Origin: Candidatus Gastranaerophilales bacterium
GTDB lineage: Bacteria; Cyanobacteriota; Vampirovibrionia; Gastranaerophilales; Gastranaerophilaceae
Length of the DNA: 64,000 nucleotides
Reading direction: 5' to 3'
NCBI GenBank assembly: GCA_944324395.1
Contig: CALUWC010000008.1
Span: 1-64,000, forward strand
The position numbers were made by a program, and so were the translations under genes. Of the stretch, positions 1 to 64,000 are shown piece after piece (position 1 is the first letter of the stretch; each line of letters begins with the position of its first letter). Under the pieces are notes generated by a model, which saw only the letters and a list, made by a program, of their open reading frames with translations, did no database searches and had not been told where the DNA came from.

Positions 1-152
1 ATTTTTTCGAAATTAACAAGTTCTGTGTCTATGTCTCCATAGTCACACCGTTTTCAGCTATTCTGTTTTCAATGTACCTTATCTTCAGTCTCCAACGCTT
101 CCAACTCCAATGGTTGTCCGCTATCGGGGTAATAAACAAACCGCTCATTCAC
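1..152 (-). pseudogene. Possible decayed ORF at window edge
   Basis: On the minus strand, a frame opening at a GTG near 152 after an AAAGGA-like ribosome site gives a protein-like stretch (VNERFVYYPDSGQPLELEA...). It stops at TGA (69-71), meets a second TGA at 54-56, then continues open to the window edge (CDYGDIDTELVNFEK). A TTGACA box lies at 184-189. An overlapping 39-aa ATG frame (29-148) is less protein-like. No family is recognised. It could be a gene relic or chance. Confidence 0.2.
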
Positions 153-189
153 GGTTCCTTTATCTTACTACTTAAATTTTTTATGTCAA

Positions 190-448
190 GTAGCTTTCTT
201 AAGAATTTTAAAAAATGCTATTTATATTTTCAAAATTCAACTGTGCATATCGCACGTCTTTCAGTGTAAAATAAAAAAAAATAAAAATCAAGTACCTTAT
301 TTAATATTTTTTGAAAAAATTTTAATATTATTCAATCACTCTTAAATAAACAATATAAGTGAATTTTGACAAGTTATAGACAAATTAATTTTAATATTTT
401 ATTAAAACTAATTTATACTTTATCAATAAATACATACTAATATTAAAT
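190..448. other. AT-rich gap, nothing recognised
   Basis: This stretch is very AT-rich with no credible ORF, RNA gene or repeat on either strand. It precedes the secA terminator. Confidence 0.5.
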
Positions 449-449
449 A

Positions 450-485
450 AAAAAGGCATGGAATTCTAATTACCCATGCCTTTTT
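450..485 (-). terminator. secA terminator
   Basis: A perfect 12-bp stem (AAAAAGGCATGG with its complement) surrounds a 12-nt loop and is flanked by A and T runs. It lies directly downstream of the secA stop on the minus strand. Confidence 0.85.
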
Positions 486-503
486 ATTTATAATTACATA
501 ACT

Positions 504-3191
504 CTATTCTCCGCCATCTGGTTCTATTGGATCTTCATGCTCAATTTCATAATCCTCGGAAGGCTGATTCGGGGCACTGTTTACTACTTGAACTCCAAAT
601 CTTGTCCTGAATAGGTGTTTTACAGTATCACTTTGAATTTCGTACATCATTTTATTGAACATATCATAAGCTTCTTTTTTATACTCTATCAAAGGATCTT
701 TCTGACCGTATGCCCTTAATCCAATTCCATCTCTGAGCATGTCAATATTGTGAAGGTGGTCAATCCATTTGTTATCAACAACTTTCAACAAAACATCTTT
801 TTCAAGCTGCCTTACTACATTATGTTCGGAGAATGGTTCTTGCAATTCGTAACTAGCACCATATTCTTCAACAACCTTATTGTAAAAGTTGATAATTTCA
901 ATTTCATGACTTTTGTATGCATCAATAACAAAATCTTTTATCTTATTATACATAGGCTCAAAGCGCATGTTTTGGATATCTGCAACCCCGAAAGAAGCAA
1001 GTTGAGGAACAGTAGAATGAAGTTCTTTTATCATTGTCTGTAAATCTTCGTACACATACTCTTCAACTTTTTGTTCAGGAGAAATGTAGCTTCTCATAAG
1101 TCTGTCAACTTCACGCTCCATCATATAATAAATATCATCACGCAAGCCTTCACCAGCCAAGACTTTACGTCTTTGGCGATAGAATTTTTCACGTTGAATA
1201 TTCATAACATCATCATATTCAAGAACAGATTTTCTTATATCAAAGTGGAAAGTTTCAACTTTTTTCTGAGCAGATTCAATACGTTTTGTTATAAGAGGAG
1301 ATTCAATCGGCATATTTTCAGGAACATTCAAAGCTGTCATTAGTTGTGTAATTTTCTCTCCGCCGAATATTCTCATCAAATTATCTTCTAAAGATAAAAA
1401 GAATCTTGTAGATCCGGGGTCACCCTGACGGGCGGCACGACCTCTTAACTGGTTATCAATACGACGTGATTCATGACGCTCCGTACCTATTACATGCAAT
1501 CCGCCTACTTCTACAACTTTGGCATGCTCTTCCTCTGTTATTTTTCTGGCTCTGGCTAATGCTTCATTTTTATATTGCTCGTAATTTGGAGTTGTTTCAT
1601 CTATATCCTGCTCATCTAATTCCTCTTTTGCAAGATATTCGGCATTTCCGCCAAGCAAAATATCAGTACCACGTCCTGCCATATTAGTTGCAATTGTAAC
1701 TGCACCCCAGCGGCCTGCCTGTGCAATTATATGGGCTTCCTTTTCATGATGTTTTGCATTCAATACGTTATGTTTTATTCCTCTTTGACGCAAAAGGGAA
1801 GAAACGTATTCAGACTTTTCAATACTTATTGTACCAACCAGAACAGGTCTGCCAATTTTGTGCTGGGCAACAATATCATTTACAACAGCTAAATATTTTT
1901 GCACCTCGTTTTTATAAATTATATCAGGATAATTTATTCTGATATCCGGCTTGTTCGTAGGTATAGATGTAACTTCAAGGTTATAAATCTTGCCAAATTC
2001 AGCTTCTTCAGTCATTGCAGTACCTGTCATGCCTGAAAGTTTCGGATATAATCTGAAGAGATTTTGGAATGTGATACTTGCAAGCGTTTGAGTTTCGTCT
2101 TGAATTTGAACTCCTTCTTTTGCTTCAACAGCCTGATGTAATCCGTCTGACCAGCGTCTACCTTCCATTAAACGTCCGGTGAATTCATCAACAATCATTA
2201 CTTCACCGTTTTTAACAACATAATCAGTATCTCTTACAAATAATTCCTTTGCTTTCAGTGCTTGCAAAAGGTGATGTGCATACTGGGTATGAATATCAAA
2301 TAAATCTTTAATACCAATTAGTTCTTGAGCTCTATCAATACCTTCTTCAGTTAAAATTACGTTTTTATTCTTCTCATCAACAGTATAATCAACTTCTTTT
2401 GTCAATTGAGGAGCTATTTTTGCCATCAATTGATATGTTTCTGCAGATTGGGCCAAACGACCGCTTATAATCAATGGAGTTCTGGCTTCATCAATTAAGA
2501 TACTATCGACTTCATCAATAATAGCGTAATTAAAAGGTCTTTGAACAAGCATCTCTGTACTGCCTGCCATATTATCCCGCAAATAATCAAAACCGAATTC
2601 ATTATTTGTACCATAAGTAATATCACATTGATATGCTGCACGTTTAACTTCAAAATCTCTTGCACCGTCACCGTTTGATAAAATTACACCAACAGTCAAA
2701 CCGAGGAATTTATAGATTTTACCCATCCATTCGCTGTCACGTTTTGCAAGATAATCATTAACCGTAATAACGTGAACACCCTTTCCGGTCAAAGCATTCA
2801 AATATGCAGGCAATGTCGCAACAAGAGTTTTACCTTCACCTGTTCTCATTTCTGCTATATGTCCGTTATGAAGAAAATATCCGCCGATTAGCTGTACATC
2901 AAAATGACGCATATTCAAAACTCTCTTGCCGGCTTCTCTGACAGTTGCAAAAGCTTCCGGTAAGATTTTATCCAAAGCTTCTTTTTCTAATCTTAAATCT
3001 TCCTTAAAATTCTTTGATGTAGGACGTTTTGCAAGAATATCCTTAAACTCCTGGGTTTTTGCTCTTAATTCATCATCAGTAAGTTTGGCAAATTCCGGCT
3101 CCAGAGCATTGATATGCTCAACAATACCCATCATAGCCTTTACTTTCTTTTCATTTGGATCACCCAACAGCTTTAACAAATATTTCAACAT
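504..3191 (-). CDS. secA: Preprotein translocase ATPase SecA
   Basis: SecA is the motor that pushes preproteins through SecYEG at the inner membrane. The 895-residue product has the family N-terminus, the Walker A motif RTGEGKT (about 116-122), the DEVD box (226-229), the SecA motif [13 protein letters not shown] and [13 protein letters not shown] in the second nucleotide-binding fold. The preprotein cross-linking and helical-scaffold regions follow. The C-terminus is a short acidic tail (ending EPDGGE) and lacks the usual cysteine-rich zinc-binding SEC-C motif. An SD (GGAGAGGT) precedes the ATG. It is monocistronic between two strong terminators. Confidence 0.98.
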
Positions 3192-3300
3192 TAATTTAAT
3201 ACCTCTCCAAGTATACCATTACAACCAATATACCATAAACATAACTTTACAAAATAATCTTAATAAAAAAATAATGATTATATATACTTTCGGCATAAAT

Positions 3301-3333
3301 AAAACCCGCCTGAAATTTATTCAGGCGGGTTTT
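3301..3333 (-). terminator. pgi terminator
   Basis: A 14-bp GC-rich stem (AAAACCCGCCTGAA) with a 5-nt loop sits between pgi and secA. It has A and T runs on either side, so it could work in both directions. Here it closes pgi. Confidence 0.85.
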
Positions 3334-3351
3334 ATAATATAAAGTAATTAA

Positions 3352-4650
3352 TTATTTAGAAATTCTGCCGGGCATTACAACTCCGCCTTTTAAATTCTTT
3401 TTATAGAATTCAACATGCGGCTGTAATACACTGTCTAAAACTTCAGGCAGTGCTTTTCCTGTCATTATGCACTGTACAATTTCCTGATACACTGTTGCAA
3501 AGGCTCTTAATTGAGTCATTGCACCTGCAGCAGCAGGTGTTAAACCCATATTAGAAGTTTCAACATCTTCTCTGAAGAATGCACCTGTAATTTCATATGA
3601 TTTTGTTAATGCTCCGATATAAGCCTGAGCATTTTCTGCACAAACTCCATTATCCACCGGAACTGTTAATGCAAATACAAGTTTATTCGCAGGATTGAAA
3701 TGAGCTTCTGCAGAGTGATGCATTGCATCAGGAACTTTTGCAACCTGTTTTAATGTATCTTTTACTGATTCATTCTGCATTTGAGCATGCCAATACACAG
3801 TATTTTCAAACATAGAACCCATATATTGATGAACAGAAGCTTCAATTCCGTTTAATTTCGCATCTGCCCAGAAAATACCTTCTTTTAAAGCATCATTGAT
3901 TTCTAAATCTTCGGATAATGACTGTTCTGAAACTTCCTGAGCGGCATTCAATAAAGCAACCATATCAGCTTTCGGCAAACCTGCCCATATTAAAGTAAAC
4001 AAAGCATGATCATCAAATGCTGAAAATCTTCCGCCTACATCGTCATGAATAAATAAATCGCCTAACCAGCCGTTAGCAATCGAAGTACGGCGTAACTCAC
4101 TTTTTTCCGCATTTGCATCAGTAACGGCAATTAAATGTTTTGCTGCAGATTTTTCTGCTTCTTCTTTTGATTGACCTTTTAACATATAAGCATCAATCAG
4201 CATTTGCTGAATTCTCAAAAATCCGTCTTTTGTTTCAAAAGTTGAACCTGATTTTGAAGCTATCATATAATTTGCAGATGTAACGTCGCCTAATCTGTGC
4301 ATAAATCTTGCCAGACTGATTGAATCAACATCAGAATAAAAATCAACTACATTATGACATACATTTAAACCGTTGATACCGAGCATATGTTCAACAGTAT
4401 GTTTAGACCCGCCGATACCCATTACGCATAATTTCTTAGCACCGGTTTGAGCCTTAAACTTTTCAACCATTGAATATAATTCATCAACTCTTTTTAATTG
4501 CTCTGAAGGTAAATTTACCCAGTTTAAAAAGTAACCTTTTTTATTTGCACGAGATGCAAATTCTTTTACAAATTCAGATACTTTTGATTCATACTTGCTG
4601 AAATCAACACCTGAAAAAGTTGTTTTTACAGCTGAATTTTTTGTCAACAT
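3352..4650 (-). CDS. pgi: Glucose-6-phosphate isomerase
   Basis: Interconverts glucose-6-phosphate and fructose-6-phosphate in glycolysis and gluconeogenesis. The 432-residue protein has the two SIS-type sugar-phosphate signatures: MGIGGSKHTVEHML (about 77-90) and SKSGSTFETK (132-141), where the Ser/Thr cluster binds the phosphate. The size fits the shorter bacterial PGI form. It has an AAGGAGA SD and its own terminator, so it is probably monocistronic. It is transcribed away from the DUF4145-like gene, with which it shares a promoter region. Confidence 0.93.
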   Translation of the reverse strand: MLTKNSAVKTTFSGVDFSKYESKVSEFVKEFASRANKKGYFLNWVNLPSEQLKRVDELYSMVEKFKAQTGAKKLCVMGIGGSKHTVEHMLGINGLNVCHNVVDFYSDVDSISLARFMHRLGDVTSANYMIASKSGSTFETKDGFLRIQQMLIDAYMLKGQSKEEAEKSAAKHLIAVTDANAEKSELRRTSIANGWLGDLFIHDDVGGRFSAFDDHALFTLIWAGLPKADMVALLNAAQEVSEQSLSEDLEINDALKEGIFWADAKLNGIEASVHQYMGSMFENTVYWHAQMQNESVKDTLKQVAKVPDAMHHSAEAHFNPANKLVFALTVPVDNGVCAENAQAYIGALTKSYEITGAFFREDVETSNMGLTPAAAGAMTQLRAFATVYQEIVQCIMTGKALPEVLDSVLQPHVEFYKKNLKGGVVMPGRISK

Positions 4651-4715
4651 TATATCTCTCCTTTTCTTCGTACCATTTTCCTACATTGTAATATAAACAT
4701 AAAAATATATCCCCT

Positions 4716-4744
4716 TTGACAATTAAATATCCACATTGTACTAT
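4716..4744 (+). promoter_or_regulatory. Sigma-70 promoter for 4766 gene
   Basis: TTGACA at 4716-4721 and TACTAT at 4739-4744 are separated by exactly 17 nt. This would start transcription about 15 nt before the ATG at 4766. It also argues against the upstream in-frame TTG at 4736 as the start codon, because that lies inside the promoter. Confidence 0.7.
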
Positions 4745-4765
4745 AAGTTTCGGAAAAGAAACATA

Positions 4766-5416
4766 ATGGCCACAAATTTTGATTTTTTAAGAAAAACAGA
4801 TAAAAATTTATACGAAATAATTTCAGAAGCCGAAAAATTATATCGTGATGAATATTTTGAACAATGCATGGGGCAAACACGAAGATTTGCCGAAAATGTA
4901 TGTAAAAATGTTCTTGGCAGAAAACGAACAACAGAAGATACCTTCGATCAGATGCTTGCAACCCTTAAAGATAATTCTCAAGGATCAGAACAGGAAAAAG
5001 AATTTATTGAAGATTTATACTTCCTAAAAAAGTTCGGAAACCAATCCGTCCACTCATCTTCAGTGAAAAAAGACGGTATCAATGCTCTTGAATGCCTGCA
5101 AAGAGCTTTTGAGGTTGCAATAAATTACTCCGTTTATAATAAAAATGGCGATAAAAATAATTTAAATCTGCATTACGATATTCAACTCCTTGCTACAGGG
5201 AAAAAAGATAAAACTCTCGCTCAAAAATACGAACAAGCAAAACAAAAATCTATAAAAAAAGATTCAAAACCTAAAACATCAAAAATTAAAAAAGCAACAA
5301 AACAAATCTCTGTAATAAAGTCATGCCCGCAGAAACAAAAGACACCTTATTACTGGATAATTGTCGGGATTTTTGCAATAACTACCCTTACTCTTACCGT
5401 ATTTTTGCTTATTTAG
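4766..5416 (+). CDS. DUF4145-like, tail-anchored membrane protein
   Basis: The 216-residue protein has an N-terminal helical domain (about 5-125; FLRKTDKNLYEIISEAEKLY..., then FLKKFGNQSVHS) resembling DUF4145, a domain often seen in defence-related and nuclease-associated proteins. A Lys-rich linker (about 150-180) follows, then one C-terminal hydrophobic segment (about 191-214) that ends the protein and would anchor it in the membrane. The start ATG at 4766 has a GGAAAAGAA ribosome site and matches the promoter. Function unknown. The DUF4145 assignment is from memory of the pattern. Confidence 0.6.
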   Translation: MATNFDFLRKTDKNLYEIISEAEKLYRDEYFEQCMGQTRRFAENVCKNVLGRKRTTEDTFDQMLATLKDNSQGSEQEKEFIEDLYFLKKFGNQSVHSSSVKKDGINALECLQRAFEVAINYSVYNKNGDKNNLNLHYDIQLLATGKKDKTLAQKYEQAKQKSIKKDSKPKTSKIKKATKQISVIKSCPQKQKTPYYWIIVGIFAITTLTLTVFLLI

Positions 5417-5537
5417 AAAATATATAATTCGAATTAAAAACTTGCATTATTTAATTATTACGAAATGTAACAATTTATCGAAAATTTTTCTGCAAATATT
5501 TTTCAATTACATATTGTAAACAAATGTAACAAACCTT

Positions 5538-5571
5538 AAAACATGTGAAATCGCTTGATTTCACATGTTTT
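5538..5571 (+). terminator. Hairpin terminator
   Basis: A 15-bp perfect stem (AAAACATGTGAAATC) with loop GCTT is followed by TTTTTATATAT. It ends the 4766 transcript and lies only 34 nt before the next ORF. A similar hairpin lies before the gene at 26882. Confidence 0.75.
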
Positions 5572-5605
5572 TATATATTTAAGAAGAAAAAATTGAGAGA
5601 GCATT

Positions 5606-7348
5606 ATGTCGATTGAATTCAGAAAACTGAATAGCCGACCGGGCGTGAGCGGTTCCTTTGGAAGCCGCAAAACTTCTGGTGTGTCATCTCAAGCCACTAA
5701 AAATTTGGCGAATGCTTCTACTGCAAACAGTACAATAAAATTCTCACTGAAAAATACGAAAAAGTCAGGCTGGGTAGCAGGACAAAATGTATCACGAGGG
5801 AAAAACCAGTTTAATTATCAAGGCACACGCAAGGCCTTGAACGGATCATTTGCTCCGGCAAGAACATATTCAGCACCTGCAGTAGCAGAAACAACTACAT
5901 TTACCGTAAATAATAATACTGCTTACCAGAAAGGTATGATTTTCGGTCAAATATTGAACGGAACATTCTCACTATTGAATGAATTCGGAGTATTTGACAA
6001 ACTTAAAGGCGGAGATACAGTACAAACAAATTCTCAAAAACTTGATGCTGCAATATTAACAGGAAGCAGTTCAGGAATTGATACCTCTTCAGATATCAGC
6101 AGTTACATTTCAAATATGGAAGGTGCAACAGATTCAACAACTCTAAGGTCAGCACTTTCAGAGGCTAACGGACAATTATCAACACTTAATTCTCAAACTT
6201 CAGTTTATCAAGATGCACAAGCACAAGCGGAAAGTAAAACTGATGGATATGGAAAGGCTGAAGAGAGTGCACTAAAGAATGTAGCGACGACAAAAGGTGC
6301 ATTAGGTACTGCAAACGAAACAGTTAAAGCGACTGAAGGAAATAGAAATAATTGTCTGAATGCTGTTTCAAAAGCTGATGCAGAGTATGGTAAAGCTGTT
6401 AGTGCTTATACTCAAGCCCATGATGCACATACAACTGCAAAAGCAAACTATCAAACAGCACAAAATACAACCGCTCGGGCACAAACAAGTTTAAATCAGG
6501 CGAAAGCAACTTTAGCGAACACTCCTGAATACATCGATGGTGCTAATGGAGTAAAAGTTAAAAACCCTGCATATGAACCAGCAAAAGCAGCTGTTGAAAA
6601 TGCAGAAGCTCAATTAGAACAAGCTAAAAAAGCAGAAGCTCAAGCTAAAGAAAAAATGGATCAAGCAGCAGATGCCGAAAATAAAGCATTGCAGGCAAAA
6701 GAAGATGCTTATAAAAATCTTGGAGATAAAAAAGAAGCTGTTGATGCTGCAGAAAGCAAATTAAAGGAAGCTCAGGAAAAATTAGATACAGCTAAGAAAG
6801 CTGCAGGAAAAGCTCAAGATAATTACAATGCAGCACAAGAAACATATCAACAAGCACAAACAATACTAGCATCTAATGAAAGTATTATAGAAAAATGCAA
6901 AGCACACGCTAAAAGTGTTGAAAACTTAAGCAAAGCAATTGAAAAACAACAGGAAAGATTATCAAAACTAGAAGAAAAAGAAATTGATAAATATGAAAAA
7001 TATGATGAAAAAGCCCAAAAAGGTATAGATAAAAATGAAACCAGAAATGAAAAGATAAATTATGAAGACGGTGTAAATACCTTCAGAGAAAGACGTTTAA
7101 GCAAAAAAATGGAAAGAACAAATGAAAACGTTGAAGAAAATTTAAATAAACGAAACGCATATTCTACAAGTGTTTCTGAAACTCAATATATCAAAGAACA
7201 GTTGGACAATGGACCTATTGACTTTACTTCAGGCGGTCAAAAATATAGACACATAACAACACCTGGCGGCAATGAAGTATACTATAAAGACAATCAGTTG
7301 ATATCTGAAGAAGAATACAAAATAGCAGCTCAGGGAGTTTCTGCTTAA
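5606..7348 (+). CDS. Large coiled-coil protein, unknown
   Basis: 580 residues with no recognised family. The N-terminal 100 residues are Ser/Gly/Thr-rich and probably disordered. A short hydrophobic stretch (about 108-128; GMIFGQILNGTFSLLNEFG) follows. From about 195 to 470 the sequence is an Ala/Lys/Glu/Gln-rich heptad-like coiled coil with locally repetitive wording (ALQAKEDAYKNL, AAESKLKEAQEKLDTAKKAA), then a charged segment and a non-coiled C-terminus (FTSGGQKYRHITTPGGNEVYY). There is no signal peptide. A GAGAGAG SD precedes the ATG. A structural, scaffold or surface role is possible but unproven. Confidence 0.75.
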   Translation: MSIEFRKLNSRPGVSGSFGSRKTSGVSSQATKNLANASTANSTIKFSLKNTKKSGWVAGQNVSRGKNQFNYQGTRKALNGSFAPARTYSAPAVAETTTFTVNNNTAYQKGMIFGQILNGTFSLLNEFGVFDKLKGGDTVQTNSQKLDAAILTGSSSGIDTSSDISSYISNMEGATDSTTLRSALSEANGQLSTLNSQTSVYQDAQAQAESKTDGYGKAEESALKNVATTKGALGTANETVKATEGNRNNCLNAVSKADAEYGKAVSAYTQAHDAHTTAKANYQTAQNTTARAQTSLNQAKATLANTPEYIDGANGVKVKNPAYEPAKAAVENAEAQLEQAKKAEAQAKEKMDQAADAENKALQAKEDAYKNLGDKKEAVDAAESKLKEAQEKLDTAKKAAGKAQDNYNAAQETYQQAQTILASNESIIEKCKAHAKSVENLSKAIEKQQERLSKLEEKEIDKYEKYDEKAQKGIDKNETRNEKINYEDGVNTFRERRLSKKMERTNENVEENLNKRNAYSTSVSETQYIKEQLDNGPIDFTSGGQKYRHITTPGGNEVYYKDNQLISEEEYKIAAQGVSA

Positions 7349-7421
7349 CCAAATATTTACAAACACTTTACATTTAAAAATATCTATATTAGAATATAGG
7401 AAGCAAGCAGTATTGCAAACA

Positions 7422-7450
7422 AAAAAAGAACGGTTACCCCGTTCTTTTTT
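7422..7450 (+). terminator. Terminator before rimP
   Basis: A 12-bp stem (AAAAAAGAACGG) with a 5-nt loop is followed by a T run. It separates the coiled-coil gene from rimP. Confidence 0.8.
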
Positions 7451-7469
7451 TCACTAAGTAGGAAAGGTT

Positions 7470-7958
7470 ATGCCGATGAAACAAGATGTAAACAGATTGG
7501 AAGTGTTAAATGCTATTACTCCATTAATTGAAAATACAGCTATGCGTTTCAATCTTATTCCTATTGAAATAGATTTTTCAAAAGAAAACCACCGCTGGTT
7601 TTTGAGAATATTTTTATATTCGAAAGAACGCAATATTACGCTTGATGATTGTGAAAATATTACAAGAAGTTTAGAAGGGTTTTTAGATGAACTTATCCCT
7701 GTCAAATACTATCTTGAAGTATCTTCTCCCGGATTGGAAAGAAAATTCAAATCTGAAAAAGAATTTATAATCTTCAAAGGTAAAAGAATAAGTTTAAAGC
7801 TCAAAGAACCGCTAATGGGTGAAACCGAAAAAATTTTTAAGGGTGAAATCCTTGATTATGACTACAATGAAGGACTAACATTTTTCAGATTTGACGATGG
7901 ATGTGAACTTCAAATTCCAAAAGAAAATATTCAGTCAGCAAAACTGTACATTGATTAA
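7470..7958 (+). CDS. rimP: Ribosome maturation factor RimP
   Basis: RimP assists 30S subunit assembly and normally sits upstream of nusA, as here. The 162-residue protein has the family's N-terminal domain with YYLEVSSPGLERKFKSEKEF (about 88-107), its clearest signature, and a C-terminal SH3-like domain (about 100-160). The SD AGGAAAGG is close to the ATG. It probably forms one operon with nusA, although a repeat-bearing 142-nt spacer lies between them. Confidence 0.93.
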   Translation: MPMKQDVNRLEVLNAITPLIENTAMRFNLIPIEIDFSKENHRWFLRIFLYSKERNITLDDCENITRSLEGFLDELIPVKYYLEVSSPGLERKFKSEKEFIIFKGKRISLKLKEPLMGETEKIFKGEILDYDYNEGLTFFRFDDGCELQIPKENIQSAKLYID

Positions 7959-7973
7959 AACTAAATATTATAA

Positions 7974-8048
7974 GATTCTTCGGTCATTGCATTCCCTTAG
8001 AATGACAACATAAGATACCGTCATCCGGAGCAAAGCGAAGGATTCCTA
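7974..8048. repeat. Inverted intergenic repeat, rimP-nusA spacer
   Basis: The spacer holds two degenerate, inverted arms that each resemble GATYCTTCGCTTTGCTC followed by GRATGAC. The left arm is GATTCTTCGGTCATT...GAATGACA and the right arm is GTCATCC...GCGAAGGATTCC. This has the form of the short palindromic interspersed elements found in many bacterial genomes. The transcript could fold here without ending it. No second copy exists in the window. Confidence 0.5.
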
Positions 8049-8100
8049 ACAAATAAAATGTAAAAACTAAAAAGTAAATTATAAATGAAAGGATAACAAA

Positions 8101-9354
8101 ATGATTAAAATCGGAGCAGGAAATTTAAACGAAGTTTTCGAAGAACTGGAAAGAGAAAAAGGCATTTCCAAAGATGTTGTAATTTCTTCTTTGTGCGATG
8201 CTATGGTTGCAGCTTATAAAAAACATTTAAGAATTAAAGAAATAGAAAATGTTGAAGCATTCTTAGATGAACAATCCGGAGAAATCGGTATTTTTAAAGG
8301 GAAAACAGTTGTTGATAAAGTTGAAGATCCTGATAACGAGATATCTTTAGCTGAAGCAAAAGAAATTGATGAAGATGTTGAATTAGGCGACGAAGTTAAA
8401 CTGGAAGTAACACCTGAACAATTCGGAAGAATTGCGGCTCAAGCAGCTAACCAGGTTTTGACCCAGCGTATCAGAGAAGCTGAAAGAAATCTTGTATTAA
8501 ACGAATTCCTTGACAAGAAAGGTACCTTAATTACAGGTATAATCCAAAAAGTTGATGACAGAAGAAATGTTATCGTTAATATAGGCAAAACAGATGCTAT
8601 AATGCCAAGAAAAGAACAAATTCCCGGAGAATATTACAAACCGGGCAACAGAATCAGAGTATTTGTTTTGAACGTTAAAGAAACAACAAGGCTTCCTCAG
8701 GTTATCGTTTCTCACGCTCATGCAGAAATTGTAAGAGAATTATTTGAACTTGAAGTTCCTGAAATTGAAGACGGTATTGTTGAAATTAAATCAATTTCAC
8801 GTGAAGCAGGATACAGAACAAAGATTGCAGTATGGTCAAATGACCCTGAAGTTGATTCCGTAGGTGCTTGTATCGGACCAAGAGGAAGCCGAATTCAAAC
8901 AATTGTCGGAGAATTAAAAAATGAAAAAATTGATATCGTAAGATATTCTGAAGACCCTGTAGAATATATTGTTAATGCATTATCACCGGCAAGAGTTGTA
9001 TCTGTTGATATTATGGCTGATGATGAATATGCTCATGAAGCACTTGTTGTTGTTCCTGATGATCAATTAAGTCTTGCTATAGGCAGAGAAGGTCAAAACG
9101 TCAGACTTGCTCACAAGCTTACAGGCTGGAAAATAGATATTAAATCAGTTTCTCAAATGGAACAAGCTGAAAATCAGAATATCAGCAATTATGAATACGA
9201 AGAAGAACCGGAAACCGATGAGTCTTCTGTAGATAATGTCGTTGATTCTGAAGAGTTGCAAGAAGAAATTGAAGAAGAAATGAATCAACAGGCAATTGAT
9301 GAAAGTGACATTGAAGACGGAAGTGTTTCAGAAGAAGCTGAATCAGAAGAATAA
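8101..9354 (+). CDS. nusA: Transcription factor NusA
   Basis: NusA binds RNA polymerase and modulates pausing, termination and antitermination. Its 417 residues show the N-terminal polymerase-binding domain (about 1-125), S1 (about 130-200), and two KH domains with the signatures GACIGPRGSRIQTIVGEL and AIGREGQNVRLAHKLTGWKI. The C-terminus (about 360-417) is a strongly acidic Glu/Asp/Ser tail rather than the acidic repeats of E. coli. It follows rimP and is closed by a strong terminator. Confidence 0.96.
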   Translation: MIKIGAGNLNEVFEELEREKGISKDVVISSLCDAMVAAYKKHLRIKEIENVEAFLDEQSGEIGIFKGKTVVDKVEDPDNEISLAEAKEIDEDVELGDEVKLEVTPEQFGRIAAQAANQVLTQRIREAERNLVLNEFLDKKGTLITGIIQKVDDRRNVIVNIGKTDAIMPRKEQIPGEYYKPGNRIRVFVLNVKETTRLPQVIVSHAHAEIVRELFELEVPEIEDGIVEIKSISREAGYRTKIAVWSNDPEVDSVGACIGPRGSRIQTIVGELKNEKIDIVRYSEDPVEYIVNALSPARVVSVDIMADDEYAHEALVVVPDDQLSLAIGREGQNVRLAHKLTGWKIDIKSVSQMEQAENQNISNYEYEEEPETDESSVDNVVDSEELQEEIEEEMNQQAIDESDIEDGSVSEEAESEE

Positions 9355-9373
9355 ATTTAAATAAATAAGTATT

Positions 9374-9409
9374 AACGTCAGACCTTTTATTGTTAAAAGG
9401 TCTGACGTT
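9374..9409 (+). terminator. nusA terminator
   Basis: A 15-bp perfect stem (AACGTCAGACCTTTT) with a 6-nt loop is followed by TTTTTATT. It lies 20 nt after the nusA stop, so rimP-nusA appears not to continue into infB here. Confidence 0.85.
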
Positions 9410-9507
9410 TTTATTAAGGAATGTATTAATTCCAAAGCATTAGACTTTAAATCTTTTAAAAGATATCTTATAATATATATGAGAGATATATTTAAAACGG
9501 AGGATAA

Positions 9508-9813
9508 ATGGGAAAACGTTGGTATGAACTATCTCCAGATGTCTGTATAGTAATAAGTAAAATTGAAATGTCAAAAGAGGAAGATCGAACCAGATATGCT
9601 AAAATTATGCTTAAAGAATTAAGATTAGCCGGTTATGAACCTAACAAACAAATTTATTTAGACAGAATAAGAAGCTATAATATGCGTCGCTGGTATGACA
9701 AAAACAGATTTCTATTTATGGCATTTGAATACTTAAAAGATTCAGACAACAAAGTTCAATCACAAGTTGCATACAATGTTTTACAATTTATACGCAGTGA
9801 AAATGCGGCATAG
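9508..9813 (+). CDS. Small RWYD-repeat protein
   Basis: 101 residues with no known family. Two copies of a roughly 37-residue module are visible: 3-39 (KRWYELSPDVCIVI...) and 60-96 (RRWYDKNRFLFMAFEYL...). Both begin with an Arg-Trp-Tyr core and continue as an amphipathic helix pair. The same module occurs twice in the protein at 54532-54909. The gene has an excellent SD (GGAGG) 6 nt before the ATG and is monocistronic. It is predicted soluble; function unknown. Confidence 0.75.
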   Translation: MGKRWYELSPDVCIVISKIEMSKEEDRTRYAKIMLKELRLAGYEPNKQIYLDRIRSYNMRRWYDKNRFLFMAFEYLKDSDNKVQSQVAYNVLQFIRSENAA

Positions 9814-9849
9814 CGATACTGGTGTGAGATTTTGGGTCGCTTGTAGAAC

Positions 9850-9875
9850 AAGGGAACAGAAAATTCTGTTCCCTT
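9850..9875. terminator. Bidirectional terminator
   Basis: An 11-bp stem (AAGGGAACAGA) with a 4-nt loop lies between the convergent RWYD gene and the response regulator gene. Confidence 0.6.
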
Positions 9876-9913
9876 TGGTGTATTTGAAAAACTAAATTTG
9901 ATGCCTGCCAAAA

Positions 9914-10582
9914 TTATACTAACCCTTCTTTCAAAGCCTTTACTGCTGCCTGAGTTCTGTCATCTACAAGCAGTTTCTGGATAATATTACAAACATGTGC
10001 CTTTGCTGTATGAGAAGATATAGTTAAAGCTTCGGCGATTTCATTATTTGATTTGCCTTCGACAACAAGTTTTAAAACTTCATATTCTCTTTGCGTCAAA
10101 TTAGAATGCTGTTCTCTGAACATTGCACGTGACATTTGCCGCTGCGGAACAAGTCCGCAGTTTTTGTCCCTTAATATAGGAACAGCCAGAGGATCAATCC
10201 ACATAGCACCGTCTTTTATAGTTTGAATAATCATCTTTAATATATCAGTATTTATATCTTTCATTACATAAGCACATGCTCCGGATTGAAGAGATTCCAA
10301 AACTTCATGTTCACTTAAATGAGAAGTCAAAATTATTACTTTTGCATTTGTATTTAATTCAAGAATTTTTTTTGTAGCTTCAATCCCTGAAATATCAGGC
10401 AAACCTATATCCATTAATGTAACATCAGGGTGGGTGGTTTTAAATTTTTCAATCGCATCTTTGCCGTTATTTGCTTCCGAAGTTACCTCTAATCCGTCCT
10501 GTTCCTCGAAAAGAGATTTCAAACCGACCCGCATCAATTTGTGATCTTCTACCAGAAGTAATTTTATTGAAGAATTCATCAT
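9914..10582 (-). CDS. NarL/LuxR-type response regulator
   Basis: A 222-residue DNA-binding response regulator. The receiver domain (about 5-122) has the acidic pair E12-D13, the phospho-acceptor Asp58 in MDIGLPD, the Thr of ILTSH and the conserved Lys in VMKD. A LuxR-type helix-turn-helix follows (about 158-220; LTQREYEVLKLVVEGKSNNEIAEAL). No histidine kinase is nearby, so it is an orphan regulator with unknown signal and targets. Two adjacent ATGs (10582 and 10579) could both serve as the start. Confidence 0.9.
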   Translation of the reverse strand: MMNSSIKLLLVEDHKLMRVGLKSLFEEQDGLEVTSEANNGKDAIEKFKTTHPDVTLMDIGLPDISGIEATKKILELNTNAKVIILTSHLSEHEVLESLQSGACAYVMKDINTDILKMIIQTIKDGAMWIDPLAVPILRDKNCGLVPQRQMSRAMFREQHSNLTQREYEVLKLVVEGKSNNEIAEALTISSHTAKAHVCNIIQKLLVDDRTQAAVKALKEGLV

Positions 10583-10797
10583 TTTTGTACTCCTTACAGG
10601 TTATTTCTATTATATGGAGTGTATTGCTCGGGATTAACTGTATTGTGTTTAAATTTAAGGGATATTATTTTATATTGATATTTTTGTGTATAAATTTGAG
10701 TTTGAATTTTATTTATTTTTATAAAATTTTGGAGTAAAATGTTAATAATACAAATTTATTACAGCAGGATAAAAGTATATATACGGGATATTAAATT

Positions 10798-12417
10798 ATG
10801 AAAAACTCCGAATATTCAGCGGTTATTATTGGAAGTGGTATTTCAGGTTTATATGCAGCACTGAAAATTGAACAGCAAATAAAACAACCTGATAGAGTTT
10901 TGCTTATTACAAAATCAAAATTAGAAGATAGTAATTCATACTACGCACAAGGCGGCATGGTTGCCGTATTAAAAGAAAACAAAGCCGATTCTGTTGATTC
11001 GCATGTCCAAGATACCTTGAAAGCAGGAGCTGGGCTCAGTGAAGAAAAAACAGTTAAATTTATAAGCCAAAATTCAGACAAAGTAGTACGTGATTTGTTA
11101 AAATTCGGGGTTCAATTTGACAAATCTGAAAATGGAGAATTTACCCTGACAAGAGAAGCTGCACACAGTGTAAGAAGAATCTTACATTCAGGCGGTGATG
11201 CCACAGGAAGGGAAATGGAAATTGCCCTATGTGAAGCAGTTAAAAATAATAAGAATATTAAAATTTACGAAAATACCTCTGTTGTTGAAATATTGACAGA
11301 TGAAAATTCTCAAAAATGTTATGGGGTTATAACTTTCAACAATAATTCAAAAGAATATGGAATTGTATACGCTCAATCAACAATCCTTGCAACAGGTGGA
11401 ATAGGTCAATTATATCGTTATACCACAAATCCTATAGGTGCAACAGGCGACGGATTTGCAATAGGATATAATGCCGGAGCTGTTTTACAGGATATGGAAT
11501 TTGTACAATTTCATCCGACAGCTTTAGCAATTGATAATCCCAAAAGCCATAACAGATTTTTAATTAGTGAAGCGGTCAGGGGAGAAGGCGGAAAACTTTG
11601 TACAGAATTTTCAGAAGAATTTATGGCAAAATATGATTCCAGAAAAGAACTGGCTCCTCGTGATATTGTTGCAAGAGCAATTTTTTCAGAAATGTCTAAA
11701 AATAATCTTCAGAATGTTTATCTCAATGCAGCTGTTATAGGAAAAGATAAACTGTACAAAAGATTTCCCACAATTGCAGCAGTTTGTATGAAATATGGAA
11801 TAGATATTGCAAAAGATTTTATTCCTGTTGCTCCGGCTGCTCATTATTTTATGGGAGGGATAAAAACAGATTTAAACTGCGAAACCTCAATTAAAAATCT
11901 CTATGCAATCGGAGAAGTTTCTTCAACCGGATTACATGGAGCAAACAGACTTGCAAGTAATTCTTTATTAGAATGCGTAGTCTGTGCTTACAAAGTAGGA
12001 ACAAATTTAAAACCTGAGGGTTCCGTTTTGGATACAGAAAAAATCGACAAAAATATTGTTTCAAAATATAGTGATGAAATTCAATTCACACAAATTGATA
12101 CAGATAAATTAAAAACCGAATTAAAAAATTTAATGTGGGAAAATGTCGGAATTTATCGCAGTGAAGAATCATTAAAAAAAGCTCTGGACGAAATCAACAA
12201 TATTGAAATCAGATTTAACCGTAAGTACAAATGTCAGTCAAAAGAAGAATACGAACTTCGCAATATGCTGACTACAGCAAAATTGATTGTTAAATCAGCT
12301 TTGAACAGAAAAGAATCCCGAGGAGCACATTATAGAACAGATTATTTGAACACCAGCCCAAAAGGCGAACACAGTGTAATTATTAAAAATAAAGGAGAAA
12401 TAAGTTTTGTTAATTAA
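10798..12417 (+). CDS. nadB: L-aspartate oxidase
   Basis: Oxidises L-aspartate to iminoaspartate, the first step of de novo NAD synthesis. The 539-residue flavoprotein has an N-terminal FAD-binding motif (VIIGSGISGLYAAL, about 9-22), the SYYAQGGMVAVL region, the HRFLISEAVRGEGG signature, and the family-specific GEVSSTGLHGANRLASNSLLE segment. The C-terminal helical domain ends in ESRGAHYRTDY. It overlaps nadC by 11 nt, indicating translational coupling. The nadA partner (quinolinate synthase) is not in the window. Confidence 0.95.
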   Translation: MKNSEYSAVIIGSGISGLYAALKIEQQIKQPDRVLLITKSKLEDSNSYYAQGGMVAVLKENKADSVDSHVQDTLKAGAGLSEEKTVKFISQNSDKVVRDLLKFGVQFDKSENGEFTLTREAAHSVRRILHSGGDATGREMEIALCEAVKNNKNIKIYENTSVVEILTDENSQKCYGVITFNNNSKEYGIVYAQSTILATGGIGQLYRYTTNPIGATGDGFAIGYNAGAVLQDMEFVQFHPTALAIDNPKSHNRFLISEAVRGEGGKLCTEFSEEFMAKYDSRKELAPRDIVARAIFSEMSKNNLQNVYLNAAVIGKDKLYKRFPTIAAVCMKYGIDIAKDFIPVAPAAHYFMGGIKTDLNCETSIKNLYAIGEVSSTGLHGANRLASNSLLECVVCAYKVGTNLKPEGSVLDTEKIDKNIVSKYSDEIQFTQIDTDKLKTELKNLMWENVGIYRSEESLKKALDEINNIEIRFNRKYKCQSKEEYELRNMLTTAKLIVKSALNRKESRGAHYRTDYLNTSPKGEHSVIIKNKGEISFVN

Positions 12418-13237
12418 TTTTTATGTAGAGGATCATATTAAATCAGCATTGATGGAAGACATCGGATTTGGAGATGTTACAACAGAAAGTATTGTTGGAG
12501 AAGATAAAATATTTGAAGCATCACTGGTATCAAGATGCGAAGGTATAATTTGCGGTCTTGAAGTTTTCAAAACCGTATATAAAATTTTATCCGAAAAAGT
12601 TAATGTAGATTTAATATTTAAAGACGGAGACAAAATAAAAAAAGGCGATATTCTTGCCCGCATTAAAGGACCAGGGAAATATATTCTTCTCGGCGAAAGA
12701 GTTTCGCTAAACTACATACAAAGAATGAGCGGTATTGCAACAGAAACACACAAATATCAACAGGCAATCGGTAATCTTCCCTGCAAAATTGTAGACACCA
12801 GAAAAACAACTCCGAATTTCAGAGCATTTGAAAAATATGCAGTAAAAATCGGAGGAGGAGCATTACACAGATTTAATCTTTCTGATTGTGCAATGATTAA
12901 AGATAATCATATCCAGGTTGCAGGTTCTGTTACTAATGCCGTAAAAATGGTTAAAGAAAATCTTTCTCACGCACATAAAATAGAACTTGAATGCGACAAT
13001 ATTGAACAAATTAAAGAAGCTCTGCCTCTTGGAGTAGATATTATCATGCTTGATAATATGGATTTGGAAACAATGAAAGAAGCAGTTAAACTTATAGATC
13101 ACAGGGCTATAGTCGAAGCAAGCGGGAATGTACGTCTTGAAACAGTCAGAGAAATTGCACAATGCGGAGTCGATATAATCTCATCCAGTGCAATTGTAGC
13201 CAAAGCACCAACGCTTGACCTTGCTCTTGATATGTAA
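12407..13237 (+). CDS. nadC: Quinolinate phosphoribosyltransferase
   Basis: Converts quinolinate and PRPP to nicotinate mononucleotide, CO2 and PPi. The 276 residues match the type-II PRTase NadC: LNYIQRMSGIATETHKY, VDTRKTTPNFRAFEKYAVKIGGG(A)LHR, DNH at about 165, IELECDN, and DIIMLDNMD. The start is a TTG at 12407, supported by an AAAGGAG SD 9 nt upstream. The nearby ATG at 12422 is out of frame. It overlaps the nadB end. Confidence 0.94.
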   Translation: MLINFYVEDHIKSALMEDIGFGDVTTESIVGEDKIFEASLVSRCEGIICGLEVFKTVYKILSEKVNVDLIFKDGDKIKKGDILARIKGPGKYILLGERVSLNYIQRMSGIATETHKYQQAIGNLPCKIVDTRKTTPNFRAFEKYAVKIGGGALHRFNLSDCAMIKDNHIQVAGSVTNAVKMVKENLSHAHKIELECDNIEQIKEALPLGVDIIMLDNMDLETMKEAVKLIDHRAIVEASGNVRLETVREIAQCGVDIISSSAIVAKAPTLDLALDM

Positions 13238-13345
13238 TATTTAAGACCAAAGGAAATTAATTATCTCGCTTCATAAAAATTCATAATTTAGCAATTTTGT
13301 ATAAATAAAATCCTTTATACACATGTAATTAAAGGGGATAAGAAA

Positions 13346-13420
13346 ATGGGATTTTTATTTATAACATTACAGGTGCTTGCTATCGGTACACTTTCTAAAA
13401 GTTTACTTACGCAAAACTAA
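13346..13420 (+). CDS. Possible 24-aa hydrophobic small ORF
   Basis: An ATG 8 nt after an AAAGGGG ribosome site opens a 24-codon frame (MGFLFITLQVLAIGTLSKSL...), mostly hydrophobic. It ends inside the 3' end of the antisense GH57 gene. There is no family. The good SD is the only support. Confidence 0.25.
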   Translation: MGFLFITLQVLAIGTLSKSLLTQN

Positions 13421-15673
13421 CGAAGGACGGGTAATAGATAATACCATTTCATTTGGAATATAAAAATCTTTTATTTCATCATTAGCATTAACAAAAAGAA
13501 ATTCAAGGGTTTCACCGTTTTTTATTTCCAAAGCTTCAAACGGTATTTTTAAATCCAGAACTTCATCATAAGCATATTCAATTGGTTTTGAATTTGCAAT
13601 AATCCACATATCGCCCGGAATAGCCTTGATAATTCTTATTGATTTTAATTCGCTGTTACAAATTGATATTTGGATTTCGTGATGAAATTTTTCCATAGAA
13701 ATTGGAAGTATATTCTGTGTTTTATGAATTAATCTTACAGGAGCTAAATCTTGCTTGTGAGTAGATTTTCTCATATAAATATACATCTGATAAACCCTGT
13801 TTTTTAAATCGGCTCTTTCTTTAATATATCTGTTTAAATGGAATTTTAGATAAAAATTATCTTCATCATTTCCAAATCTGATTTTGTCAAATAACTTTGA
13901 TTCTCTTAAAACCGGTCCGTCAGGAATTTCAATATAACCGGCATTATTCCAGATATCATCTTCAGTAACCACATTTTTACCGTCAATAACAGGAGAAATT
14001 AAAAATCTTGGATATTTAGAAGGTTTTGATGCTGAAATATTTGACAAAGGTTCATCTAAATATTTCGGAGTATCTAAGTCCAAATATCTGTAGATATTTT
14101 TTAAATGCGTTCTGAAAAGAAAATCAAATATATTATCCCTGCCGGAATCATTCGGCTCACCGTACCACCAGAACCAGTCACTGCCTTCACATATAAACAA
14201 CTCACGTCTTGCAAGTTCTATATTCGGATTTAACGGTTCTCTTTTTACAAATGCAGAAAAATCCTGTCTTACTCTTTTTAAATACGTCCATGCCAGATCC
14301 TTAACCGGCTCATCAATCCACAACTTAAAATTCCGGTTTATCCACGAACCTGAAGATATTTTATTCAAAAGTTTATTTTCTTTTGCTTTCTCAAGATAAT
14401 CACTTATCAATACTGCTTCTAAAGTATCATCTTCTGAAATTAAAGTATAAAGAGTTTTTAAAAATGATGCACCGTCCTCTAAATAATTTTCCCAGCAATT
14501 CTCACCATCAAGTGCAATAGTCAACAAATGTTCATTATCCGGAGATGATAAAATTTTGCTCTGCAGAACTTTTATTCTGTCATACAAATCATTTGCGGTT
14601 GATATAGGATTATGATTTGCATATTCAAAACCTATCAAATTAGGAATTGTTGAATCCCTGAATATCATTTTTATATCAGAATTTTTGGTCTTATACTGAT
14701 AAGTTTTTAACAAATGATAAGGTTCTTTTAAATATCCTTTAAAATCGTGTTCAAATTCAAAATTTATAGAATTTGCTAAAATTCCTTCATCGGCAATAGA
14801 CCATTCTACACCTAAAGTACTGAGCATATCAAGAGTTTTACCGCTTACACACTGTTCAGACGGCCATATTCCTCTTGGACGTTTCCCAAAAATTTCTTCT
14901 ATTTTATCTAATGCCATTTTAGTTTGAATTTTTGCATCTAAATCTGTTTTCAAATTAGATAATTCTTCATCAGGCACCGGATTTTTCTTTATATTTTTAT
15001 AATCAAGCAAAATCGGTAAAATAGGGTGGTAATAAGGACTCGTAGTAATTTCTATCTTATTTTTTTCAACTAATTTTTTAATAGACGGAATTATCTTCTT
15101 TATAATTTCTCTTTGAATTTCAATAATTCTTATTCTATCTTCGAGAGTATAATTTTTTCCCTTTTTTACAAGTTTTTTTAATTCGGCATTTGAAGTTTTA
15201 AATGAAGGGTCAATCCAAGCAAGATTAAATAATGCCATTAAGTCCGCATATTCTTGATTTGTTAAAACCGAAATATCACCTGTGCCTTCAGCCTGCACAA
15301 TTTGATATAATCTGTGATATTCGTCATTAGGCAATATCATTGTTTGATAGTTAGAATCAAAAAAGTTATTTAAAATAAATATCTTATCTTCTTTTGTAAG
15401 TTTATCTTCAGGAGTAATAGTAAGTCTTGAATGAATATCATGAGCATCTTTCTGTGCATAATCTACAATTGAGTCAAGCAAAACCGGAGTATAATTAAAA
15501 TTCAATTTTAATTTATCAAATTTTTTAGCCCACAAAGCCATATCAAGATAATCTTTCACTGCGTGAAGCCTTACCCAAGGCATCAAAAAATCTCCATTTA
15601 CTGATAAAGAATAAACCGGCTGATGCATATGCCAGTAAAAAGCTATGGATAATTTTTTGGTCTGACTCATCAT
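13403..15673 (-). CDS. GH57 alpha-glucan hydrolase
   Basis: A 756-residue glycoside hydrolase family 57 enzyme, the retaining alpha-amylase/amylopullulanase/branching-enzyme class acting on starch- or glycogen-like glucans. Conserved blocks in order: HMHQP (15-19), TTSPYYHPILPIL, GIWPSEQCVSG (the Glu matches the usual nucleophile block) and LTIALDGENCWENY (acid/base Asp block). A C-terminal beta-rich region (about 560-750) resembles the accessory domain of amylopullulanase-type members. There is no signal peptide, so it is probably cytoplasmic, acting on internal glycogen. Exact specificity cannot be read. Confidence 0.88.
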   Translation of the reverse strand: MMSQTKKLSIAFYWHMHQPVYSLSVNGDFLMPWVRLHAVKDYLDMALWAKKFDKLKLNFNYTPVLLDSIVDYAQKDAHDIHSRLTITPEDKLTKEDKIFILNNFFDSNYQTMILPNDEYHRLYQIVQAEGTGDISVLTNQEYADLMALFNLAWIDPSFKTSNAELKKLVKKGKNYTLEDRIRIIEIQREIIKKIIPSIKKLVEKNKIEITTSPYYHPILPILLDYKNIKKNPVPDEELSNLKTDLDAKIQTKMALDKIEEIFGKRPRGIWPSEQCVSGKTLDMLSTLGVEWSIADEGILANSINFEFEHDFKGYLKEPYHLLKTYQYKTKNSDIKMIFRDSTIPNLIGFEYANHNPISTANDLYDRIKVLQSKILSSPDNEHLLTIALDGENCWENYLEDGASFLKTLYTLISEDDTLEAVLISDYLEKAKENKLLNKISSGSWINRNFKLWIDEPVKDLAWTYLKRVRQDFSAFVKREPLNPNIELARRELFICEGSDWFWWYGEPNDSGRDNIFDFLFRTHLKNIYRYLDLDTPKYLDEPLSNISASKPSKYPRFLISPVIDGKNVVTEDDIWNNAGYIEIPDGPVLRESKLFDKIRFGNDEDNFYLKFHLNRYIKERADLKNRVYQMYIYMRKSTHKQDLAPVRLIHKTQNILPISMEKFHHEIQISICNSELKSIRIIKAIPGDMWIIANSKPIEYAYDEVLDLKIPFEALEIKNGETLEFLFVNANDEIKDFYIPNEMVLSITRPSLVLRK

Positions 15674-15992
15674 AAACCGAAACCCCTTGCTTAATATTAT
15701 TGTATCATTGAAATATTTATAAACAAGTAGGGGATAAATGTTACGACCAATAGTATTGCTATATTACAAGTTTCAGTTCTTGAGGCAAAATATTTTGGAT
15801 TTATAGTGATATTCTTTGCTAGATTATATTCCTATTATTAAATAATCAATCGTTTGTGTAACAGTTAGTAACATAAATTATTGTATTTTTACTTCAATTA
15901 TCATGTTTTTGCTATACTATTAGTAAACATTTGGTTGGTTTACCCTATCAGGTAATTGAACCTTTTAATCAGTTCGAAAGGATAAAGAATTT
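15674..15992. other. Divergent intergenic region
   Basis: A 319-bp AT-rich spacer between the divergent GH57 and symporter genes. The half next to the symporter contains an extended -10 promoter (TG at 15910-15911, TATACT at 15913-15918). No ORF or clear RNA structure is seen. Confidence 0.5.
15910..15918 (+). promoter_or_regulatory. Extended -10 for symporter gene
   Basis: TGCTATACT matches an extended -10 element (TGnTATACT). It lies about 75 nt before the symporter ATG, leaving a leader long enough to be regulated. Confidence 0.5.
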
Positions 15993-17606
15993 ATGAAAAA
16001 ATTTATGATTTTTTGTGCATTACTATTATCTGGTATGCAAGGTGCTTATGCGTTCAATATTGATGCTTTTATGGATAAACATATTGCCCCTGCGTCCAAT
16101 TTTGTTGCTGATATTATTTTTTATCCTATCTCGATTTTTGGAGCAGAAGTTCCTATAATTATATTTTGGATTTTAATTGCAGGATTGTTCTTTACAATAT
16201 ATTTAAAAGGTATCCCTATCTGGGGTTTTGCACATTCAATTCAAAGTATTGTAAAACCTAACAAAGAACAGGGTGCCAATGATGACGGCAGCGGAGAAGT
16301 TTCATCTTTTCAAGCTTTGATGACAGCTCTTTCAGGTACTATCGGTATGGGTAGTATTGCAGGTGTTGCACTTGCAATTTCGATGGGCGGTCCGGGGGCT
16401 GCATTTTGGGTTATCATAGGTTCTATTTTAGGAATGTCTTTAAAATTTGTTGAGGCAGCTCTGGCAGTTAAGTACAGAAGATTTAACTTAGACGGTTCAA
16501 TATCCGGTGGTCCTATGCACTATATGGCTCATGGTTTAACCCGTAAAAAACTAAGATGGCTCGGGCAGCCTTTAGCTGTTATTTTTGCAGTTCTTTGTAT
16601 CTGCGGAGGTATAACAGGCGGTAATATGATTCAAATCAATCAGGCTGCACATCAGTTTGTTAATGTTACAGGCGGAGAACACAGTATATTGGCTCATTTC
16701 CACTGGGTTATAGGTTTACTAATGGCAATCGTTGTCGGTATGATTATTATAGGCGGTATCAAAGGCATTGTTAAAGTTACCGAAAAAATTGTTCCGTTGA
16801 AAATTTTTGTATACTTATTTTCAGCTTTAGCTGTTATCTTATTTAATATAAAAGCTTTACCGCATGCTTGCTTCGTAATCGTTAAAGAAGCCTTCTGCCC
16901 TGAATCAATATACGGCGGGGTATTTGTTGCAATGATTATGGGCCTGCGTCGTTCTGTTCAAACAAATGAAGCAGGTACAGGTTCTGCACCTATCGCTTAT
17001 GCGACAGTTAAAACTCACGAACCTATTTCTCAAGGTTTTGTTTCTTTAATGGAACCTTTTATGACAGGCTTTATGTGTACTCTTACTGCTGTAACTATTG
17101 TTATTACAGGAGTTTATAAAGATTATGCAGGATCTACATCAGGTGTTGAAATGACATCCAGTGCAATTCAATCAGTTATTCCATTTTTCCCGAAATTACT
17201 GGCTGCTATTGTCCTTTTATATGCATTATCTACATTGTTAGCCTGGGCATATTACGGTCAGAAATCATGGAATTATCTTGTAGGAGAAGGTAAAAAAAGA
17301 ACTCTTACATTCCAATTCATTTACTGTGCTTTTATTGTCATAGGTTCAGTGATGAACGTAACTTCAGTTATTAATATTACGGATGCTATGATGATTGCTA
17401 TGTCAGTTCCGAATATCATTGCTATGTATATTCTGGCTCCTGAAGTTAAAAAAGATTTGAAAGCTTATTGCCAAAAATATAAAGTAGGTAAATTGGTTAA
17501 TAAAAAATGGATTGAAGAAGCTGAATTGGCAAAAGTTCCAGCTGTTGTTGCAGAAACTATTGTTGAAGAAAAAGAAATAGGAGATTCTAAATGTCAGATC
17601 AAATAA
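15993..17606 (+). CDS. Alanine/glycine:cation symporter (AGCS)
   Basis: A 537-residue inner-membrane amino-acid:Na+ symporter. After a short hydrophobic N-terminus it has about ten to eleven membrane helices and AGCS signatures: ALSGTIGMGSIAGVALAI, GGPGAAFWVIIGSILGMSLKF, GGPMHYM and NEAGTGSAPIAYA. The cytoplasmic C-terminus is Glu/Lys-rich. It overlaps the following ACT-domain gene by 16 nt. The pairing suggests that the small protein senses an amino acid and may tune transport. Substrate (alanine or glycine) is inferred from the family. Confidence 0.92.
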   Translation: MKKFMIFCALLLSGMQGAYAFNIDAFMDKHIAPASNFVADIIFYPISIFGAEVPIIIFWILIAGLFFTIYLKGIPIWGFAHSIQSIVKPNKEQGANDDGSGEVSSFQALMTALSGTIGMGSIAGVALAISMGGPGAAFWVIIGSILGMSLKFVEAALAVKYRRFNLDGSISGGPMHYMAHGLTRKKLRWLGQPLAVIFAVLCICGGITGGNMIQINQAAHQFVNVTGGEHSILAHFHWVIGLLMAIVVGMIIIGGIKGIVKVTEKIVPLKIFVYLFSALAVILFNIKALPHACFVIVKEAFCPESIYGGVFVAMIMGLRRSVQTNEAGTGSAPIAYATVKTHEPISQGFVSLMEPFMTGFMCTLTAVTIVITGVYKDYAGSTSGVEMTSSAIQSVIPFFPKLLAAIVLLYALSTLLAWAYYGQKSWNYLVGEGKKRTLTFQFIYCAFIVIGSVMNVTSVINITDAMMIAMSVPNIIAMYILAPEVKKDLKAYCQKYKVGKLVNKKWIEEAELAKVPAVVAETIVEEKEIGDSKCQIK

Positions 17607-17866
17607 TTGTTACCGTTTCAGGAGTTGATAAAGTAGGAATTGTAGCTGGAGTTACAGCTGTTCTTGCTCAATATGAGGTCAATATTGAAGATATTAAACA
17701 AACTTTAATGCAGGGACATTTTGTCATGTTTATGCTTTGTAATATAGAAAAATCAAAATTTTCATTCAAAGAAATTAAAGAAGCTCTCACTTCAAAAGGT
17801 CTGGAAATGGGAATGGAAATTTGGGTGCAGAAAAAAGAAATCTTTGATAATATGCACAAAATTTAA
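17591..17866 (+). CDS. ACT-domain protein (UPF0237 type)
   Basis: A 91-residue single ACT domain with the UPF0237-type N-terminus (IIVTVSGVDKVGIVAGVTAVLAQYEVNI), typical of small amino-acid-binding regulatory proteins. The start overlaps the symporter 3' end by 16 nt, so the two are co-transcribed and probably co-translated. The ligand is unknown. A strong terminator follows. Confidence 0.88.
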   Translation: MSDQIIVTVSGVDKVGIVAGVTAVLAQYEVNIEDIKQTLMQGHFVMFMLCNIEKSKFSFKEIKEALTSKGLEMGMEIWVQKKEIFDNMHKI

Positions 17867-17887
17867 CTCAAAATTTAATAATTTTTT

Positions 17888-17918
17888 AAGCGGCGGTTTT
17901 AATAAGAAACCGTCGCTT
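17888..17918 (+). terminator. Terminator after ACT gene
   Basis: A 12-bp GC-rich stem (AAGCGGCGGTTT, one G-U pair) with a 7-nt loop is followed by TTTTTG. Confidence 0.85.
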
Positions 17919-18011
17919 TTTGTATAGGTATTCAATTCTAAAATTAGACCGCAAAAAATATTTTGTTTGTATTTAATATTTTATATCAATTTAACACCGG
18001 AGGTTTAAAAT

Positions 18012-18521
18012 ATGCAGCCAATTACATTATACAGTTTATCAGCATCAAACAATACACTCAACAAAAAAGTTTCATTCACAGGCGGTCCAAATCTACAATC
18101 AATAGACCACGAACTTTCATTAAGAGCAAGTAAACTTGTAAAAAGAGCAGGACGACTTATTGATGAAACCTGGCCAAAAGTTAAGAAAAAAGCTCCTATG
18201 ACTATCCCTGAATTTAAAGCCCAAAAAGGAGAAAAATCAATTATATTGAAGCCTGTATATAATTTAATTAGAGAAGCAATACATTTAGAAGTTAAAGACG
18301 GAAAATATATTGAAACAGTTACCATAGATAGAGCCAATCCAAATATTTTCAAATATGAAAAAGCTATTAAAACAGACCATGGCAGTGCAACAGTAAAGAC
18401 TTACAACTCCAAAAACGGACACCATTCAGAAATGTTATCCAAAGTTAATGAAATGGTTGAAACATATCTTCCTAGCTTTGTCCCAGATGTTCCTGCAAGA
18501 AAACATCAACATATATTATAA
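18012..18521 (+). CDS. Unknown protein with SFTGG motif
   Basis: 169 residues with no recognised family. It has a low-complexity N-terminus followed by VSFTGG (20-25), a motif also seen at 31408, with the related LSFKG at 56679. The body is basic and soluble (pattern SLRASKLVKRAGRLIDETWPK...), with no membrane segment or signal peptide. It has a strong SD (GGAGG) 7 nt before the ATG and no co-directional operon partner. Confidence 0.7.
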   Translation: MQPITLYSLSASNNTLNKKVSFTGGPNLQSIDHELSLRASKLVKRAGRLIDETWPKVKKKAPMTIPEFKAQKGEKSIILKPVYNLIREAIHLEVKDGKYIETVTIDRANPNIFKYEKAIKTDHGSATVKTYNSKNGHHSEMLSKVNEMVETYLPSFVPDVPARKHQHIL

Positions 18522-18536
18522 AAATAAAACAGTGTC

Positions 18537-18620
18537 AGCTCCGCTTATATCGGTTCTCATCCTGGTACCATTTTTCGCAAAAAAATCCATATTCCCTAAA
18601 GTGGTGAGCAGTACCGGACT
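18537..18620 (-). repeat. Direct repeat, copy 1 with tRNA-Val 3' remnant
   Basis: An 84-bp segment nearly identical to 18729-18811. The differences are one A fewer in a homopolymer in the other copy and about three substitutions. Its last 18 bp on the plus strand (18603-18620) match the 3' end of tRNA-Val including CCA, with two mismatches, then the similarity stops abruptly. It is therefore a truncated duplicate of the tRNA terminus plus its downstream flank. Confidence 0.8.
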
Positions 18621-18728
18621 GTCTTGTTTCGTTCGCTTTATACGTGTCTCCGGACTTTCTTTTCCACAAATTCTTTGTTTAAAAGAAAGCTCCTTCGCAC
18701 TCTGCTCACTCACGCTCGAACCCGACAA

Positions 18729-18811
18729 AGCTCCGCTTATATCGGTTCTCATCCTGGTACCATTTTTCGCAAAAAATCCCTATTCCCTAAAGTGGTGGGC
18801 GGTACCGGACT
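18729..18811 (-). repeat. Direct repeat, copy 2, overlaps tRNA-Val 3' end
   Basis: The second copy starts 192 bp from the first and runs into the intact tRNA-Val gene. The 108 bp between the copies contain no gene, only a Cys/Ser/Lys-rich frame typical of non-coding repeats. The layout resembles tRNA-end attachment repeats, or a tRNA-linked interspersed repeat. Confidence 0.8.
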
Positions 18812-18868
18812 CGAACCGATGACCCCCACAATGTCAATGTGATACGCTACCATCTGCGCCAACCGCCC
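18793..18868 (-). tRNA. tRNA-Val (anticodon GAC)
   Basis: The full cloverleaf folds on the minus strand: acceptor GGGCGGT/ACCGCCC, D stem GCGC/GCGT, anticodon stem TCACA/TGTGG with loop TTGACAT (anticodon GAC), and T arm ATCGG-TTCGAGT-CCGGT. The discriminator is A and CCA is encoded. It reads GUC and GUU valine codons. A repeat copy begins within its 3' end. Confidence 0.95.
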
Positions 18869-19065
18869 ATAAATTCTTTTATTGTCAATTTTATTATCGG
18901 GAAACTCGCATTTCCCTCGGATACGCTACCCCTCTCACAAAACAATACTCAATTGTTTTGTTTGGCAGAGTGTCAACCATCCATATATTTATTTTATAGG
19001 AAATTGTTTCTTATGTAAAGTTAAATTTTATATAAAGTGCAATTTTTTCTTGCAAAATGTTTTTA

Positions 19066-19071
19066 TATAAT
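19066..19071 (+). promoter_or_regulatory. -10 element for 19131 gene
   Basis: A perfect TATAAT lies 60 nt before the ATG at 19131. The -35 is not clear. The rest of 18869-19130 shows a GGGAAA/TTTCCC hairpin next to the tRNA and an 11-base repeat of the tRNA D-arm (GATACGCTACC near 18921) but no gene. Confidence 0.4.
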
Positions 19072-19130
19072 AGTAAGCTAAAATCGATTTTTATTACGGG
19101 GAAAGTGGAATAACAGAAAGGAATTATTTT

Positions 19131-19598
19131 ATGGGGTTAACTTTTGGTCGTTATGTACGTTCGTTTGTAAATAATGTTCCGTTTGAACGTATTTTTAATT
19201 TGGGCGGAGAAAAGGTTATTGCTAAAACCGGTGTGACTTCAAAAGGCATGAAATATACAAAGTTGTACAATACAGATGGGGAATTAATCAGCTGGAAAAA
19301 TTCGTTAAACGGTAAAATTAAAAAAGGCAGATATGAAAAAGTCGGAATGTATGATTACAACAAAGGGGTAGAAACTCAATTAGCCGGCAATAAAAAATTA
19401 ACAACAATAAGATTTGACGGAACAGAAAAGGCTCCGGATAAAAGCCGCCGGTTATTTGATGATGATCCGTTTGATCCGTTAAATAAACAAAATCCGCTGA
19501 GTCCAAATTATGATCCGCTTTATAATGATGACTCATACGGAATATTGAACAATGATCCGTTCAGTAACCCCTGGGATAAAAACCCATGGGATTTATAA
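19131..19598 (+). CDS. Unknown protein with DPF/DPL-rich tail
   Basis: 155 residues, no recognised family. The N-terminal two thirds look like a beta-rich repeat of residues around K-Y-T-K-L-Y-N-T-D-G-E and G-R-Y-E-K-V-G, reminiscent of YD-like repeats. The C-terminus (about 108-155) is acidic and aromatic with repeated Asp-Pro-Phe/Leu units (DDDPFDPL, YDPLYNDD, NDPFSNPWDKNPWDL), probably a disordered ligand or binding tail. It has an AAAGGAA SD and a terminator on its 3' side. Confidence 0.7.
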   Translation: MGLTFGRYVRSFVNNVPFERIFNLGGEKVIAKTGVTSKGMKYTKLYNTDGELISWKNSLNGKIKKGRYEKVGMYDYNKGVETQLAGNKKLTTIRFDGTEKAPDKSRRLFDDDPFDPLNKQNPLSPNYDPLYNDDSYGILNNDPFSNPWDKNPWDL

Positions 19599-19600
19599 AT

Positions 19601-19635
19601 AAAAAAGACTTTGGAAATACTCCAAAGTCTTTTTT
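19601..19635. terminator. Bidirectional terminator
   Basis: A 15-bp perfect stem (AAAAAAGACTTTGGA) with a 5-nt loop sits between the convergent 19131 gene and rplA, with T runs usable on both strands. It ends the ribosomal-protein operon right after rplA. Confidence 0.88.
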
Positions 19636-19652
19636 AAAATTTAGTACAAATT

Positions 19653-20375
19653 TTATACTAATTCTTTTACTTCAGCAGCAAAGTTCTTAGGATCTAATTT
19701 AATTCCAGGTCCCATTGTTGTTGATAAGTAAACTGATTTAACAAATGTACCCTTTGCAGAAGCCGGTTTTGCTTTCAAAACAGCATCCGCTAAAGTAGCA
19801 TAGTTTTTAATCAAATCTTCTTCTGAGAATTGAATTTTTCCGATAGGGCAGTGAATCATACCTTGTTTGTCTGCTCTATATTCAACTTTACCGGCTTTAG
19901 CATCTTTAACAGCTTTTGCAATATCCATTGTTACTGTTCCTGTTTTCGGGTTTGGCATCAAACCTTTAGGTCCTAATACTCTACCTAATTTACCCAACAT
20001 TCCCATACAATCAGGTGTTGCAATCAATGTATCAAAATCAAACCAACCGCCTGAAATCTTATCAATAATTTCTTCAGCACCCGCATAATCTGCACCGGCT
20101 TCAGTTGCTTCAGTAGCTTTTGCTCCTTTTGCAATAACACAAACTTTTACTTCTTTGCCTAAGCCTGCAGGTAATACAACTGTTGATCTGATTTGTTGAT
20201 CTGCTTGACGAACATCAATACCTAAACGCATGTGACATTCAACTGTTTCATTAAATTTTGAAACTTCTTTTGATATTTCCTGTAATTTTTTAATAGCATC
20301 TACTGCTGTTGACGGTTGAACAAAACCTTCCAGCATTTCTTGCATTTTTCTTTGTTTTTTAGTTAATTTTGACAT
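19653..20375 (-). CDS. rplA: 50S ribosomal protein L1
   Basis: L1 forms the mobile stalk at the ribosomal E site and in many bacteria represses its own L11-L1 operon. The 240 residues show [24 protein letters not shown], the [32 protein letters not shown] block (as separate short signatures [14 protein letters not shown] and NPKTGTVT) and [17 protein letters not shown] near the end. It is the last gene of the rpmG-secE-nusG-rplK-rplA unit. A leader hairpin like that of rplK precedes it. Confidence 0.97.
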
Positions 20376-20426
20376 TTTTTAATTTTCCTTTCGTGGTAAT
20401 AGCGGATTATTAATCCTTCCATCTAA
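20376..20426 (-). promoter_or_regulatory. rplA leader element
   Basis: On the minus strand the 51-nt spacer holds TGGAAGGATTAAT, a short GGATT/AATCC hairpin, then CCGCT and ACCACGAAAGGA (the ribosome site). The same order of words occurs before rplK. It could be an L1 autoregulatory site or a processing signal. Confidence 0.45.
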
Positions 20427-20852
20427 TTAATCTTTTACTGTAACACCCATTGCTCTGCAAGAACCTGCAATCATTTTTACTGCAGCTTCCATTGTAGTAG
20501 CATTTAAATCGTCCATTTTAATTTTAGCGATTTCTTCTAATTGTGCTCTTGTGATTTCTGCAACTTTATCTTTGTTAGGAGCTGATGATCCTTTTGAGAT
20601 ATTTAATGCTTTTTTAATCAATACAGGAGCTGGAGGTGATTTGATGATAAATGTAAAACTTTTATCTTCATAAACATCAATAACAACCGGAATAATATAT
20701 CCTGCTTTGTCTTGTGTTTTTGCATTGAACTGCTTACAAAAATCCATGATATTTACACCATGCTGACCTAATGCCGGACCAACCGGTGGTGATGGATTAG
20801 CTTTGCCTGCTTCAATTTGAAGCTTGATTTTTCCTACTACTTTTTTTGCCAT
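20427..20852 (-). CDS. rplK: 50S ribosomal protein L11
   Basis: L11 sits at the GTPase-associated centre. The 141-residue product from the ATG at 20852 begins [38 protein letters not shown] (given here only as the family signature blocks [15 protein letters not shown] and HGVNIMDF) and ends [10 protein letters not shown]. The start has an AAAGGAG SD. An upstream in-frame extension of 19 residues covers the leader hairpin and is rejected. Confidence 0.97.
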
Positions 20853-20925
20853 TTTTTTCTCCTTTTGTGGTTCAAGCGGTTTATCCGTACAAGATAAATC
20901 CTTCCACATTGTTTGTACTTACTTA
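20853..20925 (-). promoter_or_regulatory. rplK leader element
   Basis: On the minus strand this spacer contains TGTGGAAGGATTTATC, an imperfect hairpin to GATAAACC, then CCGCTTGAACCACAAAAGGAG. The words match the rplA leader in sequence, order and distance from the start codon. Confidence 0.45.
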
Positions 20926-21564
20926 TTATAATTTATTAATTTGTTTGTATTCCAATTCTACCGGAGTTTCACGTCCGAAGATAGATACGTTTGCTCTTAA
21001 TTTAGACTTATCAGGATAAACCTCAATAATATCCGCATCAAAGTCTGCAAACGGTCCTGATATAATTCTAACTTTATCACCGACTTTGACATCAAGTTCA
21101 ACTTTTTCAACCTGTGAAGATGATCTGTGAAGAATCTTCTTAATTTCACTTTCTCTTGCCGGTATCGGTTTTTTGGCTGAACCCACAAATTTTGTAACAC
21201 CGGAAGTGTGTCTTACAACATACCAGCTGTCTTCATCCATTATCATCTCTACAAGCACATAACCCGGAAAGATTTTTTCTTCTTTTTCCTGTTTCTTACC
21301 GGCTTTCATTTGGGTTACTGTTTTTTGAGGAACTTCGATTCTAAAGATTTTGTCACCCATATTCATATATTCAATACGTTTTTCAAGATTTACTTTAACC
21401 TTGTTTTCGTATCCTGAATATGTGTGTACTATATACCATCTTTTTTGGTTTTTCTTAGCTTCCTTAGCTTCTTTTTCTGCTGATTCTTTAGCTTCTGCTT
21501 CAGCTTGTTCTGCTAAGACATCTTCATTAAGTTGTTCTTCCATTGTTTTTTCTTTTTTAGTCAT
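20926..21564 (-). CDS. nusG: Transcription antitermination factor NusG
   Basis: NusG binds RNA polymerase and couples it to Rho or the ribosome. The 212-residue protein has a highly charged N-terminal extension (about 1-40, Glu/Lys/Ala-rich), the NGN domain starting KRWYIVHTYSGYENKVK, and a C-terminal KOW domain (VKVGDKVRIISGPFADFDADI). It lies between secE and rplK, the usual order. The extension is longer than in E. coli and may be disordered. Confidence 0.96.
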   Translation of the reverse strand: MTKKEKTMEEQLNEDVLAEQAEAEAKESAEKEAKEAKKNQKRWYIVHTYSGYENKVKVNLEKRIEYMNMGDKIFRIEVPQKTVTQMKAGKKQEKEEKIFPGYVLVEMIMDEDSWYVVRHTSGVTKFVGSAKKPIPARESEIKKILHRSSSQVEKVELDVKVGDKVRIISGPFADFDADIIEVYPDKSKLRANVSIFGRETPVELEYKQINKL

Positions 21565-21594
21565 AAGCCACCTTTATAAATTCTGCTTAAAATC

Positions 21595-21786
21595 TTACTT
21601 AATCAGGCTAAGCAACCCTTTGAACAAAAGATCCATCAAATATATTGCCACAGTAAATACAAATACAATTACAATAACAGAAATTGTTTCGGTAACAACC
21701 TGTCTTCTTTCAGGCCAGCTGACTTTCGTCCATTCTGTTCTTACACCTTTGAAATATGTTTTAATTGCTTCTACTGCTTGATTCAT
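21595..21786 (-). CDS. secE: Preprotein translocase subunit SecE
   Basis: The essential small SecYEG subunit. The 63 residues form the single-helix bacterial type: an amphipathic N-terminus (YFKGVRTEWTKVSWPERRQV, the SecE motif) and one membrane helix (about 36-57). It lies between tRNA-Trp and nusG as in many bacteria. Confidence 0.95.
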   Translation of the reverse strand: MNQAVEAIKTYFKGVRTEWTKVSWPERRQVVTETISVIVIVFVFTVAIYLMDLLFKGLLSLIK

Positions 21787-21817
21787 TTTGTAATCCTTTA
21801 TTATTTTTAGTTAAATC

Positions 21818-21890
21818 CGCGCCCTGAAGGACTCGAACCCTCGACATCCGGTTTTGGAGACCGACGTTCTACCAACTGAACTAAGGACGC
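21818..21890 (-). tRNA. tRNA-Trp (anticodon CCA)
   Basis: Minus-strand cloverleaf: acceptor GCGTCCT/AGGGCGC (one G-U), D arm GTTC-AGTTGGTA-GAAC, anticodon stem TCGGT/ACCGG with loop CTCCAAA (anticodon CCA), and T arm GAGGG-TTCGAGT-CCTTC. The discriminator is G. The 3' CCA is not encoded, unlike in tRNA-Val. It lies between rpmG and secE and is probably processed from the same transcript. Confidence 0.95.
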
Positions 21891-21945
21891 AAGCGGGGAT
21901 TATCCCCTATTGCATACCGGCAGCAGTGCCGCCTCAGCTCAATTG

Positions 21946-22113
21946 CTATTTTGTTTCTTTGTGAGCTGTATGTTTTTGACATTTAGGACAATATTTGTTT
22001 AATTCCAATCTTTCCTTAATGTTCTTTTTGTTTTTTGTTGTTGTGTAGTTTCTTTCTTTGCATTCTTCACAAGCTAAAACTACCATTCTGTCATTTTTTC
22101 CTTTGATACCCAT
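21946..22113 (-). CDS. rpmG: 50S ribosomal protein L33
   Basis: A 55-residue protein, [18 protein letters not shown]..., with the L33 core [12 protein letters not shown] and [17 protein letters not shown]. Two Cys-x2-Cys pairs (CEEC and CPKC) mark the zinc-binding (C+) form. It is too short for many ORF callers, but it stands at the head of the rpmG-tRNA-Trp-secE-nusG cluster, where this gene is expected. Confidence 0.95.
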
Positions 22114-22208
22114 TGTTTTTATTTCCTTTATTATTTTATTAACTTGTCTCCTATTTAAAATAGAATGTGAACATTACACATTCTATCTTTTTCGGCTTAT
22201 AGCTCTAT

Positions 22209-22214
22209 TTTATA
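22209..22214 (-). promoter_or_regulatory. Extended -10 for rpmG operon
   Basis: Minus-strand TGGTATAAA is an extended -10 element (TGnTATAAA) about 95 nt before the rpmG start. It probably drives the rpmG to rplA unit. Confidence 0.45.
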
Positions 22215-22270
22215 CCAAACAAAATAAATTGCAAACCAATTGTTAACAAATACTACATTTTTGACATATA

Positions 22271-22296
22271 AAAAGCACCTGATATCAGGTGCTTTT
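22271..22296 (-). terminator. Terminator of coaD operon
   Basis: A 26-bp perfect palindrome (AAAAGCACCTG stem, ATAT loop) lies just after the minus-strand gene ending at 22319, with a T run on that strand. Confidence 0.8.
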
Positions 22297-22318
22297 AAAA
22301 TATTTATAAACATTGTAT

Positions 22319-22882
22319 TTAACGACGCGAATTGACAGCTTGTGATTGATATTTACCTATTGCATCATTTCTAAGCTGTTCCATATATATCTGACCATTT
22401 TTAACAACTTGCTGCAATTGAGTCAAATTGCCTTCCAAACTTGTCAAAACTTGTTCTGCATATAATTCAGCACCTTCTCTGATTTTCATAGCTTCATCTG
22501 TAGCCTGAAGCCTAATATTTTCTGCATCTTGAAGTGCGATATGCTTAATTTTTTCACAATCTTCTACAACTTCATTTTTAATTCTTATACCTTCACGCTC
22601 AATTGCTTTAATCTGATCAGATTCAGACAATTTCCTGTCAGCTTCTGCCTGGGCATCTTGTATAATTTTATTAGCTTTTTGCTGGGCTTCATTTTGAAGT
22701 TCTTCTTTACGTTTCAAAAAGAGTCTTGCTTCCTGAACCTCAACAGGCAAAGCCGCATATATTCTATCAATCAGTGCTTCTATTTCCCGTTTATTTACTA
22801 CAGTGTATTTAAGTACGGAATAACCCTCATCAAGGCTTATTTCTAACATCTTTAGTAAATCATACACTCCGTTTTGTGGCAT
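22319..22882 (-). CDS. Coiled-coil protein with REIE/LID domain
   Basis: 187 residues. The N-terminal domain (about 6-62; YDLLKMLEISLDEG... VVNKREIEALIDRIYAALPVEVQEA) is a roughly 52-residue helical module found twice more in the neighbouring protein. Then comes a long Glu/Gln/Lys/Ala coiled coil (about 60-170), resembling DivIVA or ATP-synthase subunit-b stalks but without a membrane segment. The arrangement resembles, from memory, a cyanobacterial family of coiled-coil proteins. Probably a structural or septum/membrane-associated protein; function unknown. Confidence 0.75.
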   Translation of the reverse strand: MPQNGVYDLLKMLEISLDEGYSVLKYTVVNKREIEALIDRIYAALPVEVQEARLFLKRKEELQNEAQQKANKIIQDAQAEADRKLSESDQIKAIEREGIRIKNEVVEDCEKIKHIALQDAENIRLQATDEAMKIREGAELYAEQVLTSLEGNLTQLQQVVKNGQIYMEQLRNDAIGKYQSQAVNSRR

Positions 22883-22978
22883 ATTTAATATCCCTTATCC
22901 CTTTCACATTTTATATTATATATATTACATAAGCACTTTTTAATTGTCAAATAATATCTTTCCATGTAATTACATAAT

Positions 22979-23380
22979 TTAACATGTCTTATCATTGCTC
23001 AGGGTTTGAACTTCCACAATTTCATCAGGGATATTGGCGGAAATCTTGTCAAGAAGGTTCTCAATCTCACGAATATTGATTATTACATAAGAAGCAACAC
23101 TCAACGCTTCCGCAACCATAATTTCAAGCATTTTCAAATATTCATATAACTTATTGCGTCCTGAATCAACAGTTTTGTCTTGCTTAGGAAGATTTTTAGT
23201 ATTTTTTAAATATTCTCTTGCTACTTGCAAATCCACAGGCAGAGTTTCATATATTTCATCAATAAGTTTTTCAACCCCCCGCTTGTTAACAGCAACATAA
23301 CCTCTAAAAATAGGCAGGGAATAACTTTGATTTATTTTGCTTTCAAGTTCTTTGATAATTTTAGTTGACCTGAAATACAT
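22979..23380 (-). CDS. Protein of two tandem REIE/LID modules
   Basis: 133 residues formed by two copies of the same helical module: about 6-60 (KIIKELESKINQS...VNKRGVEKLIDEIYETLPVDLQ) and about 77-128 (LYEYLKMLEIMVAEA...INIREIENLLDKISANIPDEI). The module is shared with the downstream coiled-coil gene, but no coiled coil follows here. The start lies 2 nt after the coaD stop, so they form one operon. Function unknown. Confidence 0.72.
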   Translation of the reverse strand: MYFRSTKIIKELESKINQSYSLPIFRGYVAVNKRGVEKLIDEIYETLPVDLQVAREYLKNTKNLPKQDKTVDSGRNKLYEYLKMLEIMVAEALSVASYVIINIREIENLLDKISANIPDEIVEVQTLSNDKTC

Positions 23381-23382
23381 AT

Positions 23383-23859
23383 CTAAAAACTTCTCCTTTT
23401 CAAATATTCATCAACCGCTTCAGGCACAAATTTCGAAATATCACCGCCGTTAGTGAGAATTTCTTTTATTGTACTAGATGAAATAAAGTTATATTTGGGT
23501 TTTGTGATTAAAAAAACTGTTTTAATATCTTCACACAATGCACTGTTAGTTTGCGACAACTGCATTTCATATTCAAAATCAGAAACCGCACGAAGTCCCC
23601 TGATTAAAACCTCTGCTCCATGTTTTTTAGCATATTCAATAGTCAAACCTTCAAAGGAATCTACTTCAACGTTATCAAGATGCGGAATACTCTTTCTTAT
23701 AAGCATAACTCTTTCTTCAACCGACAAAAAGCCTTTTTTTTCGCCATTGTGAGCAACTGCTATAATAACCTTGTCAAAAATACCAGCCGCACTTTTCAAA
23801 ATATCCAAATGTCCTTTTGTTACCGGATCAAAACTGCCCGGATATATTGCAATTTTCAT
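23383..23859 (-). CDS. coaD: Phosphopantetheine adenylyltransferase
   Basis: Transfers AMP from ATP to 4'-phosphopantetheine, the penultimate step of coenzyme A synthesis. The 158-residue nucleotidyltransferase has YPGSFDPVTKGHLDIL with the T/HxGH-type site (9-18), RGLRAVSDFEYE and the ISSSTIKE motif near 128-135. It is the first gene of the operon with two module-bearing proteins. Confidence 0.96.
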   Translation of the reverse strand: MKIAIYPGSFDPVTKGHLDILKSAAGIFDKVIIAVAHNGEKKGFLSVEERVMLIRKSIPHLDNVEVDSFEGLTIEYAKKHGAEVLIRGLRAVSDFEYEMQLSQTNSALCEDIKTVFLITKPKYNFISSSTIKEILTNGGDISKFVPEAVDEYLKRRSF

Positions 23860-24022
23860 TTTTCCCTCATTTCTTGCTTGATTATAAATTAAGAAGCTTT
23901 TTTTTTCAACTTCAGAGCTAAACCATGCCTGGCAAGGAATTCAGCATGTGAACAATTGTAAATTTACAACAAGAACTTAGCAATTTTTGATATAAAAAAT
24001 ACTTTATTAGTATATATAAATG

Positions 24023-24138
24023 ATATATAAATGCTTTTTATATATACATTACTACCTTCTACTTTCTACCTACTAATCTTTTACACGAGGAATTGTAAAG
24101 ATTCCAAGGAGCTTCTTTTTACAAAGAAGCTTTTTTTT
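24023..24138 (+). ncRNA. Candidate small RNA
   Basis: A TTGATA box (23987-23992), an 18-nt spacer and TATATA (24011-24016) would start a plus-strand transcript near 24023. It would end at a strong terminator: stem AGCTTCTTT/AAAGAAGCT (24110-24131) plus eight Ts. No plus-strand gene is upstream to need this terminator. Family unknown. Confidence 0.35.
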
Positions 24139-24245
24139 GGACATTTCGCAAAAACACAAACAAAGTAAAAATCGAACACTAATCAATAGAAAATTGAGTT
24201 TTCGTTGTTGGGGTGAGAGGGTAGTGGTGAGAGTCGAATATAGAA

Positions 24246-24339
24246 AAACAAAGGCAGGGGAATTAGTAGATGTAAAACTGTCGTGATAACAGCCGTTACC
24301 CCTGCCTGATAAGTCCCCGTACCAGCAAGGTGTAAGGGG
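24246..24339 (-). ncRNA. Structured 3' UTR or RNA candidate
   Basis: Read on the minus strand: a CCCC..GGGG hairpin with inner ACC/GGT pairs (24315-24339), then a 9-bp stem AGGCAGGGG/CCCCTGCCT (24252-24307) enclosing a small CTGT/ACAG hairpin, then TTTGTTTTT. It follows the pilin-like gene by about 43 nt. It may be that gene's terminator, a separate RNA or a regulatory 3' element. Confidence 0.4.
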
Positions 24340-24382
24340 AAGGGTAAATGTTGTTACGAGATTTTTGTTTCAGCAACTGTAA

Positions 24383-25606
24383 TTATTTTTTCGAATAATT
24401 AACGGTATATGTTGTTGTTTTTCCAACAATAGTACCGCCCTCACATCGTCCGGTTCCGCCATCAACTGTCAGAGTACATACAACGTTTTCAGCTTCATAT
24501 TTACTTTTGCAGCCATGTCTTTGCTTTTTTTCACGCTCATAAGTATATTCAAGATAATTTGTACCTGATTCTTTTTTATGCGTAGTTGTAATACAAGTAC
24601 GACCTTGCCAATAACTGCCACTACCATTACAAGAAACTACGCAATAAGAGCTACTAGCCGCTGTTCGCACTCTATCATACTCAACTGATATTTTTACAGG
24701 AGCTCCATCACTGGCCTTAACTTCATAAATCATATATTTTTCTTCCCAGCAGTTTCCTCCATCTTCACATGAAGGACGGCTGTCATTATCATCAGAATCT
24801 TTATCCCAGAGAACTTGAATAGTCGCAGTTTTAGTACATGCCGGATTATTTTTTCTGATTTCTTCATACGTACAACAATCATCATTTGCATTAGAAATAG
24901 TTTTTGTCAAACAGCAGCCTAAGCCCTTAGGATTTGTTTCGCATGGATCCGGCTCTGGTGGTGGCGTTGGTTCTTCAATTTCAGGTTCTTCCCCTTCCAG
25001 ATTTTCCCAATCAAGTCTTATTACTCCCTCAGTATCCTTATTTTGTCCTATTCTTGTTTTCATACCTATAGTAAACACCCGAAGATCTCTGTCAAAAACG
25101 TTAGGGCCTTTTTTGCCGTTTAAATCTATTACACCGTAAATATTATCAGCTCCAATCTGAGGAGTTAAACAAAGACTCATGCCGTTTTTTAAAATTGCAC
25201 AGGCACCTTTATAATCAGGTTTGTACTCGTCACGTTTCTTCCCTTTCTCATATATATAATATTCATCAGCAAAACAATTTTTTGGCTCATCGCATATTGA
25301 TGTTGTCCGTAAATACTTTTTCATATACAATCCGACACTATCATCATAATTATCCGGCTTTGTTTCTACATACATCATTGTAGAAAAGAAATCAGCTTTA
25401 TTTTCAGAAACAGCAAGACCATCTATAGAATTCTGTATGGTCTGTATTTCTCTTTCAAAAGCAGAATCAAATGTTCGCTTTTGGTAACTACTAAACGCCT
25501 TTGGCAAAACCAGCCCTGCAATTATTCCAACGATTGCAACCGCTATCAAAACTTCCGTTAATGTGAACGCTGAAGCTTTTGTTTTCCGTTCCATCATACT
25601 TTTCAT
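24383..25606 (-). CDS. Cys-rich type IV prepilin-like protein
   Basis: 407 residues. After a short basic leader comes the prepilin signal A|FTLTEVLIAVAIVGIIAGLVLP. The residue before the cleavage point is Ala instead of the usual Gly, and Glu is at +5 of the mature protein. The mature part has a pseudopilin-like domain (to about 200), a Pro/Glu linker (EEPEIEEPTPPPEPDP) and a Cys-rich C-terminal region with more than a dozen cysteines, probably disulfide-bonded outside the cell. The ATG at 25606 is chosen for its GAGGT SD; an upstream GTG overlaps the SD. Probably a minor pilin or secretion pseudopilin. Confidence 0.8.
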   Translation of the reverse strand: MKSMMERKTKASAFTLTEVLIAVAIVGIIAGLVLPKAFSSYQKRTFDSAFEREIQTIQNSIDGLAVSENKADFFSTMMYVETKPDNYDDSVGLYMKKYLRTTSICDEPKNCFADEYYIYEKGKKRDEYKPDYKGACAILKNGMSLCLTPQIGADNIYGVIDLNGKKGPNVFDRDLRVFTIGMKTRIGQNKDTEGVIRLDWENLEGEEPEIEEPTPPPEPDPCETNPKGLGCCLTKTISNANDDCCTYEEIRKNNPACTKTATIQVLWDKDSDDNDSRPSCEDGGNCWEEKYMIYEVKASDGAPVKISVEYDRVRTAASSSYCVVSCNGSGSYWQGRTCITTTHKKESGTNYLEYTYEREKKQRHGCKSKYEAENVVCTLTVDGGTGRCEGGTIVGKTTTYTVNYSKK

Positions 25607-25761
25607 AAACACCTCATCTTTGATTTAAAGTTGTAAAATTTACAAATATATCATTCTAAGTTTTATATTATCATTTTTAATTATAATTATCAATATTTAA
25701 TCATTTTTACTTGGTTCTAAAAATTCTGGAATATGTTTTAATAGAAAATGGACTTTATAGA

Positions 25762-26076
25762 ATGAATATAAAAAAATATTTAGGAAAAAGAATTAAAGAG
25801 CTTAGAAAGAATAAACATTACTCCCAGGAACAGTTAGCAGAGAAGCTTGAAATAAGCCAAAATGCTCTGAGTTATATTGAAACAGGAGAAAATTTCTTTT
25901 CTGCAGAAACGTTAGAACGTCTTATCAAAACTCTTGATATTGAGCCGCAGGAACTTTTTACATTCAGCCACCTGCAGCCCAAAGAAAATCTTATAGACGA
26001 AATTATAATTATGCTCAAAAATAACCCTGACAAAATTCAAGAAGTATATAAAATCACCAAAGCACTAACTTTATAA
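25762..26076 (+). CDS. XRE-family transcriptional regulator
   Basis: 104 residues from the ATG at 25762: a Cro/C1-type helix-turn-helix (KRIKELRKNKHYSQEQLAEKLEISQNALSYIETG) and a short helical C-terminus. An upstream in-frame TTG adds 17 residues unlikely to be native. The SD is weak. It may regulate nearby genes; targets unknown. Confidence 0.85.
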   Translation: MNIKKYLGKRIKELRKNKHYSQEQLAEKLEISQNALSYIETGENFFSAETLERLIKTLDIEPQELFTFSHLQPKENLIDEIIIMLKNNPDKIQEVYKITKALTL

Positions 26077-26118
26077 AAATAAGCATTTTAAACTATATAA
26101 GATTATTAATTTTTGTAG

Positions 26119-26124
26119 TATAAT
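26119..26124 (+). promoter_or_regulatory. clpP -10 element
   Basis: A perfect TATAAT 24 nt before the clpP start, in the 71-nt gap after the XRE gene. The -35 is not clear. Confidence 0.4.
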
Positions 26125-26147
26125 TTCTCCAGAAAAGGAGAGTTTAA

Positions 26148-26759
26148 ATGGACCAGGAAACATATATGAAAATAATGGGCTATGTTCCCACTGTTATTGA
26201 AGCATCTTCAAGGGGCGAAAGATCTTTTGATATATTTTCAAGACTTTTAAGAGAAAGAATTATATTTCTCGGAACAGAAATTGATGATGATGTTGCAAAT
26301 TCAATTGTAGCACAGCTTTTACTATTAGATAGCGAAAATTCAGAAAAAGATATCATGCTATATATTAATAGTCCAGGCGGAGTTATCACTTCAGGAATGG
26401 CAATATACGATACGATGCAGCTTATCAAAGCTGATGTTTCTACTATATGTCTTGGAGAAGCAGCTTCAATGGGTGCTTTCCTGCTTTCTGCCGGAACAAA
26501 AGGTAAAAGAATGGCTCTGCCAAGTGCAAGAATAATGATTCACCAGCCTTTAGGCGGTGCCAAAGGTCAAGCTACCGATATTGAATTGGAAGCAAAAGAA
26601 ATTCTCAGAATGAAAGATATGTTAATCGGTATTATGGCAGAAAATTCCGGGCAGCCTTTTGACAAAGTTAAAGAAGATTGCGAAAGAGATCATTACCTGT
26701 CTGCATTTGAAGCTAAAGAATACGGACTTATAGACAAGGTTATAGAACGCAGTCATTAA
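26148..26759 (+). CDS. clpP: ATP-dependent Clp protease proteolytic subunit
   Basis: ClpP forms the tetradecameric serine-protease chamber fed by Clp ATPases. The 203 residues contain [22 protein letters not shown], the nucleophile Ser in [14 protein letters not shown], the His in [17 protein letters not shown], and the C-terminal [30 protein letters not shown]. The partner ATPase gene is not adjacent. Confidence 0.96.
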
Positions 26760-26789
26760 TAAATATTAAGAAATATTAACAAACAGTCC

Positions 26790-26823
26790 AAAAACATGCA
26801 ATATCTTGATGTTGCATGTTTTT
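26790..26823 (+). terminator. clpP terminator
   Basis: A 12-bp stem (AAAAACATGCAA) with a 10-nt loop is followed by TTTTTATATATAT. It resembles the hairpin before 5606 in sequence. Confidence 0.8.
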
Positions 26824-26881
26824 ATATATATGTAGGTAAAAAAAGGTTAGTTATAAAGGTTAAAAAGGTAGGGTTAGAATT

Positions 26882-27406
26882 ATGGGCATTCTGATTTTTA
26901 CAGCTCGGGTGCACGATCTCATTTACCAGAAAAGTAATGTAGAATATCGTCTTGCCAAGCTGACAAAAAGATTAAGAGACGTACAACAGTACGCAGCCAC
27001 AATTGCTAACGGAGGAATTTCGATAGGTGACTTGCTCAATTCTCCGGGATCAATGATGGGCAGAACATTAGGTTACTTAGGCTTTGCACACAACAGTGCC
27101 ATAGCATATATGAACCAAAATGCACCAATGATGCAACAGCTATGGATGCAGCAAATGGGACCAAATCAAAATCCACAGCAGCAGCAAATGATGAATATGT
27201 ACATTTTGAGACAATTGTATATGCAAGGCAGAGAACGTGCAATGCAAATTGAAACAAGAAATTTAAAACTCGAAGAAGACAGGCTGCAGCAAGAAAAAGA
27301 TAAGCTGGAAGCTTTAGGAAAGTCAATCGAAGAAGAATTGAAATCAGCTAAAGAAGCTAGAGATCAAGGCATTAAAGATATGGCTCCAAAATATACATTC
27401 GCATAA
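26882..27406 (+). CDS. Unknown Met/Gln-rich protein
   Basis: 174 residues. The N-terminal region (about 1-70: MGILIFTARVHDLIYQKSNVEYRLAKLTKRL..., then GGISIGDLLNSPGSMMGRTLGYLGFAH) is helical. The middle (about 70-110) is rich in Met, Gln and Asn (MQQLWMQQMGPNQNPQQQQMMNMY). The C-terminus is a coiled coil (about 118-165). No known family and no membrane helix. The ribosome site is modest (AAGGTAGGG). Confidence 0.7.
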   Translation: MGILIFTARVHDLIYQKSNVEYRLAKLTKRLRDVQQYAATIANGGISIGDLLNSPGSMMGRTLGYLGFAHNSAIAYMNQNAPMMQQLWMQQMGPNQNPQQQQMMNMYILRQLYMQGRERAMQIETRNLKLEEDRLQQEKDKLEALGKSIEEELKSAKEARDQGIKDMAPKYTFA

Positions 27407-27464
27407 GATAGATTAGAGTAAATTAACTTAACCCTATTTTATATAATAACTAACCCTAAAAATG

Positions 27465-27497
27465 AGTATAAGACCCATCGTTGATGGGTCTTATACT
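27465..27497. terminator. Bidirectional terminator
   Basis: A 15-bp perfect stem (AGTATAAGACCCATC) with a 3-nt loop and T runs lies between the convergent 26882 and 27500 genes. Confidence 0.85.
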
Positions 27498-27499
27498 TT

Positions 27500-28015
27500 T
27501 TATACATATATAATTTCTTTTACGGGAACATCAAATTCATCAACCGGCAGTTTGTCAACCACTAAAACTTCAGGCATAAGACATACTGTGTTTTTATTTT
27601 TACAATATTTTGATAAAAATCTGTCATAAAATCCGCCGCCGTAACCAAGCCTGTATCCTGCTTTATCAACAAGCAAAGCCGGAACAATTATTAAATCCAA
27701 AATTTGAGGATTTACAGGTACGCTGCATGGCTCAAGTACTCCAAACTTTGATTTTTCAAGCTTATCACCGAATTTGTATGGACAAACTATCAGTTCATCA
27801 CTATTAACTTTCGGCAGATAAAATGTTTTCGAATCCTTAAGCAGCGACAATAAATTAACTTCATATTTCATTGGATAAAATAGCATAATATTTTCAGAAT
27901 CTTTATAAATCGAACGCTCTCTCAATTTTTCTGTCAAACAAACAGAAATTTTATCCATATTAAGACTTCTTCTTACTATTTTTGCTTTAGCCCGTAAATC
28001 TATTTTCTTATCCAT
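27500..28015 (-). CDS. 5-formyltetrahydrofolate cyclo-ligase
   Basis: Recycles 5-formyl-THF to methenyl-THF with ATP. The 171 residues include the family's C-terminal block, with DKAGYRLGYGGGFYDRFL (about 117-134), and FYPMKYEVNLLSLL. It is the standard short form. Divergent from the cobO-like gene. Confidence 0.9.
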   Translation of the reverse strand: MDKKIDLRAKAKIVRRSLNMDKISVCLTEKLRERSIYKDSENIMLFYPMKYEVNLLSLLKDSKTFYLPKVNSDELIVCPYKFGDKLEKSKFGVLEPCSVPVNPQILDLIIVPALLVDKAGYRLGYGGGFYDRFLSKYCKNKNTVCLMPEVLVVDKLPVDEFDVPVKEIIYV

Positions 28016-28060
28016 AGTTTTAATATATAATAAAGAGGTAATTACTACCAGAGGTCAAAA

Positions 28061-28636
28061 ATGCCAAACTGCGAAAACAATTTAATAAATCCTGACTGGG
28101 CACAACATGGCTACATTCAGGTATATACAGGCAACGGAAAAGGTAAAACAACGGCATCACTTGGGCTTGCCATGAGAGCTTTAGGCAGATGCTGGAAAGT
28201 TCTTATCATAATGTTCACAAAAGGCGGAAATGACTATGGCGAACTTAATTCATTCAGAGAACTTTCTCCGGCAATTTCTGATAATCTTACAATTGTTCAG
28301 GCGGGACTGGATAGAATTATATATAAAAAGAATCAATCTGAAGAAGATATAAAAGAAATAACAAAAGGCTGGGAGCTTGCAAAAAAAGTTATAAAAAACC
28401 ACGAATGCCAGCTTTTAATTCTTGATGAACTGAATATCGTAATTGATATGGGGATAATTGATGTTGATGAAGTAGTTGAGGTTTTGAAAAACAAGCCAGA
28501 TGAGATGGAAATAGTTTTAACAGGCAGAAATGCTCACCCTAAAATTATTGAAATTGCCCATCTGGTATCAAAAATAGAACCTGTGAAACACTACTGGGAT
28601 ACAGGAATTGCTGCCAGAAAAGGAATTGAATATTAA
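28061..28636 (+). CDS. cobO: Cob(I)alamin adenosyltransferase (CobO/BtuR)
   Basis: Adenosylates corrinoids to the B12 coenzyme form. The 191-residue P-loop protein has GYIQVYTGNGKGKTTASLGLAMRALG (signature VYTGNGKGKTTA), the Walker B-like LLILDELNIVIDMG and VLTGRNAHPKIIEIA. Coenzyme B12 use is implied, but no other corrinoid gene is in the window. An AGAGG SD precedes the ATG. Confidence 0.92.
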   Translation: MPNCENNLINPDWAQHGYIQVYTGNGKGKTTASLGLAMRALGRCWKVLIIMFTKGGNDYGELNSFRELSPAISDNLTIVQAGLDRIIYKKNQSEEDIKEITKGWELAKKVIKNHECQLLILDELNIVIDMGIIDVDEVVEVLKNKPDEMEIVLTGRNAHPKIIEIAHLVSKIEPVKHYWDTGIAARKGIEY

Positions 28637-28660
28637 AGTAATATTCAACTGGAGAAAACA

Positions 28661-29410
28661 ATGGAAACAGAAGAACTGGAAGAATATTTAAAAAATTTAA
28701 ACCAAAATCTTGAAGAAATTAAAATAAAACTCAGTATGCCGAACAGCATTGCACAAATACGCAATGCAAGATTCTGGCTCCCAAATTATCCTCGTGACAT
28801 TATCCAAAAAATCATGGTAAAAACTTCTGATTACTGGGATACTTATGCATTGAATTATATAGACATATTTATAAAAGAACATGCAACTATTCTTGATATA
28901 GGTGCAAATATCGGGAGTCATTCAATATACTGGGCAATTGAAAGGAATGCTGATAAAATTTATTCATTTGAACCACTTCCTGCAACATTTGAAATTCTTA
29001 AAAAAAATATTGAATTAAATAAACTTGAAGATAAAATAATTCCGTACAATTTCGGACTGTCCGATAAAAAATCAAAAGCAATGCTGCAAACATACACCCC
29101 TGATAATATCGGTGCCGCATCATTTACTAAAAATAAAAACGGGCTATTTGAATTAAGAACTTTAGATTCATTGAAAATCAAAGACAAAATAGATCTTATC
29201 AAAATAGATGTTGAAGGTGCGGAAGTAGAAGTTTTAAAAGGTGCTAAAAAAACTATAATTAAAAATACTCCAACTATTGTTATAGAAAGTTTCAACAGAA
29301 AAAATGAAATTGATGAATTTCTAAACCCGCTGGGATACCTCAAAACCCTATCTATCAGAGAAGGTGAAGATTATGTATATCAGTTTATAAATGAAAAAGC
29401 CATAATTTAA
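28661..29410 (+). CDS. FkbM-family SAM methyltransferase
   Basis: 249 residues. A leader region (about 1-75) precedes the Rossmann methyltransferase core: LDIGANIGSHSIYWAIE (motif I), DKIYSFEPLPATFEILKKNIELN and LIKIDVEGAEVEVLKGAK, which are FkbM hallmarks. The substrate is often a sugar of glycans or exopolysaccharides but cannot be assigned. It starts 24 nt after the adenosyltransferase stop with a GGAG SD, so it is likely co-transcribed. Confidence 0.88.
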   Translation: METEELEEYLKNLNQNLEEIKIKLSMPNSIAQIRNARFWLPNYPRDIIQKIMVKTSDYWDTYALNYIDIFIKEHATILDIGANIGSHSIYWAIERNADKIYSFEPLPATFEILKKNIELNKLEDKIIPYNFGLSDKKSKAMLQTYTPDNIGAASFTKNKNGLFELRTLDSLKIKDKIDLIKIDVEGAEVEVLKGAKKTIIKNTPTIVIESFNRKNEIDEFLNPLGYLKTLSIREGEDYVYQFINEKAII

Positions 29411-29456
29411 CATTATGGCAAGGATAACGAAATAAACACGAGAAATTCTATAAGAC

Positions 29457-30365
29457 TTAACAAATATAACAGGATAATAATGTTTCGCCTGTCATCTTCA
29501 TCTTTTTCAAGGCTCTTAATTCTGTCTGTCTGATACATTCTTTGGTAACTCCATAAATATTTCCGATTTCTTCTAATGTATATTTCTCGCTGTCATCCAA
29601 CCCGTATCTCATCTTTACAACTTCTTGTTCACGCTCTTTCAGTGTAGAAATAACGTTATTGATATCATGCTTCAAAGCTTCATATTCAATATTTTCAGAA
29701 ACAAGCGTGGTATCGTCAGCAAGTATATCCGCAACATTTAATTCCTTACCATCATTTTTTTCCAGCCCATTTTCGATTGAGATTGTTTTTGAATATGCTC
29801 CCAAAAATTTTTCAATTTTATCAGGTGCAATTTTCATTTTTTTTGCAACATCTTCAGTTTTAACAGAAGTATTTGCTTCCTGCTCCATCTGGGATTTTAC
29901 TTTTGAAAATTTTGATAAAGTTTCCTGTATATAAACAGGAATTTTCATACAATAAGACTGCTCTGATATAGCTTTGAACATAGACTGTTTAACCCACCAG
30001 CCGGCATAAGTTGAAAATCTGTAACCTAATCTGTAATTATATTTTTCAACTGCAATCATCAGCCCCATATTGCCTTCCTGAATTAAATCAATCATAGGAA
30101 GTGATGACATATGAATAGCCTTTCTTGCAATGGTTACAACTAATTTTAAATTTGCCTGAATTAAACTTTTCTTAGCTTCAATATCACCTTGCTCAATTTT
30201 TTGTGCTAAAAGTTTTTCCTGTTCAAATGATAATTGAGGATAATCAGCAATTTCTCTAAGATAAGCCTTCAGTACAGAATCCTTTGACGCTTCTAATACT
30301 TCATTTTTTGCCGGATTTGAATTTTGGGGTTCTACTTTCATTTTGATAAGCAACTCTTCATTCAT
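29457..30365 (-). CDS. RNA polymerase sigma-70-family factor
   Basis: 302 residues from the ATG at 30365 (strong AGAAGGAG SD). Region 1.2 (DSVLKAYLREIADYPQLS), region 2 (NLKLVVTIARKA, MIDLIQEGNMGLMIAVEKYNY, YRFSTYAGWWVKQSM), region 3 and region 4 (LKEREQEVVKMRYGLDD, YTLEEIGNIYGVTKECIRQTELRALKKMK) are all present. It lacks the acidic region 1.1, so it is either a compact primary sigma or, more likely, a group 2 alternative sigma. An upstream in-frame extension lacks a ribosome site. Confidence 0.9.
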   Translation of the reverse strand: MNEELLIKMKVEPQNSNPAKNEVLEASKDSVLKAYLREIADYPQLSFEQEKLLAQKIEQGDIEAKKSLIQANLKLVVTIARKAIHMSSLPMIDLIQEGNMGLMIAVEKYNYRLGYRFSTYAGWWVKQSMFKAISEQSYCMKIPVYIQETLSKFSKVKSQMEQEANTSVKTEDVAKKMKIAPDKIEKFLGAYSKTISIENGLEKNDGKELNVADILADDTTLVSENIEYEALKHDINNVISTLKEREQEVVKMRYGLDDSEKYTLEEIGNIYGVTKECIRQTELRALKKMKMTGETLLSCYIC

Positions 30366-30556
30366 ATATTTAAACTCCTTCTTGCATGGGAAATTTAGGC
30401 GGTGCCTCAAAACCACCTTAGTCAGGTAAATGTAACACGAGGTTATATATTTTGTATATACCCAAATATATACTAACAGTTACATCATGTTAAGAAATGT
30501 GAATGTAAACTTTTATAAAGCTGTGCTATTCTGCTCTATTTATGATATTTTCATAT

Positions 30557-30562
30557 TATAAT
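30557..30562 (+). promoter_or_regulatory. -10 for thioredoxin-like gene
   Basis: TATAAT 31 nt before the ATG of 30594, followed by a strong AGGAGG ribosome site. The -35 is not obvious. Confidence 0.4.
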
Positions 30563-30593
30563 AGTTGAGGAGGAGAAAAGGAGATTTATAAAA

Positions 30594-31160
30594 ATGGGAC
30601 TAAATTTGAAAGAAAAATTACAAAATGTTAATAAGAAAAACATAGCGATTGTTGTTTCTATATTATTCATTCTTGTAATGTGTGTTATTGCAGGATTTGA
30701 ATATTATCAATACAACAATATGAAAACAAAAGCCGCAGAGGCTCAAGAAGATATGCTTAGAAATATTTCAACATTGAATGAGCAGGGCGAACCTAAAAAA
30801 CCATCTGAATACAATATTGGTATTGATTATAACAAAGCAATGAAAGGCAAAAAACCGGTAATGGTTCTGTTCTACGCAGACTGGTGTCATTATTGCGTAC
30901 GTTTCATGCCTATATTCCAGGAACTTTCTGAAAAATATAAAGACACATTAGAATTTTCAAAAGTTAACGTTGAAGATAAAAAATACGAAAAAGTTGTTAA
31001 CGAAGTCGGCATTACAGGATTTCCTACAGTATTCCTGATGGATCCGAAGTATGACAACAAAGTTCTTTTATCAAATGCTTTTCTCGGAAAAACTGAACTG
31101 GTAAGTAAAGAAATCGACAGATTTTTAAGAATTCGCAAAATGCTTGATTCAAAAAAATAA
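30594..31160 (+). CDS. Membrane-anchored thioredoxin-fold protein
   Basis: 188 residues: one N-terminal membrane anchor (about 14-38) then a thioredoxin domain (about 80-185) facing the cell exterior or periplasm. The redox site is FYADWCHYCVRFMP, a Cys-His-Tyr-Cys instead of the Cys-Gly-Pro-Cys of classic thioredoxin, and it retains the cis-Pro region (GITGFPTVFLMDP). Likely an extracytoplasmic disulfide reductase, perhaps for cytochrome or exported-protein maturation. Strong SD (GAGGAGG). Confidence 0.88.
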   Translation: MGLNLKEKLQNVNKKNIAIVVSILFILVMCVIAGFEYYQYNNMKTKAAEAQEDMLRNISTLNEQGEPKKPSEYNIGIDYNKAMKGKKPVMVLFYADWCHYCVRFMPIFQELSEKYKDTLEFSKVNVEDKKYEKVVNEVGITGFPTVFLMDPKYDNKVLLSNAFLGKTELVSKEIDRFLRIRKMLDSKK

Positions 31161-31209
31161 TTAAAAAATCTTTACAAGCCACTTTAAAATAAAATATATG
31201 TTAGATATA

Positions 31210-31244
31210 ATAACAGTGTTTCCGAACATCGGGAACACTGTTAT
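31210..31244 (+). terminator. Inverted repeat after thioredoxin gene
   Basis: A 14-bp stem (ATAACAGTGTTTCC, one G-U) with a 7-nt loop follows the gene. Only a weak T-rich tract (ATATTTAAA) follows, so termination is plausible but not certain. Confidence 0.5.
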
Positions 31245-31407
31245 ATATTTAAAAGAGATTCTTAAATATTTTAGAATAGGGAATTATCTGCATTTATGGA
31301 ATATTTTTCGAAATTTATCTTAATATTTTGTAACAATCCTAAAAGTTTTAGCAATTTTTATAATGTTTGGAATTCTATATATATAGAAGGTCATAGTAGG
31401 TGTAAAA

Positions 31408-33018
31408 ATGAGTATCGAAAAGATTAAAAGCAGTGTGGACGGGCCTTTTAGCCCTAAGAGCTTAAACTTCGGACATGCCGTACAGAACAGAGCATATCTA
31501 AGCATTCCGAAAGATAGTACAAGTTTTACAGGCGGGGGAGCTGCCGCAACAAAAAGTTTAAAAGAATTTATTCTTGAAATAATGCCCAATAAAATTAAAA
31601 ACATGGTTAAAATTCATGAGGGCATGGGAGAAATACAAAACCAATTAATTAACGCAATCGGGACAGGTTTAGTTGCACCTTTATTTATTAAATATAACCC
31701 GATATCTGATACAGATAAAGATACAAGAACATATACAGCATGGCGTCAGCCAATATCAGCAGTACTTGCTGTTGCAACTCAATGTGCTATAGTTATTCCG
31801 TTCAATGCAGCTATTAAGAAAATGGCTGATATCGGATATGTACATTTACCGCTTCAATACAATTCTTCTTTATTCCCGTCAGATACCTTTATTAAAAATC
31901 AAATTAAAAAAGATAATCCTGATAAAAAATTCAGCAAAGAAGAGATGAAAAAAGAACTTGAAATATACAAAAAAAGATATAGCAAAGATCTTGAAGATAT
32001 GATTAAAAAAGACAAAATCATATTAACAACAACAGATATAAACTCTGCTTCCAAAGTTGAATTGCCGCCGGAAGATTTCAAGAAACTTTTCCTTGAAACC
32101 ATAAATAAAATTATGGAAGAAGAAAAAGGCGAAAAAATAAATGCAATTGAAAAGAAACTGCCTCAAAAAGTAGAAAGAGGTATTTTCTACAACAGCCACC
32201 CGCAGGAAGCTGAAGCTATCTTACAAAAAATGGCAAATAAAGTTTCTCAACTTTATACACAATCTGACTTTGCCAACAGCTCTGATAAAATTGCAGCTGC
32301 AAGTAAAGCGTTCGACAAAGAATGCAAAAACACCATTGCAGAACTTAGAAAAGAAATCAAAAAAGATCCGTCAAAGAAATATGTTAATAATGAACTTATA
32401 AAACTGGTACACGAAATCCAACGTAAAAATATCGGATCTGATTCTAATACAATGAATACGATTTCTCAACATATAACCAAAATGACAAATGACTTAAACA
32501 GAATGCGTGCTAAAAAGTCAACAAAAGAAATTATGGAATATGTAAACGAAGTCATTTACAAACGTACAGATGCCATAGACAGTCTGCTTGAATTATTCAA
32601 TCAAATCAAAACCAAACTTGAAACTACAGGAATAAGTGTAAAAGAAGCTCAAGAAATGATTGATACCAAAATATCAACCTCAAGAAAAGAGATCTGGACA
32701 AGACTCAGTGCACAAGGCTTGAGCAAAGAAGAAATAATCCAATCAGTAGACTTTGCAGAAGGTGTAGGTTCAAGATTAACAGAAAAAACAGCTTCTCTGG
32801 CTAAAAATATCGGAGAGCAATTAAAAGACCACGCAAAAGCCAATATCGACGGATTAAAACGCTGGACAGGTCTTGGAGTATCATTAGCAATACTTCCTGC
32901 AACCTGCTGGTTATTAAACAAAATTTATCCTTGGTTTATGGATTTAGCATTTCCTAAACTATCAAATAAGGCTGGAAAAGCCAAAGAAAGCAATGAAAAG
33001 AAAGGGGAGGTGAAGTAG
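31408..33018 (+). CDS. Unknown membrane protein, SFTGG motif
   Basis: 536 residues without a recognised family. The order seen is: a Ser/Asn-rich N-terminus, TSFTGGG (38-44), a helical pair at about 80-97 and 115-137 separated by a charged loop with DTDKDTR, a long Lys/Glu coiled-coil middle (about 155-470), and a C-terminal hydrophobic segment (about 485-510) ending in a charged tail. The stop codon lies 0 nt before the next gene's ATG. The C-terminus and the helix pair resemble the next protein's. A paired membrane complex is possible. Confidence 0.65.
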   Translation: MSIEKIKSSVDGPFSPKSLNFGHAVQNRAYLSIPKDSTSFTGGGAAATKSLKEFILEIMPNKIKNMVKIHEGMGEIQNQLINAIGTGLVAPLFIKYNPISDTDKDTRTYTAWRQPISAVLAVATQCAIVIPFNAAIKKMADIGYVHLPLQYNSSLFPSDTFIKNQIKKDNPDKKFSKEEMKKELEIYKKRYSKDLEDMIKKDKIILTTTDINSASKVELPPEDFKKLFLETINKIMEEEKGEKINAIEKKLPQKVERGIFYNSHPQEAEAILQKMANKVSQLYTQSDFANSSDKIAAASKAFDKECKNTIAELRKEIKKDPSKKYVNNELIKLVHEIQRKNIGSDSNTMNTISQHITKMTNDLNRMRAKKSTKEIMEYVNEVIYKRTDAIDSLLELFNQIKTKLETTGISVKEAQEMIDTKISTSRKEIWTRLSAQGLSKEEIIQSVDFAEGVGSRLTEKTASLAKNIGEQLKDHAKANIDGLKRWTGLGVSLAILPATCWLLNKIYPWFMDLAFPKLSNKAGKAKESNEKKGEVK

Positions 33019-33789
33019 ATGTCAAACAACGGAATCCCTAAACTTCTTGCCAATACTGTATACAGACCGATTGCCTGGTTTGCTAATTCTAAAATAGCAC
33101 GCAAGGCAGGAAACGAGGTTTATGCAAATAACAGAAAATATATTGACGGCTTAGGAGTAGCTTCAATCATTGCAAAAGACGGCTTAGGCTGCTACTTATA
33201 TGTAACCCAGAGTTTAAATAACAAAGACATACCTGATGACAAACGTAAATTCGTTGCTTCTTTAGACTTAACTAATGGTATTTTAATGATATTGTTACAA
33301 CTTGCGATGTTCTTTACAGTATCAAATAAAGTATGTCAGACTAAGATGTTCGATAAATTCTTCGGAAAACTATTCGACAGACCGGTCAGAAAAACATATT
33401 ACAAACTGGTACAAAATCAGCCGGGATTTGAAGATATTAACGGTATAAAATTCAACAAAGAATTCCAAAAAATCAGAGGCAACGTTAAAGATGCATTTGG
33501 CGGTTTAACATCATTAGCAGCAGCAACAATCGTTGGTAAGCGTATGCTTGTACCGCTGATTGCAACCCCTCTTGCAGATAAAGTGGAAAAGAAAATGACA
33601 GAACACGAAGCTAAGAAAAAAGGACTTCCCGCTTCGCAGCCAAAAGATGACAAATCAAATCCGGCAATGAAGGGGGTTGACAAACCTCCGGTAAATAAAA
33701 ATACTCCGGAGCCTGTAAAAACTCAGCCAATTAAAACTTCAAATAATAGCGACACAAATACTAACTTATTAACAAAATATAGAAAATAA
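33019..33789 (+). CDS. Unknown membrane protein, partner of 31408
   Basis: 256 residues. Predicted helices at about 45-63, 84-104 and 161-187, with a loop NNKDIPDDKRKF (67-78) between the first two, similar in position and character to 31408. The tail (about 200-256) is Pro/Lys/Asn/Ser-rich and disordered. The ATG touches the 31408 stop and has a very strong AGGGGAGG SD, so both are translated together. Function unknown. Confidence 0.65.
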   Translation: MSNNGIPKLLANTVYRPIAWFANSKIARKAGNEVYANNRKYIDGLGVASIIAKDGLGCYLYVTQSLNNKDIPDDKRKFVASLDLTNGILMILLQLAMFFTVSNKVCQTKMFDKFFGKLFDRPVRKTYYKLVQNQPGFEDINGIKFNKEFQKIRGNVKDAFGGLTSLAAATIVGKRMLVPLIATPLADKVEKKMTEHEAKKKGLPASQPKDDKSNPAMKGVDKPPVNKNTPEPVKTQPIKTSNNSDTNTNLLTKYRK

Positions 33790-33810
33790 AAATACATCTA
33801 CTATAAAAGG

Positions 33811-33840
33811 GGACCGTTTTCAAATAATTGAAAACGGTTC
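33811..33840. terminator. Convergent terminator
   Basis: A 12-bp stem (GGACCGTTTTCA, one G-U pair) with a 6-nt loop lies between the convergent 33019 and 33853 genes. Confidence 0.6.
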
Positions 33841-33852
33841 CGTACTTATTTT

Positions 33853-34422
33853 TTATAGAATTGAATCTACAAGTTCTTGAATATGATACTTAACTGCCGG
33901 AGTAATTATCAAATCAGGTTCAGACATTGCAAATTCATCAAGAGTTATTATAGCCTTTTTTGTATCACCGGAATATTCATATAACAATCCGAGCATAACT
34001 TTATCCAGAGGATTTGCATCTCCTTTAGCCCGATAAATTCTCAGCTGAGCAGGAATTTGATTGAGCTGTTTATAACATTTAACTAGATTTTGATAATATT
34101 CAAAATTTAAATTATACTGTGTCAGTGCATTTTTAAAACAGTCAAGAGCAAGCTGCGGATAACCAATTATCATATAAACTTTACCAAGATTATTAAAATA
34201 AACAGCAGTAGCTTGAGTTTTCGGATTTAAACTGATTGCCATTTTAAATTCCTGTATTGCAGCATAATAACATTTTTCTTCGACATATATCACACCCTTG
34301 TTATTATGATCATAAGCATTTTTTTCAGGATCAATAACATAGGTAACACTTGTTCTGCCTGATGCAAAAACAGGAAGAAAACTCGAAATTAAAACAAACA
34401 GTAACACCCAAAATTTTTTCAT
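33853..34422 (-). CDS. Exported TPR protein
   Basis: 189 residues. A signal peptide (1-21, ending VFA|SG) is followed by about four TPR-like helix pairs (NKGVIYVEEKCYYAAIQEFKMAI, FNNLGKVYMIIGYPQLALDCFKNAL, ...). Probably periplasmic or surface-located and protein-binding. It is the last of a group of minus-strand genes including MBL, phosphoesterase and a second TPR protein. Confidence 0.75.
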   Translation of the reverse strand: MKKFWVLLFVLISSFLPVFASGRTSVTYVIDPEKNAYDHNNKGVIYVEEKCYYAAIQEFKMAISLNPKTQATAVYFNNLGKVYMIIGYPQLALDCFKNALTQYNLNFEYYQNLVKCYKQLNQIPAQLRIYRAKGDANPLDKVMLGLLYEYSGDTKKAIITLDEFAMSEPDLIITPAVKYHIQELVDSIL

Positions 34423-34466
34423 ACATTAACCTATTTAATTACAAAATAAAAATATTCAATCTGAAA

Positions 34467-35396
34467 TTAGATTATATCAAATTCCAAACCTTCATAGGCC
34501 ATAAAAATATTTTTATTATCCGAAACATAATGTTCTTTAATTCGGTTGAGCTGTGTATCATCATATCCGGGATCATAATGGAAAAACACAAGATTTTTGG
34601 CTTTGGCCTGTTTCATAACTTCAACCGCCATATCATAAGTCGAATGCCCGTAACCTTGTTTTGGAGAATACGGGCTGAGATAATCTTCCGTTGTATACTG
34701 TGCATCATGGATTAATAAATCACAATTTTTAGCAAACCGGCTGAATTTTTTATCTCCGCCAAAATAACATTCTTTATCCGTTGCATAAACCAGAGATTTA
34801 TTTTTATATGTAATTTTATAAATCATAACCCCGTCCTGCGGATGAACATAAGATTTATAAAAAGTAACCACAACATCATCTTCACCTGGTTTCAAACCAT
34901 CAAGCTTGACAATAACAGGTTTTTCATCTGGTTTCATTAATATAGCCTGTTCATCTGAAATATTGCGTATATCAATACCACAGGCAATATCTCCTAAATC
35001 CAGCGGAAAAGTTTTTCCAAAAACAAGTTCTGACAAATCTTTTGATAAACCATTCTCTACTGAACCTGAACCAAATATCATCAAGCGGGTTGAATTTATA
35101 TGCAAAGGTTTAAAAAATGTCAAACCAAGCAAATGGTCCTGATGAATATGCGAAATCAAAATCGTAGCAAAAATTGGCTTTCTATCTTCCGGTTTTACGG
35201 AAGAAGCAATATAATTAGCCATTAGTTCATCTCCGACACCAACAATCCCGGTACCGGCATCTAAAATTATTAAATGTCCGCCGACATTAACTTCTACACA
35301 AGATGTGTTTCCGCCATACTTTAAAAAATTTTTATTAGCAACCGGAAAACTTCCTCTTACACCTCTGAATTTTACTTTGAATTCGCTCATACTCAT
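34467..35396 (-). CDS. Metallo-beta-lactamase-fold hydrolase
   Basis: 309 residues of MBL fold. The first metal motif is HIHQDH in ISHIHQDHLLGL (about 81-92), with further metal ligands in ATDKECY, HDAQYTTEDY and a late FFHYDPGYDD. The N-terminus GVRGSFPVANKNFLKYGGNTSCVEV resembles the phosphodiesterase/PhnP-like subgroup, which hydrolyses cyclic or 2',3'-phosphodiesters. Substrate not assignable. It lies 12 nt from the phosphoesterase stop. Confidence 0.85.
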   Translation of the reverse strand: MSMSEFKVKFRGVRGSFPVANKNFLKYGGNTSCVEVNVGGHLIILDAGTGIVGVGDELMANYIASSVKPEDRKPIFATILISHIHQDHLLGLTFFKPLHINSTRLMIFGSGSVENGLSKDLSELVFGKTFPLDLGDIACGIDIRNISDEQAILMKPDEKPVIVKLDGLKPGEDDVVVTFYKSYVHPQDGVMIYKITYKNKSLVYATDKECYFGGDKKFSRFAKNCDLLIHDAQYTTEDYLSPYSPKQGYGHSTYDMAVEVMKQAKAKNLVFFHYDPGYDDTQLNRIKEHYVSDNKNIFMAYEGLEFDII

Positions 35397-35408
35397 TCCT
35401 CAAACTTA

Positions 35409-36416
35409 TTATTTTCTTTTAATTTGATAAATTCCTGACTGATCTTTTTCTTCACCGGCATAAATTGAACCAGAAAATACCAAAATTTTAGCCATTTTTT
35501 GAATAGTTGTTTCTCTGGTTTCTTTCCATTCCAATTCGAAAACAGCTTTATCTTTATAATTTGTAACTTTGACAAATCTGAATGCATTCGGATAAGAAAC
35601 CAAAGCCGGTGAACTTACGTACAAAACGTTATCATGCTGTGTAATTTTTGCAGCATGGTAATGCCCCTGAAATACCCCTATAGGATTATCATAACTTTCT
35701 ATCAATTGTTTCAATGCTGTTGCATTTCTCAAACGATGATTGGGACTTGCAAAAGGCTCAATTACAGGAACATGCAAAAAGATTAGAACCGTATCATTTT
35801 TAGAACCGTCTAATTCCTTTTTAAGCCACTTTAACTGGGTTTCATCAATATAACCGTTCGATGTAATTTCATCAGTAATAATATCATCTAAAACTATAAC
35901 TTTATAATGTTTCTTGGGTTCAAAAGAATAATAAGCTTTTTTAAATTTAAAATTCGGATTAGCATTCCGGACCATATCCAAATAAACAAGCGTTGTTAAA
36001 TAACCGCCCACACATCTGTCATGGTTACCGAAAGCAAAATACCAGGGAATATCCAATTTTTGCAAATGCGGAAGCATTGCTCTTAATTCTTTTTCAAAAG
36101 ATTTATCAATTAAATCTCCTGTAAACATCACAAAGTCAAGGTCTTTATTTTCATTTATTTGTGCAATAGCATCATCAAGCAGACGAGGAGATTCACCTGT
36201 CATTTTATAAGTTGTATTGGAACCGTCTTCCAAAAAATGAACATCACTAACCTGAGCAAAATTTAAACTAACAGTTCCTGCACCGCTGTATGCCTGCAAA
36301 CCCCACAACATGCCGGCAGTCAAACAAAGAGTTATAAAGGCATTTAAAACTCTGGTAAAAAAGCCTTCTTTGTTCTCCTTTTTATTGCTGTTCTTGTTGT
36401 GTTTGCGTCTGCTCAT
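35409..36416 (-). CDS. Calcineurin-like phosphoesterase, membrane-anchored
   Basis: 335 residues. A Lys/Asn-rich N-terminus and one membrane helix (about 25-43) precede a metallophosphoesterase domain with QVSDVHF (D/H ligands), MFTGDLID, AFGNHDR and GHYHAAK. The catalytic domain would lie outside the cytoplasm. The start overlaps the upstream TPR gene by 35 nt, so they are translationally coupled. Substrate unknown. Confidence 0.85.
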   Translation of the reverse strand: MSRRKHNKNSNKKENKEGFFTRVLNAFITLCLTAGMLWGLQAYSGAGTVSLNFAQVSDVHFLEDGSNTTYKMTGESPRLLDDAIAQINENKDLDFVMFTGDLIDKSFEKELRAMLPHLQKLDIPWYFAFGNHDRCVGGYLTTLVYLDMVRNANPNFKFKKAYYSFEPKKHYKVIVLDDIITDEITSNGYIDETQLKWLKKELDGSKNDTVLIFLHVPVIEPFASPNHRLRNATALKQLIESYDNPIGVFQGHYHAAKITQHDNVLYVSSPALVSYPNAFRFVKVTNYKDKAVFELEWKETRETTIQKMAKILVFSGSIYAGEEKDQSGIYQIKRK

Positions 36417-37323
36417 TACTGCCGCTTTCTAATATTCCTTTTATTTCATTATATTTATTCTGTAAAAATTCGTCATCATCAGAGAGAATGATTGCTTTAT
36501 CGATATTCATCAATGCACTCATATAATCCTGCATTGCATAATCACAATAGCACATATACTCATAAATTTTTGATGTCTGTATATCAGGTAAAAGTTCTGT
36601 AAAAATATTTTTTGCCCCCTTATAATCACCGGATTTATATAAAATTTTTGCTTTATCGAACTGATATTCCGGACAATTATTGATTTCAATAGCTTTTTCA
36701 TTATCTGCTTTAGATTCTTCCAGCATACCCAGCTCAAACTCGGCACGTGATTTAACAGCATAAGCCAAATCATCATTTGGAACAAAAGTCAAATACTTAT
36801 CAATAGGATTTATAACAGCATCATACCGTCCGACATCATACAGAGTAATAGCAGTTGATAAATATGCCTGAGCAAAATCCGCTCTTGCCGATAATGCACT
36901 GTTAAATGCATCTAAAGCTTTCATATAATCATTTTTATCTCTGTAAAAATTTCCAAGATAATAATATGCTAAATATGCATTTTGACTACTTGCAGCTTCA
37001 TTCAGGGTTGATAACTCCATCTGTTCATCTCCAACCCGCTTATATTCTTGAGCCTGCTTTATTAAAGGATTTACACTTGTAACAAAAGTCTTTTTATCCT
37101 GAGCTATAACATGAGCCAATCCCTTTTTTAAATCAATGACCTGTTGATTATCCGGATTTATTGTTAAAATTTTGTCCAAATATTCCATTGCAGAATTATA
37201 ATCTCCAATAACACAATAATTTGCAGCCATATCAAGATAATCTTCCTCTATTTCATTTGCAAATACAGGAACATAACAACTTACAGCTGCAATTAAAAGA
37301 ATGGATAGCAATAACTTTTTCAT
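36382..37323 (-). CDS. Exported TPR protein, coupled to phosphoesterase
   Basis: 313 residues with a signal peptide (1-22, ending VFA|NE) and several TPR units: AANYCVIGDYNSAMEYLDKIL, YLGNFYRDKNDYMKALDAFNSAL, ISTAITLYDVGRYDAV and YMCYCDYAMQDYMSALMNID. It ends with Gln-rich residues and overlaps the phosphoesterase by 35 nt. Probably a partner or scaffold for that enzyme; not proven. Confidence 0.78.
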   Translation of the reverse strand: MKKLLLSILLIAAVSCYVPVFANEIEEDYLDMAANYCVIGDYNSAMEYLDKILTINPDNQQVIDLKKGLAHVIAQDKKTFVTSVNPLIKQAQEYKRVGDEQMELSTLNEAASSQNAYLAYYYLGNFYRDKNDYMKALDAFNSALSARADFAQAYLSTAITLYDVGRYDAVINPIDKYLTFVPNDDLAYAVKSRAEFELGMLEESKADNEKAIEINNCPEYQFDKAKILYKSGDYKGAKNIFTELLPDIQTSKIYEYMCYCDYAMQDYMSALMNIDKAIILSDDDEFLQNKYNEIKGILESGSNEQTQTQQEQQ

Positions 37324-37448
37324 ATAAAAATTATATCATAAAAGGCTTAATGAACAAAATTTATAAAACAAAACTAACAAGTTTCAAATTTTGGACATTT
37401 AAATATATTTGATAGATAATAAATAAAAGAAAGCTCAGGAACTTGAAA

Positions 37449-38504
37449 ATGGAAAACACAAGAAAGAAAATAGCAGCAGTAGCCTTAAGCGGCGGAGTCG
37501 ACAGTTCTGTAACAGCATTGATTCTACAGCAAAAAGGATATGAAGTTATAGGCATAACAGGCAAAATGATTAAATCTACAGCTTCAGAAATAATTTGCCG
37601 GAATGCACAAAAAGTTGCGGATAAACTCGGAATAAAATTACATATTCTTGACGTAAGTGACAAATTTCAAAAAAAAGTTATTGATTATTTTGAAAACTCA
37701 TATAAAACAGGACAAACCCCGAATCCTTGTATTGTCTGCAACCAATTTATCAAATGGGGTGAAATTTTCAATTATGCAATAAACAATCTCAATGCCGATA
37801 TTTTTGCAACAGGACACTATGCTCAAATTAAAAATGATAACGGCATTTACAAACTATATCCGGCAAAAGATGAACATAAAGACCAATTATATTTTCTTTA
37901 CAGATTAGGTCAAAAAGAACTTTCCAAAACCATTTTTCCGCTGAGCGAGTATGACAAAGAGCAGGTAAAACAAATGGCTTATGATTTTGATCTTCCGCCT
38001 AAATCCTCAAAAGAAAGTCAAGACATCTGCTTTATTCAAAAGCCAAACACAACAAAAAAATATCTCACAGATAAATTCGGACAAATATCCGGAGATTTCA
38101 TAGAAATTTCCACAGGTAAAAAACTCGGAACCCATCAAGGATATTACCAGTATACAATAGGCCAGAGAAAAGGTATAGGGATAGCTGCCCCTTATCCTTT
38201 ATATGTAATAAATATTGATGCTGAAAAAAATATTGTATATCTGGGCAAAAAAGAAGATGATTTAAGAAAGTCTTTAATAATTGAAAATCTCAATTTTTCA
38301 TATCCAACAGAAAAAAAAGACTTTGATGCAATGGTAAAAATTCGTTACAATATGCAAGCTAAAAAAGCACATATAAAAATTATTGAAGGCAAAGCTGAAA
38401 TCGAATTCTATGAACCTGTCAACTCAATTACTCCGGGACAGGCAGGTGTAATGTATGACATGACTGACGGACACTTAATAGGCGGAGGTCAAGTCTGCTG
38501 GTAA
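37449..38504 (+). CDS. mnmA: tRNA 2-thiouridylase MnmA
   Basis: Makes 2-thiouridine at position 34 of tRNA-Lys/Glu/Gln. The 351-residue product has the PP-loop VALSGGVDSSVTALIL (about 11-26), the catalytic Cys in TPNPCIVCNQFIKWG and the second Cys in KSSKESQDICFI, and the family's ATGHYAQI and KDQLYFLYRL blocks. The ATG at 37449 is chosen over the upstream TTG because it is preceded by an AGGA site at a good distance. Confidence 0.94.
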   Translation: MENTRKKIAAVALSGGVDSSVTALILQQKGYEVIGITGKMIKSTASEIICRNAQKVADKLGIKLHILDVSDKFQKKVIDYFENSYKTGQTPNPCIVCNQFIKWGEIFNYAINNLNADIFATGHYAQIKNDNGIYKLYPAKDEHKDQLYFLYRLGQKELSKTIFPLSEYDKEQVKQMAYDFDLPPKSSKESQDICFIQKPNTTKKYLTDKFGQISGDFIEISTGKKLGTHQGYYQYTIGQRKGIGIAAPYPLYVINIDAEKNIVYLGKKEDDLRKSLIIENLNFSYPTEKKDFDAMVKIRYNMQAKKAHIKIIEGKAEIEFYEPVNSITPGQAGVMYDMTDGHLIGGGQVCW

Positions 38505-38594
38505 AGGCAGAATTTAAAAATATTTATCAGCACAATTTTACATTATGAACAATACACCGTCTTATAACTCATTTATATAAACTTCATTATAAGC

Positions 38595-40196
38595 TTAATC
38601 AAACAGGGCATTGATTTTATCTGTAATATCCTGCGGATCTATTTCATTTGTAACTTTGTTTATATCCTGTGCAATTTGGTATAATTTTGCAGCCTCTATC
38701 TTATCACCGGTTATAGCAATTGAACGTGCAAGATTAAAATGAGCAAGTGCATAATTAGGATTGCATTCTACTGATTTTTTAAACATTTCAATGGCTTTCT
38801 GCACTCTTCCTAAATCATCAAGATAAATTACACCGAGATTGTTATAAGCGATATCATAATTTTTATCAAATTCTATAGCCAGCTCATATTCTCTTATTGC
38901 TTCATCTGTATCACCTTTACCCCAGTATAAAAACCCGAGATTACAATGGATTTTTGCATTTTTGGGATTCAATTCCAGTGCATTTCTATACACAGTCAAA
39001 GCATTTTCATAGTCTTCTTTATCATAAAATGCACTGCCAAGATTTATGTAAATGTCAATATCTTCAGGAGTTAAAAGATATGCACTTTGATAAGATGTAA
39101 TTGCAGCATCTAAATCCTGCTTTGCCTCCTGAAACACAAATCCCAAAGTTTGGTTAACAACACTTGTCCATTCTTTGCTGGGATTCAAAGTTATTGCTGT
39201 TTGAAAATGTGATACAGCTCCTTCAATATCACCTTTTACATATAAAATATTAGCTAAATTTGAATGGAATTCAGGCATATTCGGCATAATTTGAATAAGT
39301 TTTTTATACACCTCAATTGCATTATCATAATCGCCTAAATCTTCATAGGCCTTACATAAATGACGGTATGCCGGAATATTTAAATTATCCAGCCATATTG
39401 CCATTTTATATTCCGTAATAGCATTTTCAAACTGTCCTAAAGTTGAATAAATATCCCCTAAAAGACAGTATAACGGAACAAAGCCCGGGGCTTTTTCTAT
39501 TGCATCAATATAAATATCTAACGCTTCATCAAGCCCCTTAGATTGAACCTTCATATAACCTTTGAATAATACCGGCAAAAATTTTGTATAAGAAAAAGCT
39601 TCTTTCACTTTTTTTATAGCTTCTCTATCAAAAGGAAGAGTGACTACAGACATCATATATTCATATAATGATTTAATTTTATTTTTAATAATTCTAAATG
39701 ATGAAATCTCATATAAATTATGAAGCAGATAATGAGATCTGGAACTTGCAAAAGGTGCACATTTAATCGCTTTTTTAGCGTTCATTTCAGCATCAAGAAA
39801 CCGGGCCTTTTTGGTATAAGTTTCAGCAAGCATATGATATGCTTTTGCATATTTTGGATTTTTGGAAACGGCATTATCAAAATAATTGACAGCCTTATCT
39901 AAATCACCTTTATAAAACTGAGCCAGCCCGATTTTATAATAAATTTCTGCCGAATCAATATACGACTCAAGGGCAATTTGATATTCCGTAATAGCCTCAT
40001 CTATATACTGACAGGAAGAATAAATATCCAGATGCCACGCTAAATACAAATCTCCTAACCTTAAATGCAAATCTGCATTCGTGGGGTCTTTTTGAAGTCC
40101 TATCTGGCATAATTCAATTGCTGATTTTACATTGCCGGTTTTAATTTCTTTTTTAATTTTTTTATCTAAAATTTTTGTATCGTTCTTCATATTCAT
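38595..40196 (-). CDS. Large TPR protein
   Basis: 533 residues, almost entirely tetratricopeptide repeats (about thirteen or more), with motifs such as YYKIGLAQFYKGDLDKAVNYF, YKMAIWLDNLNIPAYRHL, IHCNLGFLYWGKGDTDEAIREYELA and AYNNLGVIYLDDLGRVQKAIEMF. There is no signal peptide or membrane helix, so it is cytoplasmic or loosely associated. The start near 40196 follows an AAAGAG site. It may be a scaffold or regulator; partner unknown. Confidence 0.75.
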   Translation of the reverse strand: MNMKNDTKILDKKIKKEIKTGNVKSAIELCQIGLQKDPTNADLHLRLGDLYLAWHLDIYSSCQYIDEAITEYQIALESYIDSAEIYYKIGLAQFYKGDLDKAVNYFDNAVSKNPKYAKAYHMLAETYTKKARFLDAEMNAKKAIKCAPFASSRSHYLLHNLYEISSFRIIKNKIKSLYEYMMSVVTLPFDREAIKKVKEAFSYTKFLPVLFKGYMKVQSKGLDEALDIYIDAIEKAPGFVPLYCLLGDIYSTLGQFENAITEYKMAIWLDNLNIPAYRHLCKAYEDLGDYDNAIEVYKKLIQIMPNMPEFHSNLANILYVKGDIEGAVSHFQTAITLNPSKEWTSVVNQTLGFVFQEAKQDLDAAITSYQSAYLLTPEDIDIYINLGSAFYDKEDYENALTVYRNALELNPKNAKIHCNLGFLYWGKGDTDEAIREYELAIEFDKNYDIAYNNLGVIYLDDLGRVQKAIEMFKKSVECNPNYALAHFNLARSIAITGDKIEAAKLYQIAQDINKVTNEIDPQDITDKINALFD

Positions 40197-40297
40197 AAAA
40201 AGCTCTTTACCACCTATTTTAATTAATTTTATATAAAAAAGCAAGTTAATTAATAGAATTTAGTGTATAATAGAATTTATTATACGGGGGTAATTAA

Positions 40298-41608
40298 ATG
40301 ACAGAAAATAAAATATACTTTGTAGACGTAACAAACAGAGACGGAGTTCAAACATCACGTTTAGGACTGGCAAAACTTGAAAAAACCATAATAAATCTTA
40401 TGCTTGACTCTATGGGGATAACCCAGTCAGAATTCGGATTTCCAACTACAAAACACGAAATAAATTATCTGAACGGAAACCTTGAACTTGTTAAAAGAAA
40501 TGCAATAACTACAACAAAACTTTCAGGGTGGATGAGAGGAATAGCAGAAGATGTCGAACTGTCATTTAAAAATGTTCCCGCTCTGGAAAATGTTAATCTG
40601 TCCCAATCTACATCTCAACAGATGATAAACGGCAAATACATGGGTAAAAAAACTCCCGATGACATTATAAAAATGACTAAAGAAGCTGTTGAATGTGCCG
40701 TTGATAAAGGTGCAAAACTTATCGGTGTAAATGCCGAAGATGCATCAAGGAGTGATATAAATTTTCTCATCAAATATGCATCTGAAGCAAAAAAATCAGG
40801 AGCAAGCCGCTTCAGATATTGTGATACTTTAGGCTATGAAGATCCTCAAACTGCCTATGACAGAATCTACCAAATTGCCAAAGCTATCCAAATGCCTGTA
40901 GAACTTCATTACCATAACGATCTTGGAATGGGAGTTGCCTGTTCTGTTATGGGTGCGAGAGCGGCAATTGATGCAGGTGTTGATGCATATATAAATACTG
41001 CAATAAACGGACTTGGAGAAAGAGCCGGCAACGCAGATTTGGTATCCTGTCTTTTGGCATGCCTGAAATCAGCCGGGTTTAAAAATAAATATCCGATTGA
41101 TGAAAATATTAAGCTTGATAAAGCATGGCAGCTTGCAAAATATACCTCTTATGCCTTCGGAGTTCCTATTCCAATAAACCAGCCTGCCGTTGGTGATAAC
41201 GCTTTTGCTCACGAATCAGGAATTCACGCTGACGGAGCATTAAAAGATCGCAGGAATTACGAACTTTACGACTTTGAAGAACTCGGACGAGGGGAACCTG
41301 AAATTATTGAAACCGGTAGAATGATTACCACAGGAGAATACGGCGGAATTAAAGGTTTCAGAAACGTATATAATAAACTTGAACTTGAATTTAAAGATGA
41401 ACACGAAGCCAGAAATATTCTGGAACTTGTCCGCTATGCAAACGTTCATACCCAAAAGCCGTTAACAACAAGCGAACTAAGATTTATATATTATTATCCA
41501 GATATTGCAGCTCAAATAATGACCGTTTCACCATATTACGAACCAATCGGAGCAATAAAAGATCGTGTTGAATACGAAATTTCCCATCCGCCTGAAAATG
41601 TTATCTAA
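40298..41608 (+). CDS. Homocitrate/isopropylmalate synthase-type DRE-TIM enzyme
   Basis: 436 residues of the DRE-TIM acyl-CoA condensing family. Hallmarks: FVDVTNRDGVQTSRLGL near the N-terminus (the usual DTTLRDGEQ is altered to DVTNRDGVQ), LHYHNDLGMGVA, NGLGERAGNADL and HESGIHADGALKDRRNYELYDFEELGR. It lacks the C-terminal leucine-feedback domain of long LeuA. Candidates are homocitrate synthase or a Re-type citrate synthase. The substrate cannot be read. Monocistronic, GGGGG SD. Confidence 0.75.
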   Translation: MTENKIYFVDVTNRDGVQTSRLGLAKLEKTIINLMLDSMGITQSEFGFPTTKHEINYLNGNLELVKRNAITTTKLSGWMRGIAEDVELSFKNVPALENVNLSQSTSQQMINGKYMGKKTPDDIIKMTKEAVECAVDKGAKLIGVNAEDASRSDINFLIKYASEAKKSGASRFRYCDTLGYEDPQTAYDRIYQIAKAIQMPVELHYHNDLGMGVACSVMGARAAIDAGVDAYINTAINGLGERAGNADLVSCLLACLKSAGFKNKYPIDENIKLDKAWQLAKYTSYAFGVPIPINQPAVGDNAFAHESGIHADGALKDRRNYELYDFEELGRGEPEIIETGRMITTGEYGGIKGFRNVYNKLELEFKDEHEARNILELVRYANVHTQKPLTTSELRFIYYYPDIAAQIMTVSPYYEPIGAIKDRVEYEISHPPENVI

Positions 41609-41717
41609 TCAGCAAGGGGGAAAAATATCATTACAGGTTGACTCCGGTTCAAATATATTTAACTTTAGAGTTACTCACCTTTCTCTATGAGATAGACAAC
41701 TGGCGACAATAAGTTAA

Positions 41718-42923
41718 TTAGAATTTTTCAACTACAAATTCCTGATCCGAATAAGATGGTTCGTATTCAGGTAATTCAGCAGGAGAAATTCCTGACACTG
41801 CAAAATCCATAGCTGCACCTGCTGTATCACCCATACGTCTTTTAGCAAATCCACGTTCAGCATAAAGAGATTTTAATTGTTTGCCATAATGCTTCTGATT
41901 ACCTTGAGCATAAGAAATTAGAATATTATAAGTTTCAAGAGCCGAAGCGTATTCCCCCATCAAATATAAAATATACGCTTTATCAGATGAAATATAAAAC
42001 TGGTTATCTGTATCTTTGGAATCCAGAGAAGATATTAAATCATCATATTCTTGAACAATTCCCTCCGGAATATTATTTTCGATTTTAAATATAGATTTTA
42101 TCCAGAGCATTTGGGAAGTCTCAAGTATCGACAAATTCTTCTTTGTAACATATTCATTAAAAATATCTACAGCATCCGTCGGTGTTGTAACCTTTTTTTG
42201 CATAAATAAAAGATTTGCAAATCTTACATAATCGTGCTTACCAAAATGTTTTCCAGAAATATCCAGTACTGTTTTATAATCCGCCAAAGCTCCTTTATAA
42301 TCCCTTTCCATAGCTTTTGCATAAGCTCTCATATCATATATTTTTACAGATTTAGGATATAGTGCAAAATATACATCAGACATTTTTACTATCTGCCGGA
42401 AATTACGTTTTGCATTTGCATTCAAAGACATTGTGTATCTCATTATCAAAGCCGGAAGGAAAAATAATAAAATAACAATACCTATAACTATTATTTTTGA
42501 ACGATACACTGCAACAAATTCGTCTTTTTTTCCTTGAGGAACATTCGGAGTAAATTTTACTCTTTCATATTTCCCAATATTTCTTAACAAAAAATTGCTA
42601 TATAGATTTGAACAATACAAACGGCAAGCATTAACCAGCACAAGCCACAAAAATTCAAAAAACAATAATCCTATCAAAGAATATTTTACATGTATAAATA
42701 TAAAATATAATAAAAGCGGAATAAGAATATAAGCAATTCTTAGATATCTGTCCAGCATAAATCTGTATTCAAGAACCTTACCGGCATTTGCTTTAGGAAT
42801 TGTTGTCCTGTACAAAAAGCCTGTATCCCCAGTTATACAAAAATTCCTAAATATGGAATTTCCGGACTTGTCAACATAATACAATATAGGACTACTTAAG
42901 TTTTCAAAAATTTCTTTTAACAT
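41718..42923 (-). CDS. Membrane protein with TPR-like domain
   Basis: 401 residues. Hydrophobic helices (about 62-80, 82-97 and 145-165) lie in the N-terminal half. The C-terminal half (about 180-400) has TPR-like repeats (YDMRAYAKAMERDYKGALADYKTVLD, DKAYILYLMGEYASALETYNILI). Unknown function. It follows the RNase H-like gene on the minus strand at a distance of 30 nt. Confidence 0.65.
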   Translation of the reverse strand: MLKEIFENLSSPILYYVDKSGNSIFRNFCITGDTGFLYRTTIPKANAGKVLEYRFMLDRYLRIAYILIPLLLYFIFIHVKYSLIGLLFFEFLWLVLVNACRLYCSNLYSNFLLRNIGKYERVKFTPNVPQGKKDEFVAVYRSKIIVIGIVILLFFLPALIMRYTMSLNANAKRNFRQIVKMSDVYFALYPKSVKIYDMRAYAKAMERDYKGALADYKTVLDISGKHFGKHDYVRFANLLFMQKKVTTPTDAVDIFNEYVTKKNLSILETSQMLWIKSIFKIENNIPEGIVQEYDDLISSLDSKDTDNQFYISSDKAYILYLMGEYASALETYNILISYAQGNQKHYGKQLKSLYAERGFAKRRMGDTAGAAMDFAVSGISPAELPEYEPSYSDQEFVVEKF

Positions 42924-42953
42924 AACACTAATAATTATAATTGATAAACCGAT

Positions 42954-43625
42954 TTATGCCAAATCTGATTTAGCAGCAAGACTCCTTTCAAAATTATAAA
43001 CATCGGTTGATATATTCAAATTATCTTTAATATCAATAACATCAAGCCCTCTGAAATTATATATAACATTTATCATTTCAGGATTATTGGCATATTCTTT
43101 TGCAAGAATAGCACCCAATATTGCCTCCAGATGGGACATAGGAATCATATTTACCGGAAGATCTTCAAATCCCCATTCATACTTCAAAGCTTGTTGCAAA
43201 AATTTACAATCAGCAGGAGAACGATCTTTGTAACAAGAATTTAAATGCATACTCTGTCTTGTCATATAAATATCAAAACGATTAACTGTAATACCACGTT
43301 CAGAAAGTTCTTTTAAATATTCAGAGCCTCTGTTTGAATGTCTTTGAGTCCAGTTATCACGATTAGGCATCAGTTTGTTAGTTGAAACAAGCTGATACGG
43401 TTTTGACAATATTCGCCATTTGCCTTCAAGCATCGTTCTATCAGACGGAACTGAAACACATATTTTGGAATTTTTTAATGATGAAAAATTTTCAAAAAAG
43501 AACATTACATCATTCATTTTGTAAGCTTTATCAAGAAGAATAATTTTATTATCTTCATCAACTACAGCAATTCCTGAATCCATACTTGAACCTGCTGCCA
43601 GCGACAAACCTATATAATAATTCAT
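42954..43625 (-). CDS. RNase H-fold-like conserved protein
   Basis: 223 residues. The N-terminus YIGLSLAAGSSMDSGIAVVDEDNKIILLDKA and the later HLEAILGAILAKEY suggest an actin/RNase H-like fold of the DUF429 kind, but the assignment is weak. It starts 9 nt after the map stop, so it probably belongs to the map operon. Function unknown. Confidence 0.5.
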   Translation of the reverse strand: MNYYIGLSLAAGSSMDSGIAVVDEDNKIILLDKAYKMNDVMFFFENFSSLKNSKICVSVPSDRTMLEGKWRILSKPYQLVSTNKLMPNRDNWTQRHSNRGSEYLKELSERGITVNRFDIYMTRQSMHLNSCYKDRSPADCKFLQQALKYEWGFEDLPVNMIPMSHLEAILGAILAKEYANNPEMINVIYNFRGLDVIDIKDNLNISTDVYNFERSLAAKSDLA

Positions 43626-43634
43626 TTATATCTC

Positions 43635-44390
43635 CTAATTCATTAATTTAGTTGTAATTAATGGACCATCATCTGTTGCAATAACAGTATGTTCGAAATG
43701 TGCCGACGGTTTGCCGTCTTTTGTACTTACAGTCCAGCCGTCTTCTTGAGAAACAACTACATCATCACCGCCCAAATTTAACATAGGCTCAATTGCAATC
43801 GCAACATTTGACTTTATTAAAGTATTATCACCGACACTGTAATTGAACAAGAACGGATCTTCATGCATTTCATGTCCGACACCATGTCCGCCGTATTGAC
43901 GCACAATTCCGTAACCTTCACGATTGGCAACTGCTTCAATTGCTTTAGAAATATCATCTAACACATTTCCCGGACACATTTGTTCTATACCTGCATAAAG
44001 TGATTCTTCAGTAACTTTCATCAACTTATCAATTTCATCAGATACTTTTCCGACACGATATGACCATGCACTATCTCCAACCATACCGCCATAAGTTGCA
44101 CCGACATCTATTGCAATAATGTCACCCTCCTTTAAAATAACATCTTCAGAAGGAATACCATGAACAACCTGCTCATTTACTGATGTACAAATACTTGCAG
44201 GAAAACCGGCATACCCTAAAAATGTAGGCACTGCACGATTTTCTTTAATAATATGCATTGCAATATTATCTAACTCTTTTGTAGAAATGCCCGGTTCAAC
44301 AACCTCTTTCATTTTCTGATGCACAAGAGCAACAATATGACCTGCATGACGCATTCTTTTAATTTCATCTCTTGATTTTCTATTTATCAT
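43635..44390 (-). CDS. map: Methionine aminopeptidase, type I
   Basis: Removes the initiator Met from nascent proteins. The 251 residues show EDVILKEGDIIAIDVGATYGGMVGDSAW (metal ligands D97- and D108-type), YGGHGVGHEMHEDPF with ligand His, IAIEPML and FEHTVIATDDG. This is the compact type I form without an N-terminal extension. It precedes two genes on the same strand. Confidence 0.95.
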   Translation of the reverse strand: MINRKSRDEIKRMRHAGHIVALVHQKMKEVVEPGISTKELDNIAMHIIKENRAVPTFLGYAGFPASICTSVNEQVVHGIPSEDVILKEGDIIAIDVGATYGGMVGDSAWSYRVGKVSDEIDKLMKVTEESLYAGIEQMCPGNVLDDISKAIEAVANREGYGIVRQYGGHGVGHEMHEDPFLFNYSVGDNTLIKSNVAIAIEPMLNLGGDDVVVSQEDGWTVSTKDGKPSAHFEHTVIATDDGPLITTKLMN

Positions 44391-44525
44391 AATTTCTTCC
44401 CTACCCTTAATCTTAGGGTATCACAAAAAAAAAGATAAAATCAAATTTGTGAAATTTTACATAACATTTCTTTTGTAATAAAATATAGGTATAGATTTAT
44501 ATTTAGATTATGAGGGAAGTAATAA

Positions 44526-47006
44526 ATGCAAGTATCTTTAAATTGGTTAAACGAATTCGTAGATTTATCAAATATTGAAGCATCACAAATCGCTCACGAA
44601 TTAACAATGAGCGGCCTTGAAGTTGAGGGAACAGAAGACGTTAAACCGATGTTTACCAATATAAAAACAGTTAAAATAGATAAGATTGATGCCCATCCGA
44701 ATTCTGACAGACTGCATCTTGTAACTGTCAATACAGGAGCAGGAGAAAAAACAGTTGTCTGCGGAGCTCAAAATATTCAGGAAGGTCAAATTGTACCATA
44801 CGCAAGTGTAGGCTCACAAGTATTAGACAGAAAAACAGGAGAAATGTTTACCCTGACACCGGCGGTTATACGAGGAGTTGAATCTCAAGGAATGCTCTGT
44901 TCAGCAGATGAACTCGGAGTAGCAGAAAGAGGATATCAGGAAGAAGACGGCATATTAATTTTAAACAGAATTTTCCCTGATGTTCAAATAGGACAGGATG
45001 TAAAAGATGTATTAGGATTTGAAAAAGATACCGTATTAGATGTTGCACCAACAGCCAACAGAGGCGATCAAATGTCTGTTATCGGGGTTGCAAGAGAATT
45101 GAGTGCAATATTTAATATACCTTTAAAAATAAACAAAATTGAATGCACAAATGATTTATCAACTGATAAATTCAAAGTTGAAATTAAAGATAAGGATGTC
45201 TGCAAATATTATTCAATTGCAGTTTTGAAAAATATCAAAATCAAACCGTCACCTGATTGGATGCAAAAAAGACTATTAGCATCAGGAGTACGTGCAATTA
45301 ACAATGTTGTTGATATTACAAACTACGTTATGCTTGAATACGGTTGTCCTTTACATGCGTTTGATTATGATAAATTAAACGGATATCTTTGTGTAAGACG
45401 GGCTGAAGATGGTGAAAAACTAACCACTTTAGACGGTGTAGAAAGAACTCTTACAACAGATTCTGTTTTAATCGCTACAGAAAAAGAGGGGGTTTGCTTA
45501 GGCGGAGTATTCGGCGGAGAAAATTCCGAAATTGATGATAATACAAAATCTATAGCTCTTGAAGCTGCATATTTCACTCCGGCAACAAACAGAAAATCAG
45601 CCAGAAGTGCCGGCTACAGAAGTGAAGCAAGTGCCAGATTTGAAAGAGGTATTGATATAGAAGCCGTTAAACCTGCTCTAATGCGTGCTATGCAATTACT
45701 TGTAGATTATGCTGATGCACAGGTAGAAGGAGTAGTTGAAGACGGAGAAAACAAACTTGAACCAACTGAAATTACTTTAAGATATAATCAGGTTAAAAGA
45801 ATTTTAGGCTGCGAAATTACACCGGAAAGATGTATAAATATCCTTGGAAATCTTGGTTTTGAAAAACTCGGAGGAAACGATGCCGCTGCAAAATTCCTAG
45901 TTCCAAGTTTCAGAGCCTATGACGTAACAAGAGAAATTGATTTGATTGAAGAAATCGCCAGAATTAACGGATATGATAAAATTTCTCCGACTCTTCCAAA
46001 TAAATCACAAACTCCTGTAATTACACTTGCAGAAAAAGTAATCAAAAGAATACACGAACTCATGCTTTCTGCAGGCTTGAATGAAATTCAAACCAGTTCG
46101 CTTATAGGAAAACCGTTATTAGATAAATTTAAAATTCCTTATGATGATGCTAATGCTGTAAAAGTTGCAAATGCCGCAAGTGAAGATTATTCTATGCTTC
46201 GTCAAACCTTAGCAGCAAGTGTACTTAACTGTATGAAATATAATTTTGACAACGGTCAAAAGAATTTCTGGGCTTATGAAATCGGCAGAACATATCTAAA
46301 AGTAGCAGAAGCAGACGAAAAACATTCCGGAGTAAAAGAAACTCTTGTATTAGAAGGCATTTTGACCGGTGAAGTACAAAATTCAAAATGGCAGATAGAA
46401 TCACAAACAGATTTTTACACTGTAAAAGGTATTCTAGAAAGTTTATTTGAAGACCTTGAAGTTACAAGAAGAATTAAAATTGTTCCGTTAGAAGAAACAG
46501 AACTTGCTAAAACTCATAAAATTCTTCACCCGTATAAAACTGCCGTAATTTTGCTGTTAGGTAAGAAGCCGCAGCCTATCGGATATTTCGGACAATTACA
46601 CCCGACACTACAAGATAAATTGAAATTAAATCAGAATGCATTTTTATTCAAATTAGACTTAGATGAATTGATTTCTGCTGTTAAAGAAACAGTTCCAAGA
46701 TTTAAACATCTTCCGCAATATCCGGAAGTTAGAAGAGATTTGGCATTTATTATCAATGATAATGTATCCTCTGATGATATTCAGCGAGTTATCAAAAGTG
46801 CTGTTAAACAAAATATCTATAAAGGTTCCGAGATATTTGACGTTTACCAGGGCGAACATATAGAAGACGGATTCAAAAGTGTTGCTTTCCGTATTAAAAT
46901 GCAAGATGAAAATGCAACTTTAACAGATGAAATTATTGACCAGCAAATGCAGTCTGTCAGAGAAAAGTTACAGAAAGCATACGCTCAAATAACATTCAGG
47001 GAGTAA
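44526..47006 (+). CDS. pheT: Phenylalanyl-tRNA synthetase beta subunit
   Basis: The large subunit of heterotetrameric PheRS. The 826 residues include the tRNA-binding EMAP-like domain (about 40-150), the B3/4 region, B5, the catalytic-like core and the C-terminal FDX-ACB anticodon-binding domain (PQYPEVRRDLAFIINDNVSSDDI, about 728-826). Full length. pheS is not adjacent, so the two subunits are encoded apart. A short exported gene follows 3 nt after the stop. Confidence 0.96.
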   Translation: MQVSLNWLNEFVDLSNIEASQIAHELTMSGLEVEGTEDVKPMFTNIKTVKIDKIDAHPNSDRLHLVTVNTGAGEKTVVCGAQNIQEGQIVPYASVGSQVLDRKTGEMFTLTPAVIRGVESQGMLCSADELGVAERGYQEEDGILILNRIFPDVQIGQDVKDVLGFEKDTVLDVAPTANRGDQMSVIGVARELSAIFNIPLKINKIECTNDLSTDKFKVEIKDKDVCKYYSIAVLKNIKIKPSPDWMQKRLLASGVRAINNVVDITNYVMLEYGCPLHAFDYDKLNGYLCVRRAEDGEKLTTLDGVERTLTTDSVLIATEKEGVCLGGVFGGENSEIDDNTKSIALEAAYFTPATNRKSARSAGYRSEASARFERGIDIEAVKPALMRAMQLLVDYADAQVEGVVEDGENKLEPTEITLRYNQVKRILGCEITPERCINILGNLGFEKLGGNDAAAKFLVPSFRAYDVTREIDLIEEIARINGYDKISPTLPNKSQTPVITLAEKVIKRIHELMLSAGLNEIQTSSLIGKPLLDKFKIPYDDANAVKVANAASEDYSMLRQTLAASVLNCMKYNFDNGQKNFWAYEIGRTYLKVAEADEKHSGVKETLVLEGILTGEVQNSKWQIESQTDFYTVKGILESLFEDLEVTRRIKIVPLEETELAKTHKILHPYKTAVILLLGKKPQPIGYFGQLHPTLQDKLKLNQNAFLFKLDLDELISAVKETVPRFKHLPQYPEVRRDLAFIINDNVSSDDIQRVIKSAVKQNIYKGSEIFDVYQGEHIEDGFKSVAFRIKMQDENATLTDEIIDQQMQSVREKLQKAYAQITFRE

Positions 47007-47009
47007 ATT

Positions 47010-47672
47010 ATGAAAAAAATATTGTTATCCATAACTGTTATTCTGGTTAGCATCATAACTACCGGCATAAGCGGAGTTGTCCTTGCAAAAGATGTTATCC
47101 CGATAACTCCGAGCCCAAATACTCAAACTATAGGAATGTATCAGGTCGGAGATGATATAACAATATATAAAGAACCCGATGAAAATTCACAAATTCTATA
47201 TCGTGTAAGGTGGAATAAAAATAATGAATTTTTCCCTGAAGAAATCGGATTTGAAAAATTTTTTACAGTGTTTTTAGAAAAAAAAGCTCTAGCACTTGTT
47301 GAAGTTACAGACTACACAGACAACTGGGTACAAATAGTTTATAACAATAATACAGGAGCCACAGGCTGGATAAAAAAAGATGATCCTTATAAATTTATGA
47401 CCTGGATAAATTTTTATAATACTTACGGGAAAAAATACGGCTTAACACTTTTACATGGAGCACCTGAATCCTGCAAAAATATAAAATCTGAAACCAATGA
47501 TAAAGGGCAAAATATTTCAACAATGAATTATCCGCAGAAAATCAATTTGAACGTAATACGTGGTAACTGGGCATTAGTCAGCGTAATGGATCTTGATAGA
47601 ACCCCCAAAACAGGATACATTCGCTGGAGATCCGATGACGGAATTAAATACTTTTTCCCGGATATTAAATAA
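47010..47672 (+). CDS. Exported SH3-like protein, coupled to pheT
   Basis: 220 residues with a signal peptide (1-26, LAK junction near VVLA|KD). It contains SH3-like wall-binding-type segments: GDDITIYKEPDENSQILYRV... and VEVTDYTDNWVQIVYNNNTGATGWIKKD. The start follows the pheT stop by 3 nt, so it is co-transcribed. Function unknown. Confidence 0.65.
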   Translation: MKKILLSITVILVSIITTGISGVVLAKDVIPITPSPNTQTIGMYQVGDDITIYKEPDENSQILYRVRWNKNNEFFPEEIGFEKFFTVFLEKKALALVEVTDYTDNWVQIVYNNNTGATGWIKKDDPYKFMTWINFYNTYGKKYGLTLLHGAPESCKNIKSETNDKGQNISTMNYPQKINLNVIRGNWALVSVMDLDRTPKTGYIRWRSDDGIKYFFPDIK

Positions 47673-47687
47673 AAATTCATATTTTGA

Positions 47688-47715
47688 AAAAGACCTGATA
47701 TAAATCAGGTCTTTT
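47688..47715. terminator. Convergent terminator
   Basis: A 12-bp stem (AAAAGACCTGAT) with a 4-nt loop and a T run between the convergent 47010 and 47722 genes. Confidence 0.75.
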
Positions 47716-47721
47716 GTGATT

Positions 47722-48069
47722 TTAAAAAGGTTTTGTTTGATTGAGTTTCAATCTTAAATCTCTAAATCTTGCAATATCTTCCTGAGTTTTTCCGGAATCT
47801 TTAAATACTGCCTGTGTTGTAGGGTGAACCATCAATACATAATCCATATGAATTTCCAAAAAATTATATCTTCTCGGAGATTGATTACCGACACGAGGAT
47901 AGATTTCTGCATTTGTAACAGCTAAAAATCTTCTTTCTTTATCATTTAATAAGTCAGTCAATTCTCTATTTGTATTTGTATATTTAGAAACATGCACAAC
48001 CCCTTTGATATCATGGTCAGCCGTTAATATTGTAACTTCTATAGGAACTGTATCCGTATGTTTTGCCAT
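47722..48069 (-). CDS. Conserved small protein (DUF6812-like)
   Basis: 115 residues. A beta-rich N-terminus (VPIEVTILTADHDIKGVVHVSKYT) is followed by LTDLLNDKERRFLAVTNAEI, a pattern I associate with DUF6812. Family membership is recalled, not verified. Soluble; function unknown. Confidence 0.5.
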   Translation of the reverse strand: MAKHTDTVPIEVTILTADHDIKGVVHVSKYTNTNRELTDLLNDKERRFLAVTNAEIYPRVGNQSPRRYNFLEIHMDYVLMVHPTTQAVFKDSGKTQEDIARFRDLRLKLNQTKPF

Positions 48070-48139
48070 TTTCTCATTTACCTCTTCTTATGATTAAGTA
48101 TATTATATTTCGCAAAAATTGTCCATATATTAAAATTTA

Positions 48140-48994
48140 TCAATGTTTTTTGAATCTTCCGCCGTAAGCTTCGTGAACATCAACAACCGCAACAAAAGCT
48201 CTCGGATCAATTTCTTTAATAATCTCAAGCATTTTAGGCAATTCAAGCCTTGAAATAACACAATATATTATATCCTTATCCTGCCCTGAATATCCGCCTA
48301 TACCCCTTAAATATGTAACACTTATATCAAGTCTTTCAATCAAGGCATTACCAATTGCTCCGGCTTCATCACTGATAATTTCTACAGATTTTGAACTGTT
48401 CAAACCTTCCATAACAATATCTATAACTTTTGAAGCAATAAAATATGTCAAGATAGAATACATCGCATTTTCCCAGCCAAAAACCTTACCGGCAACCAAA
48501 TATATAAATAGATTTATGCCCATAATAAATTCGCCGACAGAAAATCCGAATTTTTTTGATATCAACAACGATAAAATTTCGGTACCGTCTAAAGATGATT
48601 CATTTTTTAATATAAGCCCGACACCGGTGCCAAGAATAATTCCACCGAAAGCTGTTGCCAGAAGTAAATCCTCCGTTACTTTGTAATGCTGAAAAATATT
48701 TAAAGATAATGCTAATATAACGTTTGCATAAGCAGTCTGAAAAACAAACATTTTGCCCATTTTTTTGAATGCCAGAATAATAAACGGGGTATTTAACAGA
48801 ATTACAAGCAAACCTAAATTCCACTTTGTTACATGACTGACAATCATTGAAATACCAATTACACCGCCATCAATTATCTGATTCGGAACCAAAAAAGTCT
48901 CCAGAGCAAATGCGGCAACCACAGCACCAAAGGTTATAAAAAACATATTTTTAATAAACTTAAATATAGTGTTGTTCTTAGTATTTTCAGGCAT
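48140..48994 (-). CDS. YitT-family membrane protein
   Basis: 284 residues: about five membrane helices (YitT/DUF161; FGAVVAAFALETFLVPNQIIDGGVIGISM..., AFGGIILGTGVGLILKN), then a C-terminal DUF2179-type soluble domain (about 205-284; RGIGGYSGQDKDIIYCVISRLEL). Transported substrate unknown. The start lies 8 nt after the diadenylate cyclase stop on the same strand, in one operon. Confidence 0.88.
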   Translation of the reverse strand: MPENTKNNTIFKFIKNMFFITFGAVVAAFALETFLVPNQIIDGGVIGISMIVSHVTKWNLGLLVILLNTPFIILAFKKMGKMFVFQTAYANVILALSLNIFQHYKVTEDLLLATAFGGIILGTGVGLILKNESSLDGTEILSLLISKKFGFSVGEFIMGINLFIYLVAGKVFGWENAMYSILTYFIASKVIDIVMEGLNSSKSVEIISDEAGAIGNALIERLDISVTYLRGIGGYSGQDKDIIYCVISRLELPKMLEIIKEIDPRAFVAVVDVHEAYGGRFKKH

Positions 48995-49002
48995 ATTCCC
49001 TC

Positions 49003-49908
49003 TTATTTTTTATTTTTATTTATAGTAATAAGCTTTTCCAAATTAAAAATAGATTTCTTTTCTTGCTGTTCAGATTTCTTATATCCTAAAATATTCTCCA
49101 AATCAGTTTTTAATGTCGGGATATCATCGTATTTTTTTAAAACACCATCTAAGGTTATAGAAACATCACCGGTTTCTTCAGAAACAACCAGACAAGCTGC
49201 ATTACTTGATTCTGTCATTCCTATAGCTGCTCTATGACGGGTACCGTATTTCCAGCTTAACTTAGGATCATCAGTCAGCGGCAGCAAAACACCTGCTGAT
49301 ATAATTTTCGAGCCGCTTATTACAACAGCCCCATCATGCAGCGGGGTATTAACATGAAAAATTGTCAAAAGCAATTCGGTCGAAACATCTGCATTTAAGA
49401 TAGTTCCAACATCGTGATAAGTATTGCTCAAATCATTTTGGAAAACAATCAATGCACCCGTATGAGATTTTGAAAGATATTTAACAGCTTCGATAATTTC
49501 TTTTATAACATCAATGGATCTGTTAGATTCTTTTTTCTTATCATTTTCAAATATTTTTTTAAAAAAGTCTACCTGCCCTAAATATCCCAAAAATCTACGC
49601 AATTCAGGCTGGAAAATAACAATTAAACTCAGTGCAATCAATGAAACAATTGATCTTAAAAACACACCGAGGATTGTTAAATCAACGGCAATCAGAATTT
49701 CGCTCACAATCCATAAAAATACAAGAACAATTGCACCTTTTACAAATTTTTCAGAATGAGTATTCTTAATAAATTTTTGATAGAAAACAACCAATATAGC
49801 AGCAATAATACAAATTTCAAAAATATTTTTCCAGCCGAAAGTATCTTTAATATAAAGATGCCAGTTACCTATGAAATTGTAAAACAACATTAAAAGATCA
49901 TCTATCAT
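49003..49908 (-). CDS. cdaA: Diadenylate cyclase CdaA
   Basis: Makes cyclic di-AMP from two ATP, controlling potassium and wall homeostasis. The 301 residues have three N-terminal membrane helices (about 28-105), then the DAC domain with GALIVFQND, LHDGAVVISG (DGA motif) and YGTRHRAAIGMTE (RHR motif). It overlaps lysA by 4 nt (ATGA-type), so translation is coupled. This is the membrane-anchored CdaA class. Confidence 0.95.
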   Translation of the reverse strand: MIDDLLMLFYNFIGNWHLYIKDTFGWKNIFEICIIAAILVVFYQKFIKNTHSEKFVKGAIVLVFLWIVSEILIAVDLTILGVFLRSIVSLIALSLIVIFQPELRRFLGYLGQVDFFKKIFENDKKKESNRSIDVIKEIIEAVKYLSKSHTGALIVFQNDLSNTYHDVGTILNADVSTELLLTIFHVNTPLHDGAVVISGSKIISAGVLLPLTDDPKLSWKYGTRHRAAIGMTESSNAACLVVSEETGDVSITLDGVLKKYDDIPTLKTDLENILGYKKSEQQEKKSIFNLEKLITINKNKK

Positions 49909-51239
49909 TTTGTCAGCCTGTTAGGAATTACTTCTTTAGAAATTAAATCATCGAGAGTCTCTCTATTGATAATAATATCAGATTGAGAATTATTTACAAG
50001 TACCATTGCGGGTTTTGTAACCTTATTATAATTAGATGCCATAGAATAATTGTAAGCACCGGTATTATATACACAAAGGATATCACCTTCACACAATTGC
50101 GGAAGATCAATTTCAGGGATTAAAATATCTCCGGATTCGCAATATCTTCCTGCAATTGTGACAGTTTCACAAGGCACATCTCCTTCTTTCTTATTTACAA
50201 TTTCAGCACTATACATTGCCTGATACATGCCAGGACGAGGATTATCAGCCATCCCGCCGTCAACTGCAACATATTTTTTACCATGCGGAACCTGTTTTGA
50301 ACTGCCAACTGTGTATAATGTAACACCCGCTGTTGAAATTATACTTCTGCCCGGTTCTAAAAACACCGTAGGAAAATCAATACCGTATTTTTCAACAGAT
50401 TCAAACAATTTTTCAACAGCAAGATTTCCTATATCGTATATAGAAGGCGGATTGTCAAAATCTGTGTATTTAACGCCAATACCGCCACCAAGATTGATTT
50501 CATCAAGCTTCAAACCAAATTTTTTATCCAAACGTGCAATTTCTTTAACTAAAATTTCGATTTCGTCAGGATAAATACTTGTTTCAAAAATCTGAGAACC
50601 AATATGAGCGTGAAGTCCATGGATTTTTAAATTTTTATATTCATTCAAAATAAGTTCAACAGCTTCATCAATCTGCGTCAAATCAAACCCAAATTTAGAG
50701 TCCAAATGCCCGGTTTGGATATATTCATGTGTATGACATTCAATCCCCGGTGTAATTCTTAACAAAATATCAACTGTTTTATTCTTACTTTGAGCAATTT
50801 CATTTAATAAAGCAAGTTCAAAGAAATTGTCAACAGAAATTCTGCCAACACCCAGCTCCAATGCCAGTGATAATTCATCAAAAGATTTGTTATTTCCGTT
50901 AAACAAAACATGGCTCATATCAACACCGGCTTTATAAACAGTATAAATTTCACCGGCAGAAACGGTATCGAAACCGAAGCCTTCATTATCAAGAATTTTT
51001 GTAACAGCAGATACGCACAAAGCTTTTGATGCGTACATCATATGGATTTTAGGATATTTTGCAAACGCTTTTTTATAATCTCTACAGACTGCTCTAATGG
51101 TTTCTTCATCAAGCACATATAAAGGGGTCCCGTATTTTTCCGCTAATTCAACCAGATCACAGCCGCCAATTTCCAAATTTCCGGTACTATTGACACCTGT
51201 TGTCAACGGTTTTAAAAACTGATTGGTACTGGTTGTCAT
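49905..51239 (-). CDS. lysA: Diaminopimelate decarboxylase
   Basis: Decarboxylates meso-diaminopimelate to lysine. The 444-residue PLP enzyme has MMYASKALCVSAV (PLP Lys), LRITPGIECHTHEYIQTGHLDSKFG, GGGIGVKY and LEPGRSII. The ATG at 51239 is chosen because an AAGAAGGAG SD is just upstream; the in-frame GTG two codons earlier overlaps it. It precedes cdaA with a 4-nt overlap. Confidence 0.95.
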   Translation of the reverse strand: MTTSTNQFLKPLTTGVNSTGNLEIGGCDLVELAEKYGTPLYVLDEETIRAVCRDYKKAFAKYPKIHMMYASKALCVSAVTKILDNEGFGFDTVSAGEIYTVYKAGVDMSHVLFNGNNKSFDELSLALELGVGRISVDNFFELALLNEIAQSKNKTVDILLRITPGIECHTHEYIQTGHLDSKFGFDLTQIDEAVELILNEYKNLKIHGLHAHIGSQIFETSIYPDEIEILVKEIARLDKKFGLKLDEINLGGGIGVKYTDFDNPPSIYDIGNLAVEKLFESVEKYGIDFPTVFLEPGRSIISTAGVTLYTVGSSKQVPHGKKYVAVDGGMADNPRPGMYQAMYSAEIVNKKEGDVPCETVTIAGRYCESGDILIPEIDLPQLCEGDILCVYNTGAYNYSMASNYNKVTKPAMVLVNNSQSDIIINRETLDDLISKEVIPNRLTK

Positions 51240-51314
51240 TATCACTCCTTCTTATTGCAGTCTCATATTTATAATACCATAATAACAAAGATTTTCATAC
51301 TGCAAATCCAGTAT

Positions 51315-51638
51315 TTAATAAGAAAAATATTTATCAAAATCAACGTCATCAAAACTGCATAGCAGCATAAATATTTCGTCATTTTCGTCCATACGCTGAA
51401 AATTATATTCATTAAATTTCCAGTACTTAGGGTTTATACCTTTGACACGAACAATATCTTTCTCTTTGAGAATGTTAAGTTTCTTTTTTACAACCTCCAA
51501 AGGCAGATCCACAAGTTTTGCAAGTTCAACCGCTGTAATTCCCTCTTTAGAGGAACATTTTTCAGGAGTTAAAAACATCAACTCCAACCCGACGGATTTT
51601 AGCTGTCTATCTTCTTCGTTTTGGTCATAAATATCCAT
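51315..51638 (-). CDS. Small winged-helix-type regulator
   Basis: 107 residues. The middle (SSKEGITAVELAKLVDLPLEVVKKKLNILKEKDIVRVKG, about 29-68) reads as a winged helix-turn-helix. Adjacent to the R-M-like genes, but its own minus-strand unit; link to that system is inferred from position only. Confidence 0.6.
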   Translation of the reverse strand: MDIYDQNEEDRQLKSVGLELMFLTPEKCSSKEGITAVELAKLVDLPLEVVKKKLNILKEKDIVRVKGINPKYWKFNEYNFQRMDENDEIFMLLCSFDDVDFDKYFSY

Positions 51639-51720
51639 ACTTATATGATAGCGTAAACATATACATTCAGATATCCTATAAATATAGGAAATAACATAGC
51701 AAAGAATATCCGCAGATAAT

Positions 51721-51957
51721 TTAAATATTTACATCCAACAATTCGCTTACTTTTATTTTCAACTCTTTAGCAATTAGAACAAGACAATAAACAGAAGCAC
51801 ATTTTATTCCCTGTTCTAATGCACTTATATAAGTCCTATCGACTTCTACCAGCTCAGCTAATTTTTCCTGAGAAAGGTCATTTTTACAACGATAAAATTT
51901 TATTGCATTACCTATTTTTTGAGCAATTCTCTTTTTTAATTTCTCGTCCTTTCGCAT
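51721..51957 (-). CDS. XRE-type controller protein of the island
   Basis: 78 residues forming one Cro/C1-type helix-turn-helix (KIGNAIKFYRCKNDLSQEKLAELVEVDRTYISALEQG). The size matches restriction-modification controller (C) proteins. It is divergent from the methyltransferase gene, and the 135-nt region between them contains paired operator-like sequences. No SD precedes the ATG, and a -10-like CATAAT lies about 8 nt upstream, so a leaderless mRNA is plausible, as in some C genes. Confidence 0.7.
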   Translation of the reverse strand: MRKDEKLKKRIAQKIGNAIKFYRCKNDLSQEKLAELVEVDRTYISALEQGIKCASVYCLVLIAKELKIKVSELLDVNI

Positions 51958-51981
51958 AATAATATTATGTCTTACCTACTA

Positions 51982-52076
51982 CTAGATATCTAGAGTCTAA
52001 TAGTCATACAACTAAATTCAATTTTTTAAATGATTTCAATGGAATTTAAATATGTTACATGTGACTAATAGATATC
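51982..52076. promoter_or_regulatory. Candidate operators between regulator and methyltransferase
   Basis: The decamer GACTAWTAGA occurs twice as an inverted pair: 51996-52005 (minus) and 52063-52072 (plus). A 12-bp palindrome CTAGATATCTAG lies at 51982-51993, and TAGATATC recurs at 52069-52076. This is the kind of arrangement expected for C-protein operators (GACT-type boxes). Confidence 0.5.
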
Positions 52077-52092
52077 ATAAAAGAGAAAAATT

Positions 52093-53145
52093 ATGGCAAA
52101 CGAAAACTTAAAAAATGCTAAAAAGGCTAAAAATGATGAATTTTATACTCAATGGGCAGATATAGAAAAAGAAATTATGGCATATATAGAATATAATCCT
52201 GATGTATTCAAAGATAAAACTGTTTTGCTGCCATGTGATGATCCTGAATGGAGTAATTTTACAAAATTCTTTGCCCAGAATTTTGAGGCTTTCGGGTTAA
52301 AAAAACTAATTAGTACAAGTTATGCCTATGAAAGCAAAAGAGTAAATATACCTTATCAAATTTCGTTGTTTGAAGAACAGGCTCCGCATTTTGACCCTGA
52401 AATAAATAAAACCAGAGGTAAAATATTTACACTTGACCATGATACAAATAAAAACGGTGTCATTGATATAGAAGATTTACAATGGCAATATCTGGAAGGC
52501 GACGGAGATTTCCGAAGCGACGAAGTAAAAAGACTACGTGATGAAGCAGACATAATTATTACAAATCCGCCATTTTCATTATTTAGAGAATTTCTGGCAT
52601 GGATTATAGAGGCGGATAAGAAATTTGCAATTGTAAGTAATAAAAATGCAGTTACCTACAAAGAAGTTTTCCCGTTAATTAAAGAAAACAAAATCTGGTC
52701 CGGACGGACAGAATGGGCTGGCGGTATGTGGTTTGAGACAAAAGATAAAAATAATGTTGATGAAGTAATTAATGGAATTGACATGAAAAATATTCCTTCT
52801 GTCTGGTTCACAAACATTGAACATGGCAGACGTCATCAGCCGCTTCAATTGATGACAATGGCAGATAATATAAAACACAGCAAGCATAAAGAAATCAGAG
52901 AATATGGATATCAAAAATACGATAACTATGATGCAATAGAAGTTCCTTTCACCGATGCAATTCCAAGTGATTATGAAGGTGTTATGGGTGTACCTATAAG
53001 CTTTTTAGATAAGTATTGCCCTGAACAATTTGAAATAGTAGCATTCCGCAAGGGTGAAGATGGTCGAGATCTCGTATTTACTAGAGAGAGAGAGAGAGTT
53101 CAACCGTACTTTCGTATCCTTGTTCGACTTCGATACCGGGAATGA
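52093..53145 (+). CDS. EcoRI-family adenine-specific DNA methyltransferase
   Basis: 350 residues. It matches the EcoRI-type N6-adenine methyltransferase family (PF13651 as I recall): KNDEFYTQWADIEKEI, LLPCDDPEWSNFTKFF, EGDGDFRSDEV and the catalytic NPPF at 158-161 (IIITNPPFSLFREFL), then VPISFLDKYCPEQFEIV. The frame ends at TGA 53143 after RVQPYFRILVRLR. An (AG)8 repeat at 53083-53098 lies just before this end, and shifts of the repeat would swap the C-terminus. Probable operon with the downstream nuclease. Confidence 0.82.
   Translation: MANENLKNAKKAKNDEFYTQWADIEKEIMAYIEYNPDVFKDKTVLLPCDDPEWSNFTKFFAQNFEAFGLKKLISTSYAYESKRVNIPYQISLFEEQAPHFDPEINKTRGKIFTLDHDTNKNGVIDIEDLQWQYLEGDGDFRSDEVKRLRDEADIIITNPPFSLFREFLAWIIEADKKFAIVSNKNAVTYKEVFPLIKENKIWSGRTEWAGGMWFETKDKNNVDEVINGIDMKNIPSVWFTNIEHGRRHQPLQLMTMADNIKHSKHKEIREYGYQKYDNYDAIEVPFTDAIPSDYEGVMGVPISFLDKYCPEQFEIVAFRKGEDGRDLVFTRERERVQPYFRILVRLRYRE
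53083..53098 (+). repeat. (AG)8 simple-sequence repeat inside methyltransferase gene
   Basis: Eight exact AG units lie in the coding strand, encoding an RERERV-type stretch. A gain or loss of one unit changes the reading frame of everything downstream, as in slippage-driven phase-variable genes. Confidence 0.9.
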
Positions 53146-53326
53146 TAAAAAACGCAGAAGGAAAGATAAATGGGAAAATTACTTACGCAAGAATAACAAT
53201 AAGGCGGAAATTGAACCAATAGATTTATTTTTTCCATTGAGTATTACAAGTCGAGCTGCAGGAACAATGAACGGATTACTCAACGGGAAAGAAACATACA
53301 GAAGAATACTAATAATAAAGAGGTAA
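53146..53326 (+). other. Alternative 3' ends of the methyltransferase gene
   Basis: Two more C-terminal-like blocks follow in the other frames. One frame, open from the AG tract, reads INGKITYARITIRRK (53166-53210) and stops at TAG 53220. The other runs from the tract to TAA 53324-53326 with [17 protein letters not shown] (53279-53323). The two blocks are similar at DNA level. Neither is translated in the present (AG)8 state. They may be alternative ends, or relics of tandem duplication. Confidence 0.6.
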
Positions 53327-53328
53327 AG

Positions 53329-54489
53329 ATGAAAACAGAACTGCATACTGATTGGACTGTAAAAGATATTTGTGAAGGATTTGTTTACAATGAACTTGAA
53401 GGCAAAGGATTATTCGGAATGAATGGTAAATTAACTATTCAACCTGAATATCAGCGTAATTACATTTATGCCGACGGCAAAAAAGATGTTGCCGTTATCG
53501 ATTCAATCCTTAAAGGTTATCCAATTGGTTTGATATACTTTAATCGCCTGGATGACGGTCAATTAGAAATATTAGATGGACAACAGCGTATAACAAGCCT
53601 TGGTCGTTTTATCACAAGCAGATTTGCCATTGTAGATAACGGAATACAGCAATATTTTAGAGGTATAGCAAAAGATAAACAAGATAAAATTCTTAATACT
53701 AAACTGTTGATATATGTTTGTGAAGGCAGCGAAACCGAAATAAAAGAATGGTTTAAAACAATAAACATTGCAGGTATTCCACTAAACAATCAGGAAGTCT
53801 TAAATGCAATATATTCAGGTCCGTTTGTAACTTTGGCAAAAGAAGAATTTAGCAACTCCCAAAATTCAAATATTGCTAAATGGAGTTCATACATAAAAGC
53901 CGTAGTAAACAGACAGGAATATCTTGAACGTGCTCTGGATTGGGTAAGTAAAGGAAATATTGAACACTATATGTCATTACACAGATATGATGACAATATT
54001 AATGAATTAAAAACATATTTTAACTCGGTAATCGATTGGGTTGACAGTATATTCCTTAATGTCTATACCGAAATGCAAACAATCGAATGGGGCAGGTTAT
54101 ATGAACAATATCATAAACAACCATACAATCCTGAAGAAGTCAGCAAAAAAGCAGCTGAATTATATGCAGATGAATATGTAAAAAATAAAAAAGGTATCTT
54201 TGAATATATTTTAGGTGGCAGCAACGACAGTAAATTGCTTGAAATTCGTATATTTGAAGAACGTGACAAAAAAACTGTTTATGAACGCCAAACAAAAGAA
54301 GCTCAAGAAAAAGGGATTTCAAATTGCCCGCTTTGTGCATTAGGTAATGATAATAATAAAACACGAATTTGGAAATTAAATGAAATGGATGCAGACCATG
54401 TTACAGCCTGGTCAAAAGGCGGAGCCACCGATATTAGTAATTGTCAAATGCTTTGCAAAACACATAATAGAGCAAAAGGGAACAAATAA
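53329..54489 (+). CDS. DUF262/HNH endonuclease
   Basis: 386 residues. The N-terminal DUF262 (ParB-like) domain has IQPEYQRNY and the DGQQR nucleotide-binding motif (83-87, [14 protein letters not shown]). The middle is helical. The C-terminus (about 333-386) is an HNH nuclease: CPLC (333-336), [13 protein letters not shown] (353-365) and [13 protein letters not shown] (372-384). This is the GmrSD/BrxU/SspE-like fold class. It starts 2 nt after the last methyltransferase frame and has an AGAGG SD, so it is co-transcribed. It may be the restriction partner or modification-dependent. Confidence 0.85.
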
Positions 54490-54503
54490 ATTTGTTCCCT
54501 TTT
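54474..54503 (+). terminator. Terminator overlapping the nuclease stop codon
   Basis: A 13-bp stem (AAAAGGGAACAAA) with loop TAAA (54487-54490) and a T run. The nuclease stop codon TAA lies in the loop, so the gene's last codons form half of the terminator. Confidence 0.8.
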
Positions 54504-54531
54504 TGAATTTCATTATAATAGTTTGCTATAT

Positions 54532-54909
54532 TTATTCTTCTGAATCCTCATCAGATTCATCTTTTTTAATTTCTTTAACTACAAGCTGTGCCATTTCTTT
54601 TGCGATAACTTTCTGGGTATCAGCAGGACAATTTTGCAGCATATTCATAGCTGTTCTTAAAGTAGTATCTATATCATACCAGCGTCCGCGTCTGTTATCG
54701 TCCAAACCTGAACCTACTGCACTGATAATGTCATCTACGGCTTCATATTTTTCATCTTCAATATTGTGTTCAATAATAATTTTAATCAAATTCAACGCAA
54801 TACGAATTTGTGTTTGATCATCTGTTTCTTCCAGAGTTTTTACGGCTTCTGATAATACCGGATCTTTGTCATACCAGCGTCTGTATTTGTTGGAATACTC
54901 TTCTTTCAT
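54532..54909 (-). CDS. RWYD-repeat protein
   Basis: 125 residues. Two copies of the RWYD module (10-46: RRWYDKDPVLSEAVKTL...; 75-112: GRWYDIDTTLRTAMNML...) with an acidic C-terminal tail (DESDEDSEE). It matches the 9508 protein and no known family. Strong AAGGAG SD. It follows fixX on the same strand. Confidence 0.72.
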   Translation of the reverse strand: MKEEYSNKYRRWYDKDPVLSEAVKTLEETDDQTQIRIALNLIKIIIEHNIEDEKYEAVDDIISAVGSGLDDNRRGRWYDIDTTLRTAMNMLQNCPADTQKVIAKEMAQLVVKEIKKDESDEDSEE

Positions 54910-54928
54910 ACCTGTTTCTCCTTTTAAT

Positions 54929-55210
54929 TTAACCTTGTTTAAATGTAACTCCTTTAGTACCTTTAGGATACTGCCAATCTATGGCATGTCTTTCACAAGC
55001 AATACGGCAAGCACCGCATTCCAAACAGTTTTCATAATTTACAATAATTTCCTGTTTTTCTTCGTTCCATTCATAAACTTTTGCCGGACAAATATACGTA
55101 CAATTGCGGCTTTTGCACAATCGGCACTGCTCCCTGTCAGGATTGAGATGCGATTGCGTATCCGGCGAGTATTTCAATGTATATAATTTTTTATCAATAT
55201 CTATATTCAT
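54929..55210 (-). CDS. fixX: FixX-like ferredoxin
   Basis: 93 residues from the ATG at 55210 (MNIDIDKKLYTLKYSP...), overlapping the fixC stop by 4 nt. Two clusters are visible: CRLCKSRNCTYICPAKVY and CLECGACRIAC, consistent with two [4Fe-4S] clusters of the FixX type. The longer in-frame reading to 55246 would overlap fixC and is rejected. Electron carrier from FixC. Confidence 0.88.
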   Translation of the reverse strand: MNIDIDKKLYTLKYSPDTQSHLNPDREQCRLCKSRNCTYICPAKVYEWNEEKQEIIVNYENCLECGACRIACERHAIDWQYPKGTKGVTFKQG

Positions 55211-56505
55211 AACAAAATACTCCATAAAAGCCGTATCACTGCCCATACATCTTTAAATAATTCATAAATTTTTCTATCAGTAAAGATACTTTTTATAAAT
55301 TTCCAGTAGTTATCTTTTTTAGGTGTTCCGTCAGAAGATGTAAACATTTCAAAAAATGAATTTATCTTTGTAAGATAATAAGATAAAAAAGCTTTCTTTC
55401 TTGAATGCATAACATCAAAAAGTTCTCTGTATGTTTTCATATCTTTCAATACGAAAGAATTTTGCAATTTTTTCTCATATTTAGATAGAGTTTTCTTAGA
55501 ATAATCCTCTTTTTCCAAAGCAATAATTACAGTTTCAGCAGCAAGCTTTCCGCTTATCATTGCTAGATTAGTGCCTTCCCAGTGAAGATTATTAACAAGC
55601 ATAGCAGCATCACCAACCACCAGAACCCCGTCATCACATAATTTCGGAACTTTTTTATATCCGCCTTCAGGAATCAAATGTGCCGAATATTCCTTCAAGA
55701 CGGCATCTTTAATTAAAGGTGCAATTGAAGGATGCTGTTTTAATTGTTCCAATAATTCAAACGGCCTGTAATTATTTTCTGCAAGCTCATTCAATGTAAC
55801 CCCTAAACCTATCGTTACAGAATCTTTGTTTGTGTACATAAAACCTAATCCGAGCATTCCAAGCATAGGCCCGCCAAAAATCTCAACAATTGACCCCTCT
55901 TCATCATTTACTCTGAATCTTTGATTTATTATATCTTTATCAAGGGTTAAAACTTCTTTCACACTTAATGCAACATCTTTTGTTTCTATTTCGCTTCTCA
56001 GACCTATTTGTTTCGCAAGTAAAGAATTGACTCCGTCTGCAAGAACAACAATATCAGCATAAAACTCTTCAAGTTCAGTTCTGACTCCGACAACTTTACC
56101 TTTTTCTTTTATTAAATCTCTGACAACAGTTTCTTCAACAAGATAAACACCGGCTTTTTTAGCTTCTTCAGCAGCCCAACGGTCAAATTTCCCGCGTATT
56201 ACAGAATAACTGGAATTATCATCTTTCCGATAAGAAATATTTGTAGAATCTTTCTCGCCTAAAATAAGATAATTATGTTCAATATTACGACGTTCCAACG
56301 GTGCTTCTGTTTCAAAATTCGGGAAAATTTCTTTTGTTGCCTGTGTATATATAGCCCCGCCAAAAACATTCTTGCTGCCTGCAAATAACCCGCGTTCAAT
56401 AAGTACAACTTCTCTGCCTGCTCTGGCAAGAGTAATCGCACAAGCAACACCTGCAGGACCTGCACCAACAACTATAACTTCTGTTTTGTTTTCTTTTTTT
56501 AACAT
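55207..56505 (-). CDS. fixC: FixC-like flavoprotein (ETF-quinone oxidoreductase-type)
   Basis: 432 residues. FAD motif VVGAGPAGVACAITLARAGREVVLIERG (about 12-39), the family's VFGGAIYT, VLADGVNSLLAKQIGL and LVVGDAAMLVNNLHWEGTNLAM blocks. It would pass electrons from an ETF to ferredoxin or quinone. FixA and FixB (the ETF) are not next to it, so the electron donor must come from elsewhere in the genome. Confidence 0.88.
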   Translation of the reverse strand: MLKKENKTEVIVVGAGPAGVACAITLARAGREVVLIERGLFAGSKNVFGGAIYTQATKEIFPNFETEAPLERRNIEHNYLILGEKDSTNISYRKDDNSSYSVIRGKFDRWAAEEAKKAGVYLVEETVVRDLIKEKGKVVGVRTELEEFYADIVVLADGVNSLLAKQIGLRSEIETKDVALSVKEVLTLDKDIINQRFRVNDEEGSIVEIFGGPMLGMLGLGFMYTNKDSVTIGLGVTLNELAENNYRPFELLEQLKQHPSIAPLIKDAVLKEYSAHLIPEGGYKKVPKLCDDGVLVVGDAAMLVNNLHWEGTNLAMISGKLAAETVIIALEKEDYSKKTLSKYEKKLQNSFVLKDMKTYRELFDVMHSRKKAFLSYYLTKINSFFEMFTSSDGTPKKDNYWKFIKSIFTDRKIYELFKDVWAVIRLLWSILL

Positions 56506-56678
56506 AAAACTTCTCTTACCCCAGATTATACATTAAAATCTATATCTTGTAAAATAGTTATAATAACTATTTTGATTATTTTGTTAAATTTAATTGTTAA
56601 ATTACGTAAAATTTTAGCAAATTTTACTTGCGTTTTGTTTTAGTATGAATGAAAATACATAAAAATAGGATGTGTGAA

Positions 56679-59153
56679 ATGATAATAAATAGTGTGACAA
56701 AATTCCGAATAGATAAACAACGACCAAAACAGGAATACATGTCCCCAAAATCAGAGTCCTCACTTTCCAATTCAGAATTCAAGTTATATACAAATTATAT
56801 TAATAAAGATATTAAGAGACCTTTAAAATCAAATCCTTCAGATTTAAGTTTTAAAGGTCTTTCTTTAGGGTTATATAAACAACTGGATAAAAGTTACAGT
56901 AAAAAAGAGTTTTTAGAATTTACCAGAAGATTTCTTGGAGATATGGGTGAAGAACTGTTGGATAATATCACAATCGCTCATGGTTCTAAAACCAATAAAC
57001 TAATTTACATAGACCCTAAAGATCCGGATAAAATTATTATTCATAAAAAAACAATTCCTCATCTTGCCTGGGACGGAATTATTTATCCGTTTAAAATACT
57101 GCCAGGAGATATATTAAACGGAACAGTCGAATTACTTGGAAAAGTTCCAGGCTTAAAAGGCTGGTCTGAGAAAATTTTACAAAAATCTTTATTCAAAAAT
57201 ATCAGACAACGCTCAAAAATAGATTCCAAAATTAACTCTCTTACAGGTCTAATTACCTACAGAGATATGAAGATTGACAGTGCCAAAGAATCATTTGCAA
57301 AACAGGCAGGCAAAAAAGTTGATGATTTAACCCAAGAGGAAATAAATAAAATTATAGCTGATGTTGATAAAAACATGGATTCAAGCGTTTTCCAAAGTGC
57401 GTTAAAAATGTTTGATCCAAAATCAGGCAACTATGATACAAAACATGAAAGAGCCTTAAACAGATTAGTTTCAGGTCTGCCTCCTGCAATTTTCCTTGCA
57501 AATGATGCTTACAACCTTTCAAGAATGATGGATGATGATCCTAAAGCCGCAAACCGCGAAAGAAAAACAAGATTTAAGCAAGAAGTCTGCAGAATTTTAA
57601 CAAGCGGTTATTTAACATTGATTACAATGGGTGCTTTCCAAAAATTTATCAACAAATCAAAAGCCGGTATCGTAATTACAACAGGTATAACAGTACTTGT
57701 TACCGAAATGTTCTCCCGTTTATCCAACGGTAAATACATTACAAGATTAACTCCAGAACAAGCAAGAGAAATAAACGAGAAAAATCATGCAGCAGAAGCC
57801 AATATAACTCCGCTAACATTTAAATCAGAGGAAGAAAAAGAAATTGCCTCTACCGGAAATGACCAAAAGCAAAAACAAAAAGAACAAAAACCTCTATTAT
57901 CATTTAATACGGTAATGAAAGCTTCTGCAGTGGTTCTAGCAGCAGGTTACGGGATTAAAGGATTTAAAAATATCCCTGCAGTTAAAAAAGCTGCCTTGAA
58001 ATATTTTGAAAATATGAAAGCAAATAATCCTGAAAAATTTGCAAAACTCGGTATAAAAGATCTTGATTTAGACGATGCAGTAAAAACTTTTGAAAGCAAA
58101 GTTATTTATAAACCATTCACAGATTTGTACAAACGGTTAACAACAGAAAAATATATTATTGATGAAAACAAATTTGATGCAGTTGTAAAAACTCTAAAAG
58201 AAAATGGTTTTGAACAACTTGCACAAAAATACAATGAAGTCGGAAAATCCGCATTGAAATCTGAAAACGGAAAAATGATTATAGATCTTAATAATAGAGA
58301 TAAAAAGATAAAACCGTTTGTAAACTTCATAATTGCACCATTCAAATTTATGTGGAATACAATCACTCTCCCATACTGGATGATTGATGAAAAATTGATG
58401 AGTGTGTTCAGAAAAGCTAAACCTAAAAAGAAAATGAAAGATATTGAAGCTTTATCAAACAGTTTTGAAAAAATTTCAAAACAAGCACAGGCTCTTGCTG
58501 ATAAAAAGATTTCAAAAGAACAATTCAAAGATTATATTCAAGTAAATCTTTTAAAAGCTTTCAACGTGGATTCATTATCAAATGTTTCAAATGCTGAACT
58601 TTCAAATCTTGCAAAAACCGCAGCATCAATCGCAACTATATGGTTCTTGATGACAGATAACTATAATATGGTTATGTTGAAATCAAACGGTAATGATAAA
58701 CAAGGTGCAGATACAAAATTCAAAGAAAGATTTGTACAGGAAGGTTCCAGATTATTCTATCAAACATTATTGATTGACCTGTTTAACTCAACCTTCAGAA
58801 ATCAATATAATGCATCTCTATTAGGAATGAGCTGGGTAACATTAACGGATACTACATTAGGTGAGATTTTAACAAGAAAATCCGTCGGAACTCCGGTTAA
58901 AACACATACAAGAGATGAATTGATTGCAGAAGAAACAAAACAAAATAATTCAACAGGCTTCAAAAAAGATTACTACAAATTTATGCAGCGTTTGACAGGT
59001 AAACGTTCAATCAAATCATACGAAGTAGCTCCAAAGAATAAACAGCCGTCGCAACAAAATTATCCGGCAGCTTCAATTCCAAGTATTACCGCAAACAAAG
59101 AAATTATTTTTAAACAAAACAGCACTTTAACTCAAATGATAAAAGAACAATAA
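56679..59153 (+). CDS. Large duplicated membrane-like protein, unknown
   Basis: 824 residues from the ATG at 56679 (an AGGA site is 8 nt upstream; the ATG at 56649 lies in the likely promoter). The N-terminus carries LSFKG (near 56-60). Internal duplication: a first half with IIYPFKILPGDILNG, AIFLANDAYNLSRMMDDDPKAANRERKTRFKQE and LVTEMFSRLSNGKYITRLT matches a second half with IIAPFKFMWNTITLP, MTDNYNMVML...DTKFKERFVQE and LGEILTRKSVGTPVKTHT. Several hydrophobic segments flank charged loops. Family unrecognised. Confidence 0.65.
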   Translation: MIINSVTKFRIDKQRPKQEYMSPKSESSLSNSEFKLYTNYINKDIKRPLKSNPSDLSFKGLSLGLYKQLDKSYSKKEFLEFTRRFLGDMGEELLDNITIAHGSKTNKLIYIDPKDPDKIIIHKKTIPHLAWDGIIYPFKILPGDILNGTVELLGKVPGLKGWSEKILQKSLFKNIRQRSKIDSKINSLTGLITYRDMKIDSAKESFAKQAGKKVDDLTQEEINKIIADVDKNMDSSVFQSALKMFDPKSGNYDTKHERALNRLVSGLPPAIFLANDAYNLSRMMDDDPKAANRERKTRFKQEVCRILTSGYLTLITMGAFQKFINKSKAGIVITTGITVLVTEMFSRLSNGKYITRLTPEQAREINEKNHAAEANITPLTFKSEEEKEIASTGNDQKQKQKEQKPLLSFNTVMKASAVVLAAGYGIKGFKNIPAVKKAALKYFENMKANNPEKFAKLGIKDLDLDDAVKTFESKVIYKPFTDLYKRLTTEKYIIDENKFDAVVKTLKENGFEQLAQKYNEVGKSALKSENGKMIIDLNNRDKKIKPFVNFIIAPFKFMWNTITLPYWMIDEKLMSVFRKAKPKKKMKDIEALSNSFEKISKQAQALADKKISKEQFKDYIQVNLLKAFNVDSLSNVSNAELSNLAKTAASIATIWFLMTDNYNMVMLKSNGNDKQGADTKFKERFVQEGSRLFYQTLLIDLFNSTFRNQYNASLLGMSWVTLTDTTLGEILTRKSVGTPVKTHTRDELIAEETKQNNSTGFKKDYYKFMQRLTGKRSIKSYEVAPKNKQPSQQNYPAASIPSITANKEIIFKQNSTLTQMIKEQ

Positions 59154-59211
59154 AACTATATACACTATAATTTAGGAATTTATATGATTCGGTTTATTAA
59201 AAAATTTTATC

Positions 59212-59240
59212 AAGGTTAGAATTTATCTAACCTTTTTATT
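59212..59240 (+). terminator. Terminator of 56679 gene
   Basis: A 9-bp stem (AAGGTTAGA) with a 5-nt loop followed by TTTTTATTTTT. Confidence 0.75.
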
Positions 59241-59255
59241 TTTCAAAAATTAAAC

Positions 59256-59284
59256 CAGCCTGCAAATTTAAAATTTGCAGGCTG
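59256..59284 (-). terminator. gyrB terminator
   Basis: An 11- to 14-bp palindrome (CAGCCTGCAAATTT and complement) lies 23 nt downstream of the gyrB stop. On the minus strand it is followed by a T-rich run. Confidence 0.65.
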
Positions 59285-59306
59285 TTGATAAAACAATAAA
59301 CTCAAA

Positions 59307-61946
<2,640 letters not shown>

Positions 61947-63293
61947 CTAAATGTCAACACCCTGCATCATATCAACAAGTTGTTTTATGGTACCCTCCAT
62001 CGTAACACTTTCAGATGTTCTCTGCTGCAAAAATGCATTGATTTTCGGCATCATTTCAATAGCTGTATCCAATCTTGGATTTGAACCCGGCTGGTACATA
62101 CCTACATCAATTAAATCCTTGTTTTCACGATATAAAGAAAGCATAGTTCTTAATTTTGCAGCAGCTTGTTTATGTTCAGGACTTGCTATTGCACTCATCA
62201 AACGTGAAATACTTCCAAGAACATCAATTGCAGGGTAATGATTAGATTCTGCAACTTTTCTTGACAAAAAAATGTGTCCGTCAACAATACCACGCACAAT
62301 ATCAACAATAGGGTCGGATATATCATCACCTTCCATTAAAACCGTATATAAAGCCGTAATAGAACCTTTTGGACTATTACCGGCACGCTCTAAAACCTTT
62401 TGCAGCCACGAAAATATAGAAGGCGGATACCCTTTCATAGTAGGCGGCTCACCTAACGACAATCCCACTTCACGCCCTGCCATTGCACAACGTGTAACAG
62501 TATCCGTCATTAAGAAAACTTTTTTACCCTGATCTCTGAAATATTCGCAAACTGCAGTTGCTGTCAAAAGAGCTTTTTGACGAATCAGCGGAGGCTGGTC
62601 GCCTGTAGAACAAACCAGAACTGATTTCGCCATACCAACTTCACCTAAAGAATCTTCAATAAATTCTTTAACCTCACGACCACGTTCCCCAATCAATGCA
62701 ACAACGTTTACATCAGCATCAGAATTTCGTGCAATCATACCTAACAATGTACTTTTACCAACCCCTGATCCTGCAAACAACCCCAAACGTTGTCCGCAGC
62801 CCATAGTCATACACCCGTCAATTGCCCTGACACCTGTAGAAAATTGCTCCGTAATAATAGGTCTTTCAAAAGGTCCGGGCGGAGGTCCTTCTATCGGACG
62901 CCACAATGCACCTGTTATATCAAGAGGTTTACCGTCAAGCGGATTACCTAAAGGATCGATCAATCTCCCAAGCAGAAAATCTCCAACAGGAACGGTAATA
63001 GGTCGTCCGGTTGATGTCACAAGACTACCCTGACCAATTCCGCTTCCGTCCAAAAGCAAAGATAATTGAGCTACTTCACCTTTAAAAGCCTGAACCTCGG
63101 CAGGTTTTTGTTTTCCGTCATAAGTTTCTATATAACATAAATCTCCAACCTTTAATCCGGGAAGTTTAACCTCAACTGTCAAGCCTAATAACTTTGATAC
63201 GGAACCTCTATATGTATATAATTCAGTACCTGAAAGTTTTTCTTTTACCTTCTGCTTTATTTCGTCCAAACCGCTTTTATCAATATCTAACAT
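61947..63293 (-). CDS. fliI: FliI/YscN-type secretion ATPase
   Basis: 448 residues of the F1-beta-like ATPase that powers flagellar or injectisome type III secretion. Walker A GLFAGSGVGKSTLLGM, Walker B VFLMTDTVTRCA, the AGREVGLSLGEPPTMKGYPPS arm and the LIDPLGNPLDG and FERPIITEQFSTGVRAIDG blocks are present. The N-terminus is short. No other flagellar or injectisome gene is in the window. It is a separate unit from gyrB. Confidence 0.88.
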   Translation of the reverse strand: MLDIDKSGLDEIKQKVKEKLSGTELYTYRGSVSKLLGLTVEVKLPGLKVGDLCYIETYDGKQKPAEVQAFKGEVAQLSLLLDGSGIGQGSLVTSTGRPITVPVGDFLLGRLIDPLGNPLDGKPLDITGALWRPIEGPPPGPFERPIITEQFSTGVRAIDGCMTMGCGQRLGLFAGSGVGKSTLLGMIARNSDADVNVVALIGERGREVKEFIEDSLGEVGMAKSVLVCSTGDQPPLIRQKALLTATAVCEYFRDQGKKVFLMTDTVTRCAMAGREVGLSLGEPPTMKGYPPSIFSWLQKVLERAGNSPKGSITALYTVLMEGDDISDPIVDIVRGIVDGHIFLSRKVAESNHYPAIDVLGSISRLMSAIASPEHKQAAAKLRTMLSLYRENKDLIDVGMYQPGSNPRLDTAIEMMPKINAFLQQRTSESVTMEGTIKQLVDMMQGVDI

Positions 63294-63399
63294 AACTATT
63301 ATTATAACAATATTTCTTAAGATATCAATTTGTTAAATTGACATTAACCATTATAATCATGTAATATAAAAAAGTTATTAGTATTTTAAGAGAGTTACT

Positions 63400-63633
63400 A
63401 TGGGAAAAATTTTCGGAATATCTGATTTGCCTGTTTCTACTATTGAATCAGCATTAGAGGGAATTCAATATAAACCGATCAAAAGAATTGCTACTACAGT
63501 TAAAACAGAATACCCGCAGTCTGTAGATACATTTGTTAAAAAAGAAAAAAAGGAAATATCTAATCCTATTATCAAAATGCGTAACGGTTTTGGAAAATTG
63601 ATGGCTCATTTCCAAAGACCATTAAAAAAATAA
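63400..63633 (+). CDS. Small basic unknown protein
   Basis: 77 residues, lysine-rich (MGKIFGISDLPVSTIESALEGIQYKPIKRI...), no motif or membrane segment. The AAGAGAG ribosome site and a following terminator support it as a gene. Family unknown. Confidence 0.6.
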   Translation: MGKIFGISDLPVSTIESALEGIQYKPIKRIATTVKTEYPQSVDTFVKKEKKEISNPIIKMRNGFGKLMAHFQRPLKK

Positions 63634-63646
63634 TTCTAAAATATCA

Positions 63647-63688
63647 AAAATTAAAAGAACTCTAAAAAGTTAGAGTTCTTTTAATTTT
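63647..63688. terminator. Convergent terminator
   Basis: A 19-bp stem (AAAATTAAAAGAACTCTAA) with loop AAAG and T runs both ways, between the 63400 gene and adk. Confidence 0.88.
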
Positions 63689-63705
63689 AAATTATTATAT
63701 AATAT

Positions 63706-64000
63706 TTAGTCATTTATTATTTTTAATAATCTTTCCCAAACCTCATCAATTGAGCCGTCTGCATTTAAAGTCTTAAGAACACCTTTATTTTTGTAATAAT
63801 CAATCAACGGAGCAGTTTCATGAAAATAAGTTTCAAATCTTGCTTTTGCAATTTCTTCTGTATCATCTTTTCTTTGAACGAGTTCTGCACCGCAATTATC
63901 ACAAATACCTGCAACTCTGGTCGGTTTGAATTTGATATTATAAATCTCTCCGCATTTCGGACAAGATCTTCTGTTCACAATTCTTGAAATCAAAATATCC
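63706..64000 (-). CDS. adk: Adenylate kinase, 3' part
   Basis: The C-terminal part of adenylate kinase, running off the window on its 5' side. The LID domain has four zinc cysteines (CPKCGEIYN and GICDNCGAEL), followed by QRKDDTEEIAKARFETYFHETAPLIDYYK and the family's helical C-terminus. The zinc-type LID matches the long form. The rest lies beyond 64000. Confidence 0.92.
   Translation of the reverse strand, partial: DILISRIVNRRSCPKCGEIYNIKFKPTRVAGICDNCGAELVQRKDDTEEIAKARFETYFHETAPLIDYYKNKGVLKTLNADGSIDEVWERLLKIIND

Follow-up and report, generated by a model that had tools for sequence, protein, structure and literature searches.

We propose, at a probability of roughly three in four, that an EcoRI-family methyltransferase locus in a 64,000-nucleotide stretch of a Candidatus Gastranaerophilales genome (the window) acts as a slippage-driven selector that determines which C-terminal module a restriction-modification methyltransferase carries, offering up to three specificities or activities. 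In the proposed mechanism, an AG tract near the 3' end of the gene would gain or lose units during DNA copying, as the type of tract and the differences between homologues suggest; because the unit length is not divisible by three, each change would shift translation into another of the three frames, and the sequence shows each frame to run stop-free to a different complete end. By sequence, all three ends share a terminal beta-strand motif and differ in the variable loop. This loop and a second hypervariable segment, V1, probably form the recognition surface, such that a lineage would switch among at most three methylation specificities or activities. The partner GmrSD_N-HNH nuclease does not co-vary, and we posit that it probably follows the methyltransferase for its targets and that phage-type copies lacking the nuclease would use the switch as an anti-restriction methylase.

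The methyltransferase gene and its three ends

The gene (positions 52093..53145, + strand) encodes 350 aa in the n=8 reading state, where n is the number of AG units, and it is identified by its ORF and by Pfam and PADLOC matches. The initial annotation had placed this frame in the EcoRI methyltransferase family, and Pfam agrees: PF13651 (EcoRI_methylase) matches residues 5-323 with an E value of 4.6e-116 and 388 bits, against a gathering score of 26.4. The motif NPPF (residues 158-161, N158-F161) is invariant across 76 aligned family members, among which Y339, R341, and I344 are nearly invariant. With this Pfam match, NPPF, and a terminal Y-x-R-I strand, the window enzyme is assigned to the EcoRI family, and adenine-N6 DNA methylation is its predicted activity. 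PADLOC gives it a single match, MTase_II (E = 1.5e-84), and none to HsdS; NCBIfam yields no match for either the methyltransferase or the partner nuclease. The partner gene (53329..54489, + strand), which begins 183 nt downstream of the methyltransferase gene, encodes a GmrSD_N (DUF262) plus HNH endonuclease according to Pfam and carries the PADLOC label of a Type II restriction enzyme (REase_II, E = 1.3e-86). Thus, the window holds a restriction-modification pair with the nuclease gene adjacent. A small divergent gene on the other side (51721..51957, - strand; Pfam HTH_3, E = 9.3e-11) encodes a regulator that is possibly the controller protein.

The (AG)8 tract (53083-53098, + strand) is a non-triplet repeat at the start of the variable tail, with homologous tracts in relatives, and 44 nt separate it from the stop of the present frame (53143-53145). 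It is the only dinucleotide run of at least 8 units in the window, and the rest of the 1.89-Mb genome holds a single further (AG)6. The initial annotation had correctly located the tract, the stop now in use, and the two alternative frames. As in C-terminal phase variation, there is a non-triplet tract at the 3' end of the gene, and the three frames behind it lead to different C-termini.

At the present n=8, the protein terminates in RERERVQPYFRILVRLRYRE and reads end A, QPYFRILVRLRYRE (53101..53145, + strand), which is of the M.EcoRI tail type, a type also found beside R.EcoRI. At n=7 or n=10, end C is read (53136..53222, + strand), with its block INGKITYARITIRRK at 53166-53210 and its stop at 53220-53222. 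Among the homologues that we collected from genomes, viral contigs, phages, and plasmids (designated by L numbers and for the most part known from metagenome assemblies), end C also occurs in L135, L136, L213, L217, and L237, and it resembles the sole end of L181 and of L169. At n=9, a third end is read (53249..53326, + strand; stop at 53324-53326), which resembles the sole ends of L193, L185, and L174 and was not found in any other switching locus. The third stop lies 2 nt upstream of the nuclease ATG (53329), and translational coupling of the nuclease could differ between states.

A Y-x-R-I pattern had been claimed for all three ends, and each in fact contains the full terminal motif of the family, Y-x-R-I-x-I. 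Scored with a position matrix built from the tails of 157 relatives without a repeat, ends A, C, and third reach 21.7, 29.2, and 29.4, respectively, compared with a median of 29.5 for real ends. A chance or shuffled origin of these ends is ruled out by 2000 dinucleotide shuffles of the downstream DNA, in which no frame reached 18, a threshold picked after the distribution of natural scores was known. The likeness at the DNA level that had been noted between the second and third blocks amounts to about 28 identical bases out of 45 by our own count.

Repeats, end arrays, and selection in relatives

Members of the family share a constant body that closes with GVPI-x-F...QFEI, followed by a highly divergent tail ending in Y-x-R-I-x-I-R. 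In a subset having FRKGxDGKDL, the tail opens with a simple repeat: (AG)n in L135, L073, L108, L217, L216, and L141; (CA)21 in L139; (CAGA)13 in L034 and a broken CAGA tract in L160; (GAACA)7 in L136; and poly-A in L138 and L131. L119, whose tail type differs, has poly-A9. None of the tracts found at the homologous site (AG, CA, CAGA, GAACA, poly-A) has a 3-base unit. The contigs of L034, L216, and L160 break within the tract; the far sides of L034 and L216 are L213 (genome G361) and L237 (G440), respectively, both contig starts that were read separately and not joined. Among 292 genomes of the window's phylum, there are three further FRKG-type genes, none of them repeat-bearing, and the family is present in plasmid and phage collections, with no repeat switch among the records inspected.

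The nearest equivalent of the window locus is L135, whose phage-type contig also encodes a terminase-like neighbor (judged from its translation). Its flanks are nearly identical to those of the window, but its tract is (AG)10, and therefore different ends are read at present: L135 reads end C and keeps end A intact in another frame. State A is the present one in the window, L138, and L131, and state C is that of L136 and L217; L135, L136, L217, and L139 are all presently in non-A states. Thus, the AG count is not constant among relatives. This variation in tract length lies between homologues, and from it we infer slippage in this organism.

All three post-tract frames are open to an end scoring at least 18 in seven loci (the window, L136, L073, L213, L217, L119, and L237). 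In L139, two ends pass and the third scores 17.0 against the threshold of 18; two ends pass in L135, L138, and L108, one passes in L131, and none passes in the fragment L141. Across the 314 alternative frames of the 157 non-repeat members, there was one pass only, in L119, itself a poly-A9 switch, and a looser test disregarding linker openness adds L076, which looks frameshifted, and the borderline L118; in shuffled DNA, essentially no end passed. In L076 (1173-1324; Elusimicrobia), the present tail is without the terminal motif, and the motif sits in another frame, as a frameshift, an error, or a switch would produce. L136, L213, L217, and L237 carry an identical three-end array, in the same order, behind GAACA, CAGA, AG, and AG tracts, respectively; the repeat unit has been swapped while the array was kept, so that the array persists longer than the unit in front of it.

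The ends bear the marks of selection in their own frames. Synonymous and nonsynonymous codon differences number 147 and 48 for end A, 56 and 16 for end B, and 33 and 4 for end C (L136/L213/L217), and over six loci all 23 of 23 third positions of end C vary, versus 11 first and 9 second positions (p = 9e-7); loci with a common array are related and not all independent, and these figures are not to be multiplied together. When the identical bases are read in the other frames, the codon differences are nearly all nonsynonymous. When synonymous recoding of the overlapped ends was simulated, only 0 to 4% of the trials at each locus left both linkers open. Alternative ends also match the sole ends of non-switchers, the second end of L073 resembling that of L180, the middle end of L139 that of L162, and the second end of L119 that of L186. 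The alternative ends are maintained, under purifying selection in their own frames.

How do these results bear on the readings first offered for the window? The proposed choice among alternative C-termini gains support from the tracts of relatives and from the ends that they keep, with slippage itself as the presumed driver; no single end is conserved alone, since elsewhere the successive frames of a locus retain two or three ends, with mostly synonymous changes. The suggestion of nested remnants of a duplicated 3' end holds in part. Duplicated GVPI..QFEI segments are still present in L073, L108, and L119, and the three-end arrays probably arose by 3'-end duplication, but the ends are maintained rather than decaying. 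A recent indel, a pseudogene, or an assembly error, with alternative ends alike by chance, would be a natural suspicion in a genome assembled in 25 contigs, given that dinucleotide tracts are error-prone and that L141 and L131 look decayed. It nonetheless has next to no probability in our estimation: the architecture recurs in many assemblies, phyla, and phage contigs, the same three ends reappear behind AG, CAGA, and GAACA, shuffled DNA yields no such ends, and the alternative ends are under purifying selection. Conservation and the recurring three-end arrays together rule out a pseudogene or an assembly error.

Several other arrangements were seen in the family. L119 (3814-4400) is an independent three-state array, with poly-A9 and three tails of other types, two of which carry a repeated GVPI..QF segment. 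In L115 (1-393), a single frame contains two family-type endings in a row, YHRILIRHR followed by YFRIFIRHR, which may stem from the in-frame fusion of two ends. Plasmids of two Apilactobacillus kunkeei strains (L220 and L221) carry the same methyltransferase, and in one of them the gene and its partner are split into several ORFs. In Helicobacter phage Pt11509_1 (PQ159904; L219), an EcoRI restriction gene is annotated, and the EcoRI-type methyltransferase is annotated as two pieces.

Probable recognition segments and the partner nuclease

Apart from the tail, the methyltransferase has one hypervariable segment, V1 (residues about 203-237; 52699..52803, + strand), in which the mean identity over 20 aa is 0.32 to 0.40, versus mostly 0.7 to 0.95 elsewhere; V1 is a probable first part of target recognition. 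In 16 close systems, the methyltransferase is conserved save for residues 181-240 (V1) and 321 onward (the tail), and the partner nuclease is conserved throughout, with no matching hypervariable part. The two segments shuffle independently: just 10 of 311 pairs with similar V1 have similar tails, and the window's V1 type is common to L014, L015, L017, and L018, all with other tails. Because the tail shuffles independently of V1 and the partner endonuclease is conserved, the tail is a probable part of recognition, and we suggest that tail and V1 together probably make up the target-recognition surface. V1 and the tail are both common to the methyltransferases that lie beside EcoRI-type restriction genes in Escherichia, Klebsiella, Leuconostoc, and Rhodococcus; the Klebsiella restriction gene has no more specific annotation than "restriction endonuclease". 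A Helicobacter phage gene shares the tail of the EcoRI-type methyltransferases (the tail alone was compared). In Enterococcus faecium, a gene whose V1 is EcoRI-like has an unrelated tail, and its partner is of the DUF262 kind.

Two states were modeled with AlphaFold, each in a different homologue: in state A, the mean pLDDT is 91.9 and the last strand spans residues 342-346, and in L157 (state C), a disordered repeat and linker precede a last strand that re-forms at 377-382, which suggests that a different tail can rebuild the strand. The solved structures of M.TaqI and MmeI superpose on model residues 17-318 (Z = 9.3) and 8-320 (Z = 9.0), respectively, up to the start of the tail at residues 318-320; as a sign of a gamma-class N6A methyltransferase fold with a C-terminal recognition part this is weak, since RNA methyltransferases score equally. 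A sequence search of solved structures found no relative of the methyltransferase, and Foldseek returned nothing at an E value of 0.001 or below. In three viral loci (L126:2965-5514, L124:2851-4450, and L125:3434-4326), the methyltransferase is split into an ORF for the catalytic N-half and one to four alternative C-half ORFs, which restart near the same residue, each with its own V1 and tail; the layout resembles a catalytic subunit with several specificity subunits.

Does the tract switch specificity, or does it instead switch activity or stability, with one fully active end and the others weaker or restriction-deficient, in a graded ON/OFF fashion? Known methyltransferase phase variation is mostly ON/OFF, the long out-of-frame linkers are predicted to be disordered and could impair the enzyme, the tails of L073 and L119 repeat part of an upstream segment that may fold badly there, and L108 currently reads a truncated end. 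We nevertheless consider this explanation unlikely, because each of the other ends is preserved in its own frame and is similar to ends that serve alone elsewhere, and because the non-A states in which several loci now stand (L135, L136, L217, and L139) sit poorly with it.

A nuclease homologue starts within 600 nt downstream in 79 of the 90 genome loci with room for one and is found downstream in 40 of 97 viral loci. No such gene accompanies L135, L138, or L131, the translation of L138 retaining a short remnant of the nuclease start. Could tract length mainly alter translational coupling to this downstream gene? The three stops (53143, 53220, and 53324) do lie at different distances from the nuclease ATG at 53329, the third end being nearest, but L135 and L138 keep their alternative ends though nuclease-free, and coupling would leave the preserved amino acid sequence of each end unexplained; we regard it as very unlikely. 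If the nuclease had its own fixed target, switching of the methyltransferase would expose the host; simplest, then, is that the nuclease takes its choice of target from the methyltransferase, and we infer that it probably does so. The parts of the GmrSD family paper available to us contain no link to this methyltransferase. Taking the selector further, we speculate, at somewhat less than even odds, that one tract yields three heritable specificities, that the nuclease follows and the host survives each switch, and that the nuclease-less phage switch matches the state of the host.

Significance and comparison with known systems

Such a locus would be a compact route to a three-state epigenetic switch and to population-level defense against phages adapted to one methylation pattern. 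The variation described here also marks out the segments with which EcoRI-family methyltransferases probably recognize their targets (a sequence search gave no homologous solved structure for the family), and it makes a prediction for long-read methylomes, namely, that a single locus would be accompanied by up to three motifs. Our search of the open-access literature turned up no methyltransferase described as having three preserved alternative ends.

M.EcoRI, encoded on a plasmid next to R.EcoRI, belongs to the same Pfam family, and end A is of its tail type (FRKG..KDL..PYFRILI). Unlike M.EcoRI, the window gene has the repeat, another V1, and another nuclease, and its overall identity to the plasmid genes is about 43% among the matches listed. 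NgoAV is reportedly a Type I HsdS that is truncated or fused depending on a poly-G tract. As in NgoAV, the window has a repeat in a restriction-modification gene, and a change of its length alters what is probably the recognition part; unlike that HsdS, the switching gene here belongs to PF13651, with no HsdS match in PADLOC, and encodes a single-chain enzyme that would choose among three complete ends. Repeat-driven change of specificity is described for the NgoAV poly-G switch (PMC9577141, PMC6789123). Phase-variable Type III mod genes and phasevarions, in which the methylation state alters the expression of a set of genes, likewise have AG or other repeats inside a methyltransferase gene. 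In MmyCI of Mycoplasma, a tract of 12 AG repeats leads to a stop codon and thus to ON/OFF switching (PMC3498834), whereas the window tract lies at the 3' end and would select ends.

Closest in design is the C-terminal phase variation described in Helicobacter canadensis (PMC2823697) and Neisseria gonorrhoeae (PMC5320596), where, in the portions of the two papers available to us, a 3'-end repeat swaps the C-terminus over three frames while expression continues. Barring fusions to the next gene, most of the tails given there are short (1 to about 60 aa), and in those portions we found no report of conserved alternative modules. Unlike those systems, the switch described here belongs to a DNA methyltransferase and has a preserved family-type module at the end of each frame, and among the relatives one array is kept under different repeat units. 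What appears to be new, judged against the open-access literature, is that in several loci two or three ends are each selected in their own frame, and that the repeat unit has been replaced while the array of ends was kept.
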